From Pedobacter glucosidilyticus DSM 23534 (lineage in GTDB: Bacteria > Bacteroidota > Bacteroidia > Sphingobacteriales > Sphingobacteriaceae), in the NCBI RefSeq assembly GCF_000425145.1, contig NZ_AULF01000013.1, forward strand, positions 56,373 to 120,372: a stretch of 64,000 bases of DNA. The letters are read 5' to 3'. Position 1 is the stretch's first letter. Every line of letters begins with the position of its first letter. Shown piece after piece: positions 1 to 64,000 of this stretch. The notes under the pieces were generated by a model. That model worked only from the letters and a program-made list of their open reading frames with translations, did not search any database and was not told the DNA's origin. Made by a program: the position numbers and the translations under genes.

Positions 1-76
1 AACCAAAGTTTTGGAAAAAGGTATGGAAGAAAAAGCTAAAGAATTTACAGCTAAGGGAAGCGAAATTTATCTGTAA
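1..76 (+). CDS. thiC: 3' end of thiC (HMP-phosphate synthase), partial
   Basis: Frame 2 from base 2 reads into the window and ends at TAA 74-76 with a tail TKVLEKGMEEKAKEF..KGSEIYL. This resembles the C-terminus of Bacteroidota ThiC, the radical-SAM enzyme making the pyrimidine (HMP) moiety of thiamin from AIR. Only about 24 codons are visible, so the call rests on this tail and on the thiamin genes that follow. The stop overlaps the next start (TAATG), indicating translational coupling. Confidence 0.7.
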   Translation, partial: TKVLEKGMEEKAKEFTAKGSEIYL

Positions 77-660
77 TGGAATTAGTAGTTATTTCGAGTC
101 CTATTGAAGTTTATGATGAAATTAATTTAGTTAAACAATTATTTAATAATGGTTTAACTAAATTTCATTACCGTAAGCCCACGGCAACTCTAGAGCAGTG
201 TAAAGACTTTCTAAATGCTTTTGATAAAGCTGATTTAGCTAAAATAGCTTTACACCAATTCCATCATTTGGTGAAAGATTTTGATATCAAACATTTGCAT
301 TTTAAAGAGCGAGATAGGCATTACAGTAGCGCTTTAGAACTGGCAAATTTAAAGTTAGAAGGCTTTACTTTAAGCACTTCTATTCATGATGTTAAGGATA
401 TTCAGACTTTAGCTCATTTTGATTATGCTTTTCTTGGGCCTGTTTTTAATAGTATTTCAAAAGTTGGATATGAAAGTACATTGAATGAAACATGGCAAAG
501 GGCTATTAAAAATTCTGACATTCTGCTTTATGCTATAGGAGGCATTAATAAAGCTAATATTAAACAGATCAATGCTTTAGGATTTAAAGGAGCTGCTGTT
601 TTAGGTGCTATTTGGCAAGCCGTAAATCCTGTAGAGGAATTTAAACTATTAAAATTATGA
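76..660 (+). CDS. ThiE/TenI-like thiamin phosphate synthase paralogue
   Basis: A 194-residue TIM-barrel protein of the ThiE/TenI superfamily. Visible motifs are FHYRKP near residue 31 (counterpart of the QLR(D/E) strand), LGPVFNSISKVGY near 119-131 (phosphate/pyrimidine loop) and YAIGGINKANI near 152 (C-terminal phosphate-binding loop). A canonical ThiE lies two genes downstream, so this copy may act as a TenI-type thiazole tautomerase or a second thiamin phosphate synthase; the sequence alone does not decide. The start overlaps the thiC stop, and the stop overlaps the thiD start (ATGA), so it is in the middle of a coupled operon. Confidence 0.75.
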   Translation: MELVVISSPIEVYDEINLVKQLFNNGLTKFHYRKPTATLEQCKDFLNAFDKADLAKIALHQFHHLVKDFDIKHLHFKERDRHYSSALELANLKLEGFTLSTSIHDVKDIQTLAHFDYAFLGPVFNSISKVGYESTLNETWQRAIKNSDILLYAIGGINKANIKQINALGFKGAAVLGAIWQAVNPVEEFKLLKL

Positions 661-1412
661 TACCTATAACAAGACCATATGTATTAAGTATTGCAGGCTT
701 AGACCCTAGTTCCGGAGCAGGCTTAATAGCTGATTGTAAAGTTTTTGAGCAATTAAAGGTTTATGGTTTTGGGGTGAGTTCTGCTCTTACCGTACAAGAT
801 GAAGCAAATGTATATGAACTCAATTGGCTTACTAAAAATCAAATTATTAAACAGCTAGAGCCTTTGGTTGCTACATATCCTATCAAAGCCTGTAAAATAG
901 GTATTGTAAAAGATATTAATTTATTACTGCAAATAGTTGATTTTCTGAAAGATAAACTCCCTCATATAAAGATTATAGTAGACCCAATTCTTAAAAGTTC
1001 ATCAGGTTTTGATTTTATGAATTATAATGATGAACAATTATGGTTTCAACTTTTAACAAAAGTTGAATTAATAACGCCTAATTACATAGAAATGAAAATG
1101 CTATCACAAAGTAGAGATGTGTTGGAAGCAACAAAAGAATGGTCCAGATACGGAAATATTTTATTGAAAGGCGGACATCATGCTGAACATTTAGGTGTTG
1201 ATTTACTTTTTACAAATCAAGAAGTTAAGCGCTTTATGCCATCAGAAACTTTAGTTTACCCTAAACATGGTTCTGGCTGTGTTTTGTCTGCCGCAATTAC
1301 TTCATATTTAGCCTTAGGTTTTTGTTTGACTGAATCCTGCGAGTTGGCCAAAACCTATACAGAACAATTTTTAAATAGTGAAAAAGGACTTTTAGGATAC
1401 CATCATTTATGA
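657..1412 (+). CDS. thiD: Hydroxymethylpyrimidine/phosphomethylpyrimidine kinase
   Basis: A 251-residue ribokinase-fold kinase that phosphorylates HMP and HMP-P to HMP-PP for coupling by ThiE. The N-terminus has the SIAGLDPSSGAGLIADCK substrate loop (residues 11-28). The C-terminal anion-hole motif KHGSGCVLSAAI lies near 203-214 (GTGC in most ThiD). Length is slightly short of the usual 265. It overlaps both neighbours by 4 bp, as expected in a coupled thiamin operon. Confidence 0.9.
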   Translation: MIPITRPYVLSIAGLDPSSGAGLIADCKVFEQLKVYGFGVSSALTVQDEANVYELNWLTKNQIIKQLEPLVATYPIKACKIGIVKDINLLLQIVDFLKDKLPHIKIIVDPILKSSSGFDFMNYNDEQLWFQLLTKVELITPNYIEMKMLSQSRDVLEATKEWSRYGNILLKGGHHAEHLGVDLLFTNQEVKRFMPSETLVYPKHGSGCVLSAAITSYLALGFCLTESCELAKTYTEQFLNSEKGLLGYHHL

Positions 1413-2038
1413 TTTCGAAACTACACTATATCTCGCAAGGAGAAACTTCTGAAGCACATTTAATGGCTATAGAAAGCGTATTAAAAGCTGGTGCTAAATG
1501 GATTCAACTGCGTATGAAAAAGTTTGATGAAGCCATGGTTTTGGCTACCGCAAAAGAGGCTAAATCACTTTGTAATACTTATGAAGCAAAGTTAATTATC
1601 AATGATTATCCATTGGTAGCCAAGGAAGTACAGTCTTTTGGTTTACATTTAGGTTTAAATGATATGCCTATTCAAGAGGCTAGGGCAATTGTTGGTCATC
1701 AAATGATTATTGGTGGTACAGCTAATACTTTTGCTGATGTTGAAAAACGTATTACGGATGGTGCAGACTATATAGGTTTAGGTCCTTACAGATTTACCAA
1801 AACTAAAGAAAACTTAAGTCCGGTTTTAGGTGCACAAGGCTACCGCCACATGATACAAAAGATGAAAGAATATGGTTATAAAACACCAATTATTGCCATA
1901 GGAGGTATTGTTAAAACTGATATCCCTGAGTTGAAACGCAAAGGTGTATATGGGGTTGCGCTATCTGGCGAGTTAACCAATGCCAATAATAAATATCAAC
2001 TAATTAGTGAAATACATAGCTTATTAGAAGCAGAATAA
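1409..2038 (+). CDS. thiE: Thiamin phosphate synthase
   Basis: A 209-residue TIM-barrel enzyme that joins HMP-PP and thiazole phosphate to give thiamin phosphate. The classical ThiE blocks are present: WIQLRMK near 31, LIINDYPLVAKE near 61, GLHLGLND near 76, YIGLGPYRFTKTKENLSPVLG from about 125 (phosphate-binding TKTK) and IIAIGGI near 160. It starts inside the last codons of thiD and is followed after 15 bp by thiG. Confidence 0.92.
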   Translation: MISKLHYISQGETSEAHLMAIESVLKAGAKWIQLRMKKFDEAMVLATAKEAKSLCNTYEAKLIINDYPLVAKEVQSFGLHLGLNDMPIQEARAIVGHQMIIGGTANTFADVEKRITDGADYIGLGPYRFTKTKENLSPVLGAQGYRHMIQKMKEYGYKTPIIAIGGIVKTDIPELKRKGVYGVALSGELTNANNKYQLISEIHSLLEAE

Positions 2039-2053
2039 AATATAAAAACATCT

Positions 2054-2818
2054 ATGTTAAAAATAGCAGATAAAACTTTTAAATCATGTTTATTTACGGG
2101 AACTGGTAAATTTGGCTCTGCCAAGTTGATGGAAGAAGCTTTATTAGTATCCGAGTCAGAATTGGTAACGGTAGCCTTAAAACGAGTTGATTTACAGCAC
2201 AAAGAAGATGATATCCTTCAACATTTAAATCATCCACATTTAAACTTATTACCTAATACATCGGGTGTTAGAAATGCTAAAGAAGCGGTTTATGCCGCAC
2301 AACTGGCTCGTGAAGCATTAGAAACCAATTGGGTTAAATTAGAAATACATCCTGATCCGAAATATCTGATGCCAGACCCGATAGAAACTTTATTGGCTAC
2401 TGAAGAACTGGCAAAATTGGGCTTTATAGTTTTACCTTACATACATGCCGACCCAGTGTTGTGTAAGCGTTTAGAAGATGCAGGTACAGCAGCAGTAATG
2501 CCTTTAGGCTCGCCAATTGGTAGTAATAAAGGCCTAAAAACAATTGATTTTCTGGAGATTATCATCTCGCAAAGTAAAGTCCCTGTAGTTATTGATGCTG
2601 GCATTGGAGCACCATCAGATGCAGCAAAAGCCATGGAAATAGGTGCCGATGCTGTTTTGGTAAACACAGCTATTGCTGTTGCAGGTAATCCTGTAGAGAT
2701 GGCTAAAGCCTTTAAAATGGCCGTTGAAGCGGGTAGAAAGGCCTATGAAGCCAAATTAGCAAAAACAGTAAACCATGCAGTTGCAAGTAGTCCATTAACT
2801 TCTTTTTTAGATGTCTGA
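2054..2818 (+). CDS. thiG: Thiazole synthase
   Basis: A 254-residue barrel enzyme forming thiazole phosphate from DXP, dehydroglycine (from ThiH) and ThiS thiocarboxylate. The Schiff-base lysine is in [17 protein letters not shown] near 96. The phosphate-binding regions [12 protein letters not shown] and [31 protein letters not shown] are fully conserved. It overlaps thiH by 8 bp, so the two partner enzymes are translationally linked. The sulfur carrier ThiS is not in the window and is probably upstream of thiC. Confidence 0.95.
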
Positions 2819-3920
2819 GTTTTTAGAAATATTTAAGCAATACCATTGGGATGATGTTAAAGCATCTATCTACAATAAAAACCATATTGATGTTGAAGAG
2901 GCTTTACACAACCCCAAAAGAGGTTTAGAAGACTTTAAAGCCTTGGTTTCGCCAGCAGCATCAGCTTATTTAGAGCCTATGGCACAATTAAGTCATCAGC
3001 TTACGCAAAAGCGTTTTGGTAAGACTTTGCAAATGTATATTCCACTTTATTTATCTAACGAGTGTAATAACATTTGCACTTATTGCGGTTTTAGCCTCGA
3101 TAATAAAATCAAAAGGAAAACGCTAAGCCCCTTAGAGATTATGCAGGAGGTAAGTGTTATCAAAAATATGGGGTACGACCATGTTTTACTAGTTACAGGC
3201 GAAGCCAACCAAACGGTACATGTAGATTATTTTAAAAAGGTTTTAGATTTGATTAGACCTCATTTCTCACATATATCTATGGAAGTACAGCCTTTAGACC
3301 AAGAAGATTATGAAGCTTTAATCCCGCTAGGTTTAAATACTGTTTTGGTTTATCAAGAAACTTATCATCAGGAAGATTACAAAAAACATCACCCGAAAGG
3401 GAAAAAATCAAATTTTGAATACCGTTTAGCAACGCCTGATAGGTTGGGGAGAGCCGGAATCCATAAAATGGGTTTAGGTGTTTTAATTGGATTGGAAGAT
3501 TGGAGAACAGATTGCTTTTTTACAGCCTTACATTTGCAATATCTAGAAAAAACCTATTGGCAAACAAAGTACAGCTTATCGTTCCCGCGATTGAGACCTT
3601 TTAGTGGTGGTTTAGAACCAAAAGTAGCCATGAATGATAGAGAATTGGCACAATTAATTTGCGCTTATAGGATTTTTGATGAAGAGGTAGAATTGTCTTT
3701 ATCTACCAGAGAGTCAGCTTCTTTTAGAAATCATATCATTAAAATGGGAATTACCTCTATAAGCGCCGGAAGTAAAACCAACCCAGGCGGCTATACCGTA
3801 GAGCCAGAATCTTTAGAACAGTTTGAAATTAGCGATGATCGTAGTCCGCAAGAAATTGCCCAAATGATAAAAAACAGCGGATATGAGGTTGTTTGGAAAG
3901 ATTGGGATCAAGTTTTGTAA
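2811..3920 (+). CDS. thiH: 2-iminoacetate synthase (radical SAM)
   Basis: A 369-residue radical-SAM lyase that cleaves tyrosine to dehydroglycine for ThiG. The [4Fe-4S]/SAM motif is C85-x3-C89-x2-C92 in [12 protein letters not shown]. The C-terminal [13 protein letters not shown] segment near 317-329 is typical of ThiH. Presence of ThiH rather than a glycine oxidase (ThiO) indicates the oxygen-independent route. It ends 26 bp before thiF. Confidence 0.95.
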
Positions 3921-3946
3921 ATTGCTGAGCTTTTAAATATGATAAG

Positions 3947-4987
3947 ATGGACTTAAACGAGGCAGAAAAGATAAGATATAACAGGCAACTCATTTTACCT
4001 GAGCTAGGTTTATCTGGCCAGAATAAACTTAAAAATGCCAAAGTTTTAATGATTGGTGCTGGAGGTTTAGGTTGCCCGGTTTTGCAATATCTGGCTGCAG
4101 CAGGAGTAGGGCATATAGGCATTATTGACCATGATGTGGTTGATGAAAGTAATCTTCATCGTCAAATTTTATATAACCATTTAGATATAGGTAAAAACAA
4201 AGCTTTAGTTGCCCAAGAAAAATTGTCTTTGTTAAATCCTTTAATCAAAACTGATGCTTATTCCTTTAAGTTAAGTGATGAAAATGCTTCAGAAATTATC
4301 CAAAACTATGATTTAATAATTGACGGTTCTGATAATTTTAAAACTCGGTATTTGGTTAATGATGTTTGTGTTACCTTAAATAAACCGTGGGTATTTGGTT
4401 CTATTTTTAAATTTGAAGGTCAGGTTGCTATTTTTCATCCCGAAAGGGCAAATACTTATCGTGATGTTTACCCAGAAGCTCCAGATGAAAGTACAGTACC
4501 CAATTGTGCAGAAATTGGTGTTTTAGGAGTGCTACCGGGTTTAATAGGTTTGATAATGGCTAATGAAGCTATCAAGTTTATTTGCGATATTGGTGAAACT
4601 TTATTGGGTAAATTGTTGGTTTATGATACTTTAGAGAATGATTTTAAGATTTATCAACTTACACAACCCAAACTAAAAATAGAAGAAAAACCATTAAAAG
4701 CGGATAAAAACGTGGCCACAGAAATAGAATTTGACGATTTAGAACAATTAGGAAATTATTATTTATTAGACATAAGAGAAGAGTGGGAGTTTGAAGATTT
4801 TAATAAAGGAGGTACCAATATCCCTTTAAATCTTTTACCTCAGCAATTGCATGTATTAGCAGGAGAGGATAAAATTGTTTGCTGCTGTAATTATGGTAAT
4901 AAAAGTAAAATAGCAGTAAAACTTATTAAAGACCAATATCCTTATAAGGAAGTTTATAGCGTAAAAAACGGTATAGAAGAGTGTTAA
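3947..4987 (+). CDS. thiF: ThiF/MoeB-family adenylyltransferase with C-terminal rhodanese domain
   Basis: 346 residues. The N-terminal E1-like domain has the ATP loop GAGGLGCPV (37-45) and VPNCAEIGVLGVLPG near 183-197, so it should adenylate the C-terminus of ThiS. A short rhodanese-like domain follows from about residue 260 with active-site loop CCCNYGNKSK (312-321), which could carry persulfide sulfur for ThiS thiocarboxylation. It is the last gene of the thiamin operon; the stop overlaps the convergent glycosyltransferase by 4 bp. MoeB-type function in molybdopterin synthesis is the alternative, but context favours ThiF. Confidence 0.85.
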   Translation: MDLNEAEKIRYNRQLILPELGLSGQNKLKNAKVLMIGAGGLGCPVLQYLAAAGVGHIGIIDHDVVDESNLHRQILYNHLDIGKNKALVAQEKLSLLNPLIKTDAYSFKLSDENASEIIQNYDLIIDGSDNFKTRYLVNDVCVTLNKPWVFGSIFKFEGQVAIFHPERANTYRDVYPEAPDESTVPNCAEIGVLGVLPGLIGLIMANEAIKFICDIGETLLGKLLVYDTLENDFKIYQLTQPKLKIEEKPLKADKNVATEIEFDDLEQLGNYYLLDIREEWEFEDFNKGGTNIPLNLLPQQLHVLAGEDKIVCCCNYGNKSKIAVKLIKDQYPYKEVYSVKNGIEEC

Positions 4988-6165
4988 GCTACTTTTCTTT
5001 TAGATTTTTCCCATGCAGCAGATTGTTGGCCTTTAAAATATCTGATAGTGCCTGCCAAGGCTGCATAGTTCATTAAACAAAAATAATAAGGAATAAAAAA
5101 CAGCTTAATTTTTAGTTTTTTCTGTTCTAAAAACCAACCCAAAGCTGATGCTGTATAGAAAAGCACTTGCATAAGCAAAATTACTTGGTATAAAAGTAAA
5201 TCTGGATATTGGTAAACAATTAAACAGTTTAAAATAAAAGCTACCAACATTAAAGCTGGTGTAACTGCCCATCTCAATACTTTATGACTAATGTATTGAA
5301 AAGTTAAAATAGGATTATTAAAAGGATTAGCAGCCTTTTTTAACCTAAAAATAGATTGAATTCCGCCAGCTACAATTCTAATTTTTCTTTTAAGTTCTTC
5401 TGCGGAGTTTTCTGATGCGGTTTCAATAGCATAAGCCTTTGGCTCATAAGCAATAATATAACCTTGCTCTGCAATGCGCATGGCTATCATGTGGTCGTCT
5501 ATAATGGTATCGCTTTCTACAGGTTGGTATAAAGCAGTTCTGATACTGAATAGCTCTCCAGCTGCGCCAATACTAGAATAAAGCTCGTAATCCCATTTTT
5601 TTAAAGCCGATTCATATTTCCAATAAAAACCTTCTCCGGCAGCGCTGGCATCAGCTTTTTCATCAACCATAATGCGTTTTTCGCCAGCAACAGCACCAAC
5701 TTTAGCTAGTTGGTAATGTTTTACAAGTTCTTTTATCGCCTCGGGATTTAAAAAAGTATTAGCATCCGTGAAAACGGTAATTTCGCCTTTTATGTAGGGG
5801 ATAGCCCTTTTAATAGCTGCCATTTTTCCTGCTCTACTATCTTGATGAAGCAGCTCTATATCTTTATACTGACTAATAATTTGCGGTGTTTGGTCTGATG
5901 AGCCATCTGTGATAAACAAAATCTGAAACTTATTTTTTGGATAATCTATAGCTAAACAGTTTTGTATTTTTTCTTCTATAAAATCTTCCTCGTTAAAAGC
6001 AGCTATCAATAAAGTTGTATTTGGTAAATGGTTATCTACTAGGTTTTTAATCTCTTTTTTAGGTTTAAAAAGTCTTTTTATTTTTATCAATACAAAAAGT
6101 AAAATTCCATAGCCCAAGAAAGCGTAAAACACCACAAATAAAGAAAACCAGAAAAAAGCTATCAT
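4984..6165 (-). CDS. Membrane family-2 glycosyltransferase
   Basis: A 393-residue inner-membrane GT2 protein. There is one N-terminal transmembrane helix (about 4-30) and a GT-A catalytic domain with LLIAAFNEE (52-60), ITDGSSDQT (85-93) and the metal motif FTDAN (132-136). An IIDDHMIAMR acidic motif follows near 220, then three C-terminal helices. This is the architecture of processive or lipid-linked sugar transferases for surface polysaccharide; substrate unknown. It overlaps the upstream GT2 gene by 4 bp, so the two form a short operon. Confidence 0.8.
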   Translation of the reverse strand: MIAFFWFSLFVVFYAFLGYGILLFVLIKIKRLFKPKKEIKNLVDNHLPNTTLLIAAFNEEDFIEEKIQNCLAIDYPKNKFQILFITDGSSDQTPQIISQYKDIELLHQDSRAGKMAAIKRAIPYIKGEITVFTDANTFLNPEAIKELVKHYQLAKVGAVAGEKRIMVDEKADASAAGEGFYWKYESALKKWDYELYSSIGAAGELFSIRTALYQPVESDTIIDDHMIAMRIAEQGYIIAYEPKAYAIETASENSAEELKRKIRIVAGGIQSIFRLKKAANPFNNPILTFQYISHKVLRWAVTPALMLVAFILNCLIVYQYPDLLLYQVILLMQVLFYTASALGWFLEQKKLKIKLFFIPYYFCLMNYAALAGTIRYFKGQQSAAWEKSKRKVA

Positions 6166-7082
6166 GAATTTTTAATTTTAAAGCCTAAATTTTTGCTGTT
6201 TTTAGGGTTGGTAAAGTTCCATAAAACACCTTTTAAAACCCATTTTATTAAATCTTTTCTGCCTTTTAAAAGGTATTGAAGCATCATTCTAGGGCAGGCA
6301 ATGCTACAATAATAAATACTAAAAGCAAAAGTGTTTAAAGAGCTAGTATTTTTTCTGATGAAAAGCATCCTGTTTCTTACAGAGAAATAGGTTTTTAATG
6401 CGCTCTCTTTGCCAACACTTACTGATTCTTTATGGTAAATATGTGTTTTTCCGGTAAACCATATTTTTTTACCCATTCTTTTAAACTTCTCGCACCAATC
6501 TAATTCTTCGTAATACAAAAAATAATTTTCATCCATTTGCCCAGCTTTTTGTAAATCGGTTTTACGGCACATTACAGCGGCACCGTGGCAATAACCAGTT
6601 TCGTTACTTATTTCTAGGTATTGCCCATTATTAGTTTCAAACTGGCCAATACAATCATTTCTGGCAGTTAAATAGTTCAGAGGAGTGAAACCTGCATATT
6701 GTATCAGGCTTTTATCTTCATGGTAAAGAATTAATGGAGATAGTAAGCCAATGTCTGGGTTTTGTTCCAATTCAGAAATCATGGTTTCTATGCAACCCGG
6801 GATTATTTCTGTATCATTGTTTAAAAGGAAGAGATAATCTCCTTTGACAACTTGTAAACCTAAATTGTTACCACCGGCAAAACCAAGGTTTTTTTCTGAG
6901 CGTATAAAAACTATTTCTGGGTAATGTTTAAGAAATGTTTCATGATGATTTTCATCACTGCCATTATCTATCAAAATAACTTCTAAATTAGCAGTTGAAT
7001 AATGTGCCTTAACTGATTTTAGAAAATCTATTGTAGCTTGTGGCTGATTATAGTTTACAGTGATGATGGAGACTAAACGCAT
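6162..7082 (-). CDS. Family-2 glycosyltransferase (rhamnosyltransferase-like)
   Basis: A 306-residue GT2 with N-terminal VSIITVNYNQ, LIDNGSDEN (38-46), RSEKNLGFAGGNN (61-73), the metal site LLNNDTEI (86-93) and a YYEELDWCEKFKRMG motif near 190-204. This set is typical of WbbL/rhamnosyltransferase-type soluble or peripheral enzymes. It is translationally coupled to the following membrane GT2. It probably adds one sugar to a cell-surface glycan. Confidence 0.82.
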   Translation of the reverse strand: MRLVSIITVNYNQPQATIDFLKSVKAHYSTANLEVILIDNGSDENHHETFLKHYPEIVFIRSEKNLGFAGGNNLGLQVVKGDYLFLLNNDTEIIPGCIETMISELEQNPDIGLLSPLILYHEDKSLIQYAGFTPLNYLTARNDCIGQFETNNGQYLEISNETGYCHGAAVMCRKTDLQKAGQMDENYFLYYEELDWCEKFKRMGKKIWFTGKTHIYHKESVSVGKESALKTYFSVRNRMLFIRKNTSSLNTFAFSIYYCSIACPRMMLQYLLKGRKDLIKWVLKGVLWNFTNPKNSKNLGFKIKNS

Positions 7083-7127
7083 TGGTTAAAGAGAATAAAA
7101 AATATACAGCTTTCAAAATAAAAGATT

Positions 7128-7661
7128 TTGTCTGACGAAAAAAACATATCCGAGCAATTTAAGGCCTTTAAAGACCTTGAAAACAAAGATTTAAGTTTGG
7201 AAACAAAGTTAGATGAGTTAATTCTATTGCTTGAAAAAAATGAGTTAGATACAGAGAGCATTAAAAAGATGCAACAGAAATTTAACCATGTGGTTAATAA
7301 AAAGATTGCGCAGAAAGCTACTATTAATGAAATTAAGGATATATCCTTAAAAAATTTAGATCATATAGATAAGTTAAATCAGCTTGAAATTTTATTAAAT
7401 ACAAATCATATAGACTCTAAACAAGCTAGCAAAATCAAAATAGAAAATGGTCTAGTAAAATTTGTTAAAGTAATTATTGGCTTTTTGATGATTACACTAG
7501 GTTTTGCCATGATTATTTTACCTACACCACACTCTTTTGAGATGTTTACCATTTTTTGGTTTAACCCAAATGATGGTGTTACCTTAATGGATTTAATTTC
7601 TTTGATTATCATTGCTACGGGCGTGTACATAGTCATCAAATCTTATGTTAAATTTGATTAA
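7128..7661 (+). CDS. Small two-helix membrane protein, unknown function
   Basis: 177 residues from a TTG start at 7128. The first ~115 residues are charged, Lys/Asp/Asn rich and probably helical. Two hydrophobic segments follow near 112-131 and 150-170, so the N-terminal part should face the cytoplasm. No catalytic motif is recognised. It lies 14 bp upstream of the receiver-phosphatase gene and may be part of the same signalling operon. Confidence 0.55.
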   Translation: MSDEKNISEQFKAFKDLENKDLSLETKLDELILLLEKNELDTESIKKMQQKFNHVVNKKIAQKATINEIKDISLKNLDHIDKLNQLEILLNTNHIDSKQASKIKIENGLVKFVKVIIGFLMITLGFAMIILPTPHSFEMFTIFWFNPNDGVTLMDLISLIIIATGVYIVIKSYVKFD

Positions 7662-7675
7662 CAAAATAATACCAC

Positions 7676-8800
7676 GTGAATAATAAAATACTTTTGGTAG
7701 ACGATGAGGTTTTACAGCTAAAAATCATTGAAAGATTATTAAAATCTAATGGCTACCAGTGTGTTTCTGTCACATCTGTTCAACAGGCCGAGGAGGTATT
7801 GAAAAATTTTGTTCCAGATTTAATCATATCTGATTACGAAATGCCAGAGGCTAATGGCTTTGTTTTTAGAGAGAGATTACTAAAAAATGATGATTTAAAA
7901 AATGTACCTTTTTTATTCTTAACATCCTTTAATCAGGATGATTTGGTACAAAAAGGACTAGATTTACAAGCCTTAGATTATATTGCTAAAAATATACCTG
8001 CTACACAGCTTTTAGCAAAAATTAACAATATCATGAATACCGTTCATGAGCAATATCAGAAATCATTATCAGAAATAACAAATATTGCTAAAAGGCTTAA
8101 TTTAAATATCGTTCCTACTAAAGCGCCATTACTTAAAAATTTTGAAATACATTATTTTAATCATTCTTACCAAAATCATCCGGGCGGAGATTTTATTGAT
8201 TTTATAAAAGTTAATGATAGATATACTTTTTTAATATTAGGTGATGTGATGGGGAAAAAATGGGGAGCATGGTTTTTTTCTTTTAGCTTTTTAAGTTACA
8301 TCAGAGCAGCTGTAAGAATATGCGTATTAGATGGTACGCTCTCTTTAAACGATATCCTAAAAAAAATAAACAAGGTTATTTATGCTGATGATTTTTTAAG
8401 AGATATTTTTTCTACCCTAAGCATGGTTTTAGTGGATGATGATGAAGCTAAGCTCATTTATGCGGGTGCCGGAGATTTACCTTTATTGAAATTTTCTTAT
8501 CAGCATCAGCAATTATTGTCTTATAAATCTGAAGGGATTTTATTAGGCTTTTTAGAAGATAGTAATTTTCCTGAACAAGAAATTGCTTTTGAAGTAGGAG
8601 AAGAAGCTTATTTAGTTTCTGATGGGATGATAGATTTTGAAGTTAATGCAGTAAAAAAATCAGATATTAATTTACTGAAGCAAAGGTTATATGATTTAAA
8701 AATATCAGGAAAATCAACCGAAGAAATAAAAGAAATTTTATTTAATAGTCAAGCATCACAAATTGATGATTGTAGTTTTATCATCATCAAAAGAAAATAG
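7676..8800 (+). CDS. Response regulator with PP2C (RsbU/SpoIIE-type) phosphatase output
   Basis: 374 residues from a GTG start at 7676. The N-terminal receiver has D9/D10, phospho-acceptor D53 (IISDYEMPEANGF), T83 and K105. The C-terminal PP2C-like Ser phosphatase shows GDVMGKKWGAWFFSF near 184-198, AGAGDLPLLKF near 262 and SDGMIDF near 318. Such proteins dephosphorylate a STAS anti-anti-sigma factor when the receiver is phosphorylated. The next two genes encode that STAS partner and an ATPase, so a complete partner switch is present. Confidence 0.88.
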   Translation: MNNKILLVDDEVLQLKIIERLLKSNGYQCVSVTSVQQAEEVLKNFVPDLIISDYEMPEANGFVFRERLLKNDDLKNVPFLFLTSFNQDDLVQKGLDLQALDYIAKNIPATQLLAKINNIMNTVHEQYQKSLSEITNIAKRLNLNIVPTKAPLLKNFEIHYFNHSYQNHPGGDFIDFIKVNDRYTFLILGDVMGKKWGAWFFSFSFLSYIRAAVRICVLDGTLSLNDILKKINKVIYADDFLRDIFSTLSMVLVDDDEAKLIYAGAGDLPLLKFSYQHQQLLSYKSEGILLGFLEDSNFPEQEIAFEVGEEAYLVSDGMIDFEVNAVKKSDINLLKQRLYDLKISGKSTEEIKEILFNSQASQIDDCSFIIIKRK

Positions 8801-8813
8801 TTAATTTTAAAAC

Positions 8814-9152
8814 ATGAAAATAAATAGTGTAAAACAAGATAATTGTCTGGTTATTTACATCAATGAAAATGAGGCAAATTTTTCAAAATCAGATAAATTT
8901 AAAGAGCTAGTTTTTCAAGAGATTGATCAAGGTAATTTAAATATCATTATCTCATTTAAAGAGGTTAATTATTTAGATAGCTCTTTTTTAGGTGCGGTTG
9001 TAGCAATTTTAAAGCATCTTATTCCGCTAAATGGTAAATTGGTATTAACACAACTTAATCAAGATATTAAAAACCTATTTGAGTTAACCCGCTTAGATAA
9101 AGTGTTTAATATTGAATATGATTTTTCTGAAGCTTTAAATGTTTTTAAATGA
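8814..9152 (+). CDS. STAS-domain anti-sigma factor antagonist
   Basis: A 112-residue single STAS domain. The phosphorylatable serine motif is LDSSFLGAV (D55-S56-S57). In RsbV/SpoIIAA-type proteins this serine is phosphorylated by an RsbW-like kinase and dephosphorylated by a PP2C enzyme, both encoded here as neighbours. It overlaps the next gene by 4 bp (ATGA). The downstream target may be a sigma factor, or, in Bacteroidota, an enzyme or glycan-assembly protein; none is evident in the module. Confidence 0.85.
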   Translation: MKINSVKQDNCLVIYINENEANFSKSDKFKELVFQEIDQGNLNIIISFKEVNYLDSSFLGAVVAILKHLIPLNGKLVLTQLNQDIKNLFELTRLDKVFNIEYDFSEALNVFK

Positions 9153-9643
9153 GTTTAACTTTACCTCTTATCATACAATCAGAAGCACCACAAAAGCCAG
9201 AAGAAATTCATGATTTTGTTATATCATTTACAGATTTACTTTGTAAGCATATTAAATTTTTAGAGGCAAAGGTTTTAGCTAATATCAAACTTATATTAAT
9301 AGAATATTGCACCAATGCTTTAAAACACGTTGCAAATGAAGTAAATATCATCCAAGCCGAATTTGATAATCAAATATTACAATTAAAAAAAATAGATAAA
9401 GCACCCAAATTTAAAATGGGAAATTTGATACTTTCTCAAGACATTTTAAGAAATTATTCATTTATAGAACTTGATGCCCATAGTTTTCAATTTGTTTTAA
9501 AACAAGAGTACCAGCAAAAAGAAATACTCTTAATACCAGAACATTTTGGTTTTGAAATAGTGATAAGAGCATCTAAAAAATTTACTTACTCTTATCAGGA
9601 AGATACCAAAGAAAATATTTTTTGCGCTACGTTAACTTTCTAG
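9149..9643 (+). CDS. RsbW-like HATPase (anti-sigma factor/serine kinase), divergent
   Basis: 164 residues. The N-box of a GHKL ATPase is visible as LIEYCTNALKHV (E52, N56, H60). The usual G1/G2 glycine-rich boxes are weak or absent, so kinase activity is uncertain and it might act as a binding-only switch protein. It is coupled to the STAS gene and ends in a 17-bp overlap with the convergent flippase gene. Assignment is by context plus the N-box. Confidence 0.65.
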   Translation: MSLTLPLIIQSEAPQKPEEIHDFVISFTDLLCKHIKFLEAKVLANIKLILIEYCTNALKHVANEVNIIQAEFDNQILQLKKIDKAPKFKMGNLILSQDILRNYSFIELDAHSFQFVLKQEYQQKEILLIPEHFGFEIVIRASKKFTYSYQEDTKENIFCATLTF

Positions 9644-10964
9644 TTTTAATAATTGCTACAATAGTTTGCCAGCTGCCTTTATAAAGACTTATAAAACTAA
9701 ATTTTTGATAATCTTGTAAAGCAAAATAACCAACACCTACTGCTATTAAAGTAGGTACCAAAGTAGCTAAGGCAAGGCCATAAATATTTCCCAATGTAAA
9801 TACCCCAATAATATCAAAAATGATATTTGCAGCAAGCATAACCATCACTTTGATAAAGTTAACTCTTGGTTTGTGTATAACATCAAGGGTAAGAGCCATA
9901 AACCTATCTGCTGGATAAAGCAATGCAAATAGCATGAATAACCTTAATACATTTGCTGCCTCTGTTTGGGTATATTGTGGTCCGCCAATCAGAGCAATGG
10001 CAAAATCTGCTAAAAACAAAGAAAGTATAGCTGCTGGTATTAAAAAAATGGTTAGCAAACCAATGTATTTAGACATCTCCTCAATAACCAGTTTGTTTTT
10101 TGCTTGATTATAAGCTGTAGATAAACTAGGCATAGCAGTAGCAGCAAAACTTCTTAGTGGAATTTCTATAATTTCTAGAAGTTTTTGCCCTAAATTATAA
10201 ATTGCCAAAGCGGCATCGCCTAAAAAAACTTTAATAATAATAGTATCAGATGTTCTGAAAAGATTTGCACTGATAGTTGTTCCGACACTAAATTTTCCAA
10301 AATTGTATAAAGCTAAAACGCTTTCTTTACTTTTTCTATTAAACAATTGTATACCAGACCATCCTTTCAAGACAACAAATAAACTGGTGATAAAAAACGA
10401 TAAAAGATAGGCATACAGCACATATTGTAGATTTACTTTACCAGTAATAATTAGCCCGGTAATAAAAATTATAAAAGAGGCTGTATTAATGGTTCTGATA
10501 TATAAAAGCCTATCAAAACGTTGTTCGCCCTGCATCATATTGGTAGCCATATAATAGGGTAAAGAAACAATATAAGTAATGCCAAACCATTTTAACAGTA
10601 AAGAAAAGCCTATATCACTAATATAATCTTCTAAAAAAAAAGCAGGAATATTAAGTCCAATAAATCCTAAAGTTATCAGTAAAGCAATATACCAAGACGA
10701 AGCCACAATTTCCTCTGCTTTTTCTACAGACGCACCAGCATAAAACTTTATAAATGCAGTAGTTAAAAAGCCAGATCTAAAAGTTTCAAGAAGTAAATAG
10801 CCAGTGGTAAAAAAAATCCATATACCCATCTCTTCTAAACTAAGCGCATGAGACAGTAAACCATAAGTTACCATCCCTAAAACAGACATCACGGCATTTC
10901 CAGTTAAAGATAAAAAATGCTTGTTTTTGATGATAATAAACAGTTTATGTAGATATTTAAACAT
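9627..10964 (-). CDS. Polysaccharide flippase (Wzx-like, MOP superfamily)
   Basis: A 445-residue protein with about 12-14 hydrophobic helices and the oligosaccharide-flippase layout (NAVMSVLGMVTYGLLSHALS at the start, YNFGKFSVGTTISANLFRTSDTIIIKVFLG mid-protein). It would flip an undecaprenyl-linked repeat unit across the inner membrane. A second flippase of similar size (14455-15798) is in the same locus. It is divergent from the GT2 gene at 11062, with 97 bp between, probably holding both promoters. Confidence 0.8.
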   Translation of the reverse strand: MFKYLHKLFIIIKNKHFLSLTGNAVMSVLGMVTYGLLSHALSLEEMGIWIFFTTGYLLLETFRSGFLTTAFIKFYAGASVEKAEEIVASSWYIALLITLGFIGLNIPAFFLEDYISDIGFSLLLKWFGITYIVSLPYYMATNMMQGEQRFDRLLYIRTINTASFIIFITGLIITGKVNLQYVLYAYLLSFFITSLFVVLKGWSGIQLFNRKSKESVLALYNFGKFSVGTTISANLFRTSDTIIIKVFLGDAALAIYNLGQKLLEIIEIPLRSFAATAMPSLSTAYNQAKNKLVIEEMSKYIGLLTIFLIPAAILSLFLADFAIALIGGPQYTQTEAANVLRLFMLFALLYPADRFMALTLDVIHKPRVNFIKVMVMLAANIIFDIIGVFTLGNIYGLALATLVPTLIAVGVGYFALQDYQKFSFISLYKGSWQTIVAIIKTRKLT

Positions 10965-11061
10965 GAATTTTTATAAACAAAATAATTTCTTGTAAAAAAA
11001 TAAATACTTCTTAAAATTTATAGCAATTTAACTAGTTTTAACAAAAAATAACAGCTAGCAA

Positions 11062-11850
11062 ATGCACAATAATACATATAGTTTTGAAGATATTGCGCTT
11101 TTAATTACAGTTTACAATAGAAGCTCTTCTTTAGAGAGGTTACTTAAAGCTTTTGATGAATTAGGAATCTGTTTTGGAGAAATAATTGTTTCTGACGATT
11201 GTAGTAAAGCACAACATCAAGAAAAAATGAAGCTTTTGCAGCAAGATTATCCTTTTAAGCTTATTACAACCCCAATTAATAAAGGATTAGCCAATAATCT
11301 TAACAAAGGGCAAAATGCCGTAACCAAACCTTTTACGCTATACGTACAGGAAGATTTTATTCCTCAACCAGTTTTTATAAAAAATCTGGAAAATGCAGTA
11401 AAAATCATTAAAAAAGATACATCTGTTGATACCATAAGGTTTTACGCTTACTTTCCTTATCCTTATACAAAACCTTATGATACAAATTTTGATGAAATGA
11501 TTTTTAAAAAATCTATTTTGTACTGGAATCACTTAAAATTTTATGTTTATAGTGATCATCCTCATCTTAGAAGAAGCAATTTTTTAAAAAAGTTTGGATA
11601 CTATAAAGAGGGGATACAAATGGATAAAACAGAATTTGAAATGGCCTTATCATTTATAAAAGGTAATGGAAAAGGGCTTATTGCCAAAGATATTTATGCT
11701 TCTTTTGAGCAAAAAAATTCGCCCGATGAACCTAGTACTGTAAACCGGAAATCATGGAGAGAGGATAAATCATTAATCATTTTAGGTTTAAGAAAAGTAT
11801 TTCTACTTTACAGGTTTCTTAAAAATACTTTCCAACTTTACAGCAAATAA
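11062..11850 (+). CDS. Family-2-like glycosyltransferase, first of a tandem pair
   Basis: 262 residues. The GT-A start IALLITVYNRSSSLERLL (10-27) and EIIVSDDCSK (38-47) give the nucleotide-sugar site. Later segments PINKGLANNLNKGQ, LYVQEDFIP, IRFYAYF and YSDHPHLRRSNFLKKFGYY are shared almost word for word with the next gene. The two are clearly duplicates that have diverged. Cytoplasmic or peripheral sugar transfer in the polysaccharide locus is the likely role; donor and acceptor cannot be read. Confidence 0.78.
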   Translation: MHNNTYSFEDIALLITVYNRSSSLERLLKAFDELGICFGEIIVSDDCSKAQHQEKMKLLQQDYPFKLITTPINKGLANNLNKGQNAVTKPFTLYVQEDFIPQPVFIKNLENAVKIIKKDTSVDTIRFYAYFPYPYTKPYDTNFDEMIFKKSILYWNHLKFYVYSDHPHLRRSNFLKKFGYYKEGIQMDKTEFEMALSFIKGNGKGLIAKDIYASFEQKNSPDEPSTVNRKSWREDKSLIILGLRKVFLLYRFLKNTFQLYSK

Positions 11851-11853
11851 AAG

Positions 11854-12612
11854 ATGGCTATTTTTTCAAACATCAGTTTATTAATTACCCATTACAACAG
11901 AACGGCTTCTTTAGAAAGACTTTTAAATTCTTTTGTAGATATTGATATTTCTTTTGGCGAGATTGTAGTTTCAGATGACGGTAGTAAGCCAGAGAATTTA
12001 AAACGCTTAACTGATTTACAAACAAAGTTTGATTTTAAATTGGTAAGCACTCCCATAAATAAAGGCTTAGGAAATAATATCAACAAAGGGCAAAAAGCAG
12101 TTAGTAAACCTTTAACCTTATATGTCCAAGAAGATTTTATTCCTTGCGGGGATTTTTTAAATTATTTAACTCAAGCAGAAGAAATTATGATAGCAAAGCC
12201 AGAGCTGGATATCATCAGATTTTACGCTTATTTTAAATATCCATATTTAAAACCTTATAAAAATGGATTTAGTGAAATGATTTTTAAACTGTGGTATCCT
12301 GGGTATAAAAAGTTTTATATGTATAGCGACCATCCGCACCTCAGAAGAAGTAACTTCCTAGAAAAGTTTGGATATTATACAGAAGGAGTAAAAGGCGATG
12401 TTACCGAGTATAACATGATGATGAGTTTTTTAAAAAATAGAGGTAAAGGGATGTTTCATCAACATTATAGAACCATCTTTAATCAAGAAAACTCCTCTGC
12501 CGAGCCCAGTACGATGAAACGTGATTTTTGGCGAGAGTCTAATAACCCGCTTATCAAACTGATGAGACATGGTTACAGGCATCTGAAATTTAATATAGAT
12601 TATTTAAAGTAA
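11854..12612 (+). CDS. Family-2-like glycosyltransferase, second of a tandem pair
   Basis: 252 residues, paralogous to the preceding gene: ISLLITHYNRTASLERLL, EIVVSDDGSK, PINKGLGNNINKGQ, LYVQEDFIP and YSDHPHLRRSNFLEKFGYY are all retained. Spacing to its duplicate is 3 bp and to the next GT2 gene 2 bp, so they are co-transcribed. The acidic QEDF and DDG motifs are consistent with a metal-dependent GT-A fold. Confidence 0.78.
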   Translation: MAIFSNISLLITHYNRTASLERLLNSFVDIDISFGEIVVSDDGSKPENLKRLTDLQTKFDFKLVSTPINKGLGNNINKGQKAVSKPLTLYVQEDFIPCGDFLNYLTQAEEIMIAKPELDIIRFYAYFKYPYLKPYKNGFSEMIFKLWYPGYKKFYMYSDHPHLRRSNFLEKFGYYTEGVKGDVTEYNMMMSFLKNRGKGMFHQHYRTIFNQENSSAEPSTMKRDFWRESNNPLIKLMRHGYRHLKFNIDYLK

Positions 12613-12614
12613 AT

Positions 12615-13490
12615 ATGTTATACTTAAAATTACCCACTTGGTTAAAGCAGCATTTGTACACACAAAAAGGCTTTGCTGATTTAAGCAACACAGAAATTGA
12701 AGATTTAAAACAAAGGATTAAGGTTTTTACTCATGATACACCCGATGTTTCTGTTGTTATACCTGCGTGGAATGAAGAGAATAACATTTTTAGAGCAGTT
12801 TCTTCTCTAGCATCTAACATCACCAATCTTAAGGTTGAAATTATTGTCATTAACAATAATTCTTCTGATCATACACAAATGGTTTTAGATACATTAGGTA
12901 TTAGAAGCTATTTGCAGCCAGAGCAGGGCACACCACATGCCAGACAAATGGGATTATATAAAGCTAAAGGTAAATATCATTTATGTGCAGATTCTGATAC
13001 TTTTTACCCACCCCGTTGGATAGAGTTAATGACAAAACCCATGCAAGATAACCATGATATTGTTGGTGTATATGGTAGATATTGCTTTATTCCGTTACCG
13101 GGAGGCAGTAGGTTAGCGCTTATCCCTTATGAAAAACTAACAGGTATTATGGTAAGGATAAGAAATATAAACAAGCAATTTATAAATGTATTAGGCTTTA
13201 ATATGGGGTTTAAAACCGATGTTGCAAGGTCTACTGATGGTTTTAAAGTAGAGGGTGTACGTAAATTTGATAATGCAGCCGGTAGCGATTATTATATAGA
13301 AGAAGCAGAGGATGGGCAAATGGCTATTCGTTTAAAAACAAAAGGCAAATTGTTTATGGTAACACATCCAGATGCTAGAGTTTTTACTTCATCAAGAAGG
13401 TTAGTTGCCGAGGGAGGAATCTATCAATCTTTCATAAATAGGTTTAAACTTAATTTAAGCAGAATGAAAGAATTTTTGCTTGGTAAATAA
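12615..13490 (+). CDS. Family-2 glycosyltransferase
   Basis: A 291-residue GT2 with VSVVIPAWNEENNI (45-58), VINNNSSDHT (78-87), the DxD-type site CADSDTFYPPRW (124-135) and a late EEAEDGQMAIRLKTKG acidic motif near 232-247. There is no clear membrane helix. It is part of the plus-strand operon 11062-15798 that ends with its own flippase. Confidence 0.82.
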   Translation: MLYLKLPTWLKQHLYTQKGFADLSNTEIEDLKQRIKVFTHDTPDVSVVIPAWNEENNIFRAVSSLASNITNLKVEIIVINNNSSDHTQMVLDTLGIRSYLQPEQGTPHARQMGLYKAKGKYHLCADSDTFYPPRWIELMTKPMQDNHDIVGVYGRYCFIPLPGGSRLALIPYEKLTGIMVRIRNINKQFINVLGFNMGFKTDVARSTDGFKVEGVRKFDNAAGSDYYIEEAEDGQMAIRLKTKGKLFMVTHPDARVFTSSRRLVAEGGIYQSFINRFKLNLSRMKEFLLGK

Positions 13491-13505
13491 AATTATTCAT
13501 TTACT

Positions 13506-14462
13506 ATGAAAATAATAGCGCTCAAAATCATCAGTTTATATACCAAAATTAGACATTTTACGGTGCCAGTTACATTACGGTATTTTTGTAGAGATACTTA
13601 TTATTGCCGTTTTCAGCAGCTTAAATATATTTTTAAAGACTATTTTTTTAAGAAACCTTATAAAGAAATTACATTTAGCGGAGAATTTGCTCCAGAATTA
13701 CAATTTGTCTTACCTTTTGCCTACTGGCATTATAAAAACGGAACTTTACTAAAAACACAATCTTCTGTACATACCAAAGCTTTATATTTTTTTTCTCCAC
13801 AGCATAAAGAAGTATTCACCAATAGAACAAATGAAGGCAATTATAACTATGAAGTACCCAGGGTACTTTACAGTCATAATTACAATATGAGTAAATGGTG
13901 TAAAGTACCTTTAAAAAAGCATTATCAAAACAAGATTTATGTTTTTGAAAAGCCTACATTGATTATCGCTAACAGATATAACTCTGAGTGGGGTGGGCCT
14001 CCAATTAGCTTTATCCCTATAAACGTTTTACAAGAACTTATTCCCCAACTAAAAGAGAAATACACCATTGTTTACAACAGAGCCAAAAGTGATTATATTG
14101 TTAATGATAACAGCAATATATTTGATCTAGAGGATTTTGAATGGCTTAGTAAATATCATCCGGATGTTACCATCATGAATACGCTTTATGAGCGAGATAA
14201 ACACTTGGTAGATAGCTTTAATCATTTACAATTAATGGTTTATGCCAACGCATCTTGTTTTATTTCTACGCATGGTGGTACGGCTACTTTGGCAAGTTAT
14301 TTTGGTGGGATTAATATTATTCTTTCAAAAAAAGGCCCAGAGCATTATTTTAAATGTTATAAAAAATTATATCCAAAATTGTCTGATGCAGAAATTTACC
14401 ACGTAAAAACTGACCAAGATTTAATAGCAAAAACAAAAGAAAAGTTTCTTGACAATGCTTGA
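13506..14462 (+). CDS. Putative glycosyltransferase, family not recognised
   Basis: 318 residues, basic and Tyr/Phe rich. The C-terminal STHGGTATLASYFGGINIIL near 265-284 resembles the nucleotide-binding loop of GT-B enzymes that use GDP- or UDP-sugars (GT61 or fucosyltransferase-like). The middle has EKPTLIIANRYNSEWGGPPISFIP. It overlaps the flippase start by 8 bp. Function is inferred from the locus and this one motif. Confidence 0.5.
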   Translation: MKIIALKIISLYTKIRHFTVPVTLRYFCRDTYYCRFQQLKYIFKDYFFKKPYKEITFSGEFAPELQFVLPFAYWHYKNGTLLKTQSSVHTKALYFFSPQHKEVFTNRTNEGNYNYEVPRVLYSHNYNMSKWCKVPLKKHYQNKIYVFEKPTLIIANRYNSEWGGPPISFIPINVLQELIPQLKEKYTIVYNRAKSDYIVNDNSNIFDLEDFEWLSKYHPDVTIMNTLYERDKHLVDSFNHLQLMVYANASCFISTHGGTATLASYFGGINIILSKKGPEHYFKCYKKLYPKLSDAEIYHVKTDQDLIAKTKEKFLDNA

Positions 14463-15798
14463 AAAGTTTAAAAATAATTATTGGATTGTTTCTGGTACTT
14501 TAAATTTCTTACAAAATTTTTCTGGAGTCTTGTTTGGCTTTGGTTCTTTTTTTTTCTTAGTCAGAATTTTATCTAAAAATGATTTCGGTGTATGGACATT
14601 ATTTATGTCTACCACAACCATTTTAAGTGTTTTTAGAGATGGTTTATTAAGAAGTGCAACCATCAAATTTTTAGCTTCTACAAACGATAAAGAAGAAAAA
14701 GGTAAGATTATATCGAGTTCATTCTTACTAGCTATTTTCATAACACTTATAGTCTTATGCTTACTTTTATTCTTGTCTGATGAACTTGCTAGCATATTTA
14801 ATGCGGCAGAGTTGTCCTACATGCTTAAAATTTATGCGCTGGTTTTTATTTCAAATGGCTTATTAATGCTTTTTAATTTTATAGAGCAAGCAAACTTAAA
14901 ATTTAAAGGTGTTTTTTTAACTAATCTAATTACTCAAGGTGTTTTTTTCGCTTATATCTTATATTGCTTTTTCTTTCATAAGTCTATTGGTTTAACCACC
15001 TTGGTAATGGTACAGTTTGTATGTTCTGTTTTAGCAACTATACTCTCTTATAGTTTAGTTAAACAATACCTGTACTTGTCTTTCCAAATTTTTAGAAATC
15101 ATTTAAAGTCTATATTTAATTACGGTAAATACGCCTTCGGCACATCATTAAGTGCTATTTTATCCAATACTGTAGATCAAATGATGTTAGGGAGTATGAT
15201 AAACCCGGCAGCCGCTGCTGTTTATAATATTGCAGTTAGAATATTAAATCTTATCGAGATACCTACCGGTGCTGTAGCTACCATTGTTTTTCCACAAAGC
15301 TCTAAAAGAGTAGAAACTGAAGGTTTAGTAGCAGTAAAATATCTGTATGAAAAATCTGTTGGAACCGTTTTAGCCATCTTATTACCACCTTTAATACTTA
15401 TTTATTGTTTTACTGATTTAGTGATATTTTTATTAGCCGGAGAACAATATGCAGATAGTGCGAACTTATTACGTATAACTTTATTAATAGCCATATTTAT
15501 GCCTTTTGGTAGGCAGTTTGGCGTTATTTTAGATTCTATTGGTAAAACAAAAACAACGTTTTATACCGTAGTGGTAACTACTACACTTAATTTAAGTTTG
15601 AATTATTTTCTGATTAAAGAAATAGGAGTTATAGGTGCGGCTTACGCTACCTTAATAGCTATGTTTTTAAGTTTTATTTGGGCTCAGGTATTATTACGGA
15701 AAATACTAAAAGTTAGCCTCTTAAAATGCTTTTACTATGCTTATAAGTTTTATCCAGATTTTTATAAGCAATACATAAAAAGCTATTTTTCTAAATGA
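14455..15798 (+). CDS. Polysaccharide flippase (second Wzx-like protein)
   Basis: About 447 residues with 12-14 hydrophobic helices. The YGKYAFGTSLSAILSNTVDQMMLG segment and the C-terminal helix set match the MOP-family flippase at 9627. The ATG at 14455 is preferred over an in-frame TTG two codons earlier; either way it overlaps the end of the preceding gene. It closes the plus-strand operon and meets the minus-strand glycosyltransferase gene end-to-end (16-bp overlap). Confidence 0.8.
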   Translation: MLEKFKNNYWIVSGTLNFLQNFSGVLFGFGSFFFLVRILSKNDFGVWTLFMSTTTILSVFRDGLLRSATIKFLASTNDKEEKGKIISSSFLLAIFITLIVLCLLLFLSDELASIFNAAELSYMLKIYALVFISNGLLMLFNFIEQANLKFKGVFLTNLITQGVFFAYILYCFFFHKSIGLTTLVMVQFVCSVLATILSYSLVKQYLYLSFQIFRNHLKSIFNYGKYAFGTSLSAILSNTVDQMMLGSMINPAAAAVYNIAVRILNLIEIPTGAVATIVFPQSSKRVETEGLVAVKYLYEKSVGTVLAILLPPLILIYCFTDLVIFLLAGEQYADSANLLRITLLIAIFMPFGRQFGVILDSIGKTKTTFYTVVVTTTLNLSLNYFLIKEIGVIGAAYATLIAMFLSFIWAQVLLRKILKVSLLKCFYYAYKFYPDFYKQYIKSYFSK

Positions 15799-16985
15799 TG
15801 ATGGATGATTTTATATAAATCTTTAATTCTGCTTTCCCAAGTATTTTCTGCAGCAATTGAAATCCTTTGATTTACTTTTTCTTCAATATTATTAGTCAAT
15901 TCATCCTGTATAGCATCAGAAAAACTTTGTGCATCATTACAATATTTAACTATACCCTTAGTAAAAGGTTCTAAATCAGGATTAAAATTTGAACAAACAA
16001 CTGGTTTTCCTACACCCAAATATTCAAATAATTTTAAGGGAAAAATAGTAGCGCTTACCTCGTCACTTTTAAAAGGTATGATAGCTACATCAAACTTCCT
16101 CATCATATATGGCACTTGCTCATAAGATACCCAGCCAAAAAATACAATATTGCTTATATCATAAATAAAATCGGGTACTTGCTCTTTTTCAACAGGGCCA
16201 ACAAATAAGAAAGTTTTATCCTTATTCAAAAGGGCTAAATCTTTAAGGAGGTTATAATCTATTCTTCTCTCGATATTTCCTAGATAACCTATAACAGGAC
16301 CTTTAATATCATTTAATTTTTTAATATCCTCTGGTATATGATGGGTTATATTATTAAAATGATAGATATCAGCCGCATTTGGTATGAAATAAGTATGAGG
16401 ATTAATTTTTATTTTTTCTCTATAAAGTTGTTTACTGGTACATATCACCAAATCACATGCTTTTACTATTCTATATTCAGATTCAAAACCATGTTTCATA
16501 TCATACTCAACTCTTATAGGGTCGATACAATTATAAATGTAAAGCTGAGGTTTTAATAAAGAACCCAATTCTGCATAATGAAAATTGAATGAGTTTATAA
16601 AAATAACTTTTTTAATATTTCTCTTTTTTATATGATATTGTAAGCATTTTAATACTATTTTCTCATTTAATTTTTGGATAAACCTATAAATTTTTCCTTC
16701 CGGAATAAAGTTTACCGATAAGGTTACAGGCGGAATAATTATTTTAAGATTTTTTATATCCGTATCTAATAATTTTCCTTCTTTTCTAAAGAAAGAATCT
16801 TTTCTTAGGTTATATTGTTCGGTGTTTTTTAAGGTAAAATAATCTTTTAAAGTAAAAGGATTATCAATTAAATAGACTTGGTTATGTTTGGCAAATTCTT
16901 TGGCAATATTATAACTTGTTGATTGCAAATCGCTATCAAACCTATTAAGACTTAAAATAAAAATAGCAGTATCCTTAAGTTCCAT
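15783..16985 (-). CDS. GT-B fold glycosyltransferase
   Basis: About 400 residues. The C-terminal half has GPVIGYLGNIERRIDYNLL, TFLFVGP and the sugar-nucleotide loop FEYLGVGKPVVCSNFNPDLEPF typical of GT1/GT4-type enzymes. The chosen ATG (16983-16985) overlaps the stop of the upstream gene (TAATG); an in-frame ATG five codons earlier (17000) is an alternative. It is a paralogue of the gene at 17596-18801, with the acetyltransferase gene between them. Confidence 0.75.
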   Translation of the reverse strand: MELKDTAIFILSLNRFDSDLQSTSYNIAKEFAKHNQVYLIDNPFTLKDYFTLKNTEQYNLRKDSFFRKEGKLLDTDIKNLKIIIPPVTLSVNFIPEGKIYRFIQKLNEKIVLKCLQYHIKKRNIKKVIFINSFNFHYAELGSLLKPQLYIYNCIDPIRVEYDMKHGFESEYRIVKACDLVICTSKQLYREKIKINPHTYFIPNAADIYHFNNITHHIPEDIKKLNDIKGPVIGYLGNIERRIDYNLLKDLALLNKDKTFLFVGPVEKEQVPDFIYDISNIVFFGWVSYEQVPYMMRKFDVAIIPFKSDEVSATIFPLKLFEYLGVGKPVVCSNFNPDLEPFTKGIVKYCNDAQSFSDAIQDELTNNIEEKVNQRISIAAENTWESRIKDLYKIIHHHLEK

Positions 16986-17599
16986 TATAATTTTTCCCAA
17001 ACTTTTGTCGTGAAATTATATTTTTTTATAATCCTTGCCGGATTACCCCCAACAACACAATAATCGGGTATATCTTTAGTAACTACACTATTAGCCCCAA
17101 CAATACAATGTTTACCAATTTGTACACCAGCTGTTATAACCGCATTTGCACCTATCCACACATTCTCGCCAATGTTTATAGGTTTTGTAATAACTTTTTG
17201 CTCTGCCGGTGCTATTTCTACATTTTCATAACCATGGTTAAGACCCGATATCACCACATGCTGCGCTATAATAGTTTTATCTCCAATATTTACAGGTCCA
17301 ATAATTACTGATGATACCCCAATAACACATTGTTTACCAATGATAACATCGCCAACAGCATTATTTATAATCGAAAAACTTTCAATAAGAGATTGATCTC
17401 CTAATTTAAATGGATGATTAGGAAAAATATCTAATCTACAAGACTTTCTAATAATAGATGATTTACCTCTGTGCCCGATAAAAGGAACTACAAATGTTCT
17501 TACCCACCATCTGGGTCTAAAATCATTTACAGGAATAAGCATCCACAAAATAAACTTCTTAAGTTTAGGAGATTGCTTTATTTTTTCTACTAAAGTCAT
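16985..17599 (-). CDS. Hexapeptide-repeat acyl/acetyltransferase
   Basis: 204 residues with left-handed beta-helix repeats (IGKQCVIGVSSVIIGPVNIGD, INIGENVWIGANAVITAGVQIG, HCIVGANSVVTKDI) and the C-terminal VVGGNPARIIKKY of the maltose/WcaF acetyltransferase group. It probably O-acetylates a sugar of the surface polysaccharide using acetyl-CoA. Start overlaps the upstream glycosyltransferase stop (4 bp) and its stop overlaps the next start, so it is in a coupled operon. Confidence 0.85.
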   Translation of the reverse strand: MTLVEKIKQSPKLKKFILWMLIPVNDFRPRWWVRTFVVPFIGHRGKSSIIRKSCRLDIFPNHPFKLGDQSLIESFSIINNAVGDVIIGKQCVIGVSSVIIGPVNIGDKTIIAQHVVISGLNHGYENVEIAPAEQKVITKPINIGENVWIGANAVITAGVQIGKHCIVGANSVVTKDIPDYCVVGGNPARIIKKYNFTTKVWEKL

Positions 17600-18801
17600 G
17601 ATGTTATAACTTGGTTTATCGCTTTATAAATTTCAATTACAGAGTTTTCCCAGGTGTGTGATAATGCAAAATTTATCCTTTGTTTCTTGATATTGATATC
17701 GTTCTCGTTTAACGCTTGATTGATGTACTGGATGTACTCTGTTTTATCTTGGGCTAGGTAAACATAATCAGAAAATGTTTCCATAGCTTCTGTTTGGGTT
17801 GCAACTACAGGTTTACCTAAAGCTAAATATTCATCAATTTTTCTAGGGTAGTTGCCAATGGTAACTTTATTTAACTTTTGTGGATTAATACAAACATCAA
17901 AACTGTTAATATAACCTGGTAATTCTTTTATTGCTTTCTGACCAAGGAAGAACACATTTGGAATACGATGCAATTTACTTTGTTGAAAATCATGATCCAT
18001 TGGTCCAACCAAAACTATGTTCCATTCTGGTTTGCCTGTTGCTATATGTTCAATAATATCTAGGTCTAACCGTAAAGAAGATAGATTACCAACATAACCA
18101 ATAATAGGTTTTTGTGAAGGAATATCTTTTGGATGATAAAGTAAATCAGGATTGGTAAATAACTCAAAATCACAGCCTTGCCCTACATAAAATGCTTTTT
18201 CATTATATTGTTTGCAGTAATTAGCCAAGTAAACAGAATTGGCAACAGCTAAATCACTTTTTGATATCAATAAGGGTTCTAATCGGTTACCATGTCTTCT
18301 CCAAAAATCAGTTCCTAGCATAAAATCTCTGGAGTAATAAATGGAGATTTTAGGTTTTAAATAATCTTTCAGATAAAAGCTATCATAAATATCATTATCA
18401 TTAAACAGTACAAAATCTTTAAAATCTAAAGCTTTTATCGCTTTTTGTATAGCTTTTGCAAATCTTTTATTATTTATTTTATTGATAACATCAAAAATAA
18501 AATTATCCGGTAAAAAATTTACTGATTCTAAGATGGTATCTGGATAAAGCGTATACAGGTTAGGTTCAACCTCAAAAATGTTTGTTTCTTTATTCTGAAT
18601 TATTGAAATTCGCTTTTTGGTACTATCATCTTTTTCTTTTTTGAGTAATGCTTTGCGTTTTAGAGGCGAATTAACATAAAGTACTCTATGGTGTTTAGCC
18701 ATCTCTACAGCAATATTTTTACAATTACTGCCAATTTCTGTATCCCATGCTTGCTGCCCTACAATAATAATATCCTGATTAAACAATTGCTCTGAAGACA
18801 T
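17596..18801 (-). CDS. GT-B fold glycosyltransferase
   Basis: A 401-residue protein with IIGYVGNLSSLRLDLDIIEHI, WNIVLVGP and EYLALGKPVVATQTEAMETF in the C-terminal half, matching GT1/GT4-type nucleotide-sugar binding. N-terminal DIIIVGQQAWDTEIGSNCKNIA begins the acceptor domain. It shares the same layout as the gene at 15783-16985. It lies 5 bp downstream of the acyltransferase gene in the minus-strand operon. Confidence 0.77.
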   Translation of the reverse strand: MSSEQLFNQDIIIVGQQAWDTEIGSNCKNIAVEMAKHHRVLYVNSPLKRKALLKKEKDDSTKKRISIIQNKETNIFEVEPNLYTLYPDTILESVNFLPDNFIFDVINKINNKRFAKAIQKAIKALDFKDFVLFNDNDIYDSFYLKDYLKPKISIYYSRDFMLGTDFWRRHGNRLEPLLISKSDLAVANSVYLANYCKQYNEKAFYVGQGCDFELFTNPDLLYHPKDIPSQKPIIGYVGNLSSLRLDLDIIEHIATGKPEWNIVLVGPMDHDFQQSKLHRIPNVFFLGQKAIKELPGYINSFDVCINPQKLNKVTIGNYPRKIDEYLALGKPVVATQTEAMETFSDYVYLAQDKTEYIQYINQALNENDINIKKQRINFALSHTWENSVIEIYKAINQVITS

Positions 18802-18806
18802 ATCGT

Positions 18807-19964
18807 CTATTTTTTAAATTTTAATTTAAACTTTTCCGGCCAGTTTTTATCCATAAAAGGTTTTTCTAAGATTAGAAAACAAATACCACTAATGATAAGA
18901 ATGATGGGCAAAAATATGGCTAATTGTATAAGTAGGTTGATGGTGAAATTATTGGTAAATGCGATATGTTTTGTGAAAATAATTAGAAATTCTGCAAAAG
19001 GAAGATGAATAAGATAAATGGTATAGCACATGCCGCCTATAGCAGTTACCCATCTGTTTTTTATAAATTGATTGGTGATTTTCCCTTTAAAAGCGCCTAA
19101 GAAAATAAAAAATAAGGATACCATAACAAGGAGCCTGCTGTATAATTCATAATCCCAGCTCCATCCAAAAATTAAACAGATAAATGCTATAAACGTGATG
19201 ATATCATAATTTAAAGTTTGTTTAATACCATTTTGCCAAAAGTTTAGAAAAATGTCAGCAATAAAAAAACCGAGCAAGAAATATTGTAAATGACCTAAAA
19301 TAGTAAAACTGTAAGGGTTATAATAAAGTTTAAAATATTGCTGTATAAGAATAATGGATAACAGTGCTAAAGTATTTACTAACCATCTTAACTTTAAATT
19401 TTTAATATAAAAAAACGCCCATGCTATAAATGGTGCCAATATGTAAAATTGTATTTCTATTTCCAATGTCCAGGTAGGAGGGTTAAAAATAGACCATTCA
19501 TTAAAAATTAAGGTGTGTGTATAGGTGATATTAGCTAAGTAATTAGGTAAGTATTCAACAAAAGATTTTTGTTTAACAATAAGAAAAATAATAAAAAAAA
19601 TAGTCATCCATATTAAATACGGGGGTTCTAAGCGTGTTAATCTTCTCCAGTAATAATCTTTAAGATGTATTTTTTTTTGATTGTTTAAGTAATGCGCTGC
19701 AAAAGGTAAGGCTAAAATAAATCCGCTAATGACAAAAAAAATGTAAACGCCCAAAAAGCCTCTGTAAGCTAAAAAAAGAGAGAAATCTTCTTTTAAGTCT
19801 GTTGTAAATGGTATGGGGCTATTTCTGGCAAATCTTTCTGCCATGTGTTGTATTAAAACGGGTATAATTGCTAAAAATCTTAAGCCATCTATCTCATTAA
19901 TAAATTTTCCATTAGAGGTAACTCTCCTCAGCTGATCAGGAATACTAGATAGAAGTTTTATCAT
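18807..19964 (-). CDS. Membrane acyltransferase (OafA/acyltransferase-3 family)
   Basis: About 385 residues with ten or so hydrophobic helices. The family signature is NEIDGLRFLAIIPVLIQHM near the N-terminus (conserved Arg and His) and FFVISGFILALPF further in. Such proteins acetylate or succinylate surface polysaccharides. The ATG at 19964 (MIKLLSSIPDQ) is preferred; an upstream in-frame ATG at 20033 would add 23 residues. Preceded by 111 bp without a gene. Confidence 0.85.
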   Translation of the reverse strand: MIKLLSSIPDQLRRVTSNGKFINEIDGLRFLAIIPVLIQHMAERFARNSPIPFTTDLKEDFSLFLAYRGFLGVYIFFVISGFILALPFAAHYLNNQKKIHLKDYYWRRLTRLEPPYLIWMTIFFIIFLIVKQKSFVEYLPNYLANITYTHTLIFNEWSIFNPPTWTLEIEIQFYILAPFIAWAFFYIKNLKLRWLVNTLALLSIILIQQYFKLYYNPYSFTILGHLQYFLLGFFIADIFLNFWQNGIKQTLNYDIITFIAFICLIFGWSWDYELYSRLLVMVSLFFIFLGAFKGKITNQFIKNRWVTAIGGMCYTIYLIHLPFAEFLIIFTKHIAFTNNFTINLLIQLAIFLPIILIISGICFLILEKPFMDKNWPEKFKLKFKK

Positions 19965-20075
19965 TAAGACTTTTTTTGCTCTTAAGTTCGTTAATACCTT
20001 TTTTAAATCCAATAATAAAAAATAATATTGCAAAAGGTATAATTATTTCAAATGGCATATCAAATAATATTTAAT

Positions 20076-21518
20076 TTATACGTATTCATCGTCTTTTAAT
20101 TCTGGATTGTCAAATTTTGGAATTAAAAACACATAAGCCCAAGACATATACATAATGATAGATGATGGTAAGCCATTCATAACCTCGTTACCATAACTGC
20201 AAAAGAATAATCCAGCAACCCCCGATGTTAAAGCGATAGCTTTTGTCTTCAATTTTTTATCTTCTATATTCCAAACCAAACCGCATGATTTGCCTAATAA
20301 GTACATAATAAATGAAAACCAAATAACCAAACCAACCACACCATACATTACCCAAATTTTTACCCAATAGCTATCCGGCGGAATAGAAGATAAATATTTA
20401 TCAGAGTTATACTTATCACCATTAACCCCTGTTATACCAACCCCTCCTCCAAAAGGTAAGTTTTTAAGTGCTTCTTTTAATTTAGCCTGATTCATTAATC
20501 GGGCATTTAAAGATGCGTCTTGTGGGTCTAATGCAGTTCTTAATCTTCTAATTTCATAATATTGATTTCCGTAGGTTGAGTATTTTAGAAAACTAAAAAA
20601 CATCAGAGAGCATATCGTTCCAATAATTAAAACTTTGAAATTTTTTGTTAAAAAGATGGCGAAAAAAGCTCCTGAAACTAAGGCAAACAAAGCTCCTCTG
20701 GTTCCAGAAATAAGCATCCCGTAAATTAAAATCGAGGCTGCGATACCCAAAAGTACTTTTTTCCATAGTTTAAAAGGACCTAAAGCGAGTACTAAAGTTA
20801 CCAAAGCCATGTGGGCTTGTGATGCTCCAAACTGTCCGGCATCAGTAAATAAAGAAAAAACCCTGAGCTCGCCAAAAACAATATGTGTAAAATCTGCCCC
20901 CTCATTTAACCATCTTTGCTCTTCTGATGATACCCCTATGTATAATTGTTTTACACCGTACAAGGCTGCAAATACCGATGCTCCGATCGTAACTTTAAAA
21001 AATGTATTTAAATCTTTTTTCGAATTAAAGATAATAAAGGCTAATGGGGCAACCATAAGCCAGTTTAGTGCAGTAAACCTAATTTCATTTAACCAGCCTA
21101 ATAAACTTGCTCCGGCCGGATTTAATACTTCTAAAATATTAATGATAAACCAAATTAAAACAAGTAGACAGTAATCGTTATTAAGGTTAGACCATTTAAA
21201 TTTATTGGCATTTATAAAAATTGATACCCAGGTAAGCCCTAAAATCATCTCCATAGATGGCCCTAAAGGTAAGAACGGGAAATTTTTCATAATACCTGAC
21301 AGCAAAAAGCAATAAACCAGATAAAATAAAAAACCTATTCTAGGGTCTTTAATGGTGGCTATAATAAAAATTAATGCCGCTGTACCAATGGTAGAGGCAA
21401 AAAAAGTAATAATTCCGAATTGTATGGTTAATAAGCCCACAAGAAATGATAGTAATAAAGCACCTATGCTTATCACTACTGCTTTTCCGGTATCAGACTG
21501 TAAAAACGCTTGTTTCAT
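20076..21518 (-). CDS. O-antigen ligase/polymerase-like membrane protein (Wzy-like)
   Basis: 480 residues with about 10-12 hydrophobic helices. A large periplasmic loop near 300-380 (YYEIRRLRTALDPQDASLNARLMNQAKLKEALKNLPFGGGVG) ends in a P-G-G-G motif, and NARL/R..K residues are typical of the Wzy_C/WaaL group. It would polymerise or ligate undecaprenyl-linked glycan units in the periplasm. It overlaps the GT2 gene upstream by 4 bp. Confidence 0.78.
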   Translation of the reverse strand: MKQAFLQSDTGKAVVISIGALLLSFLVGLLTIQFGIITFFASTIGTAALIFIIATIKDPRIGFLFYLVYCFLLSGIMKNFPFLPLGPSMEMILGLTWVSIFINANKFKWSNLNNDYCLLVLIWFIINILEVLNPAGASLLGWLNEIRFTALNWLMVAPLAFIIFNSKKDLNTFFKVTIGASVFAALYGVKQLYIGVSSEEQRWLNEGADFTHIVFGELRVFSLFTDAGQFGASQAHMALVTLVLALGPFKLWKKVLLGIAASILIYGMLISGTRGALFALVSGAFFAIFLTKNFKVLIIGTICSLMFFSFLKYSTYGNQYYEIRRLRTALDPQDASLNARLMNQAKLKEALKNLPFGGGVGITGVNGDKYNSDKYLSSIPPDSYWVKIWVMYGVVGLVIWFSFIMYLLGKSCGLVWNIEDKKLKTKAIALTSGVAGLFFCSYGNEVMNGLPSSIIMYMSWAYVFLIPKFDNPELKDDEYV

Positions 21519-22711
21519 AATTTATCTTTATTATACCCATGCTTAGTTGCTACAGATTTTTTATTTGCTTTTATTGAAAAAAACAATGAAATCACCTGAT
21601 AATAAATAAATATAGGTATAGAAATTAAAGCTTTTTTAATGCTATCATCTGTTTTAGTTTGATAAATAGGAATAAGAAAACCAACAACAAAAATTAATAT
21701 GAATATTATCCAAACTATAAATAATATTGGATTTATAAATATATTGACGAAAGCAAATAGTAAGGATAGTAATAAGAAAATAAATAGGGGAGGTCTTAAT
21801 AAAACTAACCCAAAAAGAAACTGATTGACGTTAAACTTTATAGCTCCCTTAAAAATTAATGAAAAGCCAAATTTAAAATATTTAAACCAAGTGTTTATCC
21901 ACCTAGAGCGCTGATTAACCAATTGGTCTGTGGCACTTGTTTTTTCATCAAAAATGATAGCATTTTTATTAAAAGCAATTCGCTTACCTTTCTTTAATAT
22001 CTCATACTGCAAAACCTTATCAAAACCAGCACCTTTAATATTTAAATGAGCCAAGCATTCTTCATACAAGGCTACTTTAAAGGCCATACCAGAGCCAGAA
22101 AGTGTTGATGACGAACCTAGTTCAAATAAAATTTCACCATCGTAAAAATGATAATAAATATCTCGGGCTGCATCTAAGCAAGCATAGGTCGTATTAAGGT
22201 TTTTAGCTGCTCGTAAGCCTTGTACTGCTTCGTAGCCTTGTAAAAAGAAACGGTTTAATTCCTGAAGCATATTGGGGTTAAGCAGGTTATCGCTATCTAC
22301 AATCACTAAATTATCATGTTTTCTGATAAAATTTTTTATAGCATAAAAATGAGAACCAGTATTACTAGCTATTATTTCATCAGGAATAAGTATACTAACT
22401 TTTTCGTGGATGATAGATAAAGCAGGGTTTTCTTTATCACAAGCATCAGCAACTACATAAATATGATAGTTTTGATAATTTGATTTTAATATAGAAGCTA
22501 AAACATCAGGAATTTGCTGCGTCTCTTGATAAGCGGTAACTATAATAGCTAAATCTTGTTCTTCATTTAATGTTACTGCTTTTTTTAATTCCTTTTTATG
22601 ATGGAGTTTCCATAACAAAAACAATATAAAAGGAAGAACAAGATTTAATGCTATGTAAAACTGTAAAACATTAAAAGTATTTTGGATAATAATTTCTACA
22701 GCTAAATACAT
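21515..22711 (-). CDS. Membrane family-2 glycosyltransferase (cellulose-synthase-like)
   Basis: 398 residues. There is an N-terminal hydrophobic helix, IIVTAYQETQQIPDVL, the DxD site VIVDSDNLLNP near 132-142, and the processive-type motif QRSRW (QxxRW) near 258. Three C-terminal transmembrane helices follow. The QxxRW motif suggests polymerising or membrane-coupled transfer. It is coupled to the Wzy-like gene downstream. Confidence 0.82.
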   Translation of the reverse strand: MYLAVEIIIQNTFNVLQFYIALNLVLPFILFLLWKLHHKKELKKAVTLNEEQDLAIIVTAYQETQQIPDVLASILKSNYQNYHIYVVADACDKENPALSIIHEKVSILIPDEIIASNTGSHFYAIKNFIRKHDNLVIVDSDNLLNPNMLQELNRFFLQGYEAVQGLRAAKNLNTTYACLDAARDIYYHFYDGEILFELGSSSTLSGSGMAFKVALYEECLAHLNIKGAGFDKVLQYEILKKGKRIAFNKNAIIFDEKTSATDQLVNQRSRWINTWFKYFKFGFSLIFKGAIKFNVNQFLFGLVLLRPPLFIFLLLSLLFAFVNIFINPILFIVWIIFILIFVVGFLIPIYQTKTDDSIKKALISIPIFIYYQVISLFFSIKANKKSVATKHGYNKDKL

Positions 22712-22723
22712 ATTTTACATAGC

Positions 22724-24871
22724 TTAAATTGCAATTTTTGGATTTTTCTCAACTTTATTAAATATCCAACCTAAATAGTTAGGGTTAGAAACCAAATAAT
22801 CGCAGTGTTCTATTTTTTCTTCCGGTAAAGAATTACCAAATTTAAAAACACCTATATTTTTATCGGTGTAAACTAACCATTCTTTAGCTTTATTTAAATC
22901 TTTTAAAGCACATGTATCTATCAAAATAATATCAAACTTACTTTTTAAATCATCAAAAAACTGCGTTATTTCTTCTTCTTTGATAACTTCTAGTAAAGAT
23001 AAGTCTCCGCCTTTATTAGCTAAAATGGTAATAATGGTATCAGAATAAATTTGGTTTGATGCGCTAAAATCTTCTAAATAAACTTTAGTAACCACACTTT
23101 CTGAAATTGATGGATGATCAAAGTTACCATCTATCAATAAGACCTTTTTACCAAGCATCGCAAAAGAATAAGCTAAGCTTAAAGAAAAGAATGTTTTACC
23201 TTCTTTATGATCAATACTGGTGATACCTAAAACTTTATCTTTTTTGTATAGTAGATCTTTTTTGATTTCGAAACGGATAGATCTCATTTGTTTTTTAAAC
23301 AAAAGCTTGTCATCATCCAAGTCTTTTTCTGTCCAAATGTCTTTTAAATCACTAAGATTATTAATTTTTGGAAGTTCTCCTAATATAGGTTGTTTGGTAA
23401 CTAAAGCGAGTTCTTTAGCAGTTGAAATAGATTTATCAAATAAGAATATCACCAATAATATAGCCACACAGAAAATAAAGCTAATGATACCACTTAGTAT
23501 TACAAGTAACATCTTTTTAGATGGTTGTGGTAAACCTGGCATGGCTTGTTGTATAAGCCTTAATTTAGCTTTATAATTAGATTGCATGTTAGCATCATTG
23601 TATTTGTTTAATACATCTAAATATTCGCTACTGGCAACATCTATATCTCTTTCATAAGATTGTACGATAGCCTCAAATGGCACAAGATTTTTAAACTTGG
23701 CATTTAAACCTTCTAAATGGTTATTGATACTATTGATACTATATTTAGCTAAATCGCTAGAAACCTCAAGATTAAGTTTTTCTAAAACCAGTTTTTCTTT
23801 TGATGCTAGCGGGTTAACAATATATTTATCTGTTGCGTAGTTAATTTGATCAGACAGTAACTCTTGTAAAGAATCTACAACTACCCTAGTATCATTTGTA
23901 AATCCACTTCTGATATGCCTGTCTGTTGCGCCTTTTAACTTTTGCTTGGTAGAAACTATTTCCTGATTAATTTTTGTTAAAGTTGCATCTAAATAACGTC
24001 TGTCTTTAGGATTAAATTTAGCATCGATACCGTAAAGTGTTTGACTAAAAGATTCTATATTTTTCTGAGCTTCAAGTTTTTTACTCTCGAAATCCATGAT
24101 TTCTCCGTAAAGAATTTTAGACTGCTCGTGTAAATTAAGTACGTTATTGGCAATTTTGAAATTCTTTAACGTATTCATTTTTTTATTTAAAGAATCTCTT
24201 TTCTGTTGTAATAAATTACCCAAATAAGTAGTTCCTCTAATTTCGCTTTCTTTACTAATTCTGGTGTAATAATCAATAAACTCGGTTGCTAAAGTATTAA
24301 CCACAAAGGCTGATAAATCGGGATTTTCAGAATCAAAAGTTATCGTAATAAAATCACTATTGTTGTTTCTGAAAATAGTTAATTTCTTTTTTAAAGCCTC
24401 TTCATGGTATTGCATAGAAACTAGCATTTCTTCTAATTTCTTTTGCTTTTTATCCCATAATAATAAAGGTTCATTATCAGCATACTTTTTTTCAAAAGCT
24501 TTAATAGCTGCTACCTTTTCTGCCTCACTTAAATCCGAAACAATATCACTATACTTTCTAAAAGGTTTCTTACTTTTTAAATCATGAATCATAAGTTTAT
24601 AAGAAACTAAATCAATAGTTTTCTTTAATCTCATGATTTCCATTAAGTTGTTAAACTTTTGATTAACCTGTGATTCATGCGTATTGCTATTATCACTTTG
24701 CAATAACCTTTGCGTCTCATCAACTAAACCGGTAGCAATCTGCGCTTCAGATTGATAGGCATCCAACATATTTTTAGATAAAAAATAAGTAATGATAACC
24801 GTTACAATAGGAATAATTATTAAAATAAATTTTTTCCTATTTAGTACCTTGAAAAATTTATTAAAGTTCAT
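22724..24871 (-). CDS. Wzc-like chain-length regulator fused to a BY-kinase-like P-loop domain
   Basis: 715 residues. An N-terminal transmembrane helix (about 15-31), a long coiled-coil periplasmic region and a second helix near 453-477 form the Wzz/chain-length part. The cytoplasmic C-terminus has a Walker A-type TSIDHKEGKTFFSLSLAY, a second motif LLIDGNFDHP and IILIDTCALKD. The protein ends NKVEKNPKIAI without the tyrosine cluster that BY-kinases autophosphorylate, so kinase regulation is doubtful. It overlaps the TolC-like gene by 4 bp. Confidence 0.82.
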   Translation of the reverse strand: MNFNKFFKVLNRKKFILIIIPIVTVIITYFLSKNMLDAYQSEAQIATGLVDETQRLLQSDNSNTHESQVNQKFNNLMEIMRLKKTIDLVSYKLMIHDLKSKKPFRKYSDIVSDLSEAEKVAAIKAFEKKYADNEPLLLWDKKQKKLEEMLVSMQYHEEALKKKLTIFRNNNSDFITITFDSENPDLSAFVVNTLATEFIDYYTRISKESEIRGTTYLGNLLQQKRDSLNKKMNTLKNFKIANNVLNLHEQSKILYGEIMDFESKKLEAQKNIESFSQTLYGIDAKFNPKDRRYLDATLTKINQEIVSTKQKLKGATDRHIRSGFTNDTRVVVDSLQELLSDQINYATDKYIVNPLASKEKLVLEKLNLEVSSDLAKYSINSINNHLEGLNAKFKNLVPFEAIVQSYERDIDVASSEYLDVLNKYNDANMQSNYKAKLRLIQQAMPGLPQPSKKMLLVILSGIISFIFCVAILLVIFLFDKSISTAKELALVTKQPILGELPKINNLSDLKDIWTEKDLDDDKLLFKKQMRSIRFEIKKDLLYKKDKVLGITSIDHKEGKTFFSLSLAYSFAMLGKKVLLIDGNFDHPSISESVVTKVYLEDFSASNQIYSDTIITILANKGGDLSLLEVIKEEEITQFFDDLKSKFDIILIDTCALKDLNKAKEWLVYTDKNIGVFKFGNSLPEEKIEHCDYLVSNPNYLGWIFNKVEKNPKIAI

Positions 24872-25554
24872 TTTTTAATTTCTTCTAATGGTTGTCCTAT
24901 AAGTTCTTCTAAAGCAGCTTTTGAAATAAATAAAGCACCTTCTGCATCAATTCTAAATTGTAACTCATTTGCTAAGGTTACGGATGATGATGAATAGGTT
25001 TCGTAGCTGGCTTCTCCTTTTTCGTATTTATATTTTACTTCTTGAGCCAAAGAATAGGCGTCTTGATAAGATTTGGTGCGTACTTTAACAAGTGTTAAAA
25101 ACTGTACGTAAGAAAAGTATCTCTTTTTTACCTCATTAACCAATGTTAAAGTATATTGATCTTCTTCTAATTTTGAAATATTGTAAGCTGTTCTAGCAGC
25201 TTTTGTTTCAAAAGGTTTTTGTATCAACGAACCTAAATTTAAATTGATACCAACTTGATAACCATTTAACAGGTTTGGATTCTGAAGATTGATCGTAGAG
25301 TTGTCAAAGGGTCTGTACAAGTAAGTAAAGTTTGCAACATCTAACCAAGATACTTGTGCCCTAGATACATTGGCTTTAGCTATAGCAGATTGGTTGCTTA
25401 AAACTTTTACCCGAGGATAATTTTGCTTAGCTCTTGAAATTAAAGTATCAAGTAAAACGTAATCTATTTCCTCTGTAATAGAAACTTGTGCATTTGCAGT
25501 ACATACAAAGCCAAATAACATCAAGATAGTTTTGAATATAATTTTTTTCATCAA
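24868..25554 (-). CDS. Half-size TolC-family outer-membrane efflux protein
   Basis: 228 residues with a signal peptide (MMKKIIFKTILMLFGFVCTANAQ). One TolC-type repeat follows: LLDTLISRAKQNYPRVKVL, the beta-hairpin region QVGINLNLGSLIQKPFETKAAR, then long helices ending ALEELIGQPLEEI. Full TolC proteins are about 430 residues with two such repeats; this has one. It lies between the initiating transferase and the Wzc-like gene, where a polysaccharide export protein would be expected. No classical Wza is in the window. Confidence 0.72.
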   Translation of the reverse strand: MMKKIIFKTILMLFGFVCTANAQVSITEEIDYVLLDTLISRAKQNYPRVKVLSNQSAIAKANVSRAQVSWLDVANFTYLYRPFDNSTINLQNPNLLNGYQVGINLNLGSLIQKPFETKAARTAYNISKLEEDQYTLTLVNEVKKRYFSYVQFLTLVKVRTKSYQDAYSLAQEVKYKYEKGEASYETYSSSSVTLANELQFRIDAEGALFISKAALEELIGQPLEEIKK

Positions 25555-26633
25555 ACTTTTTCTTTTTGAATTAATGCAGGAATAGTTTTTAATATGATTT
25601 TGAGGTCTAATCTTAAAGAATAGTTACTTGCATAAAAGTTATCAAGTTTTTTTCTTTCTCTATCAGACATATCCTTTTTCCCTCTTTTACTAATTTGCCA
25701 AAGACCGGTTAAACCAGCCGGACCTAAAAAGCGCATAGACCATTCATTAGTAGTAAGTTGCTCTGCCTCGTATAAAGGTAAAGGCCTATTTCCAACTAAA
25801 GACATGTCACCTTTTAAAACATTAAATAATTGTGGCAGCTCATCTATACTAGTATTTCTTAAAAAATTACCTAGTTTGGTTACCCTAGGGTCATTCTCTA
25901 TTTTAAAAAAAGCAGAATCTCCATATTGATTTTTCTTTGCTAGCTCGGCAACTAATTTGTCGGCATCTTGGCGCATAGATCTAAACTTATAAAAATCAAA
26001 GATTTTATAGCCGGTACCTACTCTTTTACTGATATAAAATACAGGTCCTTTAGAGTCTAATTTAATCAACACTGCTACAATAATGAAAAAAGGACTTAAA
26101 GCAATAAGTGCTAATAAGGATAAAACAATATCGAATAACCTTTTACTAAATGGAATTTTATATTGTACAGCAGATATTTCGGAGATATTGTTAACCTGAG
26201 AGCGTAATAATTTGTAAAATGTTAGAAATTTTATTCTCTCTCTAACGTCCTGAAAATGAATAGAAGGTTTATAGCAATCGCTAACGCCTAGTTTTAAAGC
26301 TAACTGGAATAGTTGCTGATCGTTTTCCTTTAATAGGAAACAAATAATTAAATTTCTTGTTAACCAATTATTTTTAATAGAACTAACTAAAGAAACAACT
26401 TCGTTTATATTGTTACTGCTTACTTCAATCAAGATGACACTATTTAATCCGTCTATAGATAAGTTCGCAATAGTTTCTTGTAGATGGGTGAGGGTTTCTA
26501 GAAATCTTAAGTTAAAAGATTCTTCTTCAAAAGCAGAACGTATATCCTGTTCATAAATTTCGGCATGACAAAATATACTAATCTTTGATAATTGATTAGA
26601 ATCTGTAGAATTCTTAAAATTTTGGAATTGCAT
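25551..26633 (-). CDS. Initiating sugar-phosphate transferase with receiver-like N-terminus
   Basis: 360 residues. The C-terminal ~200 are a polyprenyl-phosphate glycosyl-1-phosphate transferase: FSKRLFDIVLSLLAL with a membrane helix, YKFRSMRQDAD, LGNFLRNTSIDELPQLFNVLKGDMSLVGNRP and GLTGLWQISKRG. It loads the first sugar phosphate onto undecaprenyl phosphate. The first ~140 residues look like a degenerate receiver fold (VILIEVSS, LIICFLL, LGVSDCYKPS), lacking an obvious phospho-Asp. The lone response regulator gene abuts upstream by 1 bp. Confidence 0.87.
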   Translation of the reverse strand: MQFQNFKNSTDSNQLSKISIFCHAEIYEQDIRSAFEEESFNLRFLETLTHLQETIANLSIDGLNSVILIEVSSNNINEVVSLVSSIKNNWLTRNLIICFLLKENDQQLFQLALKLGVSDCYKPSIHFQDVRERIKFLTFYKLLRSQVNNISEISAVQYKIPFSKRLFDIVLSLLALIALSPFFIIVAVLIKLDSKGPVFYISKRVGTGYKIFDFYKFRSMRQDADKLVAELAKKNQYGDSAFFKIENDPRVTKLGNFLRNTSIDELPQLFNVLKGDMSLVGNRPLPLYEAEQLTTNEWSMRFLGPAGLTGLWQISKRGKKDMSDRERKKLDNFYASNYSLRLDLKIILKTIPALIQKEKV

Positions 26634-26634
26634 T

Positions 26635-27030
26635 TTAGTTAAGCAAAGTTTTAATTTTCTCCTTTAAAATACCAGGATTAAAAGGCTTAGCCATTAAGCC
26701 GCTTATCTCGTAAGGTATTTTAGTTTTGATATTTTCAATAGATTCTGAACCTGATAATACAATTAAAGGAATATCTCTATAAAAACCGCTTACTTTTATG
26801 GATTTAACTAATTCAGCGCCATCAAAATATGGCATTTCCATATCAGAAATAATCAAATCAGGAATGTTTCCATTATCTAACCAACTTAAAGCATCAAAGC
26901 CATTATTTCTAATGATGAGTTCGTAATCATCTTTAAGTATGAATTCTAATAATTTCAAAATAGCTAATTCATCATCAACTAAGAGAATTTTTTTCTTTGT
27001 AGAGGTTCGAGCCATATCTATTAGTTTCAT
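26635..27030 (-). CDS. Single-domain response regulator
   Basis: 131 residues, receiver only: D19/D20, phospho-acceptor D63 in LIISDMEMPYFDG, S93 and K115 with MAKPFNP. There is no output domain, so it must act by protein contact; the adjacent sugar transferase has a receiver-like N-terminus and is a plausible partner. It is the first gene of the long minus-strand polysaccharide operon. An in-frame ATG at codon 6 is an alternative start. Confidence 0.88.
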   Translation of the reverse strand: MKLIDMARTSTKKKILLVDDELAILKLLEFILKDDYELIIRNNGFDALSWLDNGNIPDLIISDMEMPYFDGAELVKSIKVSGFYRDIPLIVLSGSESIENIKTKIPYEISGLMAKPFNPGILKEKIKTLLN

Positions 27031-27367
27031 AAAATTAATTTAAATATACAAAGCAATACGCACAAATAATGCCTTTGGTTGTAGGATTTATAAAAAACTA
27101 TTTTCGTGGATGGATTTTATTTGTAATCAAAAAATGAATATTTGCTATAATTTTAAAAAACAACTGTTATTGGTTTGTTTTTGTAATGTATTTGCACTTT
27201 ATTGTGTTTGTAATTATGATAATGGCAAATATAAAATACTAATCCTATTATTATAATAATTTAGATTTTGTTCTGTTAAGTGTTTTCTATAAAAATGAAG
27301 CATCAAATGAGGTTGGGGTTTTTGTTGCTCAATTGTGGAAATTTATCATGTTAACGGGGAAAATAAA
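27031..27367. other. Intergenic region between polysaccharide operon and yidC terminator
   Basis: About 340 AT-rich bases between the start of the minus-strand polysaccharide operon and the end of yidC. It must carry the promoter of that operon. No tRNA, convincing Bacteroidota TTTG/TAnnTTTG promoter pair or repeat was identified by eye. Confidence 0.5.
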
Positions 27368-27392
27368 AAAGCCCCACTTTTATTGGGGCTTT
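27368..27392 (-). terminator. Rho-independent terminator of yidC
   Basis: An 8-bp perfect stem AAAGCCCC / GGGGCTTT with a 9-base loop, followed on the minus strand by a U-rich run (TTTTTTATTT). It lies a few bases after the yidC stop codon, so it terminates the pyrG-yidC transcript. Confidence 0.85.
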
Positions 27393-27397
27393 AAAAT

Positions 27398-29182
27398 TTA
27401 CTTTTTCTTTTTTTGTTGTTCTTTCAATTGTTGCTGCTGCCTCATCATATCTTCCAGCTTTTTCTGGAAACCACTTTTCTTCTTTGCACTTTCAGGCTTT
27501 TTCTTAAACTCTTGAATTTGTGCATGGATTTTTTCATCATCAACAAAATATCTAATTAAATATTGCTGTGCAAAAGTTAAAATATTAGCACAGAAATAAT
27601 AATAATTAAGACCTGCCGGATAGGCATTTAAAACACCAAAGAAAATGATAGGTGTGATATAACCAATATACTTCATTTGCCCTTGCGCACCAGAAACTTG
27701 ATTGTTAAAGTAAGTGTAAATCAAAGTGGAAATGGTCATCAATAAACACATTAAGCTGATATGGCTCCAACCTAAAAGCGGAATAGGTGCGAAGGTGATT
27801 AACTCATCATAAGTAGATAAATCTTTCATCCATAAGAAACTCTCATGTCTTAACTCAAATAAATTTGGGAAGAAATAAAAGAATGCAAGTATAAAAGGCA
27901 TCTGGAATAATAGAGGTAAACATCCCCCCAATGGGTTTACACCAGCCTGCTTGTATAGTTTTAAGTATTCTTGTTGTAAAAGGGTAGGGTTATCGTCTCC
28001 AACTTTCTTTTTTATCTCATCCATCTCTGGCTTTAAAACTCTCATTTTAGCCATTGATAAGTAGGATTTATAAGTAAACGGAAATAATACTGTTTTTAAA
28101 ATAATGGTTAACAGTAATATAATAATACCATAGCTCATGTTAAAGCCTTCAAAGAAATTGAAAACAGGTAAAACTAAGTATCTGTTTATCCATTTTAATG
28201 GGCCCCAACCCATTTTTACTTGCTTTTCTAAATCGTTACCTTGTGCTCTTAACTGCGAAAATTTATTAGAACCAAAATAGTATTCTAACTCATACTGATT
28301 AACTTGTTGGTTTTTAAAAGGAAGGTTTAAATTGGCTTGATAAGCTTTTACTGCCGAGTTATTAGCAACAGTTTGTACTTTAAGTGTACTATTCTTAAAG
28401 CCATCTTTGCTCATTAAAGCAGCAGAAAAGAAGTGTTGTTTAAAAGAAACCCATGCTAATGTCTCCTCTGCGAAAGCTTTTTCCTCACTTTCTGTTTCAC
28501 TTAAATAATCTACATCTTCATTAGCTATTTTATAATAAGTGGTAGAGTAGATACGCTCGTTTTGAATATCCTTTTCTTGTTGCTGTAATTCAGCAGCCCA
28601 ATTGATGGCCAAGCCCTTATCAGCGTTTACTTTATTTTGGAAACCACTTAATACAATGTTAAAATCAACTTTATTACTTCCTTTAGCTAAAGAATAAGTG
28701 TAATTAACAAAAGAGCCATCGGCATTTGTGGCTTTTAAAACTAATTTATCATCCTGTACAACTTCTTTGGCAAAGAAAAGGTTGCTGGTGTTTAGGTTTT
28801 GATTGTTTTGGCTATAGGCTATTCCGAAATTGTTTTGCTTGTTAAATAAAACCACTGGCTTGTTAAGCTGGTTAGTTTCATTTTTAAGTTCAACACTAGA
28901 AACTTTACCACCCAGTGTAGAAATAAAAACTTTTATTTTATCATTTTCTAAGGTTAAAATTTCTTCTTTTTGTACAACCTGATTTTGTGAATTGGTATCT
29001 ATAGGTAAAGTTGTAGTTTTTGCTACAGCAGCAGGTTGTTGAACTCCTTTTTTTGATTTAGCAATTGAATCTTGTACAAATTCTTCTCTTTTAAGCTGCT
29101 CTTCAGATGGTTTTAGCAAAAATGTTGAGCCAACTAATATGACTAAAATCAGGAACAAACCTGTAAACGTATTTCTATCCAT
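27398..29182 (-). CDS. yidC: Membrane protein insertase YidC
   Basis: A 594-residue YidC of the Gram-negative type: N-terminal anchor helix (about 6-24), a large periplasmic beta domain, and the C-terminal helical core beginning FFEGFNMSYGIIILLLTIILKTVLFPFTYKSYLSMAKM and containing NPLGGCLPLLFQMPFILAFFYF. The tail is very basic and Gln rich (QQQQLKEQQKKKK), as expected for ribosome contact. It inserts membrane proteins, alone or with SecYEG. It follows pyrG with a 22-bp gap. Confidence 0.95.
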   Translation of the reverse strand: MDRNTFTGLFLILVILVGSTFLLKPSEEQLKREEFVQDSIAKSKKGVQQPAAVAKTTTLPIDTNSQNQVVQKEEILTLENDKIKVFISTLGGKVSSVELKNETNQLNKPVVLFNKQNNFGIAYSQNNQNLNTSNLFFAKEVVQDDKLVLKATNADGSFVNYTYSLAKGSNKVDFNIVLSGFQNKVNADKGLAINWAAELQQQEKDIQNERIYSTTYYKIANEDVDYLSETESEEKAFAEETLAWVSFKQHFFSAALMSKDGFKNSTLKVQTVANNSAVKAYQANLNLPFKNQQVNQYELEYYFGSNKFSQLRAQGNDLEKQVKMGWGPLKWINRYLVLPVFNFFEGFNMSYGIIILLLTIILKTVLFPFTYKSYLSMAKMRVLKPEMDEIKKKVGDDNPTLLQQEYLKLYKQAGVNPLGGCLPLLFQMPFILAFFYFFPNLFELRHESFLWMKDLSTYDELITFAPIPLLGWSHISLMCLLMTISTLIYTYFNNQVSGAQGQMKYIGYITPIIFFGVLNAYPAGLNYYYFCANILTFAQQYLIRYFVDDEKIHAQIQEFKKKPESAKKKSGFQKKLEDMMRQQQQLKEQQKKKK

Positions 29183-29204
29183 TATATCTATTTATATGCT
29201 ATTC

Positions 29205-30818
29205 TTAATGCTTCTTTTTTGAATGTTCTAAAGAAGCGGCGACAAATTTAACAAAAAGTGGGTGAGGATTAGCAACTGTTGATTTTAATTCGGGGTGAAA
29301 CTGTGAAGCAATAAAGTAAGGATGAGTTTTTAATTCAACAATCTCTACTAAATTATTCTCCGGATTAATACCAGAAGCTATCATACCAGCAGCTTCGTAT
29401 TGTTTTAAGAAATCATTGTTAAACTCATATCTGTGTCGGTGTCTCTCTGTAATTTTTGATTTTCCGTAGATATTATAGGCTTTAGAACCTTTTTTAAGCT
29501 CGCAAGGGTAAGAACCTAAACGCATAGTGCCACCCTTTAAGGTAACTTTCTTTTGCTCTTCCATCATAGATATAACAGCATGCTCGGTATTTTCATCCAT
29601 CTCTGTACTATGTGCATGCGTTAATCCTAAAACGTTTCTTCCAAATTCTATAACAGCACACTGCATCCCTAAACAGATACCAAAGAAAGGAATATTGCTT
29701 TCTCTTATAAACTTTATAGCCGTAATTTTACCTTCTATACCGCGGGCACCAAAGCCTGGTGCTACCAGTACACCATCTAGTTTACCTAGTTTTGCCTTTA
29801 CATTCTCTTCTGTAATACTTTCAGAATGGATACATTCTACACGTACTTTACATTCATTAAAAGCTCCGGCATGTATAAAAGATTCTGTTATAGATTTATA
29901 AGCATCAGGTAACTCCACATATTTACCTACCAAACCAATTCTTACTTCTGCTGTAGGGTTCTTTAACCTGCCTAAAAAATCTTTCCAGCTTTCTAAATCA
30001 GGTTCGTTTTTAAGCGGAAGTTTTAATTTACTTAATACTGTACGGTCTAATTGCTCTTTTAGCATTAATAAAGGCACATCGTAAATGGTGCTGGCATCAA
30101 TAGACTCTATAACAGCATTTAAATTTACGTTACAAAATTGGGCAATTTTTTTCCTGATATCCTGGCTGATGTGGTGTTCTGTTCTACAAACCAAAATATC
30201 TGGCTGTATACCATACTCTAACAACATTTTAACTGAGTGTTGGGTAGGTTTTGTTTTTAATTCTCCGGCTGCAGCCAAAAACGGGATTAATGTTAAATGG
30301 ATAACTAGCGCATTGTTAGAGCCAACTTCCCATTTAAATTGTCTTACAGCTTCTATGTAAGGTAAAGATTCAATATCACCAACAGTACCACCAAGTTCGG
30401 TAATCACAATATCAAAATTTCCGCTCTCACCTAATAAGCGCATATTGCGTTTAATTTCATCAGTAATATGTGGAATAACTTGTACTGTTTTACCCAAGAA
30501 TTCGCCTTGTCTTTCTTTATTGATAACGTTTTGGTAAATTCTACCTGTTGTAATGTTGTTGGCTTGTGATGTCGGGATGTTTAAGAAACGCTCGTAGTGG
30601 CCTAAGTCTAAATCTGTTTCGGCTCCATCTTCAGTTACAAAGCATTCGCCATGCTCATAAGGATTTAAAGTTCCCGGATCTATGTTGATGTAGGGATCAA
30701 ATTTTTGGATAGTTACACTGTAACCCCTTGCTTGTAAAAGTTTAGCTAATGATGCGGAAATAATACCTTTCCCTAAAGACGATGTAACGCCGCCCGTAAC
30801 AAAAATATACTTAGTCAT
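29205..30818 (-). CDS. pyrG: CTP synthase
   Basis: A 537-residue enzyme converting UTP to CTP with glutamine. The amidoligase domain begins [23 protein letters not shown]. The glutamine amidotransferase domain has [10 protein letters not shown] and the catalytic cysteine in [18 protein letters not shown]. The C-terminal His/Glu are in [10 protein letters not shown]. Full length and well conserved. A sequence matching the TAnnTTTG promoter box lies on the minus strand near 30896-30903, but no -33 partner is clear. Confidence 0.97.
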
Positions 30819-31064
30819 TGTATGTGGATAATCTTTAAAAACTTAGAATTTGAGCCTAAAAAATGCCTCTTTTCTAAATCTTTTTGTACGGGATTCAAAA
30901 GTAAGGTTTTTTTCTGATAGTATAATAGGTGTGGAGAAAATACCCTTTGTGGATAAGCATGAATATGATCTTGTACTGCTTTTAAATGATTAATAATCAG
31001 TACTTCGCAGCAATTTTATTTTTTACATATTATTTCTGTTATTTTTGCCCTTAAATCGCATTTT

Positions 31065-31496
31065 ATGGATCATATATTCAGAAACCTACTTATTAGATAT
31101 CAGAACTATTTTATAGAGTTTTTTCAGTTAATAGAAGATAAAAATCTTATAAAAGAAGAGCAACAAAGTGCCGCACAAAAAATCAAGAATTATCTGGAAA
31201 GCATGCCAGAACTTGTGGGCGATTTTGATATTTTCTTTTCCATCTCTAAGCAAAGTGGAGCTTTAACGGCTACTTGGAGTATCAACATCAGTGAAAACGG
31301 TTTTAGCGTTCGTTCTTACGCTGTTGATGATTTAGATGAAATGGATGAGTGGCATTTTAATTATTATAGCCATACTCAGGAATATGAGGGTAACTTATTT
31401 ACCGATGGTGATTGGGATTTGTTTCTAGACGAAGTAGCAGAAATTGATGACGCCGGTGGCGAGAAAATATCTTGTGAATTGAGTTTTAAAGTTTAA
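31065..31496 (+). CDS. Conserved hypothetical protein
   Basis: 143 acidic residues with no signal peptide or membrane helix. The segment ALTATWSINISENGFSVRSYAVDDLDEMDEWHFNYYS near 66-102 looks like a beta-rich domain. I do not recognise a family. It is transcribed away from pyrG, and its 3' end overlaps the convergent endonuclease gene by 4 bp. Confidence 0.6.
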   Translation: MDHIFRNLLIRYQNYFIEFFQLIEDKNLIKEEQQSAAQKIKNYLESMPELVGDFDIFFSISKQSGALTATWSINISENGFSVRSYAVDDLDEMDEWHFNYYSHTQEYEGNLFTDGDWDLFLDEVAEIDDAGGEKISCELSFKV

Positions 31497-32515
31497 TGCT
31501 GATAACACCTCCCATTGGCATTTGTGGTGTTACGTTTGCATCTGTCGCCAGCTTTTGTAACTCCTGAACATTGTACAGCTGCTGATGTTTTTAACTCAGC
31601 TTCATTGCTTTCATTTTGTTCTAAAAGCTGTTCTTGTTTGACAGTGCTTTTTTCGTTAATAGATGTTGTATTATCCCACGACCAGCATGGTAAACACAGT
31701 GTTTTTTCTATAACTTCTTCCTGCTCATTAGGCAATGCAAAAAAGAAATCAATACCTGTAAATTTTTCTACACTATCTACACTAACAGCATAATATTGAA
31801 GTGGTTGTGTACTACTTTTATTCTCTAAAATAAAGCCTATACCCTTAATATCAGGTAAGTTATAATCTAAAATAACTTTATAATAATATTTAGGTACGCT
31901 TACTTTATTTACACCTATACTTGGTAAGCTACCATTTAAAACAGGACCAGTTGCTATATATAAGGCTTCATTTTCTACAGCCCAAGTTCTAACTAATTCT
32001 TCCAGTTTTTTCCATATACCACGGTTAAAGCCAGGGTTTTGCGGACTCATGTTACTATAATAAAAGCTTTCTGCCATGGCTGTTGCAGACCATCCCATAT
32101 CTGCTGCTGGGGCCAAATGTCCACGGTCATAGCCAGAAGAAGTGTAATCTTTAGATTGAGCTGTGCCGGTTTTAACTTTTGGATCTTCTATAAATTTATC
32201 TGTTCTGTTATAAAGTTTAACAGTTTTTTCTTTTGTGAGTTCGTAGGCTACCCAATTGGCTTGCTCGTGTGTCTCATTATAAGAAAGCGAAAATCCACTG
32301 TGGCGGATAACCACATCTTTAGACATCATTTTTGGAATTTCTAACTGAGCTATTTTAGCGATTTTAGGATTCCAAGTTTTTAAACTATCTGCATAAGTCC
32401 AAGTGCCGTTTTCCCATAACCAAACTTTTTTACCACTTGTTGTGGTAGCTTCCTGTTGCCCAAATACATCATAAAAAGTAAAGTACAATAAAAAAATCAA
32501 TAGGAGTTTCTTCAT
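31493..32515 (-). CDS. Secreted DNA/RNA non-specific endonuclease (DRGH nuclease)
   Basis: 340 residues with a signal peptide (about 1-20). The beta-beta-alpha metal nuclease motif DRGH lies at 130-133, followed by LAPAADM and NMSPQNPGFNRGIWKKLE with the metal-binding Asn. The C-terminus CSGVTKAGDRCKRN..NGRCYQH is a small Cys3His putative zinc module. Likely a periplasmic or secreted nuclease of the NUC1/NucA family. Role could be nutrient scavenging or DNA degradation. Confidence 0.88.
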   Translation of the reverse strand: MKKLLLIFLLYFTFYDVFGQQEATTTSGKKVWLWENGTWTYADSLKTWNPKIAKIAQLEIPKMMSKDVVIRHSGFSLSYNETHEQANWVAYELTKEKTVKLYNRTDKFIEDPKVKTGTAQSKDYTSSGYDRGHLAPAADMGWSATAMAESFYYSNMSPQNPGFNRGIWKKLEELVRTWAVENEALYIATGPVLNGSLPSIGVNKVSVPKYYYKVILDYNLPDIKGIGFILENKSSTQPLQYYAVSVDSVEKFTGIDFFFALPNEQEEVIEKTLCLPCWSWDNTTSINEKSTVKQEQLLEQNESNEAELKTSAAVQCSGVTKAGDRCKRNTTNANGRCYQH

Positions 32516-32868
32516 GAGCGTTAGATAAGCTTTTTGTTTGGCTAAATTAAAAGATTATTTAAATACCTAGCATTTTGATTTTTTTAAATGATAGAGGATA
32601 TATAGGGATAGAGACTTTTTTTAGTAAAAAATAGGTTTCATTTTGTCCTTCCATTAAAGCCTTTTACTTTTCGCTTAGGTTACCTCACTTCGTTTTGACT
32701 TTCAATAAATATTTACTTTATTTAATTTAAATTCTAACTTATGAATACATCCTGTGGAATTAATGATGATGAAATACAAGGAAAATTGTACTTATTGTAG
32801 TTTGTTTCTTTTTTACGTTTTTTAATTCTACCTGTTAAATAATTCTACCTGTTAAACAACAAAATAAT
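32516..32868. other. Intergenic region with a 16-bp direct repeat
   Basis: About 350 bases between divergent genes. It must hold both promoters. The only structure noticed is a perfect 16-bp direct repeat at 32824-32839 and 32841-32856, just before the start codon at 32869. No RNA gene seen. Confidence 0.55.
32824..32856 (+). repeat. Tandem 16-bp direct repeat upstream of barrel gene
   Basis: AATTCTACCTGTTAAA occurs twice with a 1-bp spacer (17-bp period), ending 12 bp before the ATG of the outer-membrane protein gene. It could be a regulator binding site in the 5' leader or simple slippage. Confidence 0.7.
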
Positions 32869-34095
32869 ATGATAAGAAAAATTTGGATTTTACTTTTGAT
32901 AGTAGTTTCTAGCTTTAAATCAGATGCTCAAATTATTTTTGAGAGCGGCTATTTTATTACTGATGCAGATGAAAGAGTAGATTGTTTGATTCGCAATATG
33001 GATTGGATAAACAATCCATCAAAATTCCAATATAAGCTTTCTTCAAATGATGCCATTAAAGTAGGGGATATTCATACAGTAAAAGAATTTGGTATTAATC
33101 AAGTTTCTAAATATATAAGAACTCAAACAAAAATTGATAGATCTTCTGACCGTATAGAGGAAATGGATGCTGAGAGAAATCCTGTTTTTCAAGAAGAATT
33201 ATTATTCTTAAAAGTTCTTATAGAAGGGCAGTTTTCTTTATTACAATATGTGGATAACGGTTTAGTAAGATTTTTTTATAAAACTAAAGACTCAACTGTA
33301 AATCAATTGGTTTTTAAACGATATATGGTAGATGATAAGGTTTTAAATAACGATTATTTTAAGCAGCAATTACTTATCCTTTTTAATAGTGAAAAAATAG
33401 CATTAGAGGATTTTACACGTCTTAAATATGATGATAGAGATTTAGAAAAGCTATTTATCAAGTATTATGAAGTAAATAATTTAACTTTTATAAATTATCA
33501 ACCTAAAAGGAGTAAGTATCTATTTCATTTAACTATTAGACCAGGGATTAACTATAGCAGTTTGGAAATAGAAAGTGCTATAAACGATTTGCTGAATACT
33601 AATTTTGGAAGTAGTTTAGGGTTTAGATTAGGTGCCGAAGCCGAATTTATTTTGCCTTTTAATAAAAATAAGTGGGGAGTAGTAATAGAGCCTACCTATC
33701 AACATGTTAAATCAGAAGAATTTAAGCAAACAAATCAAGTATCTGGTGGTGTTTTAATTTCCAAATTTGATTATAAGGCGATAGGCATACCAGTAGGTAT
33801 AAGGCATTATTTTTTTCTTAATCAAAAATCAAAATTGTTTTTAAATGTTAATTATGTATTTGACTTCGGTCTTAATTCAACCATTAAATTTTTAAGAAAT
33901 GATAATTCGGTTTATTCGTCATTTGATATTAAATCAATTTCAAGCTTAGCTATGGGTATTGGTTATAAATTTAAGAATACATTAGGCATTGAGATGAGGT
34001 ATCAACCTAGTCCCAATATATTGAGTGAATACCCATATATGACATCTAATTACAACACACTTTTGTTAACACTTGGATATTCGTTATTTAAATAA
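32869..34095 (+). CDS. Outer-membrane beta-barrel protein
   Basis: 408 residues with a signal peptide ending SFKSDAQ near 21. The C-terminal ~200 residues alternate in the manner of an 8-stranded PorT/OMP_b-brl barrel (LTIRPGINYSSLEI, LGFRLGAEAEFILPF, KWGVVIEPTYQHV, GIGYKFKNTLGIEMRYQ). The last residues LLLTLGYSLFK end in an aromatic, as in many barrel proteins. The N-terminal part is a soluble domain of unknown function. Confidence 0.7.
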   Translation: MIRKIWILLLIVVSSFKSDAQIIFESGYFITDADERVDCLIRNMDWINNPSKFQYKLSSNDAIKVGDIHTVKEFGINQVSKYIRTQTKIDRSSDRIEEMDAERNPVFQEELLFLKVLIEGQFSLLQYVDNGLVRFFYKTKDSTVNQLVFKRYMVDDKVLNNDYFKQQLLILFNSEKIALEDFTRLKYDDRDLEKLFIKYYEVNNLTFINYQPKRSKYLFHLTIRPGINYSSLEIESAINDLLNTNFGSSLGFRLGAEAEFILPFNKNKWGVVIEPTYQHVKSEEFKQTNQVSGGVLISKFDYKAIGIPVGIRHYFFLNQKSKLFLNVNYVFDFGLNSTIKFLRNDNSVYSSFDIKSISSLAMGIGYKFKNTLGIEMRYQPSPNILSEYPYMTSNYNTLLLTLGYSLFK

Positions 34096-34139
34096 TACCC
34101 ATAGCTTATAGTTTATTTAATCATTAAAAGCAAAAAGAT

Positions 34140-35123
34140 TTACCAAAGCTGGTGTACATCAGCTTTAATATAAGTATCGTAAATATGTTTAATCACATCT
34201 TTTTGTTGTTGGTTTAAAGTTGGGGCTTCTTCAACTTTTAAATTGTTTAACAGTTGTTGCGGACTAGATGCACCTGGTATCACGCAGCTTATCTCAGGAA
34301 ACTCTAATATCCATTTTAAAGCTAAAAGTGGTAAATCATAATCAGGGAAATGCTTTTTAAGCTCTTCAACAGCATCTAATCCTTTGTTATAATCTATACC
34401 AGAGAAAGTTTCGCCTTTATCAAAAGCTTCGCCATTTCTGTTAAATGTTCTATGGTCATCTTTACCAAAAGTAGTTTCTTTGGTGAATTTTCCGGTTAAC
34501 AAACCGCTGGCTAAAGGTACACGAGCAATAAGGCCGATGTTTTTCTTTTTAGCTTGTTCAAATAAAAGTTCTGTTGGGCGTTGTCTAAAAATGTTGAATA
34601 TCAGTTGTAAGGTACAAACATTATCAAACTCTATGGCTTTTAGCCCTTCTTCAATTTTCTCAACACTAACGCCAAGATTCAAGATTTTTCCCTCTTCTTT
34701 AAGCTTGTCAAACAGCTCGAAAATTTCTGGACGGTATAAAACTTCAATAGGAGGGCAGTGTAGTTGTATTAAATCTATCTTTTCTAGATTCATATTCCTT
34801 AAGCTGCTTTCTACAAAGTTTCTTAAAGCTTTTACCGTATAAGATTGGTTAATATGTGGGTTAAGCTGGCGACCACATTTGGTAGCCACATAAATTTCTT
34901 CTCTTCTGGCTTTTACTATTCTGCCAACGGCTTTTTCACTTTCGCCATCGCCGTAAACATCGGCAGTATCAATAAAATTAATACCTGCATCAATAGCTGC
35001 ATTTAAAATTTTATCAGCATTGTTGTGGTCAAATGCATCTCCCCATTTGCCACCAACTTGCCAAGTTCCTAGGCTAATTTCGGAGATTTTTAAGTTTGTT
35101 TTTCCTAAAATTCTGTAATTCAT
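34140..35123 (-). CDS. Aldo/keto reductase
   Basis: A 327-residue NADPH-dependent (alpha/beta)8 oxidoreductase. The catalytic tetrad is visible: FIDTADVYGDGESEKAVG (Asp, Tyr near 50-56), VATKCGR (Lys) and IQLHCPP (His). The C-terminal cofactor loop CVIPGASSPQQLLNNL is present. Substrate unknown. It lies 27 bp downstream of the 901-aa protein gene on the same strand and may be co-transcribed. Confidence 0.9.
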   Translation of the reverse strand: MNYRILGKTNLKISEISLGTWQVGGKWGDAFDHNNADKILNAAIDAGINFIDTADVYGDGESEKAVGRIVKARREEIYVATKCGRQLNPHINQSYTVKALRNFVESSLRNMNLEKIDLIQLHCPPIEVLYRPEIFELFDKLKEEGKILNLGVSVEKIEEGLKAIEFDNVCTLQLIFNIFRQRPTELLFEQAKKKNIGLIARVPLASGLLTGKFTKETTFGKDDHRTFNRNGEAFDKGETFSGIDYNKGLDAVEELKKHFPDYDLPLLALKWILEFPEISCVIPGASSPQQLLNNLKVEEAPTLNQQQKDVIKHIYDTYIKADVHQLW

Positions 35124-35150
35124 GTATCTTAAAATTGGTTTATTTTTCTG

Positions 35151-37856
35151 TTACTTTACTTGATAACGATAAATGGAGCGCCCAAAGTTGCCATTTTTAT
35201 CCATACCTTCTACAACAATTTTACGAGGACCTTTATCATCACTATTAAAAAATTCAAAACTAGCCTTGCCTTCTTTATCTGTATTTATATAAGGATTCCA
35301 GTAAATGGTAGAACGTATATCTTGAGCTTGTAAACTGGTTCTTGGACCTGTATATTTAGGTTGGTAAAATTGTCTTTCTACTGCATAGCCTTTTGGTTTA
35401 ATGGTTATAACATTGGTTGGCGCAAACAGCTCTTGTATTTGAGCCTTGGTAGCAGGTACTTTTTTTATCTCTTTCATGATGATAACCAAAACACCGCTGG
35501 TATTGCTTCTTCTATTGATACCTGATAAACCATCATTATTGAAAACCTGGACAGATTCTATTCCTTTTGCATCTAAACTATTGAGGTAAGCAATATCAAC
35601 AGGCATATCGTTTACATAAATCTCTACTGGTATTCTTATCCCTTGGTTATAGGTTCTGGTGATGAATAAATTATTATCTACAAATGTTAAACCCGAGGCA
35701 CTTAAACAGTTAACCAATAGGCCGCAGCCGATTAATTGGTCGCCGGTTGTTGTTCTATCAGCCATCATGTTTAGACCTGATAAAGCGGGGAAGTCTAAGT
35801 GGCTTTTTTTAGTTGTTGCGGTAGATTTTATGACAACTTCTCTCAGCATCAGCGAGTTATTATTAATCATTTTACTGTTTCTGAGGTAAGTATTCAAGGT
35901 GCTATCAATATTTAAAATGTCATCAGCAGCGTTTACATTGGCATAAATAGCAGGGAAAGCTTCGCCATCAACATGAATCCTTAAATCTTTAGAATTTAAG
36001 TTGTTACGGGCATTCACAATCACCTCGGCAGAATCTTTAAAAACCATATTACTGAATTTAAATTTACCTTCAGCATCTGTTGTGGTAGTGGTAGAATAGT
36101 ATTTCTCTGGAATTTGTAACAGCAATCGGCCTTTGTCTAAAGGCATACCATTACTTTTTCTGATGGTTCCGGTAATATCAATACCCTGCTCTGGTAAGAA
36201 AGTTAAGTTTGGAGCTTTATCAGCAATAATATCTTTATAGCTAAATCTTCTGTAGCCTTGGGTAAGCATCAATAAATCTAGATGAGCAAGTTTTTGATCA
36301 TCCATCTTATTGAAATAATAATTAGGTTTTTCTATATAACCTTCTAAATTTGAGGTTAACAACAAATTGCTATAAATGGTGGTTTCTGTATCTTCATCTG
36401 CCGGAACTTTGGTTTCATCTATCACAGCAACAGAAAAACTTCCTTCGGCAAGTTCTGTTCCACCGCTATTGGTTATGTTTACTTTAACCTTTTGTCGGCT
36501 ATTATAAGCTTGTAAATCGGTACTTAAGTTTATTTTTAAGTCATCATTACGCTTTAAAAAAATAAGACGCTCACTTAAAGGCTCTCCAATAGAAGAAAAT
36601 AAGGTAACCTGTAAAATACCTGTTGGGAATTTGTTTTTAGGAATTTGACCTGTAAATACAGTGCTTTTTAAATCGCTTTGTGCAGCATAATAGATAACTC
36701 CTGCACTTTTAGCAACAATATAAAAGGCTTTGTTCAGATTTTTATCTACATATTTTTGATTAGCATAAATTTTTAACACTAAGTTTTCATCAATAGTTTT
36801 AAGCGCTATGCGCATGCCTTCTGCTTTAACTTCTGGTAAGGGTATAGTTTTTTGGTTGCCATCTGCAAAAGTTACTTTTGCCTGATATTTTTTATTAAGC
36901 TCTGGTACAAAAGAAAATGCACCCATACCTAAGTGCTGTGAGGTAAATTGAGCTATCTCTTTACCGCTTTCATCCATAATAACACCTTTAGAATTAATAC
37001 CTAATCCATCAGACTTTATTGCTTTAAAAGCTACTTGTGTAGGTATACCATCAATTAAGTCGCCTCCCTCAGGAAAAAACTGAATATCATGTTCTAATAA
37101 TGCAGTTTTTAAAGGAAAAGAGGCTTTGTAACTGGTATTGCTACTAATCTCTACAGTGGTAAAAAGTTCGCCACGATTAATACCTACTTTTGGCGAAGTG
37201 TTTATTTCTATGTTCACAAAGCCTTTATCATCGGTAGTTTCTCTGCCCTTAGCAACACGTTCAAAATCTGCCATAACCTCCCAGCTTACTTTTTTATTGA
37301 TGATAGGCATGCCACGGTCGTCTTTAAACTGAATTCTAGAGTTTACTTTAATAGCTTTATCTGTAACAGTGCCTTTATAAGTAATGTTGGTGTTTAGGTT
37401 TTTATTAATAGCATCACCAATAACTATATTTTTCGTAAATAAATAAGCTTGATTTTGGTTTAACATCCATTTGGTATAAGCCCTAATCCGGTAGTTTCCT
37501 TGTTTATAAGCAAGATAATTTAAAACAATACTTCCTTGTGTTACGCTGTTTTTTACAGGTAGTTTTAAACTTTCTACCAAAGAATCTTTAGCGTTAATTA
37601 ATTCTACATGTAAAATTTTGCTTAGTGGCGAGGGAATATGTTGCTCTAAAGCAACATAAGCTTTAAACCAAATGGTATCTCCAACGGCGTAATAAGGTTT
37701 ATCAAAATGTAAATGAACTTTTTCTGATGGGTAGGTTTGATAATACTTAGCAGTTTTTTCTAATATATCTTTTAATGGTATTGTTGTTTGTGCTAAGGAA
37801 ATAGAAACTTGGCAAAACAAGAAAAAGGATAGTAATACGAGTTTAATTTTGTTCAT
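35151..37856 (-). CDS. Secreted MG2/TonB-plug domain protein
   Basis: 901 residues with a signal peptide (about 1-22). The N-terminal HLHFDKPYYAVGDTIWFKAYV is the MG2 (alpha-2-macroglobulin-like) start typical of Bacteroidota envelope proteins. Bacterial Ig/carboxypeptidase-regulatory-like repeats follow, including DITGTIRKSNGMPL near 560. A TonB-receptor plug-like region comes near 690-790 (LIGCGLLVNCLSASGL, PVEIYVNDMPVDIAYLNSLDAKGIESVQVFNNDG). There is no 22-strand barrel, so it is not a transporter. Function unknown; probably cell-surface. Confidence 0.75.
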   Translation of the reverse strand: MNKIKLVLLSFFLFCQVSISLAQTTIPLKDILEKTAKYYQTYPSEKVHLHFDKPYYAVGDTIWFKAYVALEQHIPSPLSKILHVELINAKDSLVESLKLPVKNSVTQGSIVLNYLAYKQGNYRIRAYTKWMLNQNQAYLFTKNIVIGDAINKNLNTNITYKGTVTDKAIKVNSRIQFKDDRGMPIINKKVSWEVMADFERVAKGRETTDDKGFVNIEINTSPKVGINRGELFTTVEISSNTSYKASFPLKTALLEHDIQFFPEGGDLIDGIPTQVAFKAIKSDGLGINSKGVIMDESGKEIAQFTSQHLGMGAFSFVPELNKKYQAKVTFADGNQKTIPLPEVKAEGMRIALKTIDENLVLKIYANQKYVDKNLNKAFYIVAKSAGVIYYAAQSDLKSTVFTGQIPKNKFPTGILQVTLFSSIGEPLSERLIFLKRNDDLKINLSTDLQAYNSRQKVKVNITNSGGTELAEGSFSVAVIDETKVPADEDTETTIYSNLLLTSNLEGYIEKPNYYFNKMDDQKLAHLDLLMLTQGYRRFSYKDIIADKAPNLTFLPEQGIDITGTIRKSNGMPLDKGRLLLQIPEKYYSTTTTTDAEGKFKFSNMVFKDSAEVIVNARNNLNSKDLRIHVDGEAFPAIYANVNAADDILNIDSTLNTYLRNSKMINNNSLMLREVVIKSTATTKKSHLDFPALSGLNMMADRTTTGDQLIGCGLLVNCLSASGLTFVDNNLFITRTYNQGIRIPVEIYVNDMPVDIAYLNSLDAKGIESVQVFNNDGLSGINRRSNTSGVLVIIMKEIKKVPATKAQIQELFAPTNVITIKPKGYAVERQFYQPKYTGPRTSLQAQDIRSTIYWNPYINTDKEGKASFEFFNSDDKGPRKIVVEGMDKNGNFGRSIYRYQVK

Positions 37857-38033
37857 CAGGAAAATTATAAGCTAATACAAAGGTTAAATATAAAGATAGC
37901 AGCTATTAAAATAGGATGTTTTAACATTTTTTTACAATCCTGTTTGTTTACTAAACAATTTATAATCAATTTTTGTAATCTTATTTTGAAACATACGTTA
38001 TAAACCTTTTATCAATTTTTAATACACACATAT

Positions 38034-38465
38034 ATGAAAACAAGATTATTTTTATTAACACTACTAGTGGCTGGCTTAAGTAGTTTTGCGCAAAATGCTG
38101 ATGCTGTAGTTGGTAAGTGGTTAAACAAGGATAAAAACGCTCATATCCAGATTTTTAAAAAAGGAAATGCCTATTTCGGAAAAATTGTGTGGCTAAAAGA
38201 GCCTTTAGATGAAGCAAAAAAACCTAAACTTGATGAACAAAACCCGAACGAAGATTTACGGAAAAGACCTATCCTAAACTTAGAAATTTTACAGAATTTT
38301 AAGTTTAATGATGGCGTTTGGGAGGATGGTACCATTTACGACCCAAAATCTGGTAAAACTTATAGCTGTAAAATTTCTATGGAGGGTAAAGATAAACTCA
38401 ATGTAAGAGGCTTTGTTGGAATTTCTTTAATAGGAAGAACAGATAACTGGACCCGGGTTAAGTAA
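38034..38465 (+). CDS. DUF2147 family secreted protein
   Basis: 143 residues with a signal peptide (MKTRLFLLTLLVAGLSSFAQ). The DUF2147 pattern is clear: VVGKWLNKDKNAHIQIFKKG, YFGKIVWLKEP, GTIYDPKSGKTYSCKISMEG and LNVRGFVGISLIGRTDNWTRV. It is a small beta-barrel-like periplasmic domain of unknown function. Single gene with its own terminator. Confidence 0.88.
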   Translation: MKTRLFLLTLLVAGLSSFAQNADAVVGKWLNKDKNAHIQIFKKGNAYFGKIVWLKEPLDEAKKPKLDEQNPNEDLRKRPILNLEILQNFKFNDGVWEDGTIYDPKSGKTYSCKISMEGKDKLNVRGFVGISLIGRTDNWTRVK

Positions 38466-38483
38466 ATTTTATTTTTATTAATA

Positions 38484-38517
38484 AAATGCCTCATTACAAA
38501 ATAATGGGGCATTTTTT
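38484..38517 (+). terminator. Rho-independent terminator after DUF2147 gene
   Basis: Arms AAATGCCTCATTA (38484-38496) and TAATGGGGCATTT (38502-38514) pair over 13 bp with one mismatch and a 5-base loop, followed by a T run. It lies 19 bp after the stop codon. Confidence 0.85.
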
Positions 38518-38758
38518 GTTTTATAAACCCTATCATGAAAACAAACCAAACATTTTAATAAGCCAAAATCATAAGCAATTATTCGTTAAAGCAGTATTAG
38601 AAAAATTAGGTAAGATGGGCTTATTAAAATATATTTGTTTTTAAGGGTTATTATGTAGAAAAAAATCGGCATTTGTGATTTTTGTTCTACATATTTAAGG
38701 AAATCTTTAGAAGTGGATTTAACGTATAACAATTATATACTTATTATTTTGAGAAGAC

Positions 38759-39124
38759 ATGGCGAGAATATTACTAGTAGAAGACGAAGAATTGATGTTA
38801 AAAGCGTTAGAGTTTAGGTTAAAAAAAGACGAACATGAGGTAGAGATTGCTAAAGATGGTAGAGAAGCGCTACTTAAAATTCAATCAGCAGATTTTGATT
38901 TAATTATAACAGATATTATGTTACCCTTTGTAAGTGGCTTAGAAATTATTGGTAAAGTTAAACAAACACCACATTTAGCAAAAACACCTATGATTGTTTT
39001 ATCGGCTGTAGGTTTAGAAAATGTGGTTTTAGAGGCTTTTGAGCTAGGTGTTGATGATTTTATTACCAAGCCGTTTAATTTAACAGAACTTACCATAAGG
39101 GTAAAAAAGTTACTCAAAAAATAG
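38759..39124 (+). CDS. Single-domain response regulator
   Basis: 121 residues, receiver only: E8/D9/E10 acidic cluster, phospho-acceptor D52 (LIITDIMLPFVSG), S82 and K104 (ITKPFN). No output domain. It begins a plus-strand cluster with a HEAT membrane protein (1-bp gap), a PgaC-like glycosyltransferase and an LTA-synthase-like protein, so it probably controls them post-translationally or through another partner. Confidence 0.9.
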   Translation: MARILLVEDEELMLKALEFRLKKDEHEVEIAKDGREALLKIQSADFDLIITDIMLPFVSGLEIIGKVKQTPHLAKTPMIVLSAVGLENVVLEAFELGVDDFITKPFNLTELTIRVKKLLKK

Positions 39125-39125
39125 C

Positions 39126-40268
39126 ATGTTATTAAGTGTTTCTGTAGGCGAATATTTAAAAAGCCTCTTTTTTGATAGATTACCGTTTTTTCCTGATAAC
39201 ATAAGAATTTCTTTGTTTATCATCATGTTTTGTTTGATAGCAACTATAGAAATTTACCTGTATGTTTTTCTTAAAAAAGCAAAAAATAAGAGAGACAATT
39301 ATCTAAATGCCAATTGGAAAGAGAAGATAAGTAACATGTTAAGTAACATCATCATTTATGGTGATGAAGACGACGGATTAGAAAACGTAGTAAATCATTT
39401 CTTACCTCGTTTTAAAAAGTTACCACTTAAAAGAAAAAGAGTGAGGAACATTCTGATTGAAGAAATTAGAATCTATCACTCTAATTTTACTGGTTTTACG
39501 GCCGATGTTTTAAAAGAATTATTTATAAAATTAGAACTTCATAAATACACCCTAGAAAAGTTAAAAAGTAATTACTGGGAAATCCAAATTGAAGGTATCA
39601 GAGAAATAGCTCAGTTTTGGTTATATGAGTATGACCAATTAGTTTTTGCCTTAACAGACCACGAGCATGAAATTGTGCGTATGGAAGCCCAAACTGCACA
39701 TGTGAGGTTAAATAGAGATAACCCTTTTAAATTTTTAGATCATATGAGAGGGAGAATTTTGCCATGGCATCAATTAATTTTATTTGAAATCATCACCAAA
39801 GCTAAATATGTTAAAATTCCTTCATTTGTTAAATGGTTAGGTTCTCGTAATGATTCTGTAGTGATTTTTTGTCTTAAATTAATTGGTTATTATCAACAAT
39901 TAGATGCTCTAGCAGAAATTGTAAAGCTTTTAAAACATCCTCAAGAAGAAATCAGGAAAATGTCTGTTTGGGTAATTGGTAAAATGGAGGCCGAGTTTGT
40001 AGAAGAAGAATTGTTGAAAATCTATCCTAAAGAAACTCAAAAAGTTAAATTAGAAATTTTAAGCGCTTTGGGTAAAATATCATCAGGAAATTATCTCAGC
40101 TTCTTAAAAGACTGTTTGCTTACTCCTGATTTTGAGATTAAGATGGGAGCTACAAAAGCTATTTTAGGACATGGTAGAAAAGGTAAACTCATGTTACAAG
40201 AATTGCAAAGTGTAGTGTCAGCTAAAAATAGCCAAATTATTGCCCATGTGTTGGATGCCAGAATTTAA
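39126..40268 (+). CDS. Membrane-anchored HEAT-repeat protein
   Basis: 380 residues. One transmembrane helix near 25-48 (ISLFIIMFCLIATIEIYLYVFL) is followed by helical HEAT-type repeats (LVFALTDHEHEIVRMEAQTAHVRL, LAEIVKLLKHPQEEIRKMSVWVIGKM, ILSALGKISSGNYLSFLKDCLL). It probably acts as a scaffold linking the response regulator before it with the glycosyltransferase after it. The role is inferred from order only. Confidence 0.75.
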   Translation: MLLSVSVGEYLKSLFFDRLPFFPDNIRISLFIIMFCLIATIEIYLYVFLKKAKNKRDNYLNANWKEKISNMLSNIIIYGDEDDGLENVVNHFLPRFKKLPLKRKRVRNILIEEIRIYHSNFTGFTADVLKELFIKLELHKYTLEKLKSNYWEIQIEGIREIAQFWLYEYDQLVFALTDHEHEIVRMEAQTAHVRLNRDNPFKFLDHMRGRILPWHQLILFEIITKAKYVKIPSFVKWLGSRNDSVVIFCLKLIGYYQQLDALAEIVKLLKHPQEEIRKMSVWVIGKMEAEFVEEELLKIYPKETQKVKLEILSALGKISSGNYLSFLKDCLLTPDFEIKMGATKAILGHGRKGKLMLQELQSVVSAKNSQIIAHVLDARI

Positions 40269-40274
40269 AATATA

Positions 40275-41756
40275 ATGGAAGCAGGCTTTTACTTTTTCGA
40301 GCAAATTTTTAATAGTGCAATATTTTATTTTGCGCTGGTGGTAATGGCTTCCTATATTTTTCTTTGCTTTTTTTCGGCATTAGAGATGAAAGCCTACATG
40401 CGTAAAAATAGCTTTATTGATTACCGAGAAATATTAGTCTCACCCTTTGCACCATCAGTATCTATTTTAGCACCAGCCTATAACGAAGAAGCAACTATTG
40501 TTGATAACGTAAAGTCTATCATGTCTTTACATTACAGTAATTTCGAAATTATCATTATTAATGATGGTAGTAAAGACCATTCCTTAGAAAAATTAATACA
40601 TGCCTATCAATTAGAAAAAGTTGATTTTTGCGTAAACGAGCAGTTAAATCATCAACCTATACGTGGTATTTATAAATCCAGAAATTCATCCTATGCTAAA
40701 TTAATTGTTATTGATAAAGAAAACGGAGGTAAGTCTGATGCTTTAAATGCCGGTATTAATGTTTCTTCTAAAGATTTATTATTATGTATTGATGTAGATT
40801 GTATTGTTGAGCAAGACGCCTTATTAAAATTGGTAAAACCTTATTTAGAAGAAAAGAAAAGGGTTATTGCCACCGGTGGCGTGGTACGTATTGCCAATTC
40901 TTGCGAAGTAGAAGATGGCCGTTTGGTAAAAGTTCACATGCCTAAAAATATCATCTCAAGATTTCAGGTTTTAGAATATATTAGAGCCTTTTTAATGGGT
41001 AGGATGGCTTGGAGCAGGTTAAACGGTTTGTTGATTATATCAGGTGCTATGGGCTTGTTTGATAAGGAAATTGTTATCAAATGTGGAGGCTACAGCCACG
41101 AAACCGTTGGAGAAGATATGGAGTTGGTAGTACGTATGCGGAGGTATATGCATGACCATAATTTAAAATATCAGGTTGTTTACATCCCAGACCCCCTCTG
41201 TTGGACAGAGAGCCCTGTAGATTTTAAAATCTTAGGAAGACAAAGAAACCGCTGGACAAGAGGTACTATTGAAACTTTATGGACACATAGAGATTTATTT
41301 TTTAATCCTAAATACAGCATTTTAGGAATGTTAAGCTATCCCTATTGGTTGTTTTTTGAGTGGTTAGCACCAATTTTAGAAGGCATTGGTATCATAACTT
41401 TTATTTTATTAGCCTCTTTCGGTAAAATCAATTGGGAGTTTTCTTTGATTTTATTTACCATGGTTTATACCTTCTCCATCTTACTATCAACCATAGCTGT
41501 CTTGTTTGAAGAAAGGTCTTATCATCAATACACTTCTGGTAAGGATGTATTAAAATTATTATTACTAGCCTTTATAGAACCTGTAGTATATCATCCCTTA
41601 ACTATTTATTGGTCTATAAAAGGTAATATTGATAAATTTACAGGCAAAAAAAATTGGGGAACCATGACAAGGGCTGGTTTTACCAGTAATCAAAAAAATA
41701 AATTAGAACCATCCTCAGCCCAAAATTTAAAAACTAAACAAGAACAAAGCGCTTAA
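40275..41756 (+). CDS. Processive membrane glycosyltransferase (PgaC/IcaA-like)
   Basis: 493 residues. An N-terminal helix (about 15-37) is followed by a GT2 domain with VSILAPAYNEEATI, IINDGSKDHS, CIDVDCIVEQDA (DxD), GEDMELVVRMRRY (ED) and QRNRWTRGTIETL (QxxRW), then four C-terminal helices. This is the layout of poly-N-acetylglucosamine or hyaluronan-type synthases. The exact polymer cannot be read. It is in the same operon as the HEAT protein and the LTA-synthase-like protein. Confidence 0.87.
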   Translation: MEAGFYFFEQIFNSAIFYFALVVMASYIFLCFFSALEMKAYMRKNSFIDYREILVSPFAPSVSILAPAYNEEATIVDNVKSIMSLHYSNFEIIIINDGSKDHSLEKLIHAYQLEKVDFCVNEQLNHQPIRGIYKSRNSSYAKLIVIDKENGGKSDALNAGINVSSKDLLLCIDVDCIVEQDALLKLVKPYLEEKKRVIATGGVVRIANSCEVEDGRLVKVHMPKNIISRFQVLEYIRAFLMGRMAWSRLNGLLIISGAMGLFDKEIVIKCGGYSHETVGEDMELVVRMRRYMHDHNLKYQVVYIPDPLCWTESPVDFKILGRQRNRWTRGTIETLWTHRDLFFNPKYSILGMLSYPYWLFFEWLAPILEGIGIITFILLASFGKINWEFSLILFTMVYTFSILLSTIAVLFEERSYHQYTSGKDVLKLLLLAFIEPVVYHPLTIYWSIKGNIDKFTGKKNWGTMTRAGFTSNQKNKLEPSSAQNLKTKQEQSA

Positions 41757-41771
41757 ACAATTTTAAAATTA

Positions 41772-43835
41772 ATGAAAGACCATTATAATTTTGATGAAGA
41801 AAATCTAATACTTAAAAAGACTAAAAGAGCGCTAGTACAATTTGCTCATGTTTCTTTAGCTTTCTTTATCATGATTTTACTGCTAAGGTTGTTAGAAGTG
41901 GGTGTCATGGTCAAAAGCTATCAAAGTCCTGAAAATAGCTTACAAGTATTTGTTTATGCTTTTTTACTAGACCTCTTATTATTCCTTAAAATAAGTTTTT
42001 TCTCGTTTGTGATTTACCTCCTAACCGTTCAAATTATAATAGGAGATAGGCGTTTACAAGTTAATATTTATGCAAGTATAGCTAGTTTTAGCCTTGTTGT
42101 TGCCTTGTTGCTTACCAAGTATTACCATACTACTTTATTACCTCTTGGTGATGATATTTATGGCTATTCTTTATCAGAAATTAAGCAAACGGCTTTGGCT
42201 GGTGCTTCTTTAGATGTATTTTCTTTATTATTTTTTGTGATTTTGATGGCCGTCCTCTGGCTGCTGATCATTTATTTAAGTAAATTAACATTTATACCAC
42301 TTAAAGCGGCCATCGTTTTTGTTTTGCTATCCTTTTTGGCTGTATTATCTGGATTTAGCTTTTTACCAGAATCTAAAAAGTTTAAATCAGAGTTTGATTA
42401 TAATTTAGCCGTAAATAAAACAGGTTTTTTCTTTCAAAAATCTTATGATTACTTTACCAGAAACGAGCCGGAAGTAGATATTTATGCAGAAAATTATATT
42501 GAAGACGCTACATCAGAAAGCAGTGCAGACGGAATAAATAATGTTAAATATGTAGATGTAAAATATCCTTTTTTAAGAGAAAACAATACCGAAGATGTGT
42601 TGGGAAATTTCTTTCATAAATTTGATAGTCCTCCAAATATCATCTACATACAAATAGAAGGCTTAGGCAGAGCTTTTAGTGGAGAAGGTGCTTATTTAGG
42701 CAGTTTTACACCTTTTTTGGATAGCTTAGCACAAAAAAGTTTATACTTCGAAAATTTTCTAGCCGCACAGGGTAGAACTTTTGCATCCTTACCATCGGTG
42801 TTAGGCTCATTACCTTTTGCCGAACATGGCTTTGCAGATCTTGGAAATAGAATGCCTAACCATTTAACGCTCATCAATATCTTAAAAGCAAATAATTACC
42901 ATACCAGATTTTTATCAGGTTTTGATTTAGATTTTGATAATGAAGGATTGTTTTTGGCTAAAAACAAAATAAACGAAACGGTTTCTATCCGTAACTTTGG
43001 TGAGGCTTATCAACAAATGCCAGCCAATAGCGGGGGCTTTACCTGGGGTTATGGCGATATGGATTTGATGTTAAAAAGTGTTGATTATTTAAATAAAGCA
43101 CCAGAAAAACCAGGTTTAACCATCATTCAAACCGTAAGCTTACATACGCCCTATCAGGTTATTAATCAATCAAAATATCTTGAAAAATTTGAACAGCAAC
43201 TGGGCATATTGGGTATAAGAGAAGATGAAAAAGAAGCGTACAGAAAATATAAAAATATCTATTCTACCATATTGTATAGTGATGATGCTGTTAAAACGTT
43301 TATAAACAGCTATGCTAAAAATCCATCGTTTGAACGTACAATTTTCATCATATCCGGAGACCATCGTTTACCCGAAATTCCGATTGCAACAAAAATAGAC
43401 CGTTACCATGTACCGCTCATTATTTATTCTCCAAAACTTAAACGTACCGCTCGTTTCAAATCTATTTCTAGCCATTTAGATATAGCACCATCTATCTTGG
43501 CTTTTTTAAATGCTAATTACAACATCAAAACACCAAAACTGATTAATTTTATAGGCTCTGGTTTAGATACCGTAAAATCATTTAGAAATATACATAAATA
43601 CCCATTAATGCAAACTAAGAATGAGCTTAGTGATTTTGTTTATGGTAAATTCTTCCTCAACCAAAATACATTATTTGCCATAGATGATAAAATGGGGGTA
43701 GAGGCTATAGAAAATGAAGATATGAGATTGAAATTGTTTAACGAGTTAAAACAGTATAAAGTAAGAAATGATTTAGTTTCAAAAGTTAATAAATTAGTTC
43801 CCGACTCTGTTTATTTAAAATTTGTGAACTTTTAA
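41772..43835 (+). CDS. LTA-synthase-family sulfatase-fold transferase
   Basis: 687 residues. Five N-terminal membrane helices (first ~215 residues) and an extracytoplasmic alkaline-phosphatase-fold domain: IYIQIEGLGRAF (metal Glu), AAQGRTFASLPSVLGS (nucleophile Thr), LSGFDLDFDNEG and ISGDHRLPEI (Asp/His). These match phosphoglycerol or phosphoethanolamine transferases of the LtaS/MdoB group. It may decorate the glycan made by the preceding glycosyltransferase with a phosphoalcohol. Confidence 0.85.
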   Translation: MKDHYNFDEENLILKKTKRALVQFAHVSLAFFIMILLLRLLEVGVMVKSYQSPENSLQVFVYAFLLDLLLFLKISFFSFVIYLLTVQIIIGDRRLQVNIYASIASFSLVVALLLTKYYHTTLLPLGDDIYGYSLSEIKQTALAGASLDVFSLLFFVILMAVLWLLIIYLSKLTFIPLKAAIVFVLLSFLAVLSGFSFLPESKKFKSEFDYNLAVNKTGFFFQKSYDYFTRNEPEVDIYAENYIEDATSESSADGINNVKYVDVKYPFLRENNTEDVLGNFFHKFDSPPNIIYIQIEGLGRAFSGEGAYLGSFTPFLDSLAQKSLYFENFLAAQGRTFASLPSVLGSLPFAEHGFADLGNRMPNHLTLINILKANNYHTRFLSGFDLDFDNEGLFLAKNKINETVSIRNFGEAYQQMPANSGGFTWGYGDMDLMLKSVDYLNKAPEKPGLTIIQTVSLHTPYQVINQSKYLEKFEQQLGILGIREDEKEAYRKYKNIYSTILYSDDAVKTFINSYAKNPSFERTIFIISGDHRLPEIPIATKIDRYHVPLIIYSPKLKRTARFKSISSHLDIAPSILAFLNANYNIKTPKLINFIGSGLDTVKSFRNIHKYPLMQTKNELSDFVYGKFFLNQNTLFAIDDKMGVEAIENEDMRLKLFNELKQYKVRNDLVSKVNKLVPDSVYLKFVNF

Positions 43836-43896
43836 TTCATAAGAATGTTAAATATCATAATCAATTTTTAAAATTTTTAATAGGTAATCACAAAAA

Positions 43897-44778
43897 ATGA
43901 TAAAACAAACAAATATTAAAATCTACTTTTTAAGTCTACTCATTTGTTTGTTATCAGTTTCTGGTTGCAGAAAAATTATTCCGGAAGCAGAAACAGATAT
44001 TTTATTTCTCGGACATAAAGGTGCGGGTAGCAACAATTTTAACGATGTAAATATGGAAAACACCTTAAATGCGGTAAAGGAAGGCTTTGCCAATTTAGAT
44101 GGGGTAGAGCTAGATTTGCAGATGAGTAAAGACGGCACCATTTGGGTTAATCATAATTTTAATGTTCATGACTTTAATTGTTTAGAAGGTTTGCCTGAGC
44201 AAAATATTCCATTGCTAACTGATGCCGAGATTGAAGAAATAACCATTTGCCATAAAGGTAAAACAGATAGGCTTTATAAATTATCAGAAATTATCAGTTA
44301 TTGGAATTTAAACCCTCAGTATTATTTGTTTATGGAGGTTAAAGTTTTTTATGATCCCGCTTTTGAGTTAATTGGAGGGCTAGATGCCTACTTTAGAAGA
44401 ATGGCTACTGCCATGATCAATACTTTAGCAAATGTTGATAAAACAGATAATTTGATTATAGAAATTAACAGTAAATCTTTTATTGATTTGATTAAAGCAA
44501 ACGATAAAACTAAAAATATCAAATGCTTATTAATACGGTCTGGAACTCTGGAAAGAAAAATACAAATAGCACAACAAGAAGGTTATGATGGCTTAAGCCT
44601 AAATTATGAAGATACTGACCTAACAAAAGAAACAGTAAGAGCGGCAAAAAACCTAGGCTTATTTATCAATTTATATACACCTTATTACAAGTCGGAGATT
44701 GTGAAAGCTTTTGAAATGGAACCTCATGCTATCCAAACCGATAATATGGATGCAAAACGCTACCTTAATGTGAGGTAG
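43897..44778 (+). CDS. Glycerophosphodiester phosphodiesterase lipoprotein
   Basis: 293 residues with a lipoprotein signal ending LLSVSGC (lipid Cys near 24). GDPD-family motifs follow: LGHKGAGSNNFND (His-Lys-Gly in place of HRG), NMENTLNAVKEGF, VELDLQMSKDGTIWVNHNF (metal and catalytic residues) and a late LNYEDTDLTKETV. It would hydrolyse glycerophosphodiesters in the periplasm or outer membrane. Next to an LTA-synthase-like gene it may trim or recycle phosphoglycerol groups. Confidence 0.85.
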   Translation: MIKQTNIKIYFLSLLICLLSVSGCRKIIPEAETDILFLGHKGAGSNNFNDVNMENTLNAVKEGFANLDGVELDLQMSKDGTIWVNHNFNVHDFNCLEGLPEQNIPLLTDAEIEEITICHKGKTDRLYKLSEIISYWNLNPQYYLFMEVKVFYDPAFELIGGLDAYFRRMATAMINTLANVDKTDNLIIEINSKSFIDLIKANDKTKNIKCLLIRSGTLERKIQIAQQEGYDGLSLNYEDTDLTKETVRAAKNLGLFINLYTPYYKSEIVKAFEMEPHAIQTDNMDAKRYLNVR

Positions 44779-45946
44779 TTTTTGGTTTTAAATCATTTTG
44801 ATAATCTGTAATAATGGTGTTAATAAGTGGATAATAATATTCCCAAAAGAAACTTACCCTTTCAGAAGCGATACTTCTATCATAAAAAAGCTTTCTAAAA
44901 AAGTGTATGCCTTTAAAGCTCGAGGCATTTAAAGCAATAGGATTATCAGCAAAGTCACCAGCAAAATAAAAGAATTTATAATCATCTCTATAATGCTCTA
45001 TAACGGCCGGAAATTGTGGGGGAATATTGTTGCTTTCTAAAATCGCTCGGCCTTTATCATTAACTTTAATATCATAAAAAGAAATGATACGATTATTCCT
45101 CGAAGTTTTAACAATATCAAACCAGAATGGATATTTCATAGTGGTAGGGATATTGTATTTTTCTCTATCCTCTTTAGCTGTTAAGATATAAGGTACTTCA
45201 GCATCCAAGTGTTCTATGTTTTCAAGAATTACAATTTTATCGCTCTCATTAACAAAAGCTATCCCAGATTTTAAGTAAGGCCATTGTTGATTATTTTGAT
45301 TTTTGTAATTTTCAATAAGCCATCTAGGTAGTTCTTTGTTTTTATTGGTGTCTAAAGAATCAAAATATCTGCCTACCCATCCAGTCCATTGTATCTGAAA
45401 CTCCTTCTCAAAAGCCTGCCTCAGATATTTTGGTGTAGGTGTGCCAATAGTATTAAACTCGGTAAGAACAAGTTTTTTACGTTTTTTCATTTTTTTTAAA
45501 AAGGCCATGTCCTCTTTAGCAAGTCCACCATAAATCAATTTAGAGCGCTCTGTGCTGGCTAAAAGCTCTTTCCATTCTTTTAAATAAATGCCATAGGTGT
45601 CTGTTACATAGGTAAGGTCACTATCGTCTGCCAATTGTTCTAGTTGTTTATCATCAAATCTTTCTAATCCTTTTAAGGTATATTCCTGATTGGGTTTAGG
45701 AAAAAAGCCAAAATAATCATTCCCAACAGTATACAGTTTTTCTGATGTTTTGGAATATTTGTTATACCTCAGGAACCAAGTTAATGAAGCGTGTTCTTGT
45801 CCTTTTTTATTCAGTACTGTTTTATCAACAATGGCAATAACAAGTTTTGTTTTGGGCCAAAAAACCCAAGTTAAATACATCCATAAAGGTGTTAAAATAA
45901 TGATAAAAAACAGGATGGCGTTAAGTTTAAATTTCCTTTTTCCCAT
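44765..45946 (-). CDS. Membrane-anchored protein of unknown function, glycan-locus associated
   Basis: 393 residues with one N-terminal transmembrane helix (about 9-30) and an extracytoplasmic domain. Motifs such as LTYVTDTYGIY, SKLIYGGLAKEDM and EFNTIGTPTPKYLRQAFE suggest an alpha/beta fold, but no family was recognised. It is 2 bp downstream of the TPR-YaiO gene, so the two are an operon converging on the GDPD gene (14-bp overlap). Involvement in glycan export or modification is inferred from context. Confidence 0.55.
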   Translation of the reverse strand: MGKRKFKLNAILFFIIILTPLWMYLTWVFWPKTKLVIAIVDKTVLNKKGQEHASLTWFLRYNKYSKTSEKLYTVGNDYFGFFPKPNQEYTLKGLERFDDKQLEQLADDSDLTYVTDTYGIYLKEWKELLASTERSKLIYGGLAKEDMAFLKKMKKRKKLVLTEFNTIGTPTPKYLRQAFEKEFQIQWTGWVGRYFDSLDTNKNKELPRWLIENYKNQNNQQWPYLKSGIAFVNESDKIVILENIEHLDAEVPYILTAKEDREKYNIPTTMKYPFWFDIVKTSRNNRIISFYDIKVNDKGRAILESNNIPPQFPAVIEHYRDDYKFFYFAGDFADNPIALNASSFKGIHFFRKLFYDRSIASERVSFFWEYYYPLINTIITDYQNDLKPKTTSH

Positions 45947-45948
45947 GC

Positions 45949-47694
45949 TTAAAACCTTCTGCTATAGCCAATACCAAAACTAAACTGATTTCCCCAAGTA
46001 TCTGTACTGTACTCTTCATTAACCCAACTGATATCCAAACCTATCAGGTGTTTTCTTTTTAAAACCCTGTTATAACTGATAGCAGCTTTATAGGATTTTA
46101 AATTGGCAAAACTATTAATAAAAAGTACTCTTACAGGGTCATCAGGAGATACACCAGTTCCAGCAGCAATATTAAAGAAATCATCCATGTCATCAGAAAA
46201 AAATAATCTTGCTGATGCAGTGAAAGAGTATGACCAGGCGGTTTCTCCGGGCGATATGAATGAGCGGATGTTGTAAAAATTATTTCCCAGATATTTACCT
46301 ATAGCACCGGTAAATAAAAACGTATTTTCAGAGAATCTTAAATATCTAAATCCGATTTCTGCCTCATAACTTTTAGGTAATGTAGCAAATAAAGAATAAC
46401 CAGCCCTAAAACGTGGGAAAATAGGAGATTCAGAAATGGCAATGCCAATATATTGGTAACCTACGTTTTTTAAAGAGGGATAAGCTTCTATTTCGCCTTG
46501 TAAGCCTTCAGAGTCAAAGCGATTGGCATAATAAAATCGGGTATTTACCCTGCCTAGTTTTTTTGACCTATAACCATAACTTATGGTTGCAAAATGCCAG
46601 GGTTCATCAAAGCGTTTATCAAAATCAACATATTCATAACTTATACCTATCCTGTTTCTTAGGTTGGTAAGCTTTAAATCATCTAAATAAGCTTTAGCAA
46701 GACTATCTTTTAAGATGCTGGGCTTACTTTCTAGGAAATCTATAGCATCAAATGGTTTAAATTGAGCATTAAAAACTTTTGCTTTTTTGATATAAAATAA
46801 GGATGTATCCGGATGATAATTTATACCCAGTTCGGCAGTTTTTAAAGCCAAGTCATACCTATCTGCCCAATAATCAGCATCGTAAATACCACTTAAAGCA
46901 TCTATATCATCATATTGCTTTAATAAAACTTTCTGAAATTCGTTTTTAGCACTATCTGTTTTATCGCTAAAGGTATACAGCCTGCCCAATAAAATTCTTA
47001 AATCTTTATAATCAGGACTTTGCTTAATAGCTTGTTTCATGTAAGCAATAGCTTTGGGATAATTATTAAGGGTATAAGCTTCTTTTTTAGCTAAAATCAT
47101 CAAAGAATCAGAACTTAACCTAGCTGGATTATCCCAAACCTTCTTTCTTTCTTGATAAGCCAATGCTGCACTTTGAACAAAAACCTTGTCAGATTTAAAT
47201 CTGTCTTGGATATCATTATTGAGTTTACTAGATGCAGCAATATCATTTTCTAGCAGTAATGCTTTTAGTTTTTTAAGGTAGAAAGAACTAGAATCTGGAT
47301 AGAATTGTATACCCATATCTGCGGCTTTAACCGCTTGCTTATATAAATTATTCCAGTAATACAGGTCGTAAAGCCCATTAATAGCATCTAAATGATTTGG
47401 TTCTTGCTTTAAAACCATATCATAAGCCATTTGAGCACTATCTATTTGGTCAGAAAACGTGTAAATTCTCCCCAAAAATGCTCTTACATCGGTATAAGTG
47501 GGACTTTTTATCAGCGCTTTTTTTAATAATGTGATAGCTGCCGGATAATTATTATGGGTATAGGCCTCCTTTTTTGCCAATACCATTAAAGAGTCTGAAC
47601 TCAAATCTTCCTGAGCAACCGTAATTTTAACATGTATAAAAAGAAATAGAGAGAGTAAAACAAGATTTTTAGTGATTTTAGGCAATAGTTGCAT
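45949..47694 (-). CDS. TPR plus YaiO-type outer-membrane barrel protein
   Basis: 581 residues with a signal peptide (about 1-28). Two copies of a ~160-residue TPR block follow; LSSDSLM(V/I)LAKKEAYT occurs at residue 31 and again at 193. The C-terminal ~230 residues are a YaiO-family beta-barrel (NRIGISYEYVDFDKRFDEPWHFATISYGYR to the terminal FSFGIGYSRRF). Such TPR-barrel proteins are used in outer-membrane exopolysaccharide export (compare PgaA and BcsC). This fits the PgaC-like synthase nearby. Confidence 0.83.
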   Translation of the reverse strand: MQLLPKITKNLVLLSLFLFIHVKITVAQEDLSSDSLMVLAKKEAYTHNNYPAAITLLKKALIKSPTYTDVRAFLGRIYTFSDQIDSAQMAYDMVLKQEPNHLDAINGLYDLYYWNNLYKQAVKAADMGIQFYPDSSSFYLKKLKALLLENDIAASSKLNNDIQDRFKSDKVFVQSAALAYQERKKVWDNPARLSSDSLMILAKKEAYTLNNYPKAIAYMKQAIKQSPDYKDLRILLGRLYTFSDKTDSAKNEFQKVLLKQYDDIDALSGIYDADYWADRYDLALKTAELGINYHPDTSLFYIKKAKVFNAQFKPFDAIDFLESKPSILKDSLAKAYLDDLKLTNLRNRIGISYEYVDFDKRFDEPWHFATISYGYRSKKLGRVNTRFYYANRFDSEGLQGEIEAYPSLKNVGYQYIGIAISESPIFPRFRAGYSLFATLPKSYEAEIGFRYLRFSENTFLFTGAIGKYLGNNFYNIRSFISPGETAWSYSFTASARLFFSDDMDDFFNIAAGTGVSPDDPVRVLFINSFANLKSYKAAISYNRVLKRKHLIGLDISWVNEEYSTDTWGNQFSFGIGYSRRF

Positions 47695-47917
47695 TTTAAA
47701 AAAGCTGATTTCTAGTATAAATATTATTCAAATGCTGTTCCATATAATTATCTTATTTATAATGATTCTAATTATATTAACATTCTTGATATAATTATAC
47801 GTAAAACTTAGGGTTTTGTATTTTTGTAGAGATAATATAAAAAATAAATTTTATATACCCTATTAAACAAGCAAAATATTTCAAAGCTTCTGGTTGTATA
47901 AACAAATAAATAAAGAG

Positions 47918-48325
47918 ATGAAAAAGAGTTCAATTATTGGGATGATTATAATTGCAATAGCAATTGGTGTTATCATGAGTACTTATGCTGATAGTAGTAC
48001 CTATGGTTCATTTGGTGATGCGCAAGAAACTCAAAAAGAATTACATGTTGTAGGTACTTTAGTAAAGGAAAAAGAAATGGTTTACAACCCAGAGAAGGAT
48101 GCAAATTATTTCTCTTTTTACATGCTTGATAATAAAGGAAAAGAATGTAAAGTGGTATTTAGTGGTTCTAAACCACAAGACTTTGAGCGTTCTGAACAAA
48201 TTGTTTTAACCGGACAAATGGTTGGCTCTAGTTTCCATGCCAACAAAATTCTTATGAAATGCCCTTCTAAATACACAGAAGATCAGGTAGAGGTTGTAGA
48301 AGTTAGTGCACAAGCTAAAATTTAA
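47918..48325 (+). CDS. ccmE: Cytochrome c maturation heme chaperone CcmE (CxxxY variant)
   Basis: 135 residues from ATG 47918 (a TTG 24 bp upstream is unlikely). An N-terminal membrane anchor (IIGMIIIAIAIGVIMSTYA) and an OB-fold domain end in NKILMKCPSKYTED. The heme-attaching residue is Cys in CPSKY, a CxxxY motif, where enterobacterial CcmE has HxxxY. It should receive heme and pass it to CcmF, encoded 9 bp downstream. Confidence 0.87.
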   Translation: MKKSSIIGMIIIAIAIGVIMSTYADSSTYGSFGDAQETQKELHVVGTLVKEKEMVYNPEKDANYFSFYMLDNKGKECKVVFSGSKPQDFERSEQIVLTGQMVGSSFHANKILMKCPSKYTEDQVEVVEVSAQAKI

Positions 48326-48334
48326 AATTTTTTA

Positions 48335-50779
48335 ATGGATATACAATTTGCAGGTGAACACCTGTTGCCGGGCAAGCTCGGCCAGTTCTTTATTATACTT
48401 TCTTTTGGTACATCTTTATTATCCTTAATTGCTTATTACATGGCAACGGTTAATAAAGATAAAAGCGATTTATCTTGGTCTAAAATTGCCAGATATAGTT
48501 TTTTTATCAATGTTATAGCTATCATAGGTATAGGTTCTTGTTTATTCTATATCATTTATAACCACATGTTTGAGTACCATTACGCATGGGCTCATTCATC
48601 CACCAAACTTCCTGTTTATTATATCATTTCTAGTTTTTGGGAAGGTCAGGAGGGCAGTTTCTGGTTATGGGCTTTTTGGCAAGCTGTTTTAGGCTTAATC
48701 CTAATTAAATATGCCAAAACATGGGAAAACGGTGTCATGACTGTGATGGCGTTGTCTCAGTTATTTTTATGTTCTATGCTGTTGGGTGTAGAAGTTCTAG
48801 GGGTTAAAATAGGTTCTTCTCCTTTTATTCTTTTAAGAGATGCCATGGAAGCACCAATTTTTTCCAGAGCAGATTACCTTTCTCTCATTCCTGATGGAAA
48901 TGGTTTAAACCCTTTACTACAGAATTATTGGATGGTTATACACCCTCCAACCTTATTTTTGGGTTTTGCTTCTATGATTGTGCCTTTTGCTTATGGTATA
49001 GCAGGTATTTGGGAGAAAAGATACCAAGAATGGGTTAAACCTGCATTGCCATGGTCTTTATTTGCCGTGATGATATTAGGTACGGGTATCATTATGGGAT
49101 CTTTCTGGGCTTATGAAGCATTAAACTTTGGTGGTTTTTGGGCTTGGGATCCAGTAGAAAACGCCTCTATCATTCCGTGGTTAACTTTAATTGCTGGTGT
49201 ACACGTATTAATTGCATATAAAAATTCTGGACATAGCTATTTTACAGCCCTTTTCTTAATTTTCATCAGCTTTGTGCTGGTATTATACGCTTCTTTTTTA
49301 ACCAGAAGTGGTATTTTGGGAGATACATCTGTACATGCCTTTACCTCTATGGGTATGGATATTCAGTTATTGATATACCTAGGCGTGTTCTTTATCATTC
49401 CAACTATTCTAATTGTAAAGCATTGGAAAAATTTCCCTATCACCAAAAAAGATGAGGATACTTATTCCAGAGAGTTTTGGTTGTTTATAGGAGCCATTAC
49501 GCTATCCGTATCCTGTATCCAGATTATAGCCACAACTTCAATACCTGTATTTAATGCTATTTTTGGTACAGAGGTAGCACCCCCAACAGATGTTATCCAA
49601 CACTACAATAAATGGCAAATTGCTTTTGCTGTGGCAGTAGCCGTAATTTCTGCTTTTTCACAATTTTTAAAATACAAAAAAACCGATGTACGTAAATTCT
49701 ACATCAGCATAGCCGTTTCTTTTGTAGTTTCCTTATTGCTTACTGCAGTTTTGGTTTACGTAACTCAAGTATATACCAATTTCATGTACATTGTATTAAC
49801 TTGGGCCTCAGTATTTGCAATTTTGTGTAACGCAAAAATTTTAGGCGAAGCCTTTAAGGGTAAATGGAAACTTTCTGGTTCTGCAGTTGCGCATATAGGT
49901 TTTGCTTTGTTATTGATAGGTGCTTTAGTTGCTGCCGCTACCAATAAAGTGATTTCTATCAACAATACCAGCATAGGCTTTGGCGAGGAGTTTGCAAAAA
50001 ACAACAATCCAAGAGAAAACATCATCCTTTATAAAAATGATCCTGTTGTTATGGATAGGTATACAGTTACTTATCTGGGCGATTCAACATCAGGTGTTAA
50101 TACCTATTATAAAGTAAATTATAAAGCTTTTGATGATAAGGGGAAGGTTAAAGAGAATTTTAATCTATATCCTAATGCACAACAAAATGCTAAAATGAGG
50201 CAAATTATTGCTTCGCCAGATACCAAGCATTATTTGTTACATGATGTTTACACTCACGTAAGTAGTGTGCCTCTAAAAGAAGAAGAGCATGTGCATGATG
50301 AACATACAGACCATTCTGAAGATGAGCACTACGAAGAACCTGTACCTCATGAAGTTTCTATTGGAGATACCGTAAGGTTTAGAGAGGGGATGATTATTGT
50401 GCGAGGTGTTAATAAAAATGCCGAAATAGAGAATATTGCTTTAACTAAAAACGATGTTGCTATTGGCTTACAGTTAGATGTTATCACAGAAAGTAGTACC
50501 TACAAATCAGAACCTATATTCTTGATTAAAGGTAATGCTAAAGTAGATTTTGGCAAAAAAGTAGATGAAGCTGGCTTAAAGCTGCGTTTTACCAATATCA
50601 TGCCCGAAAAAGATAAATTGGAGCTTACCGTTTATCAAAAACCAAAACAAGATAAAAAAGATTGGATTGTGATGAAAGCCATCATGTTCCCTTATATCAA
50701 TCTATTCTGGGGTGGTACCATCATCATGGTGATTGGCTTTATCCTTTCTATTTTTAGAAGACAAAAGGAATTAAAATAG
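48335..50779 (+). CDS. ccmF: Cytochrome c heme lyase CcmF
   Basis: An 814-residue polytopic membrane protein. The tryptophan-rich heme-handling WWD motif is FGGFWAWDPVENAS near 268-281. Conserved His-containing helices are seen around it (MVIHPPTLFLGFASM). A large periplasmic domain comes near 540-780, with a His/Glu-rich stretch (EEEHVHDEHTDHSEDEHYEE), and a last helix precedes the C-terminus. It ligates heme from CcmE to apocytochromes c. It overlaps nothing but ends 1 bp before the DUF2520 gene. Confidence 0.93.
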   Translation: MDIQFAGEHLLPGKLGQFFIILSFGTSLLSLIAYYMATVNKDKSDLSWSKIARYSFFINVIAIIGIGSCLFYIIYNHMFEYHYAWAHSSTKLPVYYIISSFWEGQEGSFWLWAFWQAVLGLILIKYAKTWENGVMTVMALSQLFLCSMLLGVEVLGVKIGSSPFILLRDAMEAPIFSRADYLSLIPDGNGLNPLLQNYWMVIHPPTLFLGFASMIVPFAYGIAGIWEKRYQEWVKPALPWSLFAVMILGTGIIMGSFWAYEALNFGGFWAWDPVENASIIPWLTLIAGVHVLIAYKNSGHSYFTALFLIFISFVLVLYASFLTRSGILGDTSVHAFTSMGMDIQLLIYLGVFFIIPTILIVKHWKNFPITKKDEDTYSREFWLFIGAITLSVSCIQIIATTSIPVFNAIFGTEVAPPTDVIQHYNKWQIAFAVAVAVISAFSQFLKYKKTDVRKFYISIAVSFVVSLLLTAVLVYVTQVYTNFMYIVLTWASVFAILCNAKILGEAFKGKWKLSGSAVAHIGFALLLIGALVAAATNKVISINNTSIGFGEEFAKNNNPRENIILYKNDPVVMDRYTVTYLGDSTSGVNTYYKVNYKAFDDKGKVKENFNLYPNAQQNAKMRQIIASPDTKHYLLHDVYTHVSSVPLKEEEHVHDEHTDHSEDEHYEEPVPHEVSIGDTVRFREGMIIVRGVNKNAEIENIALTKNDVAIGLQLDVITESSTYKSEPIFLIKGNAKVDFGKKVDEAGLKLRFTNIMPEKDKLELTVYQKPKQDKKDWIVMKAIMFPYINLFWGGTIIMVIGFILSIFRRQKELK

Positions 50780-50780
50780 G

Positions 50781-51569
50781 ATGAATATTGCTGTTTTAGG
50801 AGCAGGAAATATAGCTTGGCATTTATCAAAAGCTTTGATACATGCCGGGCATCCCGTAAAACAAATCTGGAACAGAACAGCCGAAAAAGCAGTAGCTCTG
50901 GCCCTAGAAATTGGTGCCGATTCTATCACCCATTTAAATCAAATTGATGCCGATATTGATTTAATCATTATTGCGGTAAGCGATGAGGTTATTACCTCTA
51001 TAGCTAAAGAATTACAGCTATTGCCTCAACAATTATTGGTACATACATCCGGCTCAACCGCTTTAGATGTGCTATTGCCTTATACCCAAAAAGTTGGGGT
51101 ACTTTATCCTTTACAAACATTCTCTAAAGCTGTTCAAGTAGATTTCTCTCAAATACCGATAGCAATTGAGGCTTTTGATGAAAGCAGTACACAAGTTTTG
51201 TTTAATTTGGCCAAGGCTTTATCTACTAAAACTTATTACATCAACACTCAACAAAGGTTAATGTTACATACAGCAGCAGTATTTGCCTGTAACTTTACCA
51301 ACCACTTTTATACCATTGCACAAACATTAATGCAGCAATCTGGTCTTGATTTTAATTTGATAAGACCATTAATACAAGAAACGGCAGCCAAGGTGCAGCA
51401 AATATTGCCATCAGAAGCACAAACGGGTCCGGCAAAAAGAAACGACCAGCTTACCATCCAAAAGCATTTGGAATTGTTGCAAACCCATACAGCATGGAAA
51501 TTGCAGTATCAGCAAATAAGTCAAGACATAGTCAAAATGTATGCAAAAGACACGTCTTCGCTTAAATAA
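50781..51569 (+). CDS. Rossmann-fold/DUF2520 oxidoreductase-like protein
   Basis: 262 residues. The N-terminal NAD(P)-binding motif is NIAVLGAGNIAWHLSKAL (GAGNIA). The DUF2520 C-terminal helical domain has AAVFACNFTNHFYTIAQ and LIQETAAKVQQILPSEAQTGPAKRND, the standard family signature. Related to ketopantoate reductase and F420-dependent NADP oxidoreductases; substrate unknown. It is between ccmF and the ferredoxin gene. Confidence 0.88.
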   Translation: MNIAVLGAGNIAWHLSKALIHAGHPVKQIWNRTAEKAVALALEIGADSITHLNQIDADIDLIIIAVSDEVITSIAKELQLLPQQLLVHTSGSTALDVLLPYTQKVGVLYPLQTFSKAVQVDFSQIPIAIEAFDESSTQVLFNLAKALSTKTYYINTQQRLMLHTAAVFACNFTNHFYTIAQTLMQQSGLDFNLIRPLIQETAAKVQQILPSEAQTGPAKRNDQLTIQKHLELLQTHTAWKLQYQQISQDIVKMYAKDTSSLK

Positions 51570-51589
51570 ATTATTACTTTTGCCAAGGC

Positions 51590-51922
51590 ATGAATATTTA
51601 CAAGATTAAAATAAATTTCGAGGAAAAAGGTTTAGAGCCAAAAGAGCTGGCCATTGCAGAAGGAGAATCAGTCTTAGACGTTTGTCTGGATAATGGGATA
51701 GAGCTACAACACAATTGTGGTGGTGTTTGCGGTTGCAGTACCTGCCATGTGTATGTAAACAAAGGCGAAGACCATATTCAGGAAATATCAGATAAAGAAG
51801 AAGACTTTATTGATAGGGCTGTAAATCCCAGGATAAACTCCAGACTAGGTTGCCAGTGTGTGATGATAGACGGAGACATAGAAATTACAATTCCAGACCA
51901 ATCTCAATTCTTAGGTCATTAA
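51590..51922 (+). CDS. fdx: ISC-type [2Fe-2S] ferredoxin
   Basis: 110 residues of the adrenodoxin type. Cluster ligands are in HNCGGVCGCSTCHVYV (Cys-x5-Cys-x2-Cys) and LGCQCVM near 87-93. The SRLGCQ and DIEITIPDQ tail match ferredoxins that supply electrons in iron-sulfur cluster assembly. The iscX gene follows after 12 bp, supporting this. Confidence 0.9.
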   Translation: MNIYKIKINFEEKGLEPKELAIAEGESVLDVCLDNGIELQHNCGGVCGCSTCHVYVNKGEDHIQEISDKEEDFIDRAVNPRINSRLGCQCVMIDGDIEITIPDQSQFLGH

Positions 51923-51934
51923 ATATAATTATAC

Positions 51935-52177
51935 ATGAATAACGATAAATACGCTTTACCCATTCATTGGAATGACTATGAAGATATTGCCATGGGACTT
52001 TACGAAAAGTTTGGCGATGAATTTGGCGAATCTAAAATATACCGTATACGCTTTACAGACTTAATGAATTGGGTATTAGAACTACCTAGTTTTGCAGGCA
52101 CTAAAGAAGAGTGTAATGAAGGGCATTTAGAGCAAATCCAATCTGCCTGGGTATACGAGTGGAGAGACAACCAATAA
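51935..52177 (+). CDS. iscX: IscX-like iron-sulfur cluster assembly protein
   Basis: 80 acidic residues with the full IscX pattern: IHWNDYEDIAMGLYEKFGDE, RFTDLMNWVLELPSFAG and HLEQIQSAWVYEW. IscX binds iron and IscS and modulates cluster assembly. Position directly after the ferredoxin is the order known from isc operons; other isc genes are not in the window. Confidence 0.92.
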   Translation: MNNDKYALPIHWNDYEDIAMGLYEKFGDEFGESKIYRIRFTDLMNWVLELPSFAGTKEECNEGHLEQIQSAWVYEWRDNQ

Positions 52178-52192
52178 GTCTTCTAAATACCC

Positions 52193-52723
52193 ATGCTAGA
52201 TAAACTTAAAAACATAAACACATTCATTTTTGATGTCGATGGTGTTTTAACCAATGGTCATGTTTTGGTAACAGAAACCGGCGAACAGTTAAGGCAATTT
52301 AATATCAAAGATGGTTATGCTCTACAATTGGCCGTAAAGAAAGGGTATAACATTATTGTTATTTCTGGTGCTAAATCTAGCGGGGTAGAGAAAAGATTAT
52401 TAGGTTTAGGTATTAAGCATATATTTTTAGGTGTTTCGGATAAAATGGCTGTATACCATCAACTTATCAAAGAAGCAAGGCTTAAAGCTGATGATTTTCT
52501 TTATGTAGGTGATGATATTCCTGATTTAGCGATTATGAAATTGGCACCTCTGGCCGTTTGCCCTTCTGATGCTGTAGAAGAAATAAAAGAAGCAGCACAT
52601 TATATATCTCCAAAAGCTGGTGGTGCTGGTGTTGCCAGAGATATCATAGAAAAGGTTTTAAAAATTCAGCAAAACTGGTTTGATGCTCAGCCTAGTGCAC
52701 ATGATGGTGCCATCAGCAGGTAA
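52193..52723 (+). CDS. kdsC: KDO-8-phosphate phosphatase (HAD, KdsC-like)
   Basis: 176 residues of HAD subfamily IIIA. Motif I is FIFDVDGVLTNG (nucleophile Asp near 14), motif II VISGAKS, motif III Lys in the DKMAVY segment, motif IV YVGDDIPDLAIM. It releases KDO from KDO-8-P for lipopolysaccharide core. Its 3' end overlaps the convergent hypothetical gene by 11 bp. Confidence 0.9.
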   Translation: MLDKLKNINTFIFDVDGVLTNGHVLVTETGEQLRQFNIKDGYALQLAVKKGYNIIVISGAKSSGVEKRLLGLGIKHIFLGVSDKMAVYHQLIKEARLKADDFLYVGDDIPDLAIMKLAPLAVCPSDAVEEIKEAAHYISPKAGGAGVARDIIEKVLKIQQNWFDAQPSAHDGAISR

Positions 52724-53276
52724 TATCTTTTAGTACATCATTCCATCTAAAATTACAAAGCCATTTTATATCCTTGCTAGAGGCATAAAAATTGGTTGTT
52801 GCTACAGGTTCAATCACTTTTATATGAGCCAAAATGGTATTTAATACTCTTTTAATACTAATCATACAATTTTCTACATCCGGTTTAAAATACCGGTCTG
52901 TTTGATATTTAGGGTCATCAGTAGTTTTTAAACTCATGATAACACTTTCTTCGCTGCTATCAAACTCATGGTTAAAAGCTATACTTTCTATCTCTAGCCA
53001 AAAGATGTTTTTTTGAGAGAAGCAGTTATTCAAAATCTTAATATAATCGCCAACCTGGGCAGTTCTTTGTACTTCATAACCAAAACGATCATGCAAAATA
53101 AACTGCGAATTTAAATTTTGTAAATGATGTTTACCCCAATGGTTAACATTTAATAAACGTTGTCTGCAATCTCTATAAAATTGCCAAATTTGCGAGGCAT
53201 TATCCATCCGTATAAATGCTCTAAACTCTTTTTCATGATGCTTAGCATGCTGCAAAGGTTGAAATTGGTTTTTCAT
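52713..53276 (-). CDS. Hypothetical protein
   Basis: 187 residues, rich in His, Asn and aromatic residues, without signal peptide or membrane helix. Features include QIWQFYRDCRQRLLNVNHWGKHHLQNL and DVENCMISIKRVLNTILAHI. No family recognised. It has its own promoter region (125 bp before the divergent maf gene). Confidence 0.6.
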   Translation of the reverse strand: MKNQFQPLQHAKHHEKEFRAFIRMDNASQIWQFYRDCRQRLLNVNHWGKHHLQNLNSQFILHDRFGYEVQRTAQVGDYIKILNNCFSQKNIFWLEIESIAFNHEFDSSEESVIMSLKTTDDPKYQTDRYFKPDVENCMISIKRVLNTILAHIKVIEPVATTNFYASSKDIKWLCNFRWNDVLKDITC

Positions 53277-53400
53277 GTCTTAAACAATGATAGGTAAACT
53301 AGCAAAGCATCAACATAATTGATACCAAAAAATTAAATTTAAATTAGCGCTTTATTTAGGATATTTTTATCCGCATAAGGACTCAAAATTTATTAAAACC

Positions 53401-53961
53401 ATGAATAACAAACTCTATTTAGCATCAAAATCACCAAGAAGACAAGAATTGTTAAACCTTATGGGATATAGTTTTGAGCTGCTTTTAAAAGATGTAGATG
53501 AAAGTTATCCCGCTGATTTAGCCCCTACAGAGGTAGCTGCTTTTATTGCCGATAAAAAAGCCGCTGCTTTTGACATCCCAGAAAATGGGTTATTAATTAC
53601 TGCCGATACCATTGTTTTAATAGATGATGAGATTTTAGGAAAACCTACCAACGAAGCTGATGCTATAGCGATGATTGGCAAATTGGCCGGAAGAAAACAT
53701 CAGGTGATTACGGGGGTAAGTATAAGATCAGCCACGAAGCAAATTACTTTTAGTGAAGAAACTTTGGTTTATTTTAATCCTTTAAGCCTTGATGAAATTA
53801 GCTATTATGTAAAACACCACAAACCTTTTGATAAAGCAGGTGCTTATGGCATACAAGATTGGATAGGTTTAATAGCTGTAAATAGGATAGAGGGTTCTTA
53901 TACCAATGTGATGGGTTTACCTACCGATAAATTAAGAAAAGTTTTACTGGCAGAGTTTTAA
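53401..53961 (+). CDS. maf: Maf-family nucleotide pyrophosphatase
   Basis: 186 residues. The N-terminal LASKSPRRQELLNLMGYSFE phosphate-binding motif, LLITADTIVLIDDEILGKPTNEADA (catalytic Asp) and FDKAGAYGIQDW are standard Maf. It hydrolyses dTTP/UTP or modified NTPs to the monophosphate, a house-cleaning role. It is the last chromosomal gene before the integron-like region. Confidence 0.93.
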   Translation: MNNKLYLASKSPRRQELLNLMGYSFELLLKDVDESYPADLAPTEVAAFIADKKAAAFDIPENGLLITADTIVLIDDEILGKPTNEADAIAMIGKLAGRKHQVITGVSIRSATKQITFSEETLVYFNPLSLDEISYYVKHHKPFDKAGAYGIQDWIGLIAVNRIEGSYTNVMGLPTDKLRKVLLAEF

Positions 53962-54294
53962 ATACCTTATGGTATAGCATCTAAACGGGGTTAAATCCAT
54001 CAATTTCCATTATTTCTTTTTTTTAGAAGGATTAATTTTTCACATCTTATTCGCCACTGGTTGGGTGCTTGGCTTATTATAGTTATCATAAGCAGAATGA
54101 AAATTTAAAAGGTTTATCGTAAGAAATATCCATCAGGGGTATGTTTTTACAAGTATAGTCTTCTCAAACATCACAGCAATATTGCTGCTGGATATATCCT
54201 TTTAAATTTCGTTAATCTCATTTTTTTTCATTTTAAATTCAGCATAAACTGCATCAGAATTTTGGCTTTACCATTATAAAACTTAAACCATAGC

Positions 54295-54325
54295 TAACAG
54301 GGTACTAACAGGGTCATAACAGGGT
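54295..54325 (+). repeat. Three TAACAGGGT direct repeats, 11-bp period
   Basis: TAACAGGGT occurs at 54295-54303, 54306-54314 and 54317-54325, i.e. once per DNA turn on one face of the helix. This spacing is typical of cooperative protein-binding sites. They lie about 370 bp upstream of the recombinase start. Confidence 0.75.
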
Positions 54326-54600
54326 ACAAACTATATTTAATACCCTATAAATAACCTGTGATTTACAAGTTAGTATAGAGTAAGTTAAGAAGAAGCTAAA
54401 GTGTAGGGATGAAGTGTTGAATACATGAGTTTATAAAAAATATTTTTAAGCTATACTGATGATGAGTAATGCCTCAAATATTTTATAAAATCACTTTAAC
54501 CAAAAAATAGAGTATTTACGAGCTTAACCTATAGTTTAATGAAGGAGTTTGTTTAGGTGTTACCGATGTAGATATGTTACTTACAAGTATATCATAAAAT

Positions 54601-54650
54601 TATCCGTGTATATCCGTGTATATCCGTGTATATCCGGATATACACGGATA
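54601..54650 (+). repeat. Five 10-bp units forming direct repeats and a perfect 30-bp palindrome
   Basis: TATCCGTGTA is repeated three times (54601-54630), followed by the self-complementary TATCCGGATA (54631-54640) and TACACGGATA (54641-54650), the reverse complement of the first unit. Bases 54621-54650 are therefore a perfect palindrome. It ends 46 bp before the recombinase ATG, a position suited to an operator or a recombinase-binding site. Confidence 0.85.
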
Positions 54651-54696
54651 ATAGTTTTCTTAATCCTTATTATTGTTGGAATTTTTAGATAAAGTA

Positions 54697-56118
54697 ATGA
54701 AAATCGTTTTATATGTAAGGCTATCTAAACATCATGAAAAACAGGTTTATACGTATTTCTTTCAGAAAAATTTAGCCTTATTTAAATGGTTATTGAATTT
54801 AGATTTCTTTAATTATGATGCAAAGCTAAAACTTCTCTATACACTAGCAGATGATGATATTCTGGAAAAACTGGTGAGCTTATCAAATAATAAATTGGTT
54901 ATAAATAAAAGTTACATACAGGCCGATGCGATTAAGCAAGCACAAAGAGTTAATAAGAAGGTTCAAAATCGTTTTGAAATACCCAAACATGATTATAAAC
55001 AGTTACGCTTATTTGTTAAAACTGCTATTATACAGGATAAAAAGTTTTATTTGTTAACAACAGAGCATGTAAATAGATGTAAAGAAGTTATTAAAGGACA
55101 TGATTTTATCCAGTATAATAGGAAGTTAGACGCTTTTTTGATTCCGCATCAAGAAAAAGACTTATTAAGTTTACTTAAGATTGTAAAGGGTAAGCTATTT
55201 ATAGCTATTCATCAACACGTTAATATTCAAAGTTTGTATTTAAATTCTCTTATTTGGAGTCAATCTTATAACGTTGATATAGAAGTTCCAAATTCATATT
55301 TATTGCATCTGAAAGCTAATAATTATAGTTTAAACACCATACAAAATTACTATACATCTTTCTTTCAATTTTTATGTTACTGCCGTTATTTAAATCTTGA
55401 TTATCAGAAACTTACTCCAGAAGAGATAAATAATTTGGTTGTTAAATTAAGCTTAAAAAACGCTCTAAGCACTAGTAGTTCTCATTCGATCATCAATGCC
55501 ATTATGTACTATTATAGAAGTTTATTAGGTTTAAAGGCTTATCAAAATCAAATTATCAGACCTAAGAAAGAGAAAGTATTACCTAAGGTAGTGGATTCAA
55601 ACACTATAGCCACTATCATTAAGAGTTGTGAGAACATAAAGCATAAAGCTATGTTATCGCTCATTTATGCTTGTGGGCTTAGGGCTAGCGAGTTAATTAA
55701 TCTAAAAGTAGAAGATATTGATAGTAAAAGAATGTTGATACATATACACTATGCAAAAGGGAAGAAAGATCGTCAGGTTATGTTATCAGAAAAGCTATTA
55801 ACAATATTGAAATTATACTATAAGGAACATAAGCCCAAATATTATCTATTTCAAGGGCAATACGAAGATCAGTATGCTGTAAGCTCTTTAAGACAAGTCT
55901 TGAAAAAAGCCTGTTTAAAAGCTGGAATTAAGCAACCCATAACATTACATTGGTTAAGGCACTCTTTTGCAACACATCTTTTAGAAGCCGGTACAGATAT
56001 ACGCTATATACAACAGCTTTTGGGGCATAGCAGCACCAAAACCACCGAAATTTATACTCATGTAAGTACAAAGCATATTAGCCAAATAAAAAGTCCTTTA
56101 GATAATTTGAATATTTAA
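54697..56118 (+). CDS. Integron-integrase-like tyrosine recombinase lacking the IntI-specific domain
   Basis: 473 residues from ATG 54697 (an in-frame TTG at 54673 is less likely). The catalytic set is complete: R329 (YACGLRASEL), Lys in AKGKKDRQV near 356, H418-x2-R421 (HWLRHSFATHLLEAG), H444 (LLGHSS) and Y453 (TEIYTH). A SAM-like core-binding domain comes near 194-285 (LLHLKANNYSLNTIQNYY). The Lys-to-HxxR gap is about 40 residues shorter than in IntI1, so the added IntI domain is missing. About 195 extra N-terminal residues contain a YNRKLDAFLIPHQEKDLLSLL segment. The tail IKSPLDNL recalls the SPLD tail of IntI1. It presumably recombines the attC-like sites downstream. Confidence 0.9.
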   Translation: MKIVLYVRLSKHHEKQVYTYFFQKNLALFKWLLNLDFFNYDAKLKLLYTLADDDILEKLVSLSNNKLVINKSYIQADAIKQAQRVNKKVQNRFEIPKHDYKQLRLFVKTAIIQDKKFYLLTTEHVNRCKEVIKGHDFIQYNRKLDAFLIPHQEKDLLSLLKIVKGKLFIAIHQHVNIQSLYLNSLIWSQSYNVDIEVPNSYLLHLKANNYSLNTIQNYYTSFFQFLCYCRYLNLDYQKLTPEEINNLVVKLSLKNALSTSSSHSIINAIMYYYRSLLGLKAYQNQIIRPKKEKVLPKVVDSNTIATIIKSCENIKHKAMLSLIYACGLRASELINLKVEDIDSKRMLIHIHYAKGKKDRQVMLSEKLLTILKLYYKEHKPKYYLFQGQYEDQYAVSSLRQVLKKACLKAGIKQPITLHWLRHSFATHLLEAGTDIRYIQQLLGHSSTKTTEIYTHVSTKHISQIKSPLDNLNI

Positions 56119-56148
56119 AATCTAATACTAAATTGTAACTTAATCGAA

Positions 56149-56190
56149 AAATATGCGCTATAGTATAGCGGATATTTACTAGTTATAGCC
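56149..56190 (+). other. Candidate attI (primary recombination site)
   Basis: Arms AAATAT-G-CGCTATA and TATAGCG-G-ATATTT (56149-56177) form a 29-bp inverted repeat with one base mismatch pair and a single central G. Five bases later is GTTATAGCC (56182-56190), the first base set of cassette 1, identical to the core site of cassette 2. It starts 30 bp after the recombinase stop. No T run follows the stem, so a terminator is less likely. Confidence 0.65.
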
Positions 56191-56209
56191 AATTTTAAAA
56201 TCGATAACA

Positions 56210-56881
56210 ATGGGATTAGACATGATACCAATGGGGAAACCCAAACCTGGATTTGAGAAACGTTTCATTGAGATATTTGAAATGGTTTCTAAAGACAATA
56301 TTCCTCAACCTTCATTTCTTGACAAACTTAAGGGGAAAAAATATCCGACCAAAGACGAACTTTTGCAAGAATGGTTAGCTAACCAAATCCAGACTTATGA
56401 GACAATTAAAGCACCGAGGGTTGGAAGGGACAAAGAGGCTGACGAATGGATTAGAAACAAATACAATGAGATTGAACAAAAGGTCCCTATAGAGCAATTC
56501 TTGAAAGACTATGACGGCTATTATGTAATTGAGCTTGCAAAAGAACAAGACGGAGTTCCTGTATATATTGCAATGGGACAGGACGAAAATGTGTTTCGTG
56601 GACAATTCCTTCAAGACTGCATTGACTTAATCGGCGAAGATTTGGTAAATGAAGCGTGGGAGACAAAACTTGCTGAAGCAACATTAGATTATGGGCAAAG
56701 ACTTATGACAATTGCAGACAAAATCGCAAACGAAAAGAATTTACAATATTTAAAAGACCAGCGTTTACCACCCGATACAGACGAAGACAGTATTGAAAGT
56801 AAAATTCATATAGTTTTCTCTCTTGCAAAATGGTTAATCTTTTATGGAAAAAATGGACATGGCTATGAGGCTGACTTCTAA
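56210..56881 (+). CDS. Cassette 1: soluble protein of unknown function
   Basis: 223 acidic residues without signal peptide or helix. It begins MGLDMIPMGKPKPGFEKRF. Middle segments KVPIEQFLKDYDGYYVIELAKEQDGVPVYIAMGQDENVFRGQFLQDC and LVNEAWETKLAEATLDYGQRLM suggest a mixed alpha/beta fold. No family recognised. The start is 20 bp after the GTTATAGCC boundary, and the stop is 11 bp before the inverse core site GGCTATAAC, the tight fit expected of a cassette gene. Confidence 0.75.
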   Translation: MGLDMIPMGKPKPGFEKRFIEIFEMVSKDNIPQPSFLDKLKGKKYPTKDELLQEWLANQIQTYETIKAPRVGRDKEADEWIRNKYNEIEQKVPIEQFLKDYDGYYVIELAKEQDGVPVYIAMGQDENVFRGQFLQDCIDLIGEDLVNEAWETKLAEATLDYGQRLMTIADKIANEKNLQYLKDQRLPPDTDEDSIESKIHIVFSLAKWLIFYGKNGHGYEADF

Positions 56882-56891
56882 AAGAAAAACT

Positions 56892-57140
56892 GGCTATAAC
56901 AGCACCTACCCAAAAGGCTGGGGTAGTGGTTTTTCCGAATGTTAAATGGAAAATCGAGAAGTAACAGAAATAAGAATAAATTTGAGTAAAAGATCAGCCC
57001 TCCGGGTAGCTGCGAAACGTCAAACTGTCTAAAAACCTCAAAATTGAAATTCTATATACGGACACCTATCTTACAAAATTCTTGTATATTCAATTCTCAG
57101 CGATTAGATTTAGGTTTTTAGACAAACTGACGTTATAGCC
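56892..57140 (+). repeat. attC site of cassette 1, interrupted by a 109-bp element
   Basis: Inverse core site GGCTATAAC (56892-56900), short spacer, then arm CTACCCAAAAGGCTG pairing with the distal CAGCCCTCCGGGTAG (near 56996-57010). The distal core reads CTGCGAAACGT and is split after ACGT (57017-57020). Removing the insertion plus one ACGT copy restores GAAACGTTATAGCC and a 136-bp site like its siblings. Confidence 0.85.
57021..57129 (+). mobile_element. 109-bp MITE-like insertion with ACGT target duplication
   Basis: Ends are CAAACTGTCTAAAAACCT and AGGTTTTTAGACAAACTG, which are inverted repeats at 15 of 18 positions. It is flanked by ACGT on both sides (57017-57020, 57130-57133). There is no ORF. 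Excision of the element and one ACGT rebuilds a canonical attC core, which strongly supports real transposition into a pre-existing site. The mobilising transposase is not in the window. Confidence 0.75.
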
Positions 57141-57180
57141 AATTTTAGGACGACACCAAACTAACGACAGAAACAGAAAT

Positions 57181-57807
57181 TTGAAACGAAAAATCACATA
57201 CGGACTTTTGACAATTCTACTTTTTGGAGGGCTCTATTTCGGACTTCGTTTTGCATACGGACTTTTTACGCCTTTCAACTTTTGGACAGCGGGACAAGAC
57301 ATTAAAAACGGAAAAATTCAAATAACTGAAATTGGAGAAATGCCATTGAACTTTGAGCAAAAACAAAAACTTGCTAACTCTTATGGTTTTGACTTTAATC
57401 TATTTGGTTGCAATGTGACAACAGACGTAATAAACGGGACAGAATATTACAATAAGACAATGGTTCACCACTTGGAAAGCAAATATGGTATTGGTTGGTG
57501 GGCAAAATTTAATGCTCAACTTGACAGCATTGACAAGGCAAATTCGGCTGACCTGACAATTGACAAAGTATTAGACCTTGTTGCAGAACGGAAGATAGTA
57601 AAAGACCAAATTAAACTCATTGACAGTTTATCAAAAAGCCAAAGACACATTTCACTTGTTCCGACCATGGACGACTCAACGAAAAATATTTACCTTGTGA
57701 AAGTTGGCGAAGACAACGGAATGAATTTAGTAACTTATTACAACTTTTTGGTGGACGCAAACTCAATGACAATTATTAACGCAGACGGAAAACTTGAAGG
57801 ACAATGA
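57181..57807 (+). CDS. Cassette 2: membrane-anchored protein of unknown function
   Basis: 208 residues from a TTG start at 57181; no in-frame ATG exists nearby. One N-terminal membrane helix (TYGLLTILLFGGLYFGLRFAYGLF, about 6-29) precedes an extracytoplasmic domain with FGCNVTTDVINGTEYYNKTMVHHLESKYGIGWWAKFNAQLD near 75-115. No family recognised. It sits between GTTATAGCC (57132) and GGCTATAAC (57819), exact reverse complements. Confidence 0.75.
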   Translation: MKRKITYGLLTILLFGGLYFGLRFAYGLFTPFNFWTAGQDIKNGKIQITEIGEMPLNFEQKQKLANSYGFDFNLFGCNVTTDVINGTEYYNKTMVHHLESKYGIGWWAKFNAQLDSIDKANSADLTIDKVLDLVAERKIVKDQIKLIDSLSKSQRHISLVPTMDDSTKNIYLVKVGEDNGMNLVTYYNFLVDANSMTIINADGKLEGQ

Positions 57808-57818
57808 AAAGAAAAACT

Positions 57819-57955
57819 GGCTATAACAGCACCTACAAGAAATTGGCGATTCAGTGGTTAAATGAAGTTTTGTGCTTCGTATCAAGTTCGGTGGTGGCAG
57901 ACAGTTTTCGTCTCCGAAATCGCCAACTTCTTGTAGCTGCAAAACGTTATAAGCC
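57819..57955 (+). repeat. attC site of cassette 2
   Basis: 137 bp. Inverse core GGCTATAAC (57819-57827), spacer AGCAC, arm CTACAAGAAATTGGCGATT. The distal partner AATCGCCAACTTCTTGTAG precedes a longer spacer CTGCAAAAC and core GTTATAAGCC (57946-57955). The unequal spacers (5 and 9 bases) match the unpaired central spacer of attC. The arm sequence differs from sites 4-6 at the same positions on both sides, so pairing is kept by compensating changes. Confidence 0.9.
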
Positions 57956-57975
57956 ATTATAAAAACTCGACATAA

Positions 57976-58605
57976 ATGAACCACTTGAAATTCTTGATAC
58001 TCACATTAGTCTTATTTTTTTGTGTAAACAAATCTAAGGCACAAGTCGACCATTTAGAACCAGTAGGAGGAATCTTTGATGTTTATAGCTTTCAGTTTGA
58101 TTATTATTCCAGTGTAAGAAAAGTACTTTTCAATGGGTTGACTGATGACCCTGAAATAAGATTTTTAGTAATGCCATCATTTAGTCCAGAAAATGTTTTA
58201 GATATAATCAAAGACGAAGAAAAAGATAAATATTATATTGAGTATCACATAGCAGAACAGAGCATTTGGTATTCGAAAAATAAAGCTGATGTGAAAATAT
58301 CTAAATTTCGAAAACAGTTATCAAAGTCTTCTGTGGAACTTATAAAAAACCTGTACCGAACTGCGATTTTAAATTCAAGATTTATCCATAAAGAAAGTTT
58401 AGGAGTTGACGGAACTCAATACTTTTTTTCAATTAACGACAGAGGTCTTAAAACTGGAACCGTATGGTCACCGGGGGAAAAGAGCTCAATGAGGGAATTA
58501 GTTGAAGTGGGATATGGTTTAATTGAATTTGTTAAAAGTGACAAAGTCGAAATCAATAACGACCTAGAAGAAAGAATAAGAAATTTAATTATAAAACTAA
58601 AATAA
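57976..58605 (+). CDS. Cassette 3: secreted protein of unknown function
   Basis: 209 residues with a signal peptide (MNHLKFLILTLVLFFCVNKSKAQ, cleavage near 23). The mature part has IRFLVMPSFSPENVLDIIKDEEKDKYYIEYHIAEQSIWYS and LGVDGTQYFFSINDRGLKTGTVWSPGEKS. No family recognised. It starts 20 bp after GTTATAAGCC and stops 1 bp before the inverse core GGCTTATAAC, so almost no spare DNA is carried. Confidence 0.78.
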   Translation: MNHLKFLILTLVLFFCVNKSKAQVDHLEPVGGIFDVYSFQFDYYSSVRKVLFNGLTDDPEIRFLVMPSFSPENVLDIIKDEEKDKYYIEYHIAEQSIWYSKNKADVKISKFRKQLSKSSVELIKNLYRTAILNSRFIHKESLGVDGTQYFFSINDRGLKTGTVWSPGEKSSMRELVEVGYGLIEFVKSDKVEINNDLEERIRNLIIKLK

Positions 58606-58606
58606 C

Positions 58607-58745
58607 GGCTTATAACAGCAAATTTGTTCAAAAATGGCTGACGGTGGTTTACGTCGATTCATCAGTTATTTATTTAATTTAGTGCGGTACGACGATGGTT
58701 CTGCAAGCAATGCCATTTCTGCACAAATTTTCAAAACGTTGTGCG
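58607..58745 (+). repeat. attC site of cassette 3 (divergent sequence, same architecture)
   Basis: 139 bp. Inverse core GGCTTATAAC (58607-58616), arm AAATTTGTTCAAAAATGGC, distal partner GCCATTTCTGCACAAATTT, then TCAAAAC and core GTTGTGCG (58738-58745). Apart from the cores and the AAAAC spacer it shares little sequence with the other sites, yet the fold is the same. This is how attC sites of unrelated cassettes behave. Confidence 0.85.
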
Positions 58746-58753
58746 TCATTTTA

Positions 58754-59380
58754 ATGAAAGACCTGCTAAACATATTAATTGCCGAAAGACAGACACTTTT
58801 ACGTGGACTAACAATCTCGTTTTTACTTGTTTTTCCATTCACGTTCTTGCCGACAATAATTAGTAACGGTTGGACTTTACAACCAATTATTCAAAGAATT
58901 CCAGACTCGACACTTTATGCTTTTGGTTTTTCATTCATAGTGGTAGTTGCTTCTGTGCTTCATAATTACAATAACCTTGTTGACAGGAAAAGGATATTTG
59001 ACAAACCAGCGTTTAAAAAACTTGACTTCTATGGACGACTTGACGGTTTAGGAAGCATTGTAAGCGAACTTGAAACATTCCTTTTAGGTAAAATTGACAA
59101 ATACTACTACCGACTAAATATCATTGACCCTGACCTAAAGAAATTCAAAGTTGAAATCATACCGTTAATAGACTTCACAGACAACGAAGAATTGAAAGAA
59201 ATACTAAAAAAGGAGCACAATTTCAGAGAAGACTTATTAGTTGGACAACTCATAAACCTAACAGAACAAGACCTTGAAAATGAAAATTTACTTCGGGACA
59301 GATTATTAAATTTGGACAAAATATTAATGGAATTAGGAGCAGTAAAACTTGACATTAACGAAAATGACCTTGACGACTAA
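58754..59380 (+). CDS. Cassette 4: two-helix membrane protein of unknown function
   Basis: 208 residues from ATG 58754. The open frame extends upstream to an ATG at 58634, but those 40 codons are attC sequence, so the later start is chosen. Two hydrophobic helices lie near 18-36 (LTISFLLVFPFTFLPTI) and 49-68 (LYAFGFSFIVVVASVLHNY). A charged cytoplasmic domain rich in Glu/Leu/Asn helices follows (LINLTEQDLENENLLRDRLLNL). No family recognised. Confidence 0.75.
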   Translation: MKDLLNILIAERQTLLRGLTISFLLVFPFTFLPTIISNGWTLQPIIQRIPDSTLYAFGFSFIVVVASVLHNYNNLVDRKRIFDKPAFKKLDFYGRLDGLGSIVSELETFLLGKIDKYYYRLNIIDPDLKKFKVEIIPLIDFTDNEELKEILKKEHNFREDLLVGQLINLTEQDLENENLLRDRLLNLDKILMELGAVKLDINENDLDD

Positions 59381-59394
59381 AGAAGAAAAACGAA

Positions 59395-59530
59395 CGCACA
59401 ACAGCACCTACCCAAAAGTGGCGGTCCAGTGGTTAAATCAAGCTTTGTGCTTCTATCAAAGTTTGTGCTTGGCTGACAGTGAAGTGCTTCGAAATCGCCA
59501 CCTTCGGGTAGCTGCAAAACGTTAGGCACA
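59395..59530 (+). repeat. attC site of cassette 4
   Basis: 136 bp. Inverse core CGCACAAC (59395-59402) is the exact reverse complement of this cassette's first bases GTTGTGCG at 58738. The arm CTACCCAAAAGTGGCGG pairs with ATCGCCACCTTCGGGTAG. The central part (ATCAAGCTTTGTGCTTC and following) forms further stem-loops. Core GTTAGGCACA is at 59521-59530. Nearly identical to sites 5 and 6 outside the core boxes. Confidence 0.92.
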
Positions 59531-59552
59531 ATTATAAACAGACACCGTAACA

Positions 59553-60212
59553 ATGAATATTGCTTATAAGACAAGAAATTTTTATCCTTACGAGTTACGA
59601 ATATTAAAGACATTGAAAACTCAGAAAGAAAAAGAAACAAGTAGTAAAATTAAGTTCTATCATTATCTTATTGCAGGACTTTTAGGGGCAAGTTTGACAT
59701 ATGTTACGGCTATAATTCCTGATAGCTTTTGGACTTTTCTTTTCGGGACAATTGCTGTTTTTGCTTTTGCATTTATTGTATTTATGCCTTACGAAATCTA
59801 CAAAAAGAAAAATCGATATAAATTATTTTTGCGACAACTAAGCACAACTTTAGAGAAAGGAACGGTTGACACTTGTGTAGTTAAAACCAAAAGAATTGCA
59901 ATAGCACCAGAATATGAAGATGAAAGTGACTTGTATATTATTGAACTTAACGACAACGAAGTTTTATATCTGTGGGACACCGAATACAATCTTAATAAAA
60001 AGTTCCCTTGTTTAGACTTTGAAATATACGAGGACAGCTTTTTCAAACTCATAGGCAGACAGATTTACCCGTTAAGCGAAAAAATCCAACCAGTGAAAAT
60101 TGACAAGAACGCAAAATGGAATTTTATGAAAACATATGGAGCATCTGGACATTTAGAAACCGAAAATATAAACTTTGACGAACTACTACAGAAATATAAT
60201 AACTGTGCCTAA
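59553..60212 (+). CDS. Cassette 5: two-helix membrane protein of unknown function
   Basis: 219 residues from ATG 59553. Two adjacent hydrophobic helices near 33-49 and 54-75 (LIAGLLGASLTYVTAII, FWTFLFGTIAVFAFAFIVFM) are followed by a soluble domain with LYIIELNDNEVLYLWDTEYNLNKKFPCLDFEIYEDSFFKLIG. The stop codon TAA is formed by the inverse core site (TGTGCCTAAC). No family recognised. The start is 22 bp after GTTAGGCACA. Confidence 0.78.
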   Translation: MNIAYKTRNFYPYELRILKTLKTQKEKETSSKIKFYHYLIAGLLGASLTYVTAIIPDSFWTFLFGTIAVFAFAFIVFMPYEIYKKKNRYKLFLRQLSTTLEKGTVDTCVVKTKRIAIAPEYEDESDLYIIELNDNEVLYLWDTEYNLNKKFPCLDFEIYEDSFFKLIGRQIYPLSEKIQPVKIDKNAKWNFMKTYGASGHLETENINFDELLQKYNNCA

Positions 60213-60340
60213 CAGCAGCTACCCAAAAGTGGCGGTTCAGAGACTAAATCAAGCTTTGTGCTTCTATCAAAGTTACAACTTGCTTGACAGTGAAGCGCTT
60301 CGAAATCGCCACCTTCGGGTAGCTGCAAAACGTTATATGC
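60204..60340 (+). repeat. attC site of cassette 5
   Basis: 137 bp. Inverse core TGTGCCTAAC (60204-60213) mirrors the cassette start GTTAGGCACA over all 10 bases. Arm CTACCCAAAAGTGGCGG and partner ATCGCCACCTTCGGGTAG, spacer CTGCAAAAC, core GTTATATGC (60332-60340). Very similar to sites 4 and 6. Confidence 0.92.
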
Positions 60341-60385
60341 AACCCTAACGAACCACAGTGCAACCAACAAAATAAAAGAAAATAA

Positions 60386-62071
60386 ATGCAAATAGACTTC
60401 ATTGGACACGGACTTAACACGGACAACAGATTAAATGTTGGCGACCAGTTAGCGACTTCCTTTGGCAGTTCACACTTTGACAGTTTTATTGGTTTTGTTG
60501 CATTTGCTGCAATTTCAGGCGTAAATAAATTATTACCGTCAATATTAACAGCTCAAAGGAAATATAAGAAACTAGTTTTTTTTATTGGCGTTGACAACAA
60601 AGGGACATCAAAAGAAGCTCTTGAATTACTTTTAGAGAAAAATATTGAAACTTATATTTATCATAAGGACGCAGAACAGATAACCTATCATCCAAAGCTT
60701 TTTTTATTTGAAGGAATCAGACACACAAGAGTAATTATTGGTTCTTCAAATCTTACATATTCAGGTTTCTTAAACAACATTGAAGCATCAATACAACTTG
60801 ACTTCAAAACTGGCACAGACAAGCAAGGAAACAAACTTTTGAAAGAAGTTAAAAGTTACTTTGCAAACTTAATTGACCTTTCCGACAATAGCGTTTTTAA
60901 ACTTGACAAAGAACTAATTGAAAAATATGATAAGGCGGGACTTTTATATTCACAAATAAGAACAGGAAAAGGCACATCCGAAGAACAACCAAATGATGGC
61001 GAAAACCCTGAAGAAAAATCTATTACAACACCATTTTACACAGACGAATTTGGTGACGGTCAAGAACCAATTGAACGACCAACTTATGAAAGGAAAATAA
61101 ACGTTACCGCAAACGATTATGAAGTATTTCCCTATTTTCTTGAACGATACAAAATTTACAAAAGAGATGTAAGAACTTCGGGAGTTGTTTACAAAGACAC
61201 TAAAGTTCCAGAAGAAATGGAGTTGTTAGTTTGGTATCAAAGAATGAAAGAACTTATTAAACACAATGCTTTGCCTGACGAACTTGCAATGCAACTAATT
61301 GACGCTGATTTCCCAATTGAGAACGGTTGGATAAACACAATTAGAATGTGGTGGGACATTAAGTTTCAAAAACTACTGGAATTTAAAGAGAAAGAACAAA
61401 AGCATTTAGATTACACATACGTCATTCAGACAAAAAACCCTGATAGTCCGCATTATGAATTAGGTAGATGGATTGCCCAACAAAAACAAAGAAGAAAAGG
61501 ACAAAATGGTTCTGCTTGGACTGATTACGAAGAAGAAAAAATGAAGTCCATAAACTATATGTGGGATGTTCCAGATTTTGGCGACTTTGGAAGCAAACCT
61601 AAAGATGATGATTGGGCAGACAGATTAGTTGAACTCGAAGAATATTATAGTGATAAGAATAATTTCAAAACTATTCCTCATCAAAGCACTAAACTTGGAA
61701 AGTGGTTAAACGAACAAATTACTTTAAAACTTACTGGAAGCAGGGGAAAAGTAAAAAAATTCTTGCATCCAATAAGAGAAGCAATGCTTGGTGATGTTTT
61801 AAGTAAAAATGGTGTAGAATGGAAATGGCAAGAACAAAAAGAAAGAGAAGCAATTATTAATGGACTTGCTAGATGGAACGAGTGGAAAGAATGGCAAAAA
61901 ACGGTCGTAGGCAGACAACTTACAGAAGAAGAAAAAAAGTATCACAAGACAAATCAGGATTGGGTTTCGCAAACAAGACACAGAACTAAAAAATGGGAAC
62001 CTTGGAAAATTGACTTGCTATTTAAAGCTGGTTTTCCAATACCAAAATCGGACGACAACACAAATGACTGA
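60386..62071 (+). CDS. Cassette 6: PLD-type nuclease with helicase-associated-like C-terminal repeats
   Basis: 561 residues. The N-terminal ~200 form a phospholipase-D-like catalytic domain: H102-x-K104 (YHPKLFLFEG), GSSN at 119-122 (VIIGSSNLTYSG) and E133 (NNIEAS). One HKD motif suggests a dimer, as in BfiI/NgoFVII-type nucleases. From about 290 the chain has repeated W-, L- and K-rich helical units (WWDIKFQKLLEFKEKEQKH, YELGRWIAQQKQRRKG, STKLGKWLNEQI) resembling helicase-associated DNA-binding repeats. A DNA-targeting defence or restriction role is likely but not proven. Confidence 0.8.
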   Translation: MQIDFIGHGLNTDNRLNVGDQLATSFGSSHFDSFIGFVAFAAISGVNKLLPSILTAQRKYKKLVFFIGVDNKGTSKEALELLLEKNIETYIYHKDAEQITYHPKLFLFEGIRHTRVIIGSSNLTYSGFLNNIEASIQLDFKTGTDKQGNKLLKEVKSYFANLIDLSDNSVFKLDKELIEKYDKAGLLYSQIRTGKGTSEEQPNDGENPEEKSITTPFYTDEFGDGQEPIERPTYERKINVTANDYEVFPYFLERYKIYKRDVRTSGVVYKDTKVPEEMELLVWYQRMKELIKHNALPDELAMQLIDADFPIENGWINTIRMWWDIKFQKLLEFKEKEQKHLDYTYVIQTKNPDSPHYELGRWIAQQKQRRKGQNGSAWTDYEEEKMKSINYMWDVPDFGDFGSKPKDDDWADRLVELEEYYSDKNNFKTIPHQSTKLGKWLNEQITLKLTGSRGKVKKFLHPIREAMLGDVLSKNGVEWKWQEQKEREAIINGLARWNEWKEWQKTVVGRQLTEEEKKYHKTNQDWVSQTRHRTKKWEPWKIDLLFKAGFPIPKSDDNTND

Positions 62072-62081
62072 AAGAAGGGCA

Positions 62082-62217
62082 GCATATAACAGCACCTACC
62101 CAAAAGTGGCGGTTCAGTGGTTAAATCAAGCTTTGTGCTTCTATCAAAGTTTCTGCTTGGTTGACAGTGAAGTGCTTCGAAATCGCCACCTTCGGGTAGC
62201 TGCAAAACGTTAGCGGT
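62082..62217 (+). repeat. attC site of cassette 6
   Basis: 136 bp. Inverse core GCATATAAC (62082-62090) mirrors the cassette start GTTATATGC (60332). Same arms and spacers as sites 4 and 5; distal core GTTAGCGGT at 62209-62217. Confidence 0.92.
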
Positions 62218-62238
62218 CAGGCTAAAAAGACAGACACG

Positions 62239-63852
62239 ATGATAAAGAAATGGTTACAAGACATATTTGACAAAAAAGAATCCATAGAGATTAAAGAATG
62301 GAGAACTGATAATTCTATTCTCAAATTCCTTTCTTCAAACTTGGACGAAAACGGTAATCTGTCTGAAAAAGCACACGACCTTCCAGACGAGAAAAAAGAT
62401 GATGACAAGTTAAGATTTGCACCGGGACTGATGGATGCAATGTTTGGTGCAGATGATTCAGATGACTCTAAAAAAAGAATTAGAGAGTTAACAAAACACC
62501 TTAAAAGGGTTGCTTCAAAAGGTGACAAAATAAACGAACAGGAATTTTACCGACTAATCACAGAAAACGAAGGTGTGATAGGAATTATTGATGACTTTTT
62601 ACAAGTTATAGTTAATGATTCATTACCGATTGAACCTTATCTTTTTAATTATGCAAAAGATTTAACCACAAAAACAGACAAAAGAAATGTAGTAAAATTT
62701 GGGATTGCAATTTTAGGATTGTGCCAAAATAAATCTGTTCTTAACGACATTAAGATTTTAGGCTTACACGATGAGTTTACTGTTTATTCAACAATTGCCA
62801 TTGCAAATTTATCGGACAATGCAGAAAATGACCTTTGGGAATTAGCGAAGAAAGTTGACGGTTGGGGTAAAATTCAATTAGTTGACCGATTATCAAGACC
62901 TGAATTAAACGAGCCAATCAAAGATTGGCTGATTTATGAAGGGTATAAAAACAGCATTATGTATGAATACTTGGCATACACTTGTGCTATTAATGGAGAA
63001 CTTCATAAGAAATTAGAACCCGATGAAATAAACCACAAACTTTTCAAGTCGGCTTCTGACATAATTGAAGCACTTATTGCCATTGGTGGGCCAGCTGAAG
63101 ACATAACTACCTACCCTTTTGCTTCACAAGTCATCGAAGATTTCATAAGACACGCCAAAATCCAAGCTAACGACATTTCTGACTTTAACGCATTACACAA
63201 AATCAAAGACTTTCTTACAGAGTTACAAAATGACATTGGGGAACAAAAAGAAAATGGTTGGACTCAAGATATTATCTCAAACTGCTTAATTGAAATCGTT
63301 GAAATATTAAACAGTAGAGATTGGAAAGTTGCAGTATTTGAAGGATTAAAAAGCAATGATAATGTGATGTATTGGAACGCCAAACACGCAGCGGAAAAAT
63401 TGGAGATTGATTTATGGGAAACAGTTTGGGCAAAACTGCAAGAGAAACCTTTGGATAGTTCTTCTTTGTATGACGTTACACATTATAGCAAACCAGAACA
63501 CTCTGATTTAATCATAGACTTTGCTCTAAAACACTTGCCTTTAGACGAAATGGCAACGGGACCGAGAGATTCAATGGGTTTTGGAGAGAACTATAACAAA
63601 TTTGGTAGTTTAGATTATGTCATTACATTTTTGGAAAACTATCCAAAAAAAGGAGAGCAAATTATTCTAACAGGATTAAAATGCCCTGTTACGAGAAACC
63701 GAAATATGGCTATTAAAGTTTTGGACAAGTGGAAAAAAGAAAATTGGTCGCCAGAGATTGAAAGAGAAATTAGGCATTTAGCAGAAATTGAACCGAACAA
63801 CGACACAAAAGAGAACATTAAACGACTTTTGAATGGACAAGAACTCAAATAA
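62239..63852 (+). CDS. Cassette 7: large helical (HEAT-like) protein of unknown function
   Basis: 537 acidic residues, no signal peptide or membrane helix. Repeated helical pairs with Leu/Ile/Ala spacing (NVVKFGIAILGLCQNKSVLNDI, EFTVYSTIAIANLSDNAENDLWELAKKVDGWGKIQLVDRL, DVAIEALIAIGGPAED-type) suggest HEAT/ARM repeats over most of the chain, and the C-terminus returns to this pattern (ILTGLKCPVTRNRNMAIKVLDKWKKENW). Likely a protein-interaction scaffold. It starts 21 bp after core GTTAGCGGT. Confidence 0.75.
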   Translation: MIKKWLQDIFDKKESIEIKEWRTDNSILKFLSSNLDENGNLSEKAHDLPDEKKDDDKLRFAPGLMDAMFGADDSDDSKKRIRELTKHLKRVASKGDKINEQEFYRLITENEGVIGIIDDFLQVIVNDSLPIEPYLFNYAKDLTTKTDKRNVVKFGIAILGLCQNKSVLNDIKILGLHDEFTVYSTIAIANLSDNAENDLWELAKKVDGWGKIQLVDRLSRPELNEPIKDWLIYEGYKNSIMYEYLAYTCAINGELHKKLEPDEINHKLFKSASDIIEALIAIGGPAEDITTYPFASQVIEDFIRHAKIQANDISDFNALHKIKDFLTELQNDIGEQKENGWTQDIISNCLIEIVEILNSRDWKVAVFEGLKSNDNVMYWNAKHAAEKLEIDLWETVWAKLQEKPLDSSSLYDVTHYSKPEHSDLIIDFALKHLPLDEMATGPRDSMGFGENYNKFGSLDYVITFLENYPKKGEQIILTGLKCPVTRNRNMAIKVLDKWKKENWSPEIEREIRHLAEIEPNNDTKENIKRLLNGQELK

Positions 63853-63859
63853 AGCCCGA

Positions 63860-63868
63860 ACCGCTAAC
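63860..63868 (+). repeat. Inverse core site of cassette 7; rest of attC not recognised
   Basis: ACCGCTAAC is the exact reverse complement of the cassette's first bases GTTAGCGGT (62209). The next bases (AGGCGTAACTGTTGCACAAC) do not match the arm of the other sites, and no distal core is seen before the window ends. Confidence 0.7.
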
Positions 63869-64000
63869 AGGCGTAACTGTTGCACAACTCACTAAATAGT
63901 TAATAAAATCATTTTATTAAGTAAAGAAGCGTTATTTAAAGCTGATATAAGCGAGGCTCATTTTTTTTGGTGTTTTATTGTTTGTAAAAAAAGCGAGTCT
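63869..64000. other. Right-edge sequence of uncertain identity
   Basis: 132 AT-rich bases after the cassette-7 inverse core, containing TGTTGCACAACTC and a pair of similar motifs AAGCGAGGCTC and AAAGCGAGTCT. It may be the left half of an unrelated attC or the end of an insertion sequence interrupting it. No gene can be called. Confidence 0.4.

Follow-up and report, generated by a model that had tools for sequence, protein, structure and literature searches.

At the end of the window (the whole stretch of 64,000 nucleotides of the Pedobacter glucosidilyticus genome that was analysed) lies a gene for a tyrosine recombinase on the + strand (54697..56118, from the ATG at 54697 to the stop codon at 56118), followed by an attI-like site and by seven one-gene cassettes, all on the + strand, with six attC-like sites. 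The protein has 473 aa (481 aa from an alternative TTG start at 54673), carries an N-terminal extension of about 200 aa and possesses all the catalytic residues (R329, K354, H418, R421, H444 and Y453); the preliminary description was right about this complete set and also about the seven cassettes in a single orientation. Just 5' of the gene (54599..54652, no strand) there are short direct and inverted repeats with TATCCGTGTA units that may act as a control region. A similar repeat element was seen on contig C21, ahead of a recombinase remnant.

The attI-like site (56119..56184, +) begins directly 3' of the recombinase stop codon and is made up of a dyad, ATAT-CGCTATA/TATAGCG-ATAT, followed by TATTTACTAG^TTA. 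Judging from alignments, the insertion point would fall between G56182 and T56183, and the homology of the window to two other genomes (G010 and G008) stops at 56185. G010 has the same locus and the same attI (neighbouring protein 93.5% identical, attI region 97.4%) with different cassettes from the G^TT cut onward, which is the variation between close relatives that the preliminary reading implied. Among the recombinase loci that scored 199 bits or more and had 150 nt or more of downstream sequence, the attI motif, which was defined after inspecting the sequences, was present in 29 of 57, compared to 5.7% of shuffles, and absent from 28/57.

The count of six attC-like sites made earlier stands, but not their uniform length of about 136 bp: the five intact ones measure 138-141 nt and the other is split by an insert of 113 bp. 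The latter is attC 1, whose left part (56891..57018, +; R1/R2 model match at 56891-57028) is separated from its GTT, displaced to 57132, by an element with inverted ends of about 20 bp (57019..57131, no strand), inserted at the cut point of the site. The ends of this element resemble those of IS1182-family elements; a literature search on IS targets found nothing specific. The intact sites, all on the + strand, are attC 2 (57818..57955), attC 3 (58607..58747; divergent in sequence, with the stem plan unchanged), attC 4 (59393..59530), attC 5 (60204..60341) and attC 6 (62081..62218). No Rfam family matched within the window at gathering score. Folded as bottom-strand DNA, three of the five single sites beat all 200 shuffles and two were unremarkable.

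Cassette 1, including the inserted element (56183..57132, +), encodes a protein of 223 aa (ORF 56210-56881) and cassettes 3 (57947..58738, +; ORF 57976-58605) and 5 (59522..60332, +; ORF 59553-60212) one protein each, all three without an assigned function. Cassette 2 (57133..57946, +; ORF 57181-57807) codes for a FEKKY-domain protein (NF052319 at 58 bits, cut-off 26). The ORF of cassette 4 (58739..59521, +) runs from an in-frame ATG at 58754 to 59380; a longer frame from 58634 would start within attC 3. The protein of cassette 6 (60333..62209, +; ORF 60386-62071) contains PLD-like and helicase-associated domains (Pfam), has a homologue flanked by two attC sites in another genome (G011), and its PLD part drew all the matches, only weak ones, that PADLOC gave on the window. 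Cassette 7 (62210..63868 to its R'', +; ORF 62239-63852, R'' at 63861-63868) encodes a protein with no assigned function, for which a search of 119 other genomes gave no homologue at E<=1e-15; no site was recognised 3' of this cassette before the end of the window, which is also the end of the contig. The array may be longer than what the window shows, as five contigs of this genome (C1, C19, C21, C26 and C36) carry sites of this kind close to their ends.

Each of the seven cassettes begins with the reverse complement of the sequence at its own 3' end; the match extends over 10 nt in cassettes 1, 2, 3 and 5 and over 9 nt in cassettes 4, 6 and 7, as is expected if cassettes enter as circles cut at G^TT. 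These ends, absent from the preliminary description, are the strongest evidence. Over all loci scored, 88 of 102 cassettes have ends that match in 6 or more of 7 nt; this count leaves out single-site loci, two short matches (L141 15964-16038 and L152 13892-13966), site pairs more than 3000 or less than 150 nt apart and sites where AAC and GTT were not both in register. Only 3.4% of random site pairs between loci reach 6 of 7 nt. An earlier cassette set had given matches in 39/48, versus 4/86 within one site, and the first cassettes match the attI ends in 18 of 19 loci. The longest ORF of the 88 matched cassettes is forward in 77 and reverse in one, while 10 have none. One might suppose that the sites are ordinary MITE-like repeats flanking genes by chance, since those of the window are repeated and similar to one another. 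Such repeats, however, would not yield complementary ends of 9-10 nt specific to each cassette, and the end-matching test contradicts them; with genes forward in 77/78 of the matched cassettes that have an ORF, and with the bases adjoining attI matching the far end of the first cassette, this explanation is extremely improbable.

The sites were further compared with models (R1 and R2) built from those of the window, R2 having been trained in part with sites taken from recombinase loci. We used 93 of 97 matches, leaving out three truncated by the end of the locus and the interrupted attC 1. AAC and GTT were both in register in 86 of the 93. Within the stem, 83.0% of the cells are paired; shuffles give 57.5%, and sliding no more than 44.6%. 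Cells altered on both sides number 748, versus 272 in shuffles, with compensatory change at 37/37 pairs in an alignment fitted to the model. The attC-like sites are conserved in structure rather than in sequence. Their unpaired spacer is strongly unequal, with one A on one side and approximately AA[A/C]C on the other. The R' box of canonical attC sites has the consensus GTTRRRY, which only 7/86 of these sites fit.

That the recombinase is not a canonical IntI (the integrase of canonical integrons), as first proposed, was borne out: it reaches 191.7 bits with the IntI profile TIGR02249, below the cut-off of 265, and lacks the IntI-specific insert, the match being in two pieces with profile positions 182-240 unmatched. 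All 10 relatives scanned gave similar values (187-218 bits). Counted from the alignment, the distance from the catalytic K to the H is 63-69 residues in 47/47 family proteins (the recombinase and 46 relatives) versus 100-106 in 16/16 IntIs. The best NCBIfam match is NF040815, named by NCBI 'site-specific tyrosine recombinase/integron integrase', at 208.3 bits versus a cut-off of 220 that 5/10 relatives pass; the protein is also below the equivalog cut-offs of XerD (181.8; 329.6) and XerC (173.2; 335.15). In a tree made by a quick method, the IntI rows group with one Planctomycetes row in a starred branch that includes none of the 47, and two Xer rows from the same genome as the window stand on a separate starred branch. 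The 47 as a single clade were not rejected (p-AU 0.629). These comparisons support a lineage outside the IntI clade and agree with the separate recombinase lineage put forward in the preliminary description.

Sites of this kind are found in more than 100 related species. They appear in 93 of 120 genomes (that of the window included), namely in 65/65 recombinase-positive and 28/55 recombinase-negative ones, a co-occurrence that is not fully independent because of the partial training of R2 on recombinase loci. In the phylum sample, with 4 to 8 candidates scored per genome, 16/115 recombinase-positive genomes had no site. A site stands at 5 kb or less from 44 of the 75 recombinase loci surveyed in relatives, the window not being among them. 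At 32 of these loci the nearest site is on the strand of the recombinase and downstream of it, at the other 12 it is upstream and on the opposite strand, and no other orientation occurs; all 94 sites within 5 kb follow these two arrangements (77 and 17). Beyond 5 kb, two loci (L047 and L108) have upstream same-strand sites, contrary to the pattern. Of the 31 loci without a site at 5 kb or less, 23 have less than 3 kb of contig downstream, five (L076, L094, L098, L103 and L114) have at least 3 kb and three (L107, L118 and L122) are of the upstream type. One of the site searches over recombinase loci took 63 of 80 loci. A Chryseobacterium plasmid carries the recombinase, the attI motif and four sites plus one cut off. 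Homologues of the recombinase do stand beside site arrays across Bacteroidota, as the preliminary description would have it.

The fixed orientation of recombinase and array within 5 kb speaks against the idea that housekeeping XerC/XerD recombines the sites, the local recombinase being a relic or a regulator. The recombinase is Xer-like in its domain plan and the genome also encodes Xer-like proteins. To our knowledge Xer is nearly universal, yet the 27/120 genomes without a site are all without the recombinase as well. In addition, the catalytic set is complete in 31/31 proteins of lineage A and 15/16 of lineage B (changed in the remaining one), and we regard this possibility as highly improbable. 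A different origin would be a CALIN, whose cassettes a canonical IntI located elsewhere had built and moved, with the neighbouring recombinase unrelated. Arrays without integrase are described as common elsewhere in passages of PMC9024848. The phylum sample contains 70 site-positive genomes with neither enzyme at the limits used (4-8 candidates per genome), and in one relative, G045, there are two canonical IntIs. However, that is the only one of the 120 genomes with an IntI above the cut-off, the profile search finding none in the genome of the window, and no R2 site lies within the 20 kb around either of its IntIs; in the phylum sample IntI was above the cut-off in 0/72 site-positive genomes of the class to which the window belongs. 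The attI-like cut, matched by the first cassettes, is directly behind the recombinase. A CALIN of a distant IntI is thus very unlikely. All three alternatives (MITE-like repeats, sites driven by XerCD and a distant IntI) were considered and rejected.

The N-terminal extension contains repeats in many members of the family, although not in all. A match to the HARP domain (PF07443) narrowly passed the gathering score there in one of 10 relatives scanned (P0104, 25.9 bits versus 25.0), and the Pfam scan showed none in the recombinase of the window; among 32 N-terminal pieces, Pfam profiles gave HARP at E<0.1 in two and DUF5710 in nine. PDB sequences provided no convincing match to the repeats, and a literature search on HARP/DUF5710 nothing specific. 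The resemblance to HARP/DUF5710, tentative because the repeats were compared by Pfam profile and against PDB sequences, suggests that they might help to bind structured DNA. A lineage of 279-aa recombinases has arrays and no N-terminal repeats, which are therefore not required.

Taken together, we regard this locus as a cassette array built on the integron plan. The adjacent recombinase, which lacks the IntI-specific domain, very probably inserted the seven cassettes as circles. The locus would work like an integron, with a recombinase that fails the IntI test and whose activity on the cassettes we infer from sequence. The single-stranded attC of a cassette would fold, its R''/R' arms and long stem giving a double-stranded-like site that the recombinase would cut at G^TT; exchange with attI would result in insertion and exchange with another attC in excision. 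For recognition, the core enzyme could rely on the stem and on the unpaired spacer with its unequal sides. Passages of PMC8138268, citing MacDonald et al. (2006), consider the IntI insert essential for integron function. This role counts against the mechanism proposed. The integron-like platform of the preliminary description appears largely right in view of the cassette ends, the attI-like site and the co-occurrence.

The array shares with canonical integrons (IntI/attI/attC) the adjoining attI, the unidirectional one-gene cassettes, the G^TT cut, the structured sites and the R''/R' complementarity within each cassette. It differs from them in a recombinase without the IntI-specific insert, below the TIGR02249 cut-off and outside the IntI clade, and frequently with an N-terminal extension in the family, as well as in the rarity of GTTRRRY and the strongly unequal spacer. 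With the simple tyrosine recombinases of XerA/XerC/XerD type (NF040815) the enzyme has in common the domain plan of the core, but its family is associated with cassette arrays and the Xers of its own genome are on a separate branch. Like CALIN arrays, these are attC-type clusters without canonical IntI; unlike them, the one in the window stands beside an attI-like site and a recombinase that belongs to another lineage. Canonical integrons of the inverted kind, of which Treponema provides an example, have their array beyond the 3' end of intI. PMC8352920 mentions inverted IntIs. The integron of Salinibacter ruber, also from Bacteroidetes, is called complete in passages of PMC9024848 and, since it was detected by IntegronFinder, has a canonical IntI, unlike the window. 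The same passages name no complete integron in the class Bacteroidia, and in one survey only one complete integron is given for Bacteroidetes proper. Integron surveys define the integrase by its extra domain (PMC9024848, PMC2426708, PMC8352920, PMC9668308).

No earlier description of such a system was found in the literature searched, in line with the suggestion that it was possibly undescribed. We think it likely that Bacteroidota carry a widespread second class of integron, unreported in that literature, with recombinases that need no IntI-specific domain to recognise folded attC sites. If so, integron recombination would not depend on this domain, and surveys, because they search for IntI, would have overlooked a large pool of Bacteroidota cassettes, plasmids included. 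If the enzyme acts on the sites, it would provide a natural test of the purpose of the IntI-specific domain, folded single-strand recombination would be possible in a plain Xer-like core, and a large gene-exchange system of Bacteroidota would be open to study.

The recombinase at 54697-56118 has, as the preliminary description stated, a complete catalytic set, which the alignment places at R329, K354, H418, R421, H444 and Y453, and the seven one-gene cassettes described behind it are present, all on the same strand. The number of structured sites between the cassettes (six) also stands, and their length of about 136 bp needs correction: the five intact ones measure 138-141 nt and the sixth is interrupted by 113 bp of inserted sequence. 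The window forms the end of contig C10; in this genome (4.02 Mb, 99.9% complete) the attC-type site model R2 has 19 matches, a count in which a site may figure on both strands. More such sites lie on contigs C1, C2, C19, C21, C26, C36 and C51, several of them close to contig ends, and hence the array is probably longer than the window shows and broken in the assembly. The stretch past the last R'' box (63865-64000) has a 97.8% identical copy in contig C19 (L132, 2599-2735). Contig C21 holds a second platform (locus L130, 8663-8956), with the upstream repeat and the start and end of the recombinase gene, the middle missing, followed by an attI region 90.7% alike to that of the window and then by two attC sites; this platform appears to be a decayed duplicate.

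Across 97 sites, 83.0% of the stem cells form pairs, whereas shuffles reach 57.5% and sliding gives no more than 44.6%. All 37 stem pairs have changed on both sides (748 such cells against 272 in shuffles), a compensatory excess that is large even though fitting the alignment to a model built on five window sites favors that structure. Folding of single sites as DNA was uneven, the bottom strand folding better than all 200 shuffles in three of five. The unpaired spacer is one A behind AAC (95%), and about AA[A/C]C precedes GTT. The classical R' consensus, GTTRRRY, fits 7 of 86 sites.

In an integron cassette the R'' box at the 3' end pairs with the R' box that opens the same cassette, because both derive from one circle. 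This complementarity, of 9-10 nt, is found in all seven window cassettes, and a match of at least 6 of 7 nt in 39 of 48 cassettes when the arrays of relatives are included; R' and R'' of one and the same site match in 4 of 86 cases and random pairs in 3.4% of 7068. In a larger site set 88 of 102 cassettes match, and the longest ORF in these 88 runs forward in 77 and backward in one, ten having none of 50 aa. The cassettes bear the mark of insertion as circles.

A comparable signal exists at the attI-like site. Downstream of the recombinases there is a dyad and then a motif like CATATATACAAG^TTA, which begins 57-142 nt past the stop codon (172 in one locus with a shortened reading frame) and is present in 29 of 57 loci, with a rate of 5.7% in shuffles; it was written after inspection of the sequences. 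As an independent test, the bases past its GTT were compared with the distal end of the first cassette, and they match in 18 of the 19 loci readable on both sides. Nucleotide homology of the window with relatives G010 (97.4%) and G008 (67%) spans attI and ends at 56185, three bases beyond the cut. By eye, the dyad arms ahead of the cut vary among the genomes of relatives with their complementarity kept, as though arm sequences were specific to the individual recombinase.

Cassettes were also compared between related strains, as had been suggested at the outset. Relative G010 shares the locus, namely the neighbor protein (93.5% identical, presumably Maf-like) and the intergenic sequence, with a recombinase that lacks its 5' part, and its cassettes differ from G^TT onward. 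Of the 119 other genomes, 4 have homologues of cassette 6, at five loci in all: between two sites in G011 (87% identical), behind a site in G013 (58%) and, as one of two pieces in G006, ahead of a site; no site was found at the other G006 piece or at the G024 match. Cassette 7 had no homologue in the 119 genomes. A Chryseobacterium plasmid carries the recombinase, the attI motif and four sites, with one more cut off, and a second plasmid has recombinase and motif, but the 9 kb extracted from it contained no site. Plasmids of Acinetobacter and Klebsiella also have recombinases about 50% identical, of which one is annotated as TnpF.

At five loci in Bacteroidota, one inverted-end sequence begins exactly at the G of the GTT of an attC match: in the window (57019-57131, 113 bp with no gene), on the reverse strand of L041 (12051), and in L060 (17774), L167 (12684) and L219 (3552). 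An IS1182-family transposase follows it in both of the loci checked for one, L219 (in two pieces) and L060 (N-terminal part), and the search pattern gave one unrelated match besides (L188). The element looks like an insertion sequence targeting these recombination sites.

The pairing of recombinase and sites had been proposed from this one locus, and homologues were looked for beside site arrays in other genomes. At E<=1e-40 the recombinase is present in 65 of 120 genomes, the window's own included, and at E<=1e-4 sites are present in 93; all 65 recombinase-positive genomes have sites against 28 of the remaining 55, a co-occurrence not fully independent of training since R2 was trained partly on recombinase loci. 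Orientation and end matching are independent of that training. Of the 75 recombinase loci examined in relatives, a site was present within 5 kb at 44: at 32 of these the closest one is on the recombinase's strand and downstream, and at 12 it is upstream and on the opposite strand; none was found within that distance in the other 31, and at 23 of those the contig runs on for less than 3 kb downstream. Every one of the 94 sites within 5 kb of a recombinase holds to one of these two orientations, and past 5 kb the exceptions are four sites in L047 and L108, upstream on the same strand. The upstream type, comprising a 279-aa lineage, one 360-aa group and L121, matches classical integron geometry, whereas that of the window is inverted. 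When 63 homologue loci were scored with R2, 19 had a site (19 of 36 recorded from Bacteroidota groups, 0 of 26 from others, 0 of 1 recorded only as "bacterium"), 18 of them downstream on the recombinase strand (Algoriphagus, Cyclobacterium, Flavobacterium, Aquiflexum, Winogradskyella, Seonamhaeicola and Pontibacter among them) and L153 upstream on the opposite strand. Outside Bacteroidota no R2 site was found in any of 15 genomes, an empty result that alone is not proof, the Bacteroidota runs serving as the positive case.

Canonical IntI passed its cut-off in 1 of the 120 genomes. Among 395 sampled genomes of the phylum (as defined by GTDB), 182 had sites, 115 the recombinase (99 of them with sites) and 105 an IntI over its cut-off; few candidates per genome were scored, so that absences are soft. 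The window's class holds one of these 105, and IntI was found in 0 of its 72 site-positive genomes. Where the recombinase is lacking, 13 of 77 genomes with IntI have sites, a lower frequency than the 70 of 203 among those lacking IntI as well. Genome G045 (L217, L218) has two canonical IntI genes, its IntI being identical to one of Solitalea lacus (P0121), together with the Bacteroidota-type system; no R2 site was found in 20 kb around either IntI.

That the recombinase is not a canonical IntI, as first described, agrees with the profile TIGR02249, which scores 191.7 bits, under its cut-off of 265, and matches in two pieces with positions 182-240 left out; ten of ten relatives score 187-218 bits. 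In the alignment the stretch between the catalytic K and H measures 63-69 residues in all 47 family members, window included, against 100-106 in 16 of 16 IntIs; 33 of the 46 others have a site within 5 kb, and 46 of the 47 retain the full set of catalytic residues. The IntIs and one Planctomycetes row made up a starred branch with none of the 47 inside in a quick tree of 79 rows, and constraining the 47 to a single clade was not rejected (p-AU 0.629). Many members carry N-terminal W-S-x(5)-W repeats. HARP, a domain with a role in binding structured DNA, passed the Pfam cut-off in one of ten proteins scanned (P0104, 25.9 against 25.0), and at E<0.1 the N-terminal pieces (n=32) gave HARP in two and DUF5710 in nine.

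PMC9668308, PMC2426708 and PMC8352920 define IntI by its specific domain, and PMC8618304 and PMC9668308 list Bacteroidota among the integron-bearing phyla. We found no description of a Bacteroidota system of this kind in the literature searched, mostly open-access journal papers. Judged from its DNA, the window system appears to work like an integron and to have the DNA-level features of one, but its enzyme, in contrast to that of a canonical integron, fails both tests that define IntI; the system would accordingly be a variant form of integron and not a canonical member.
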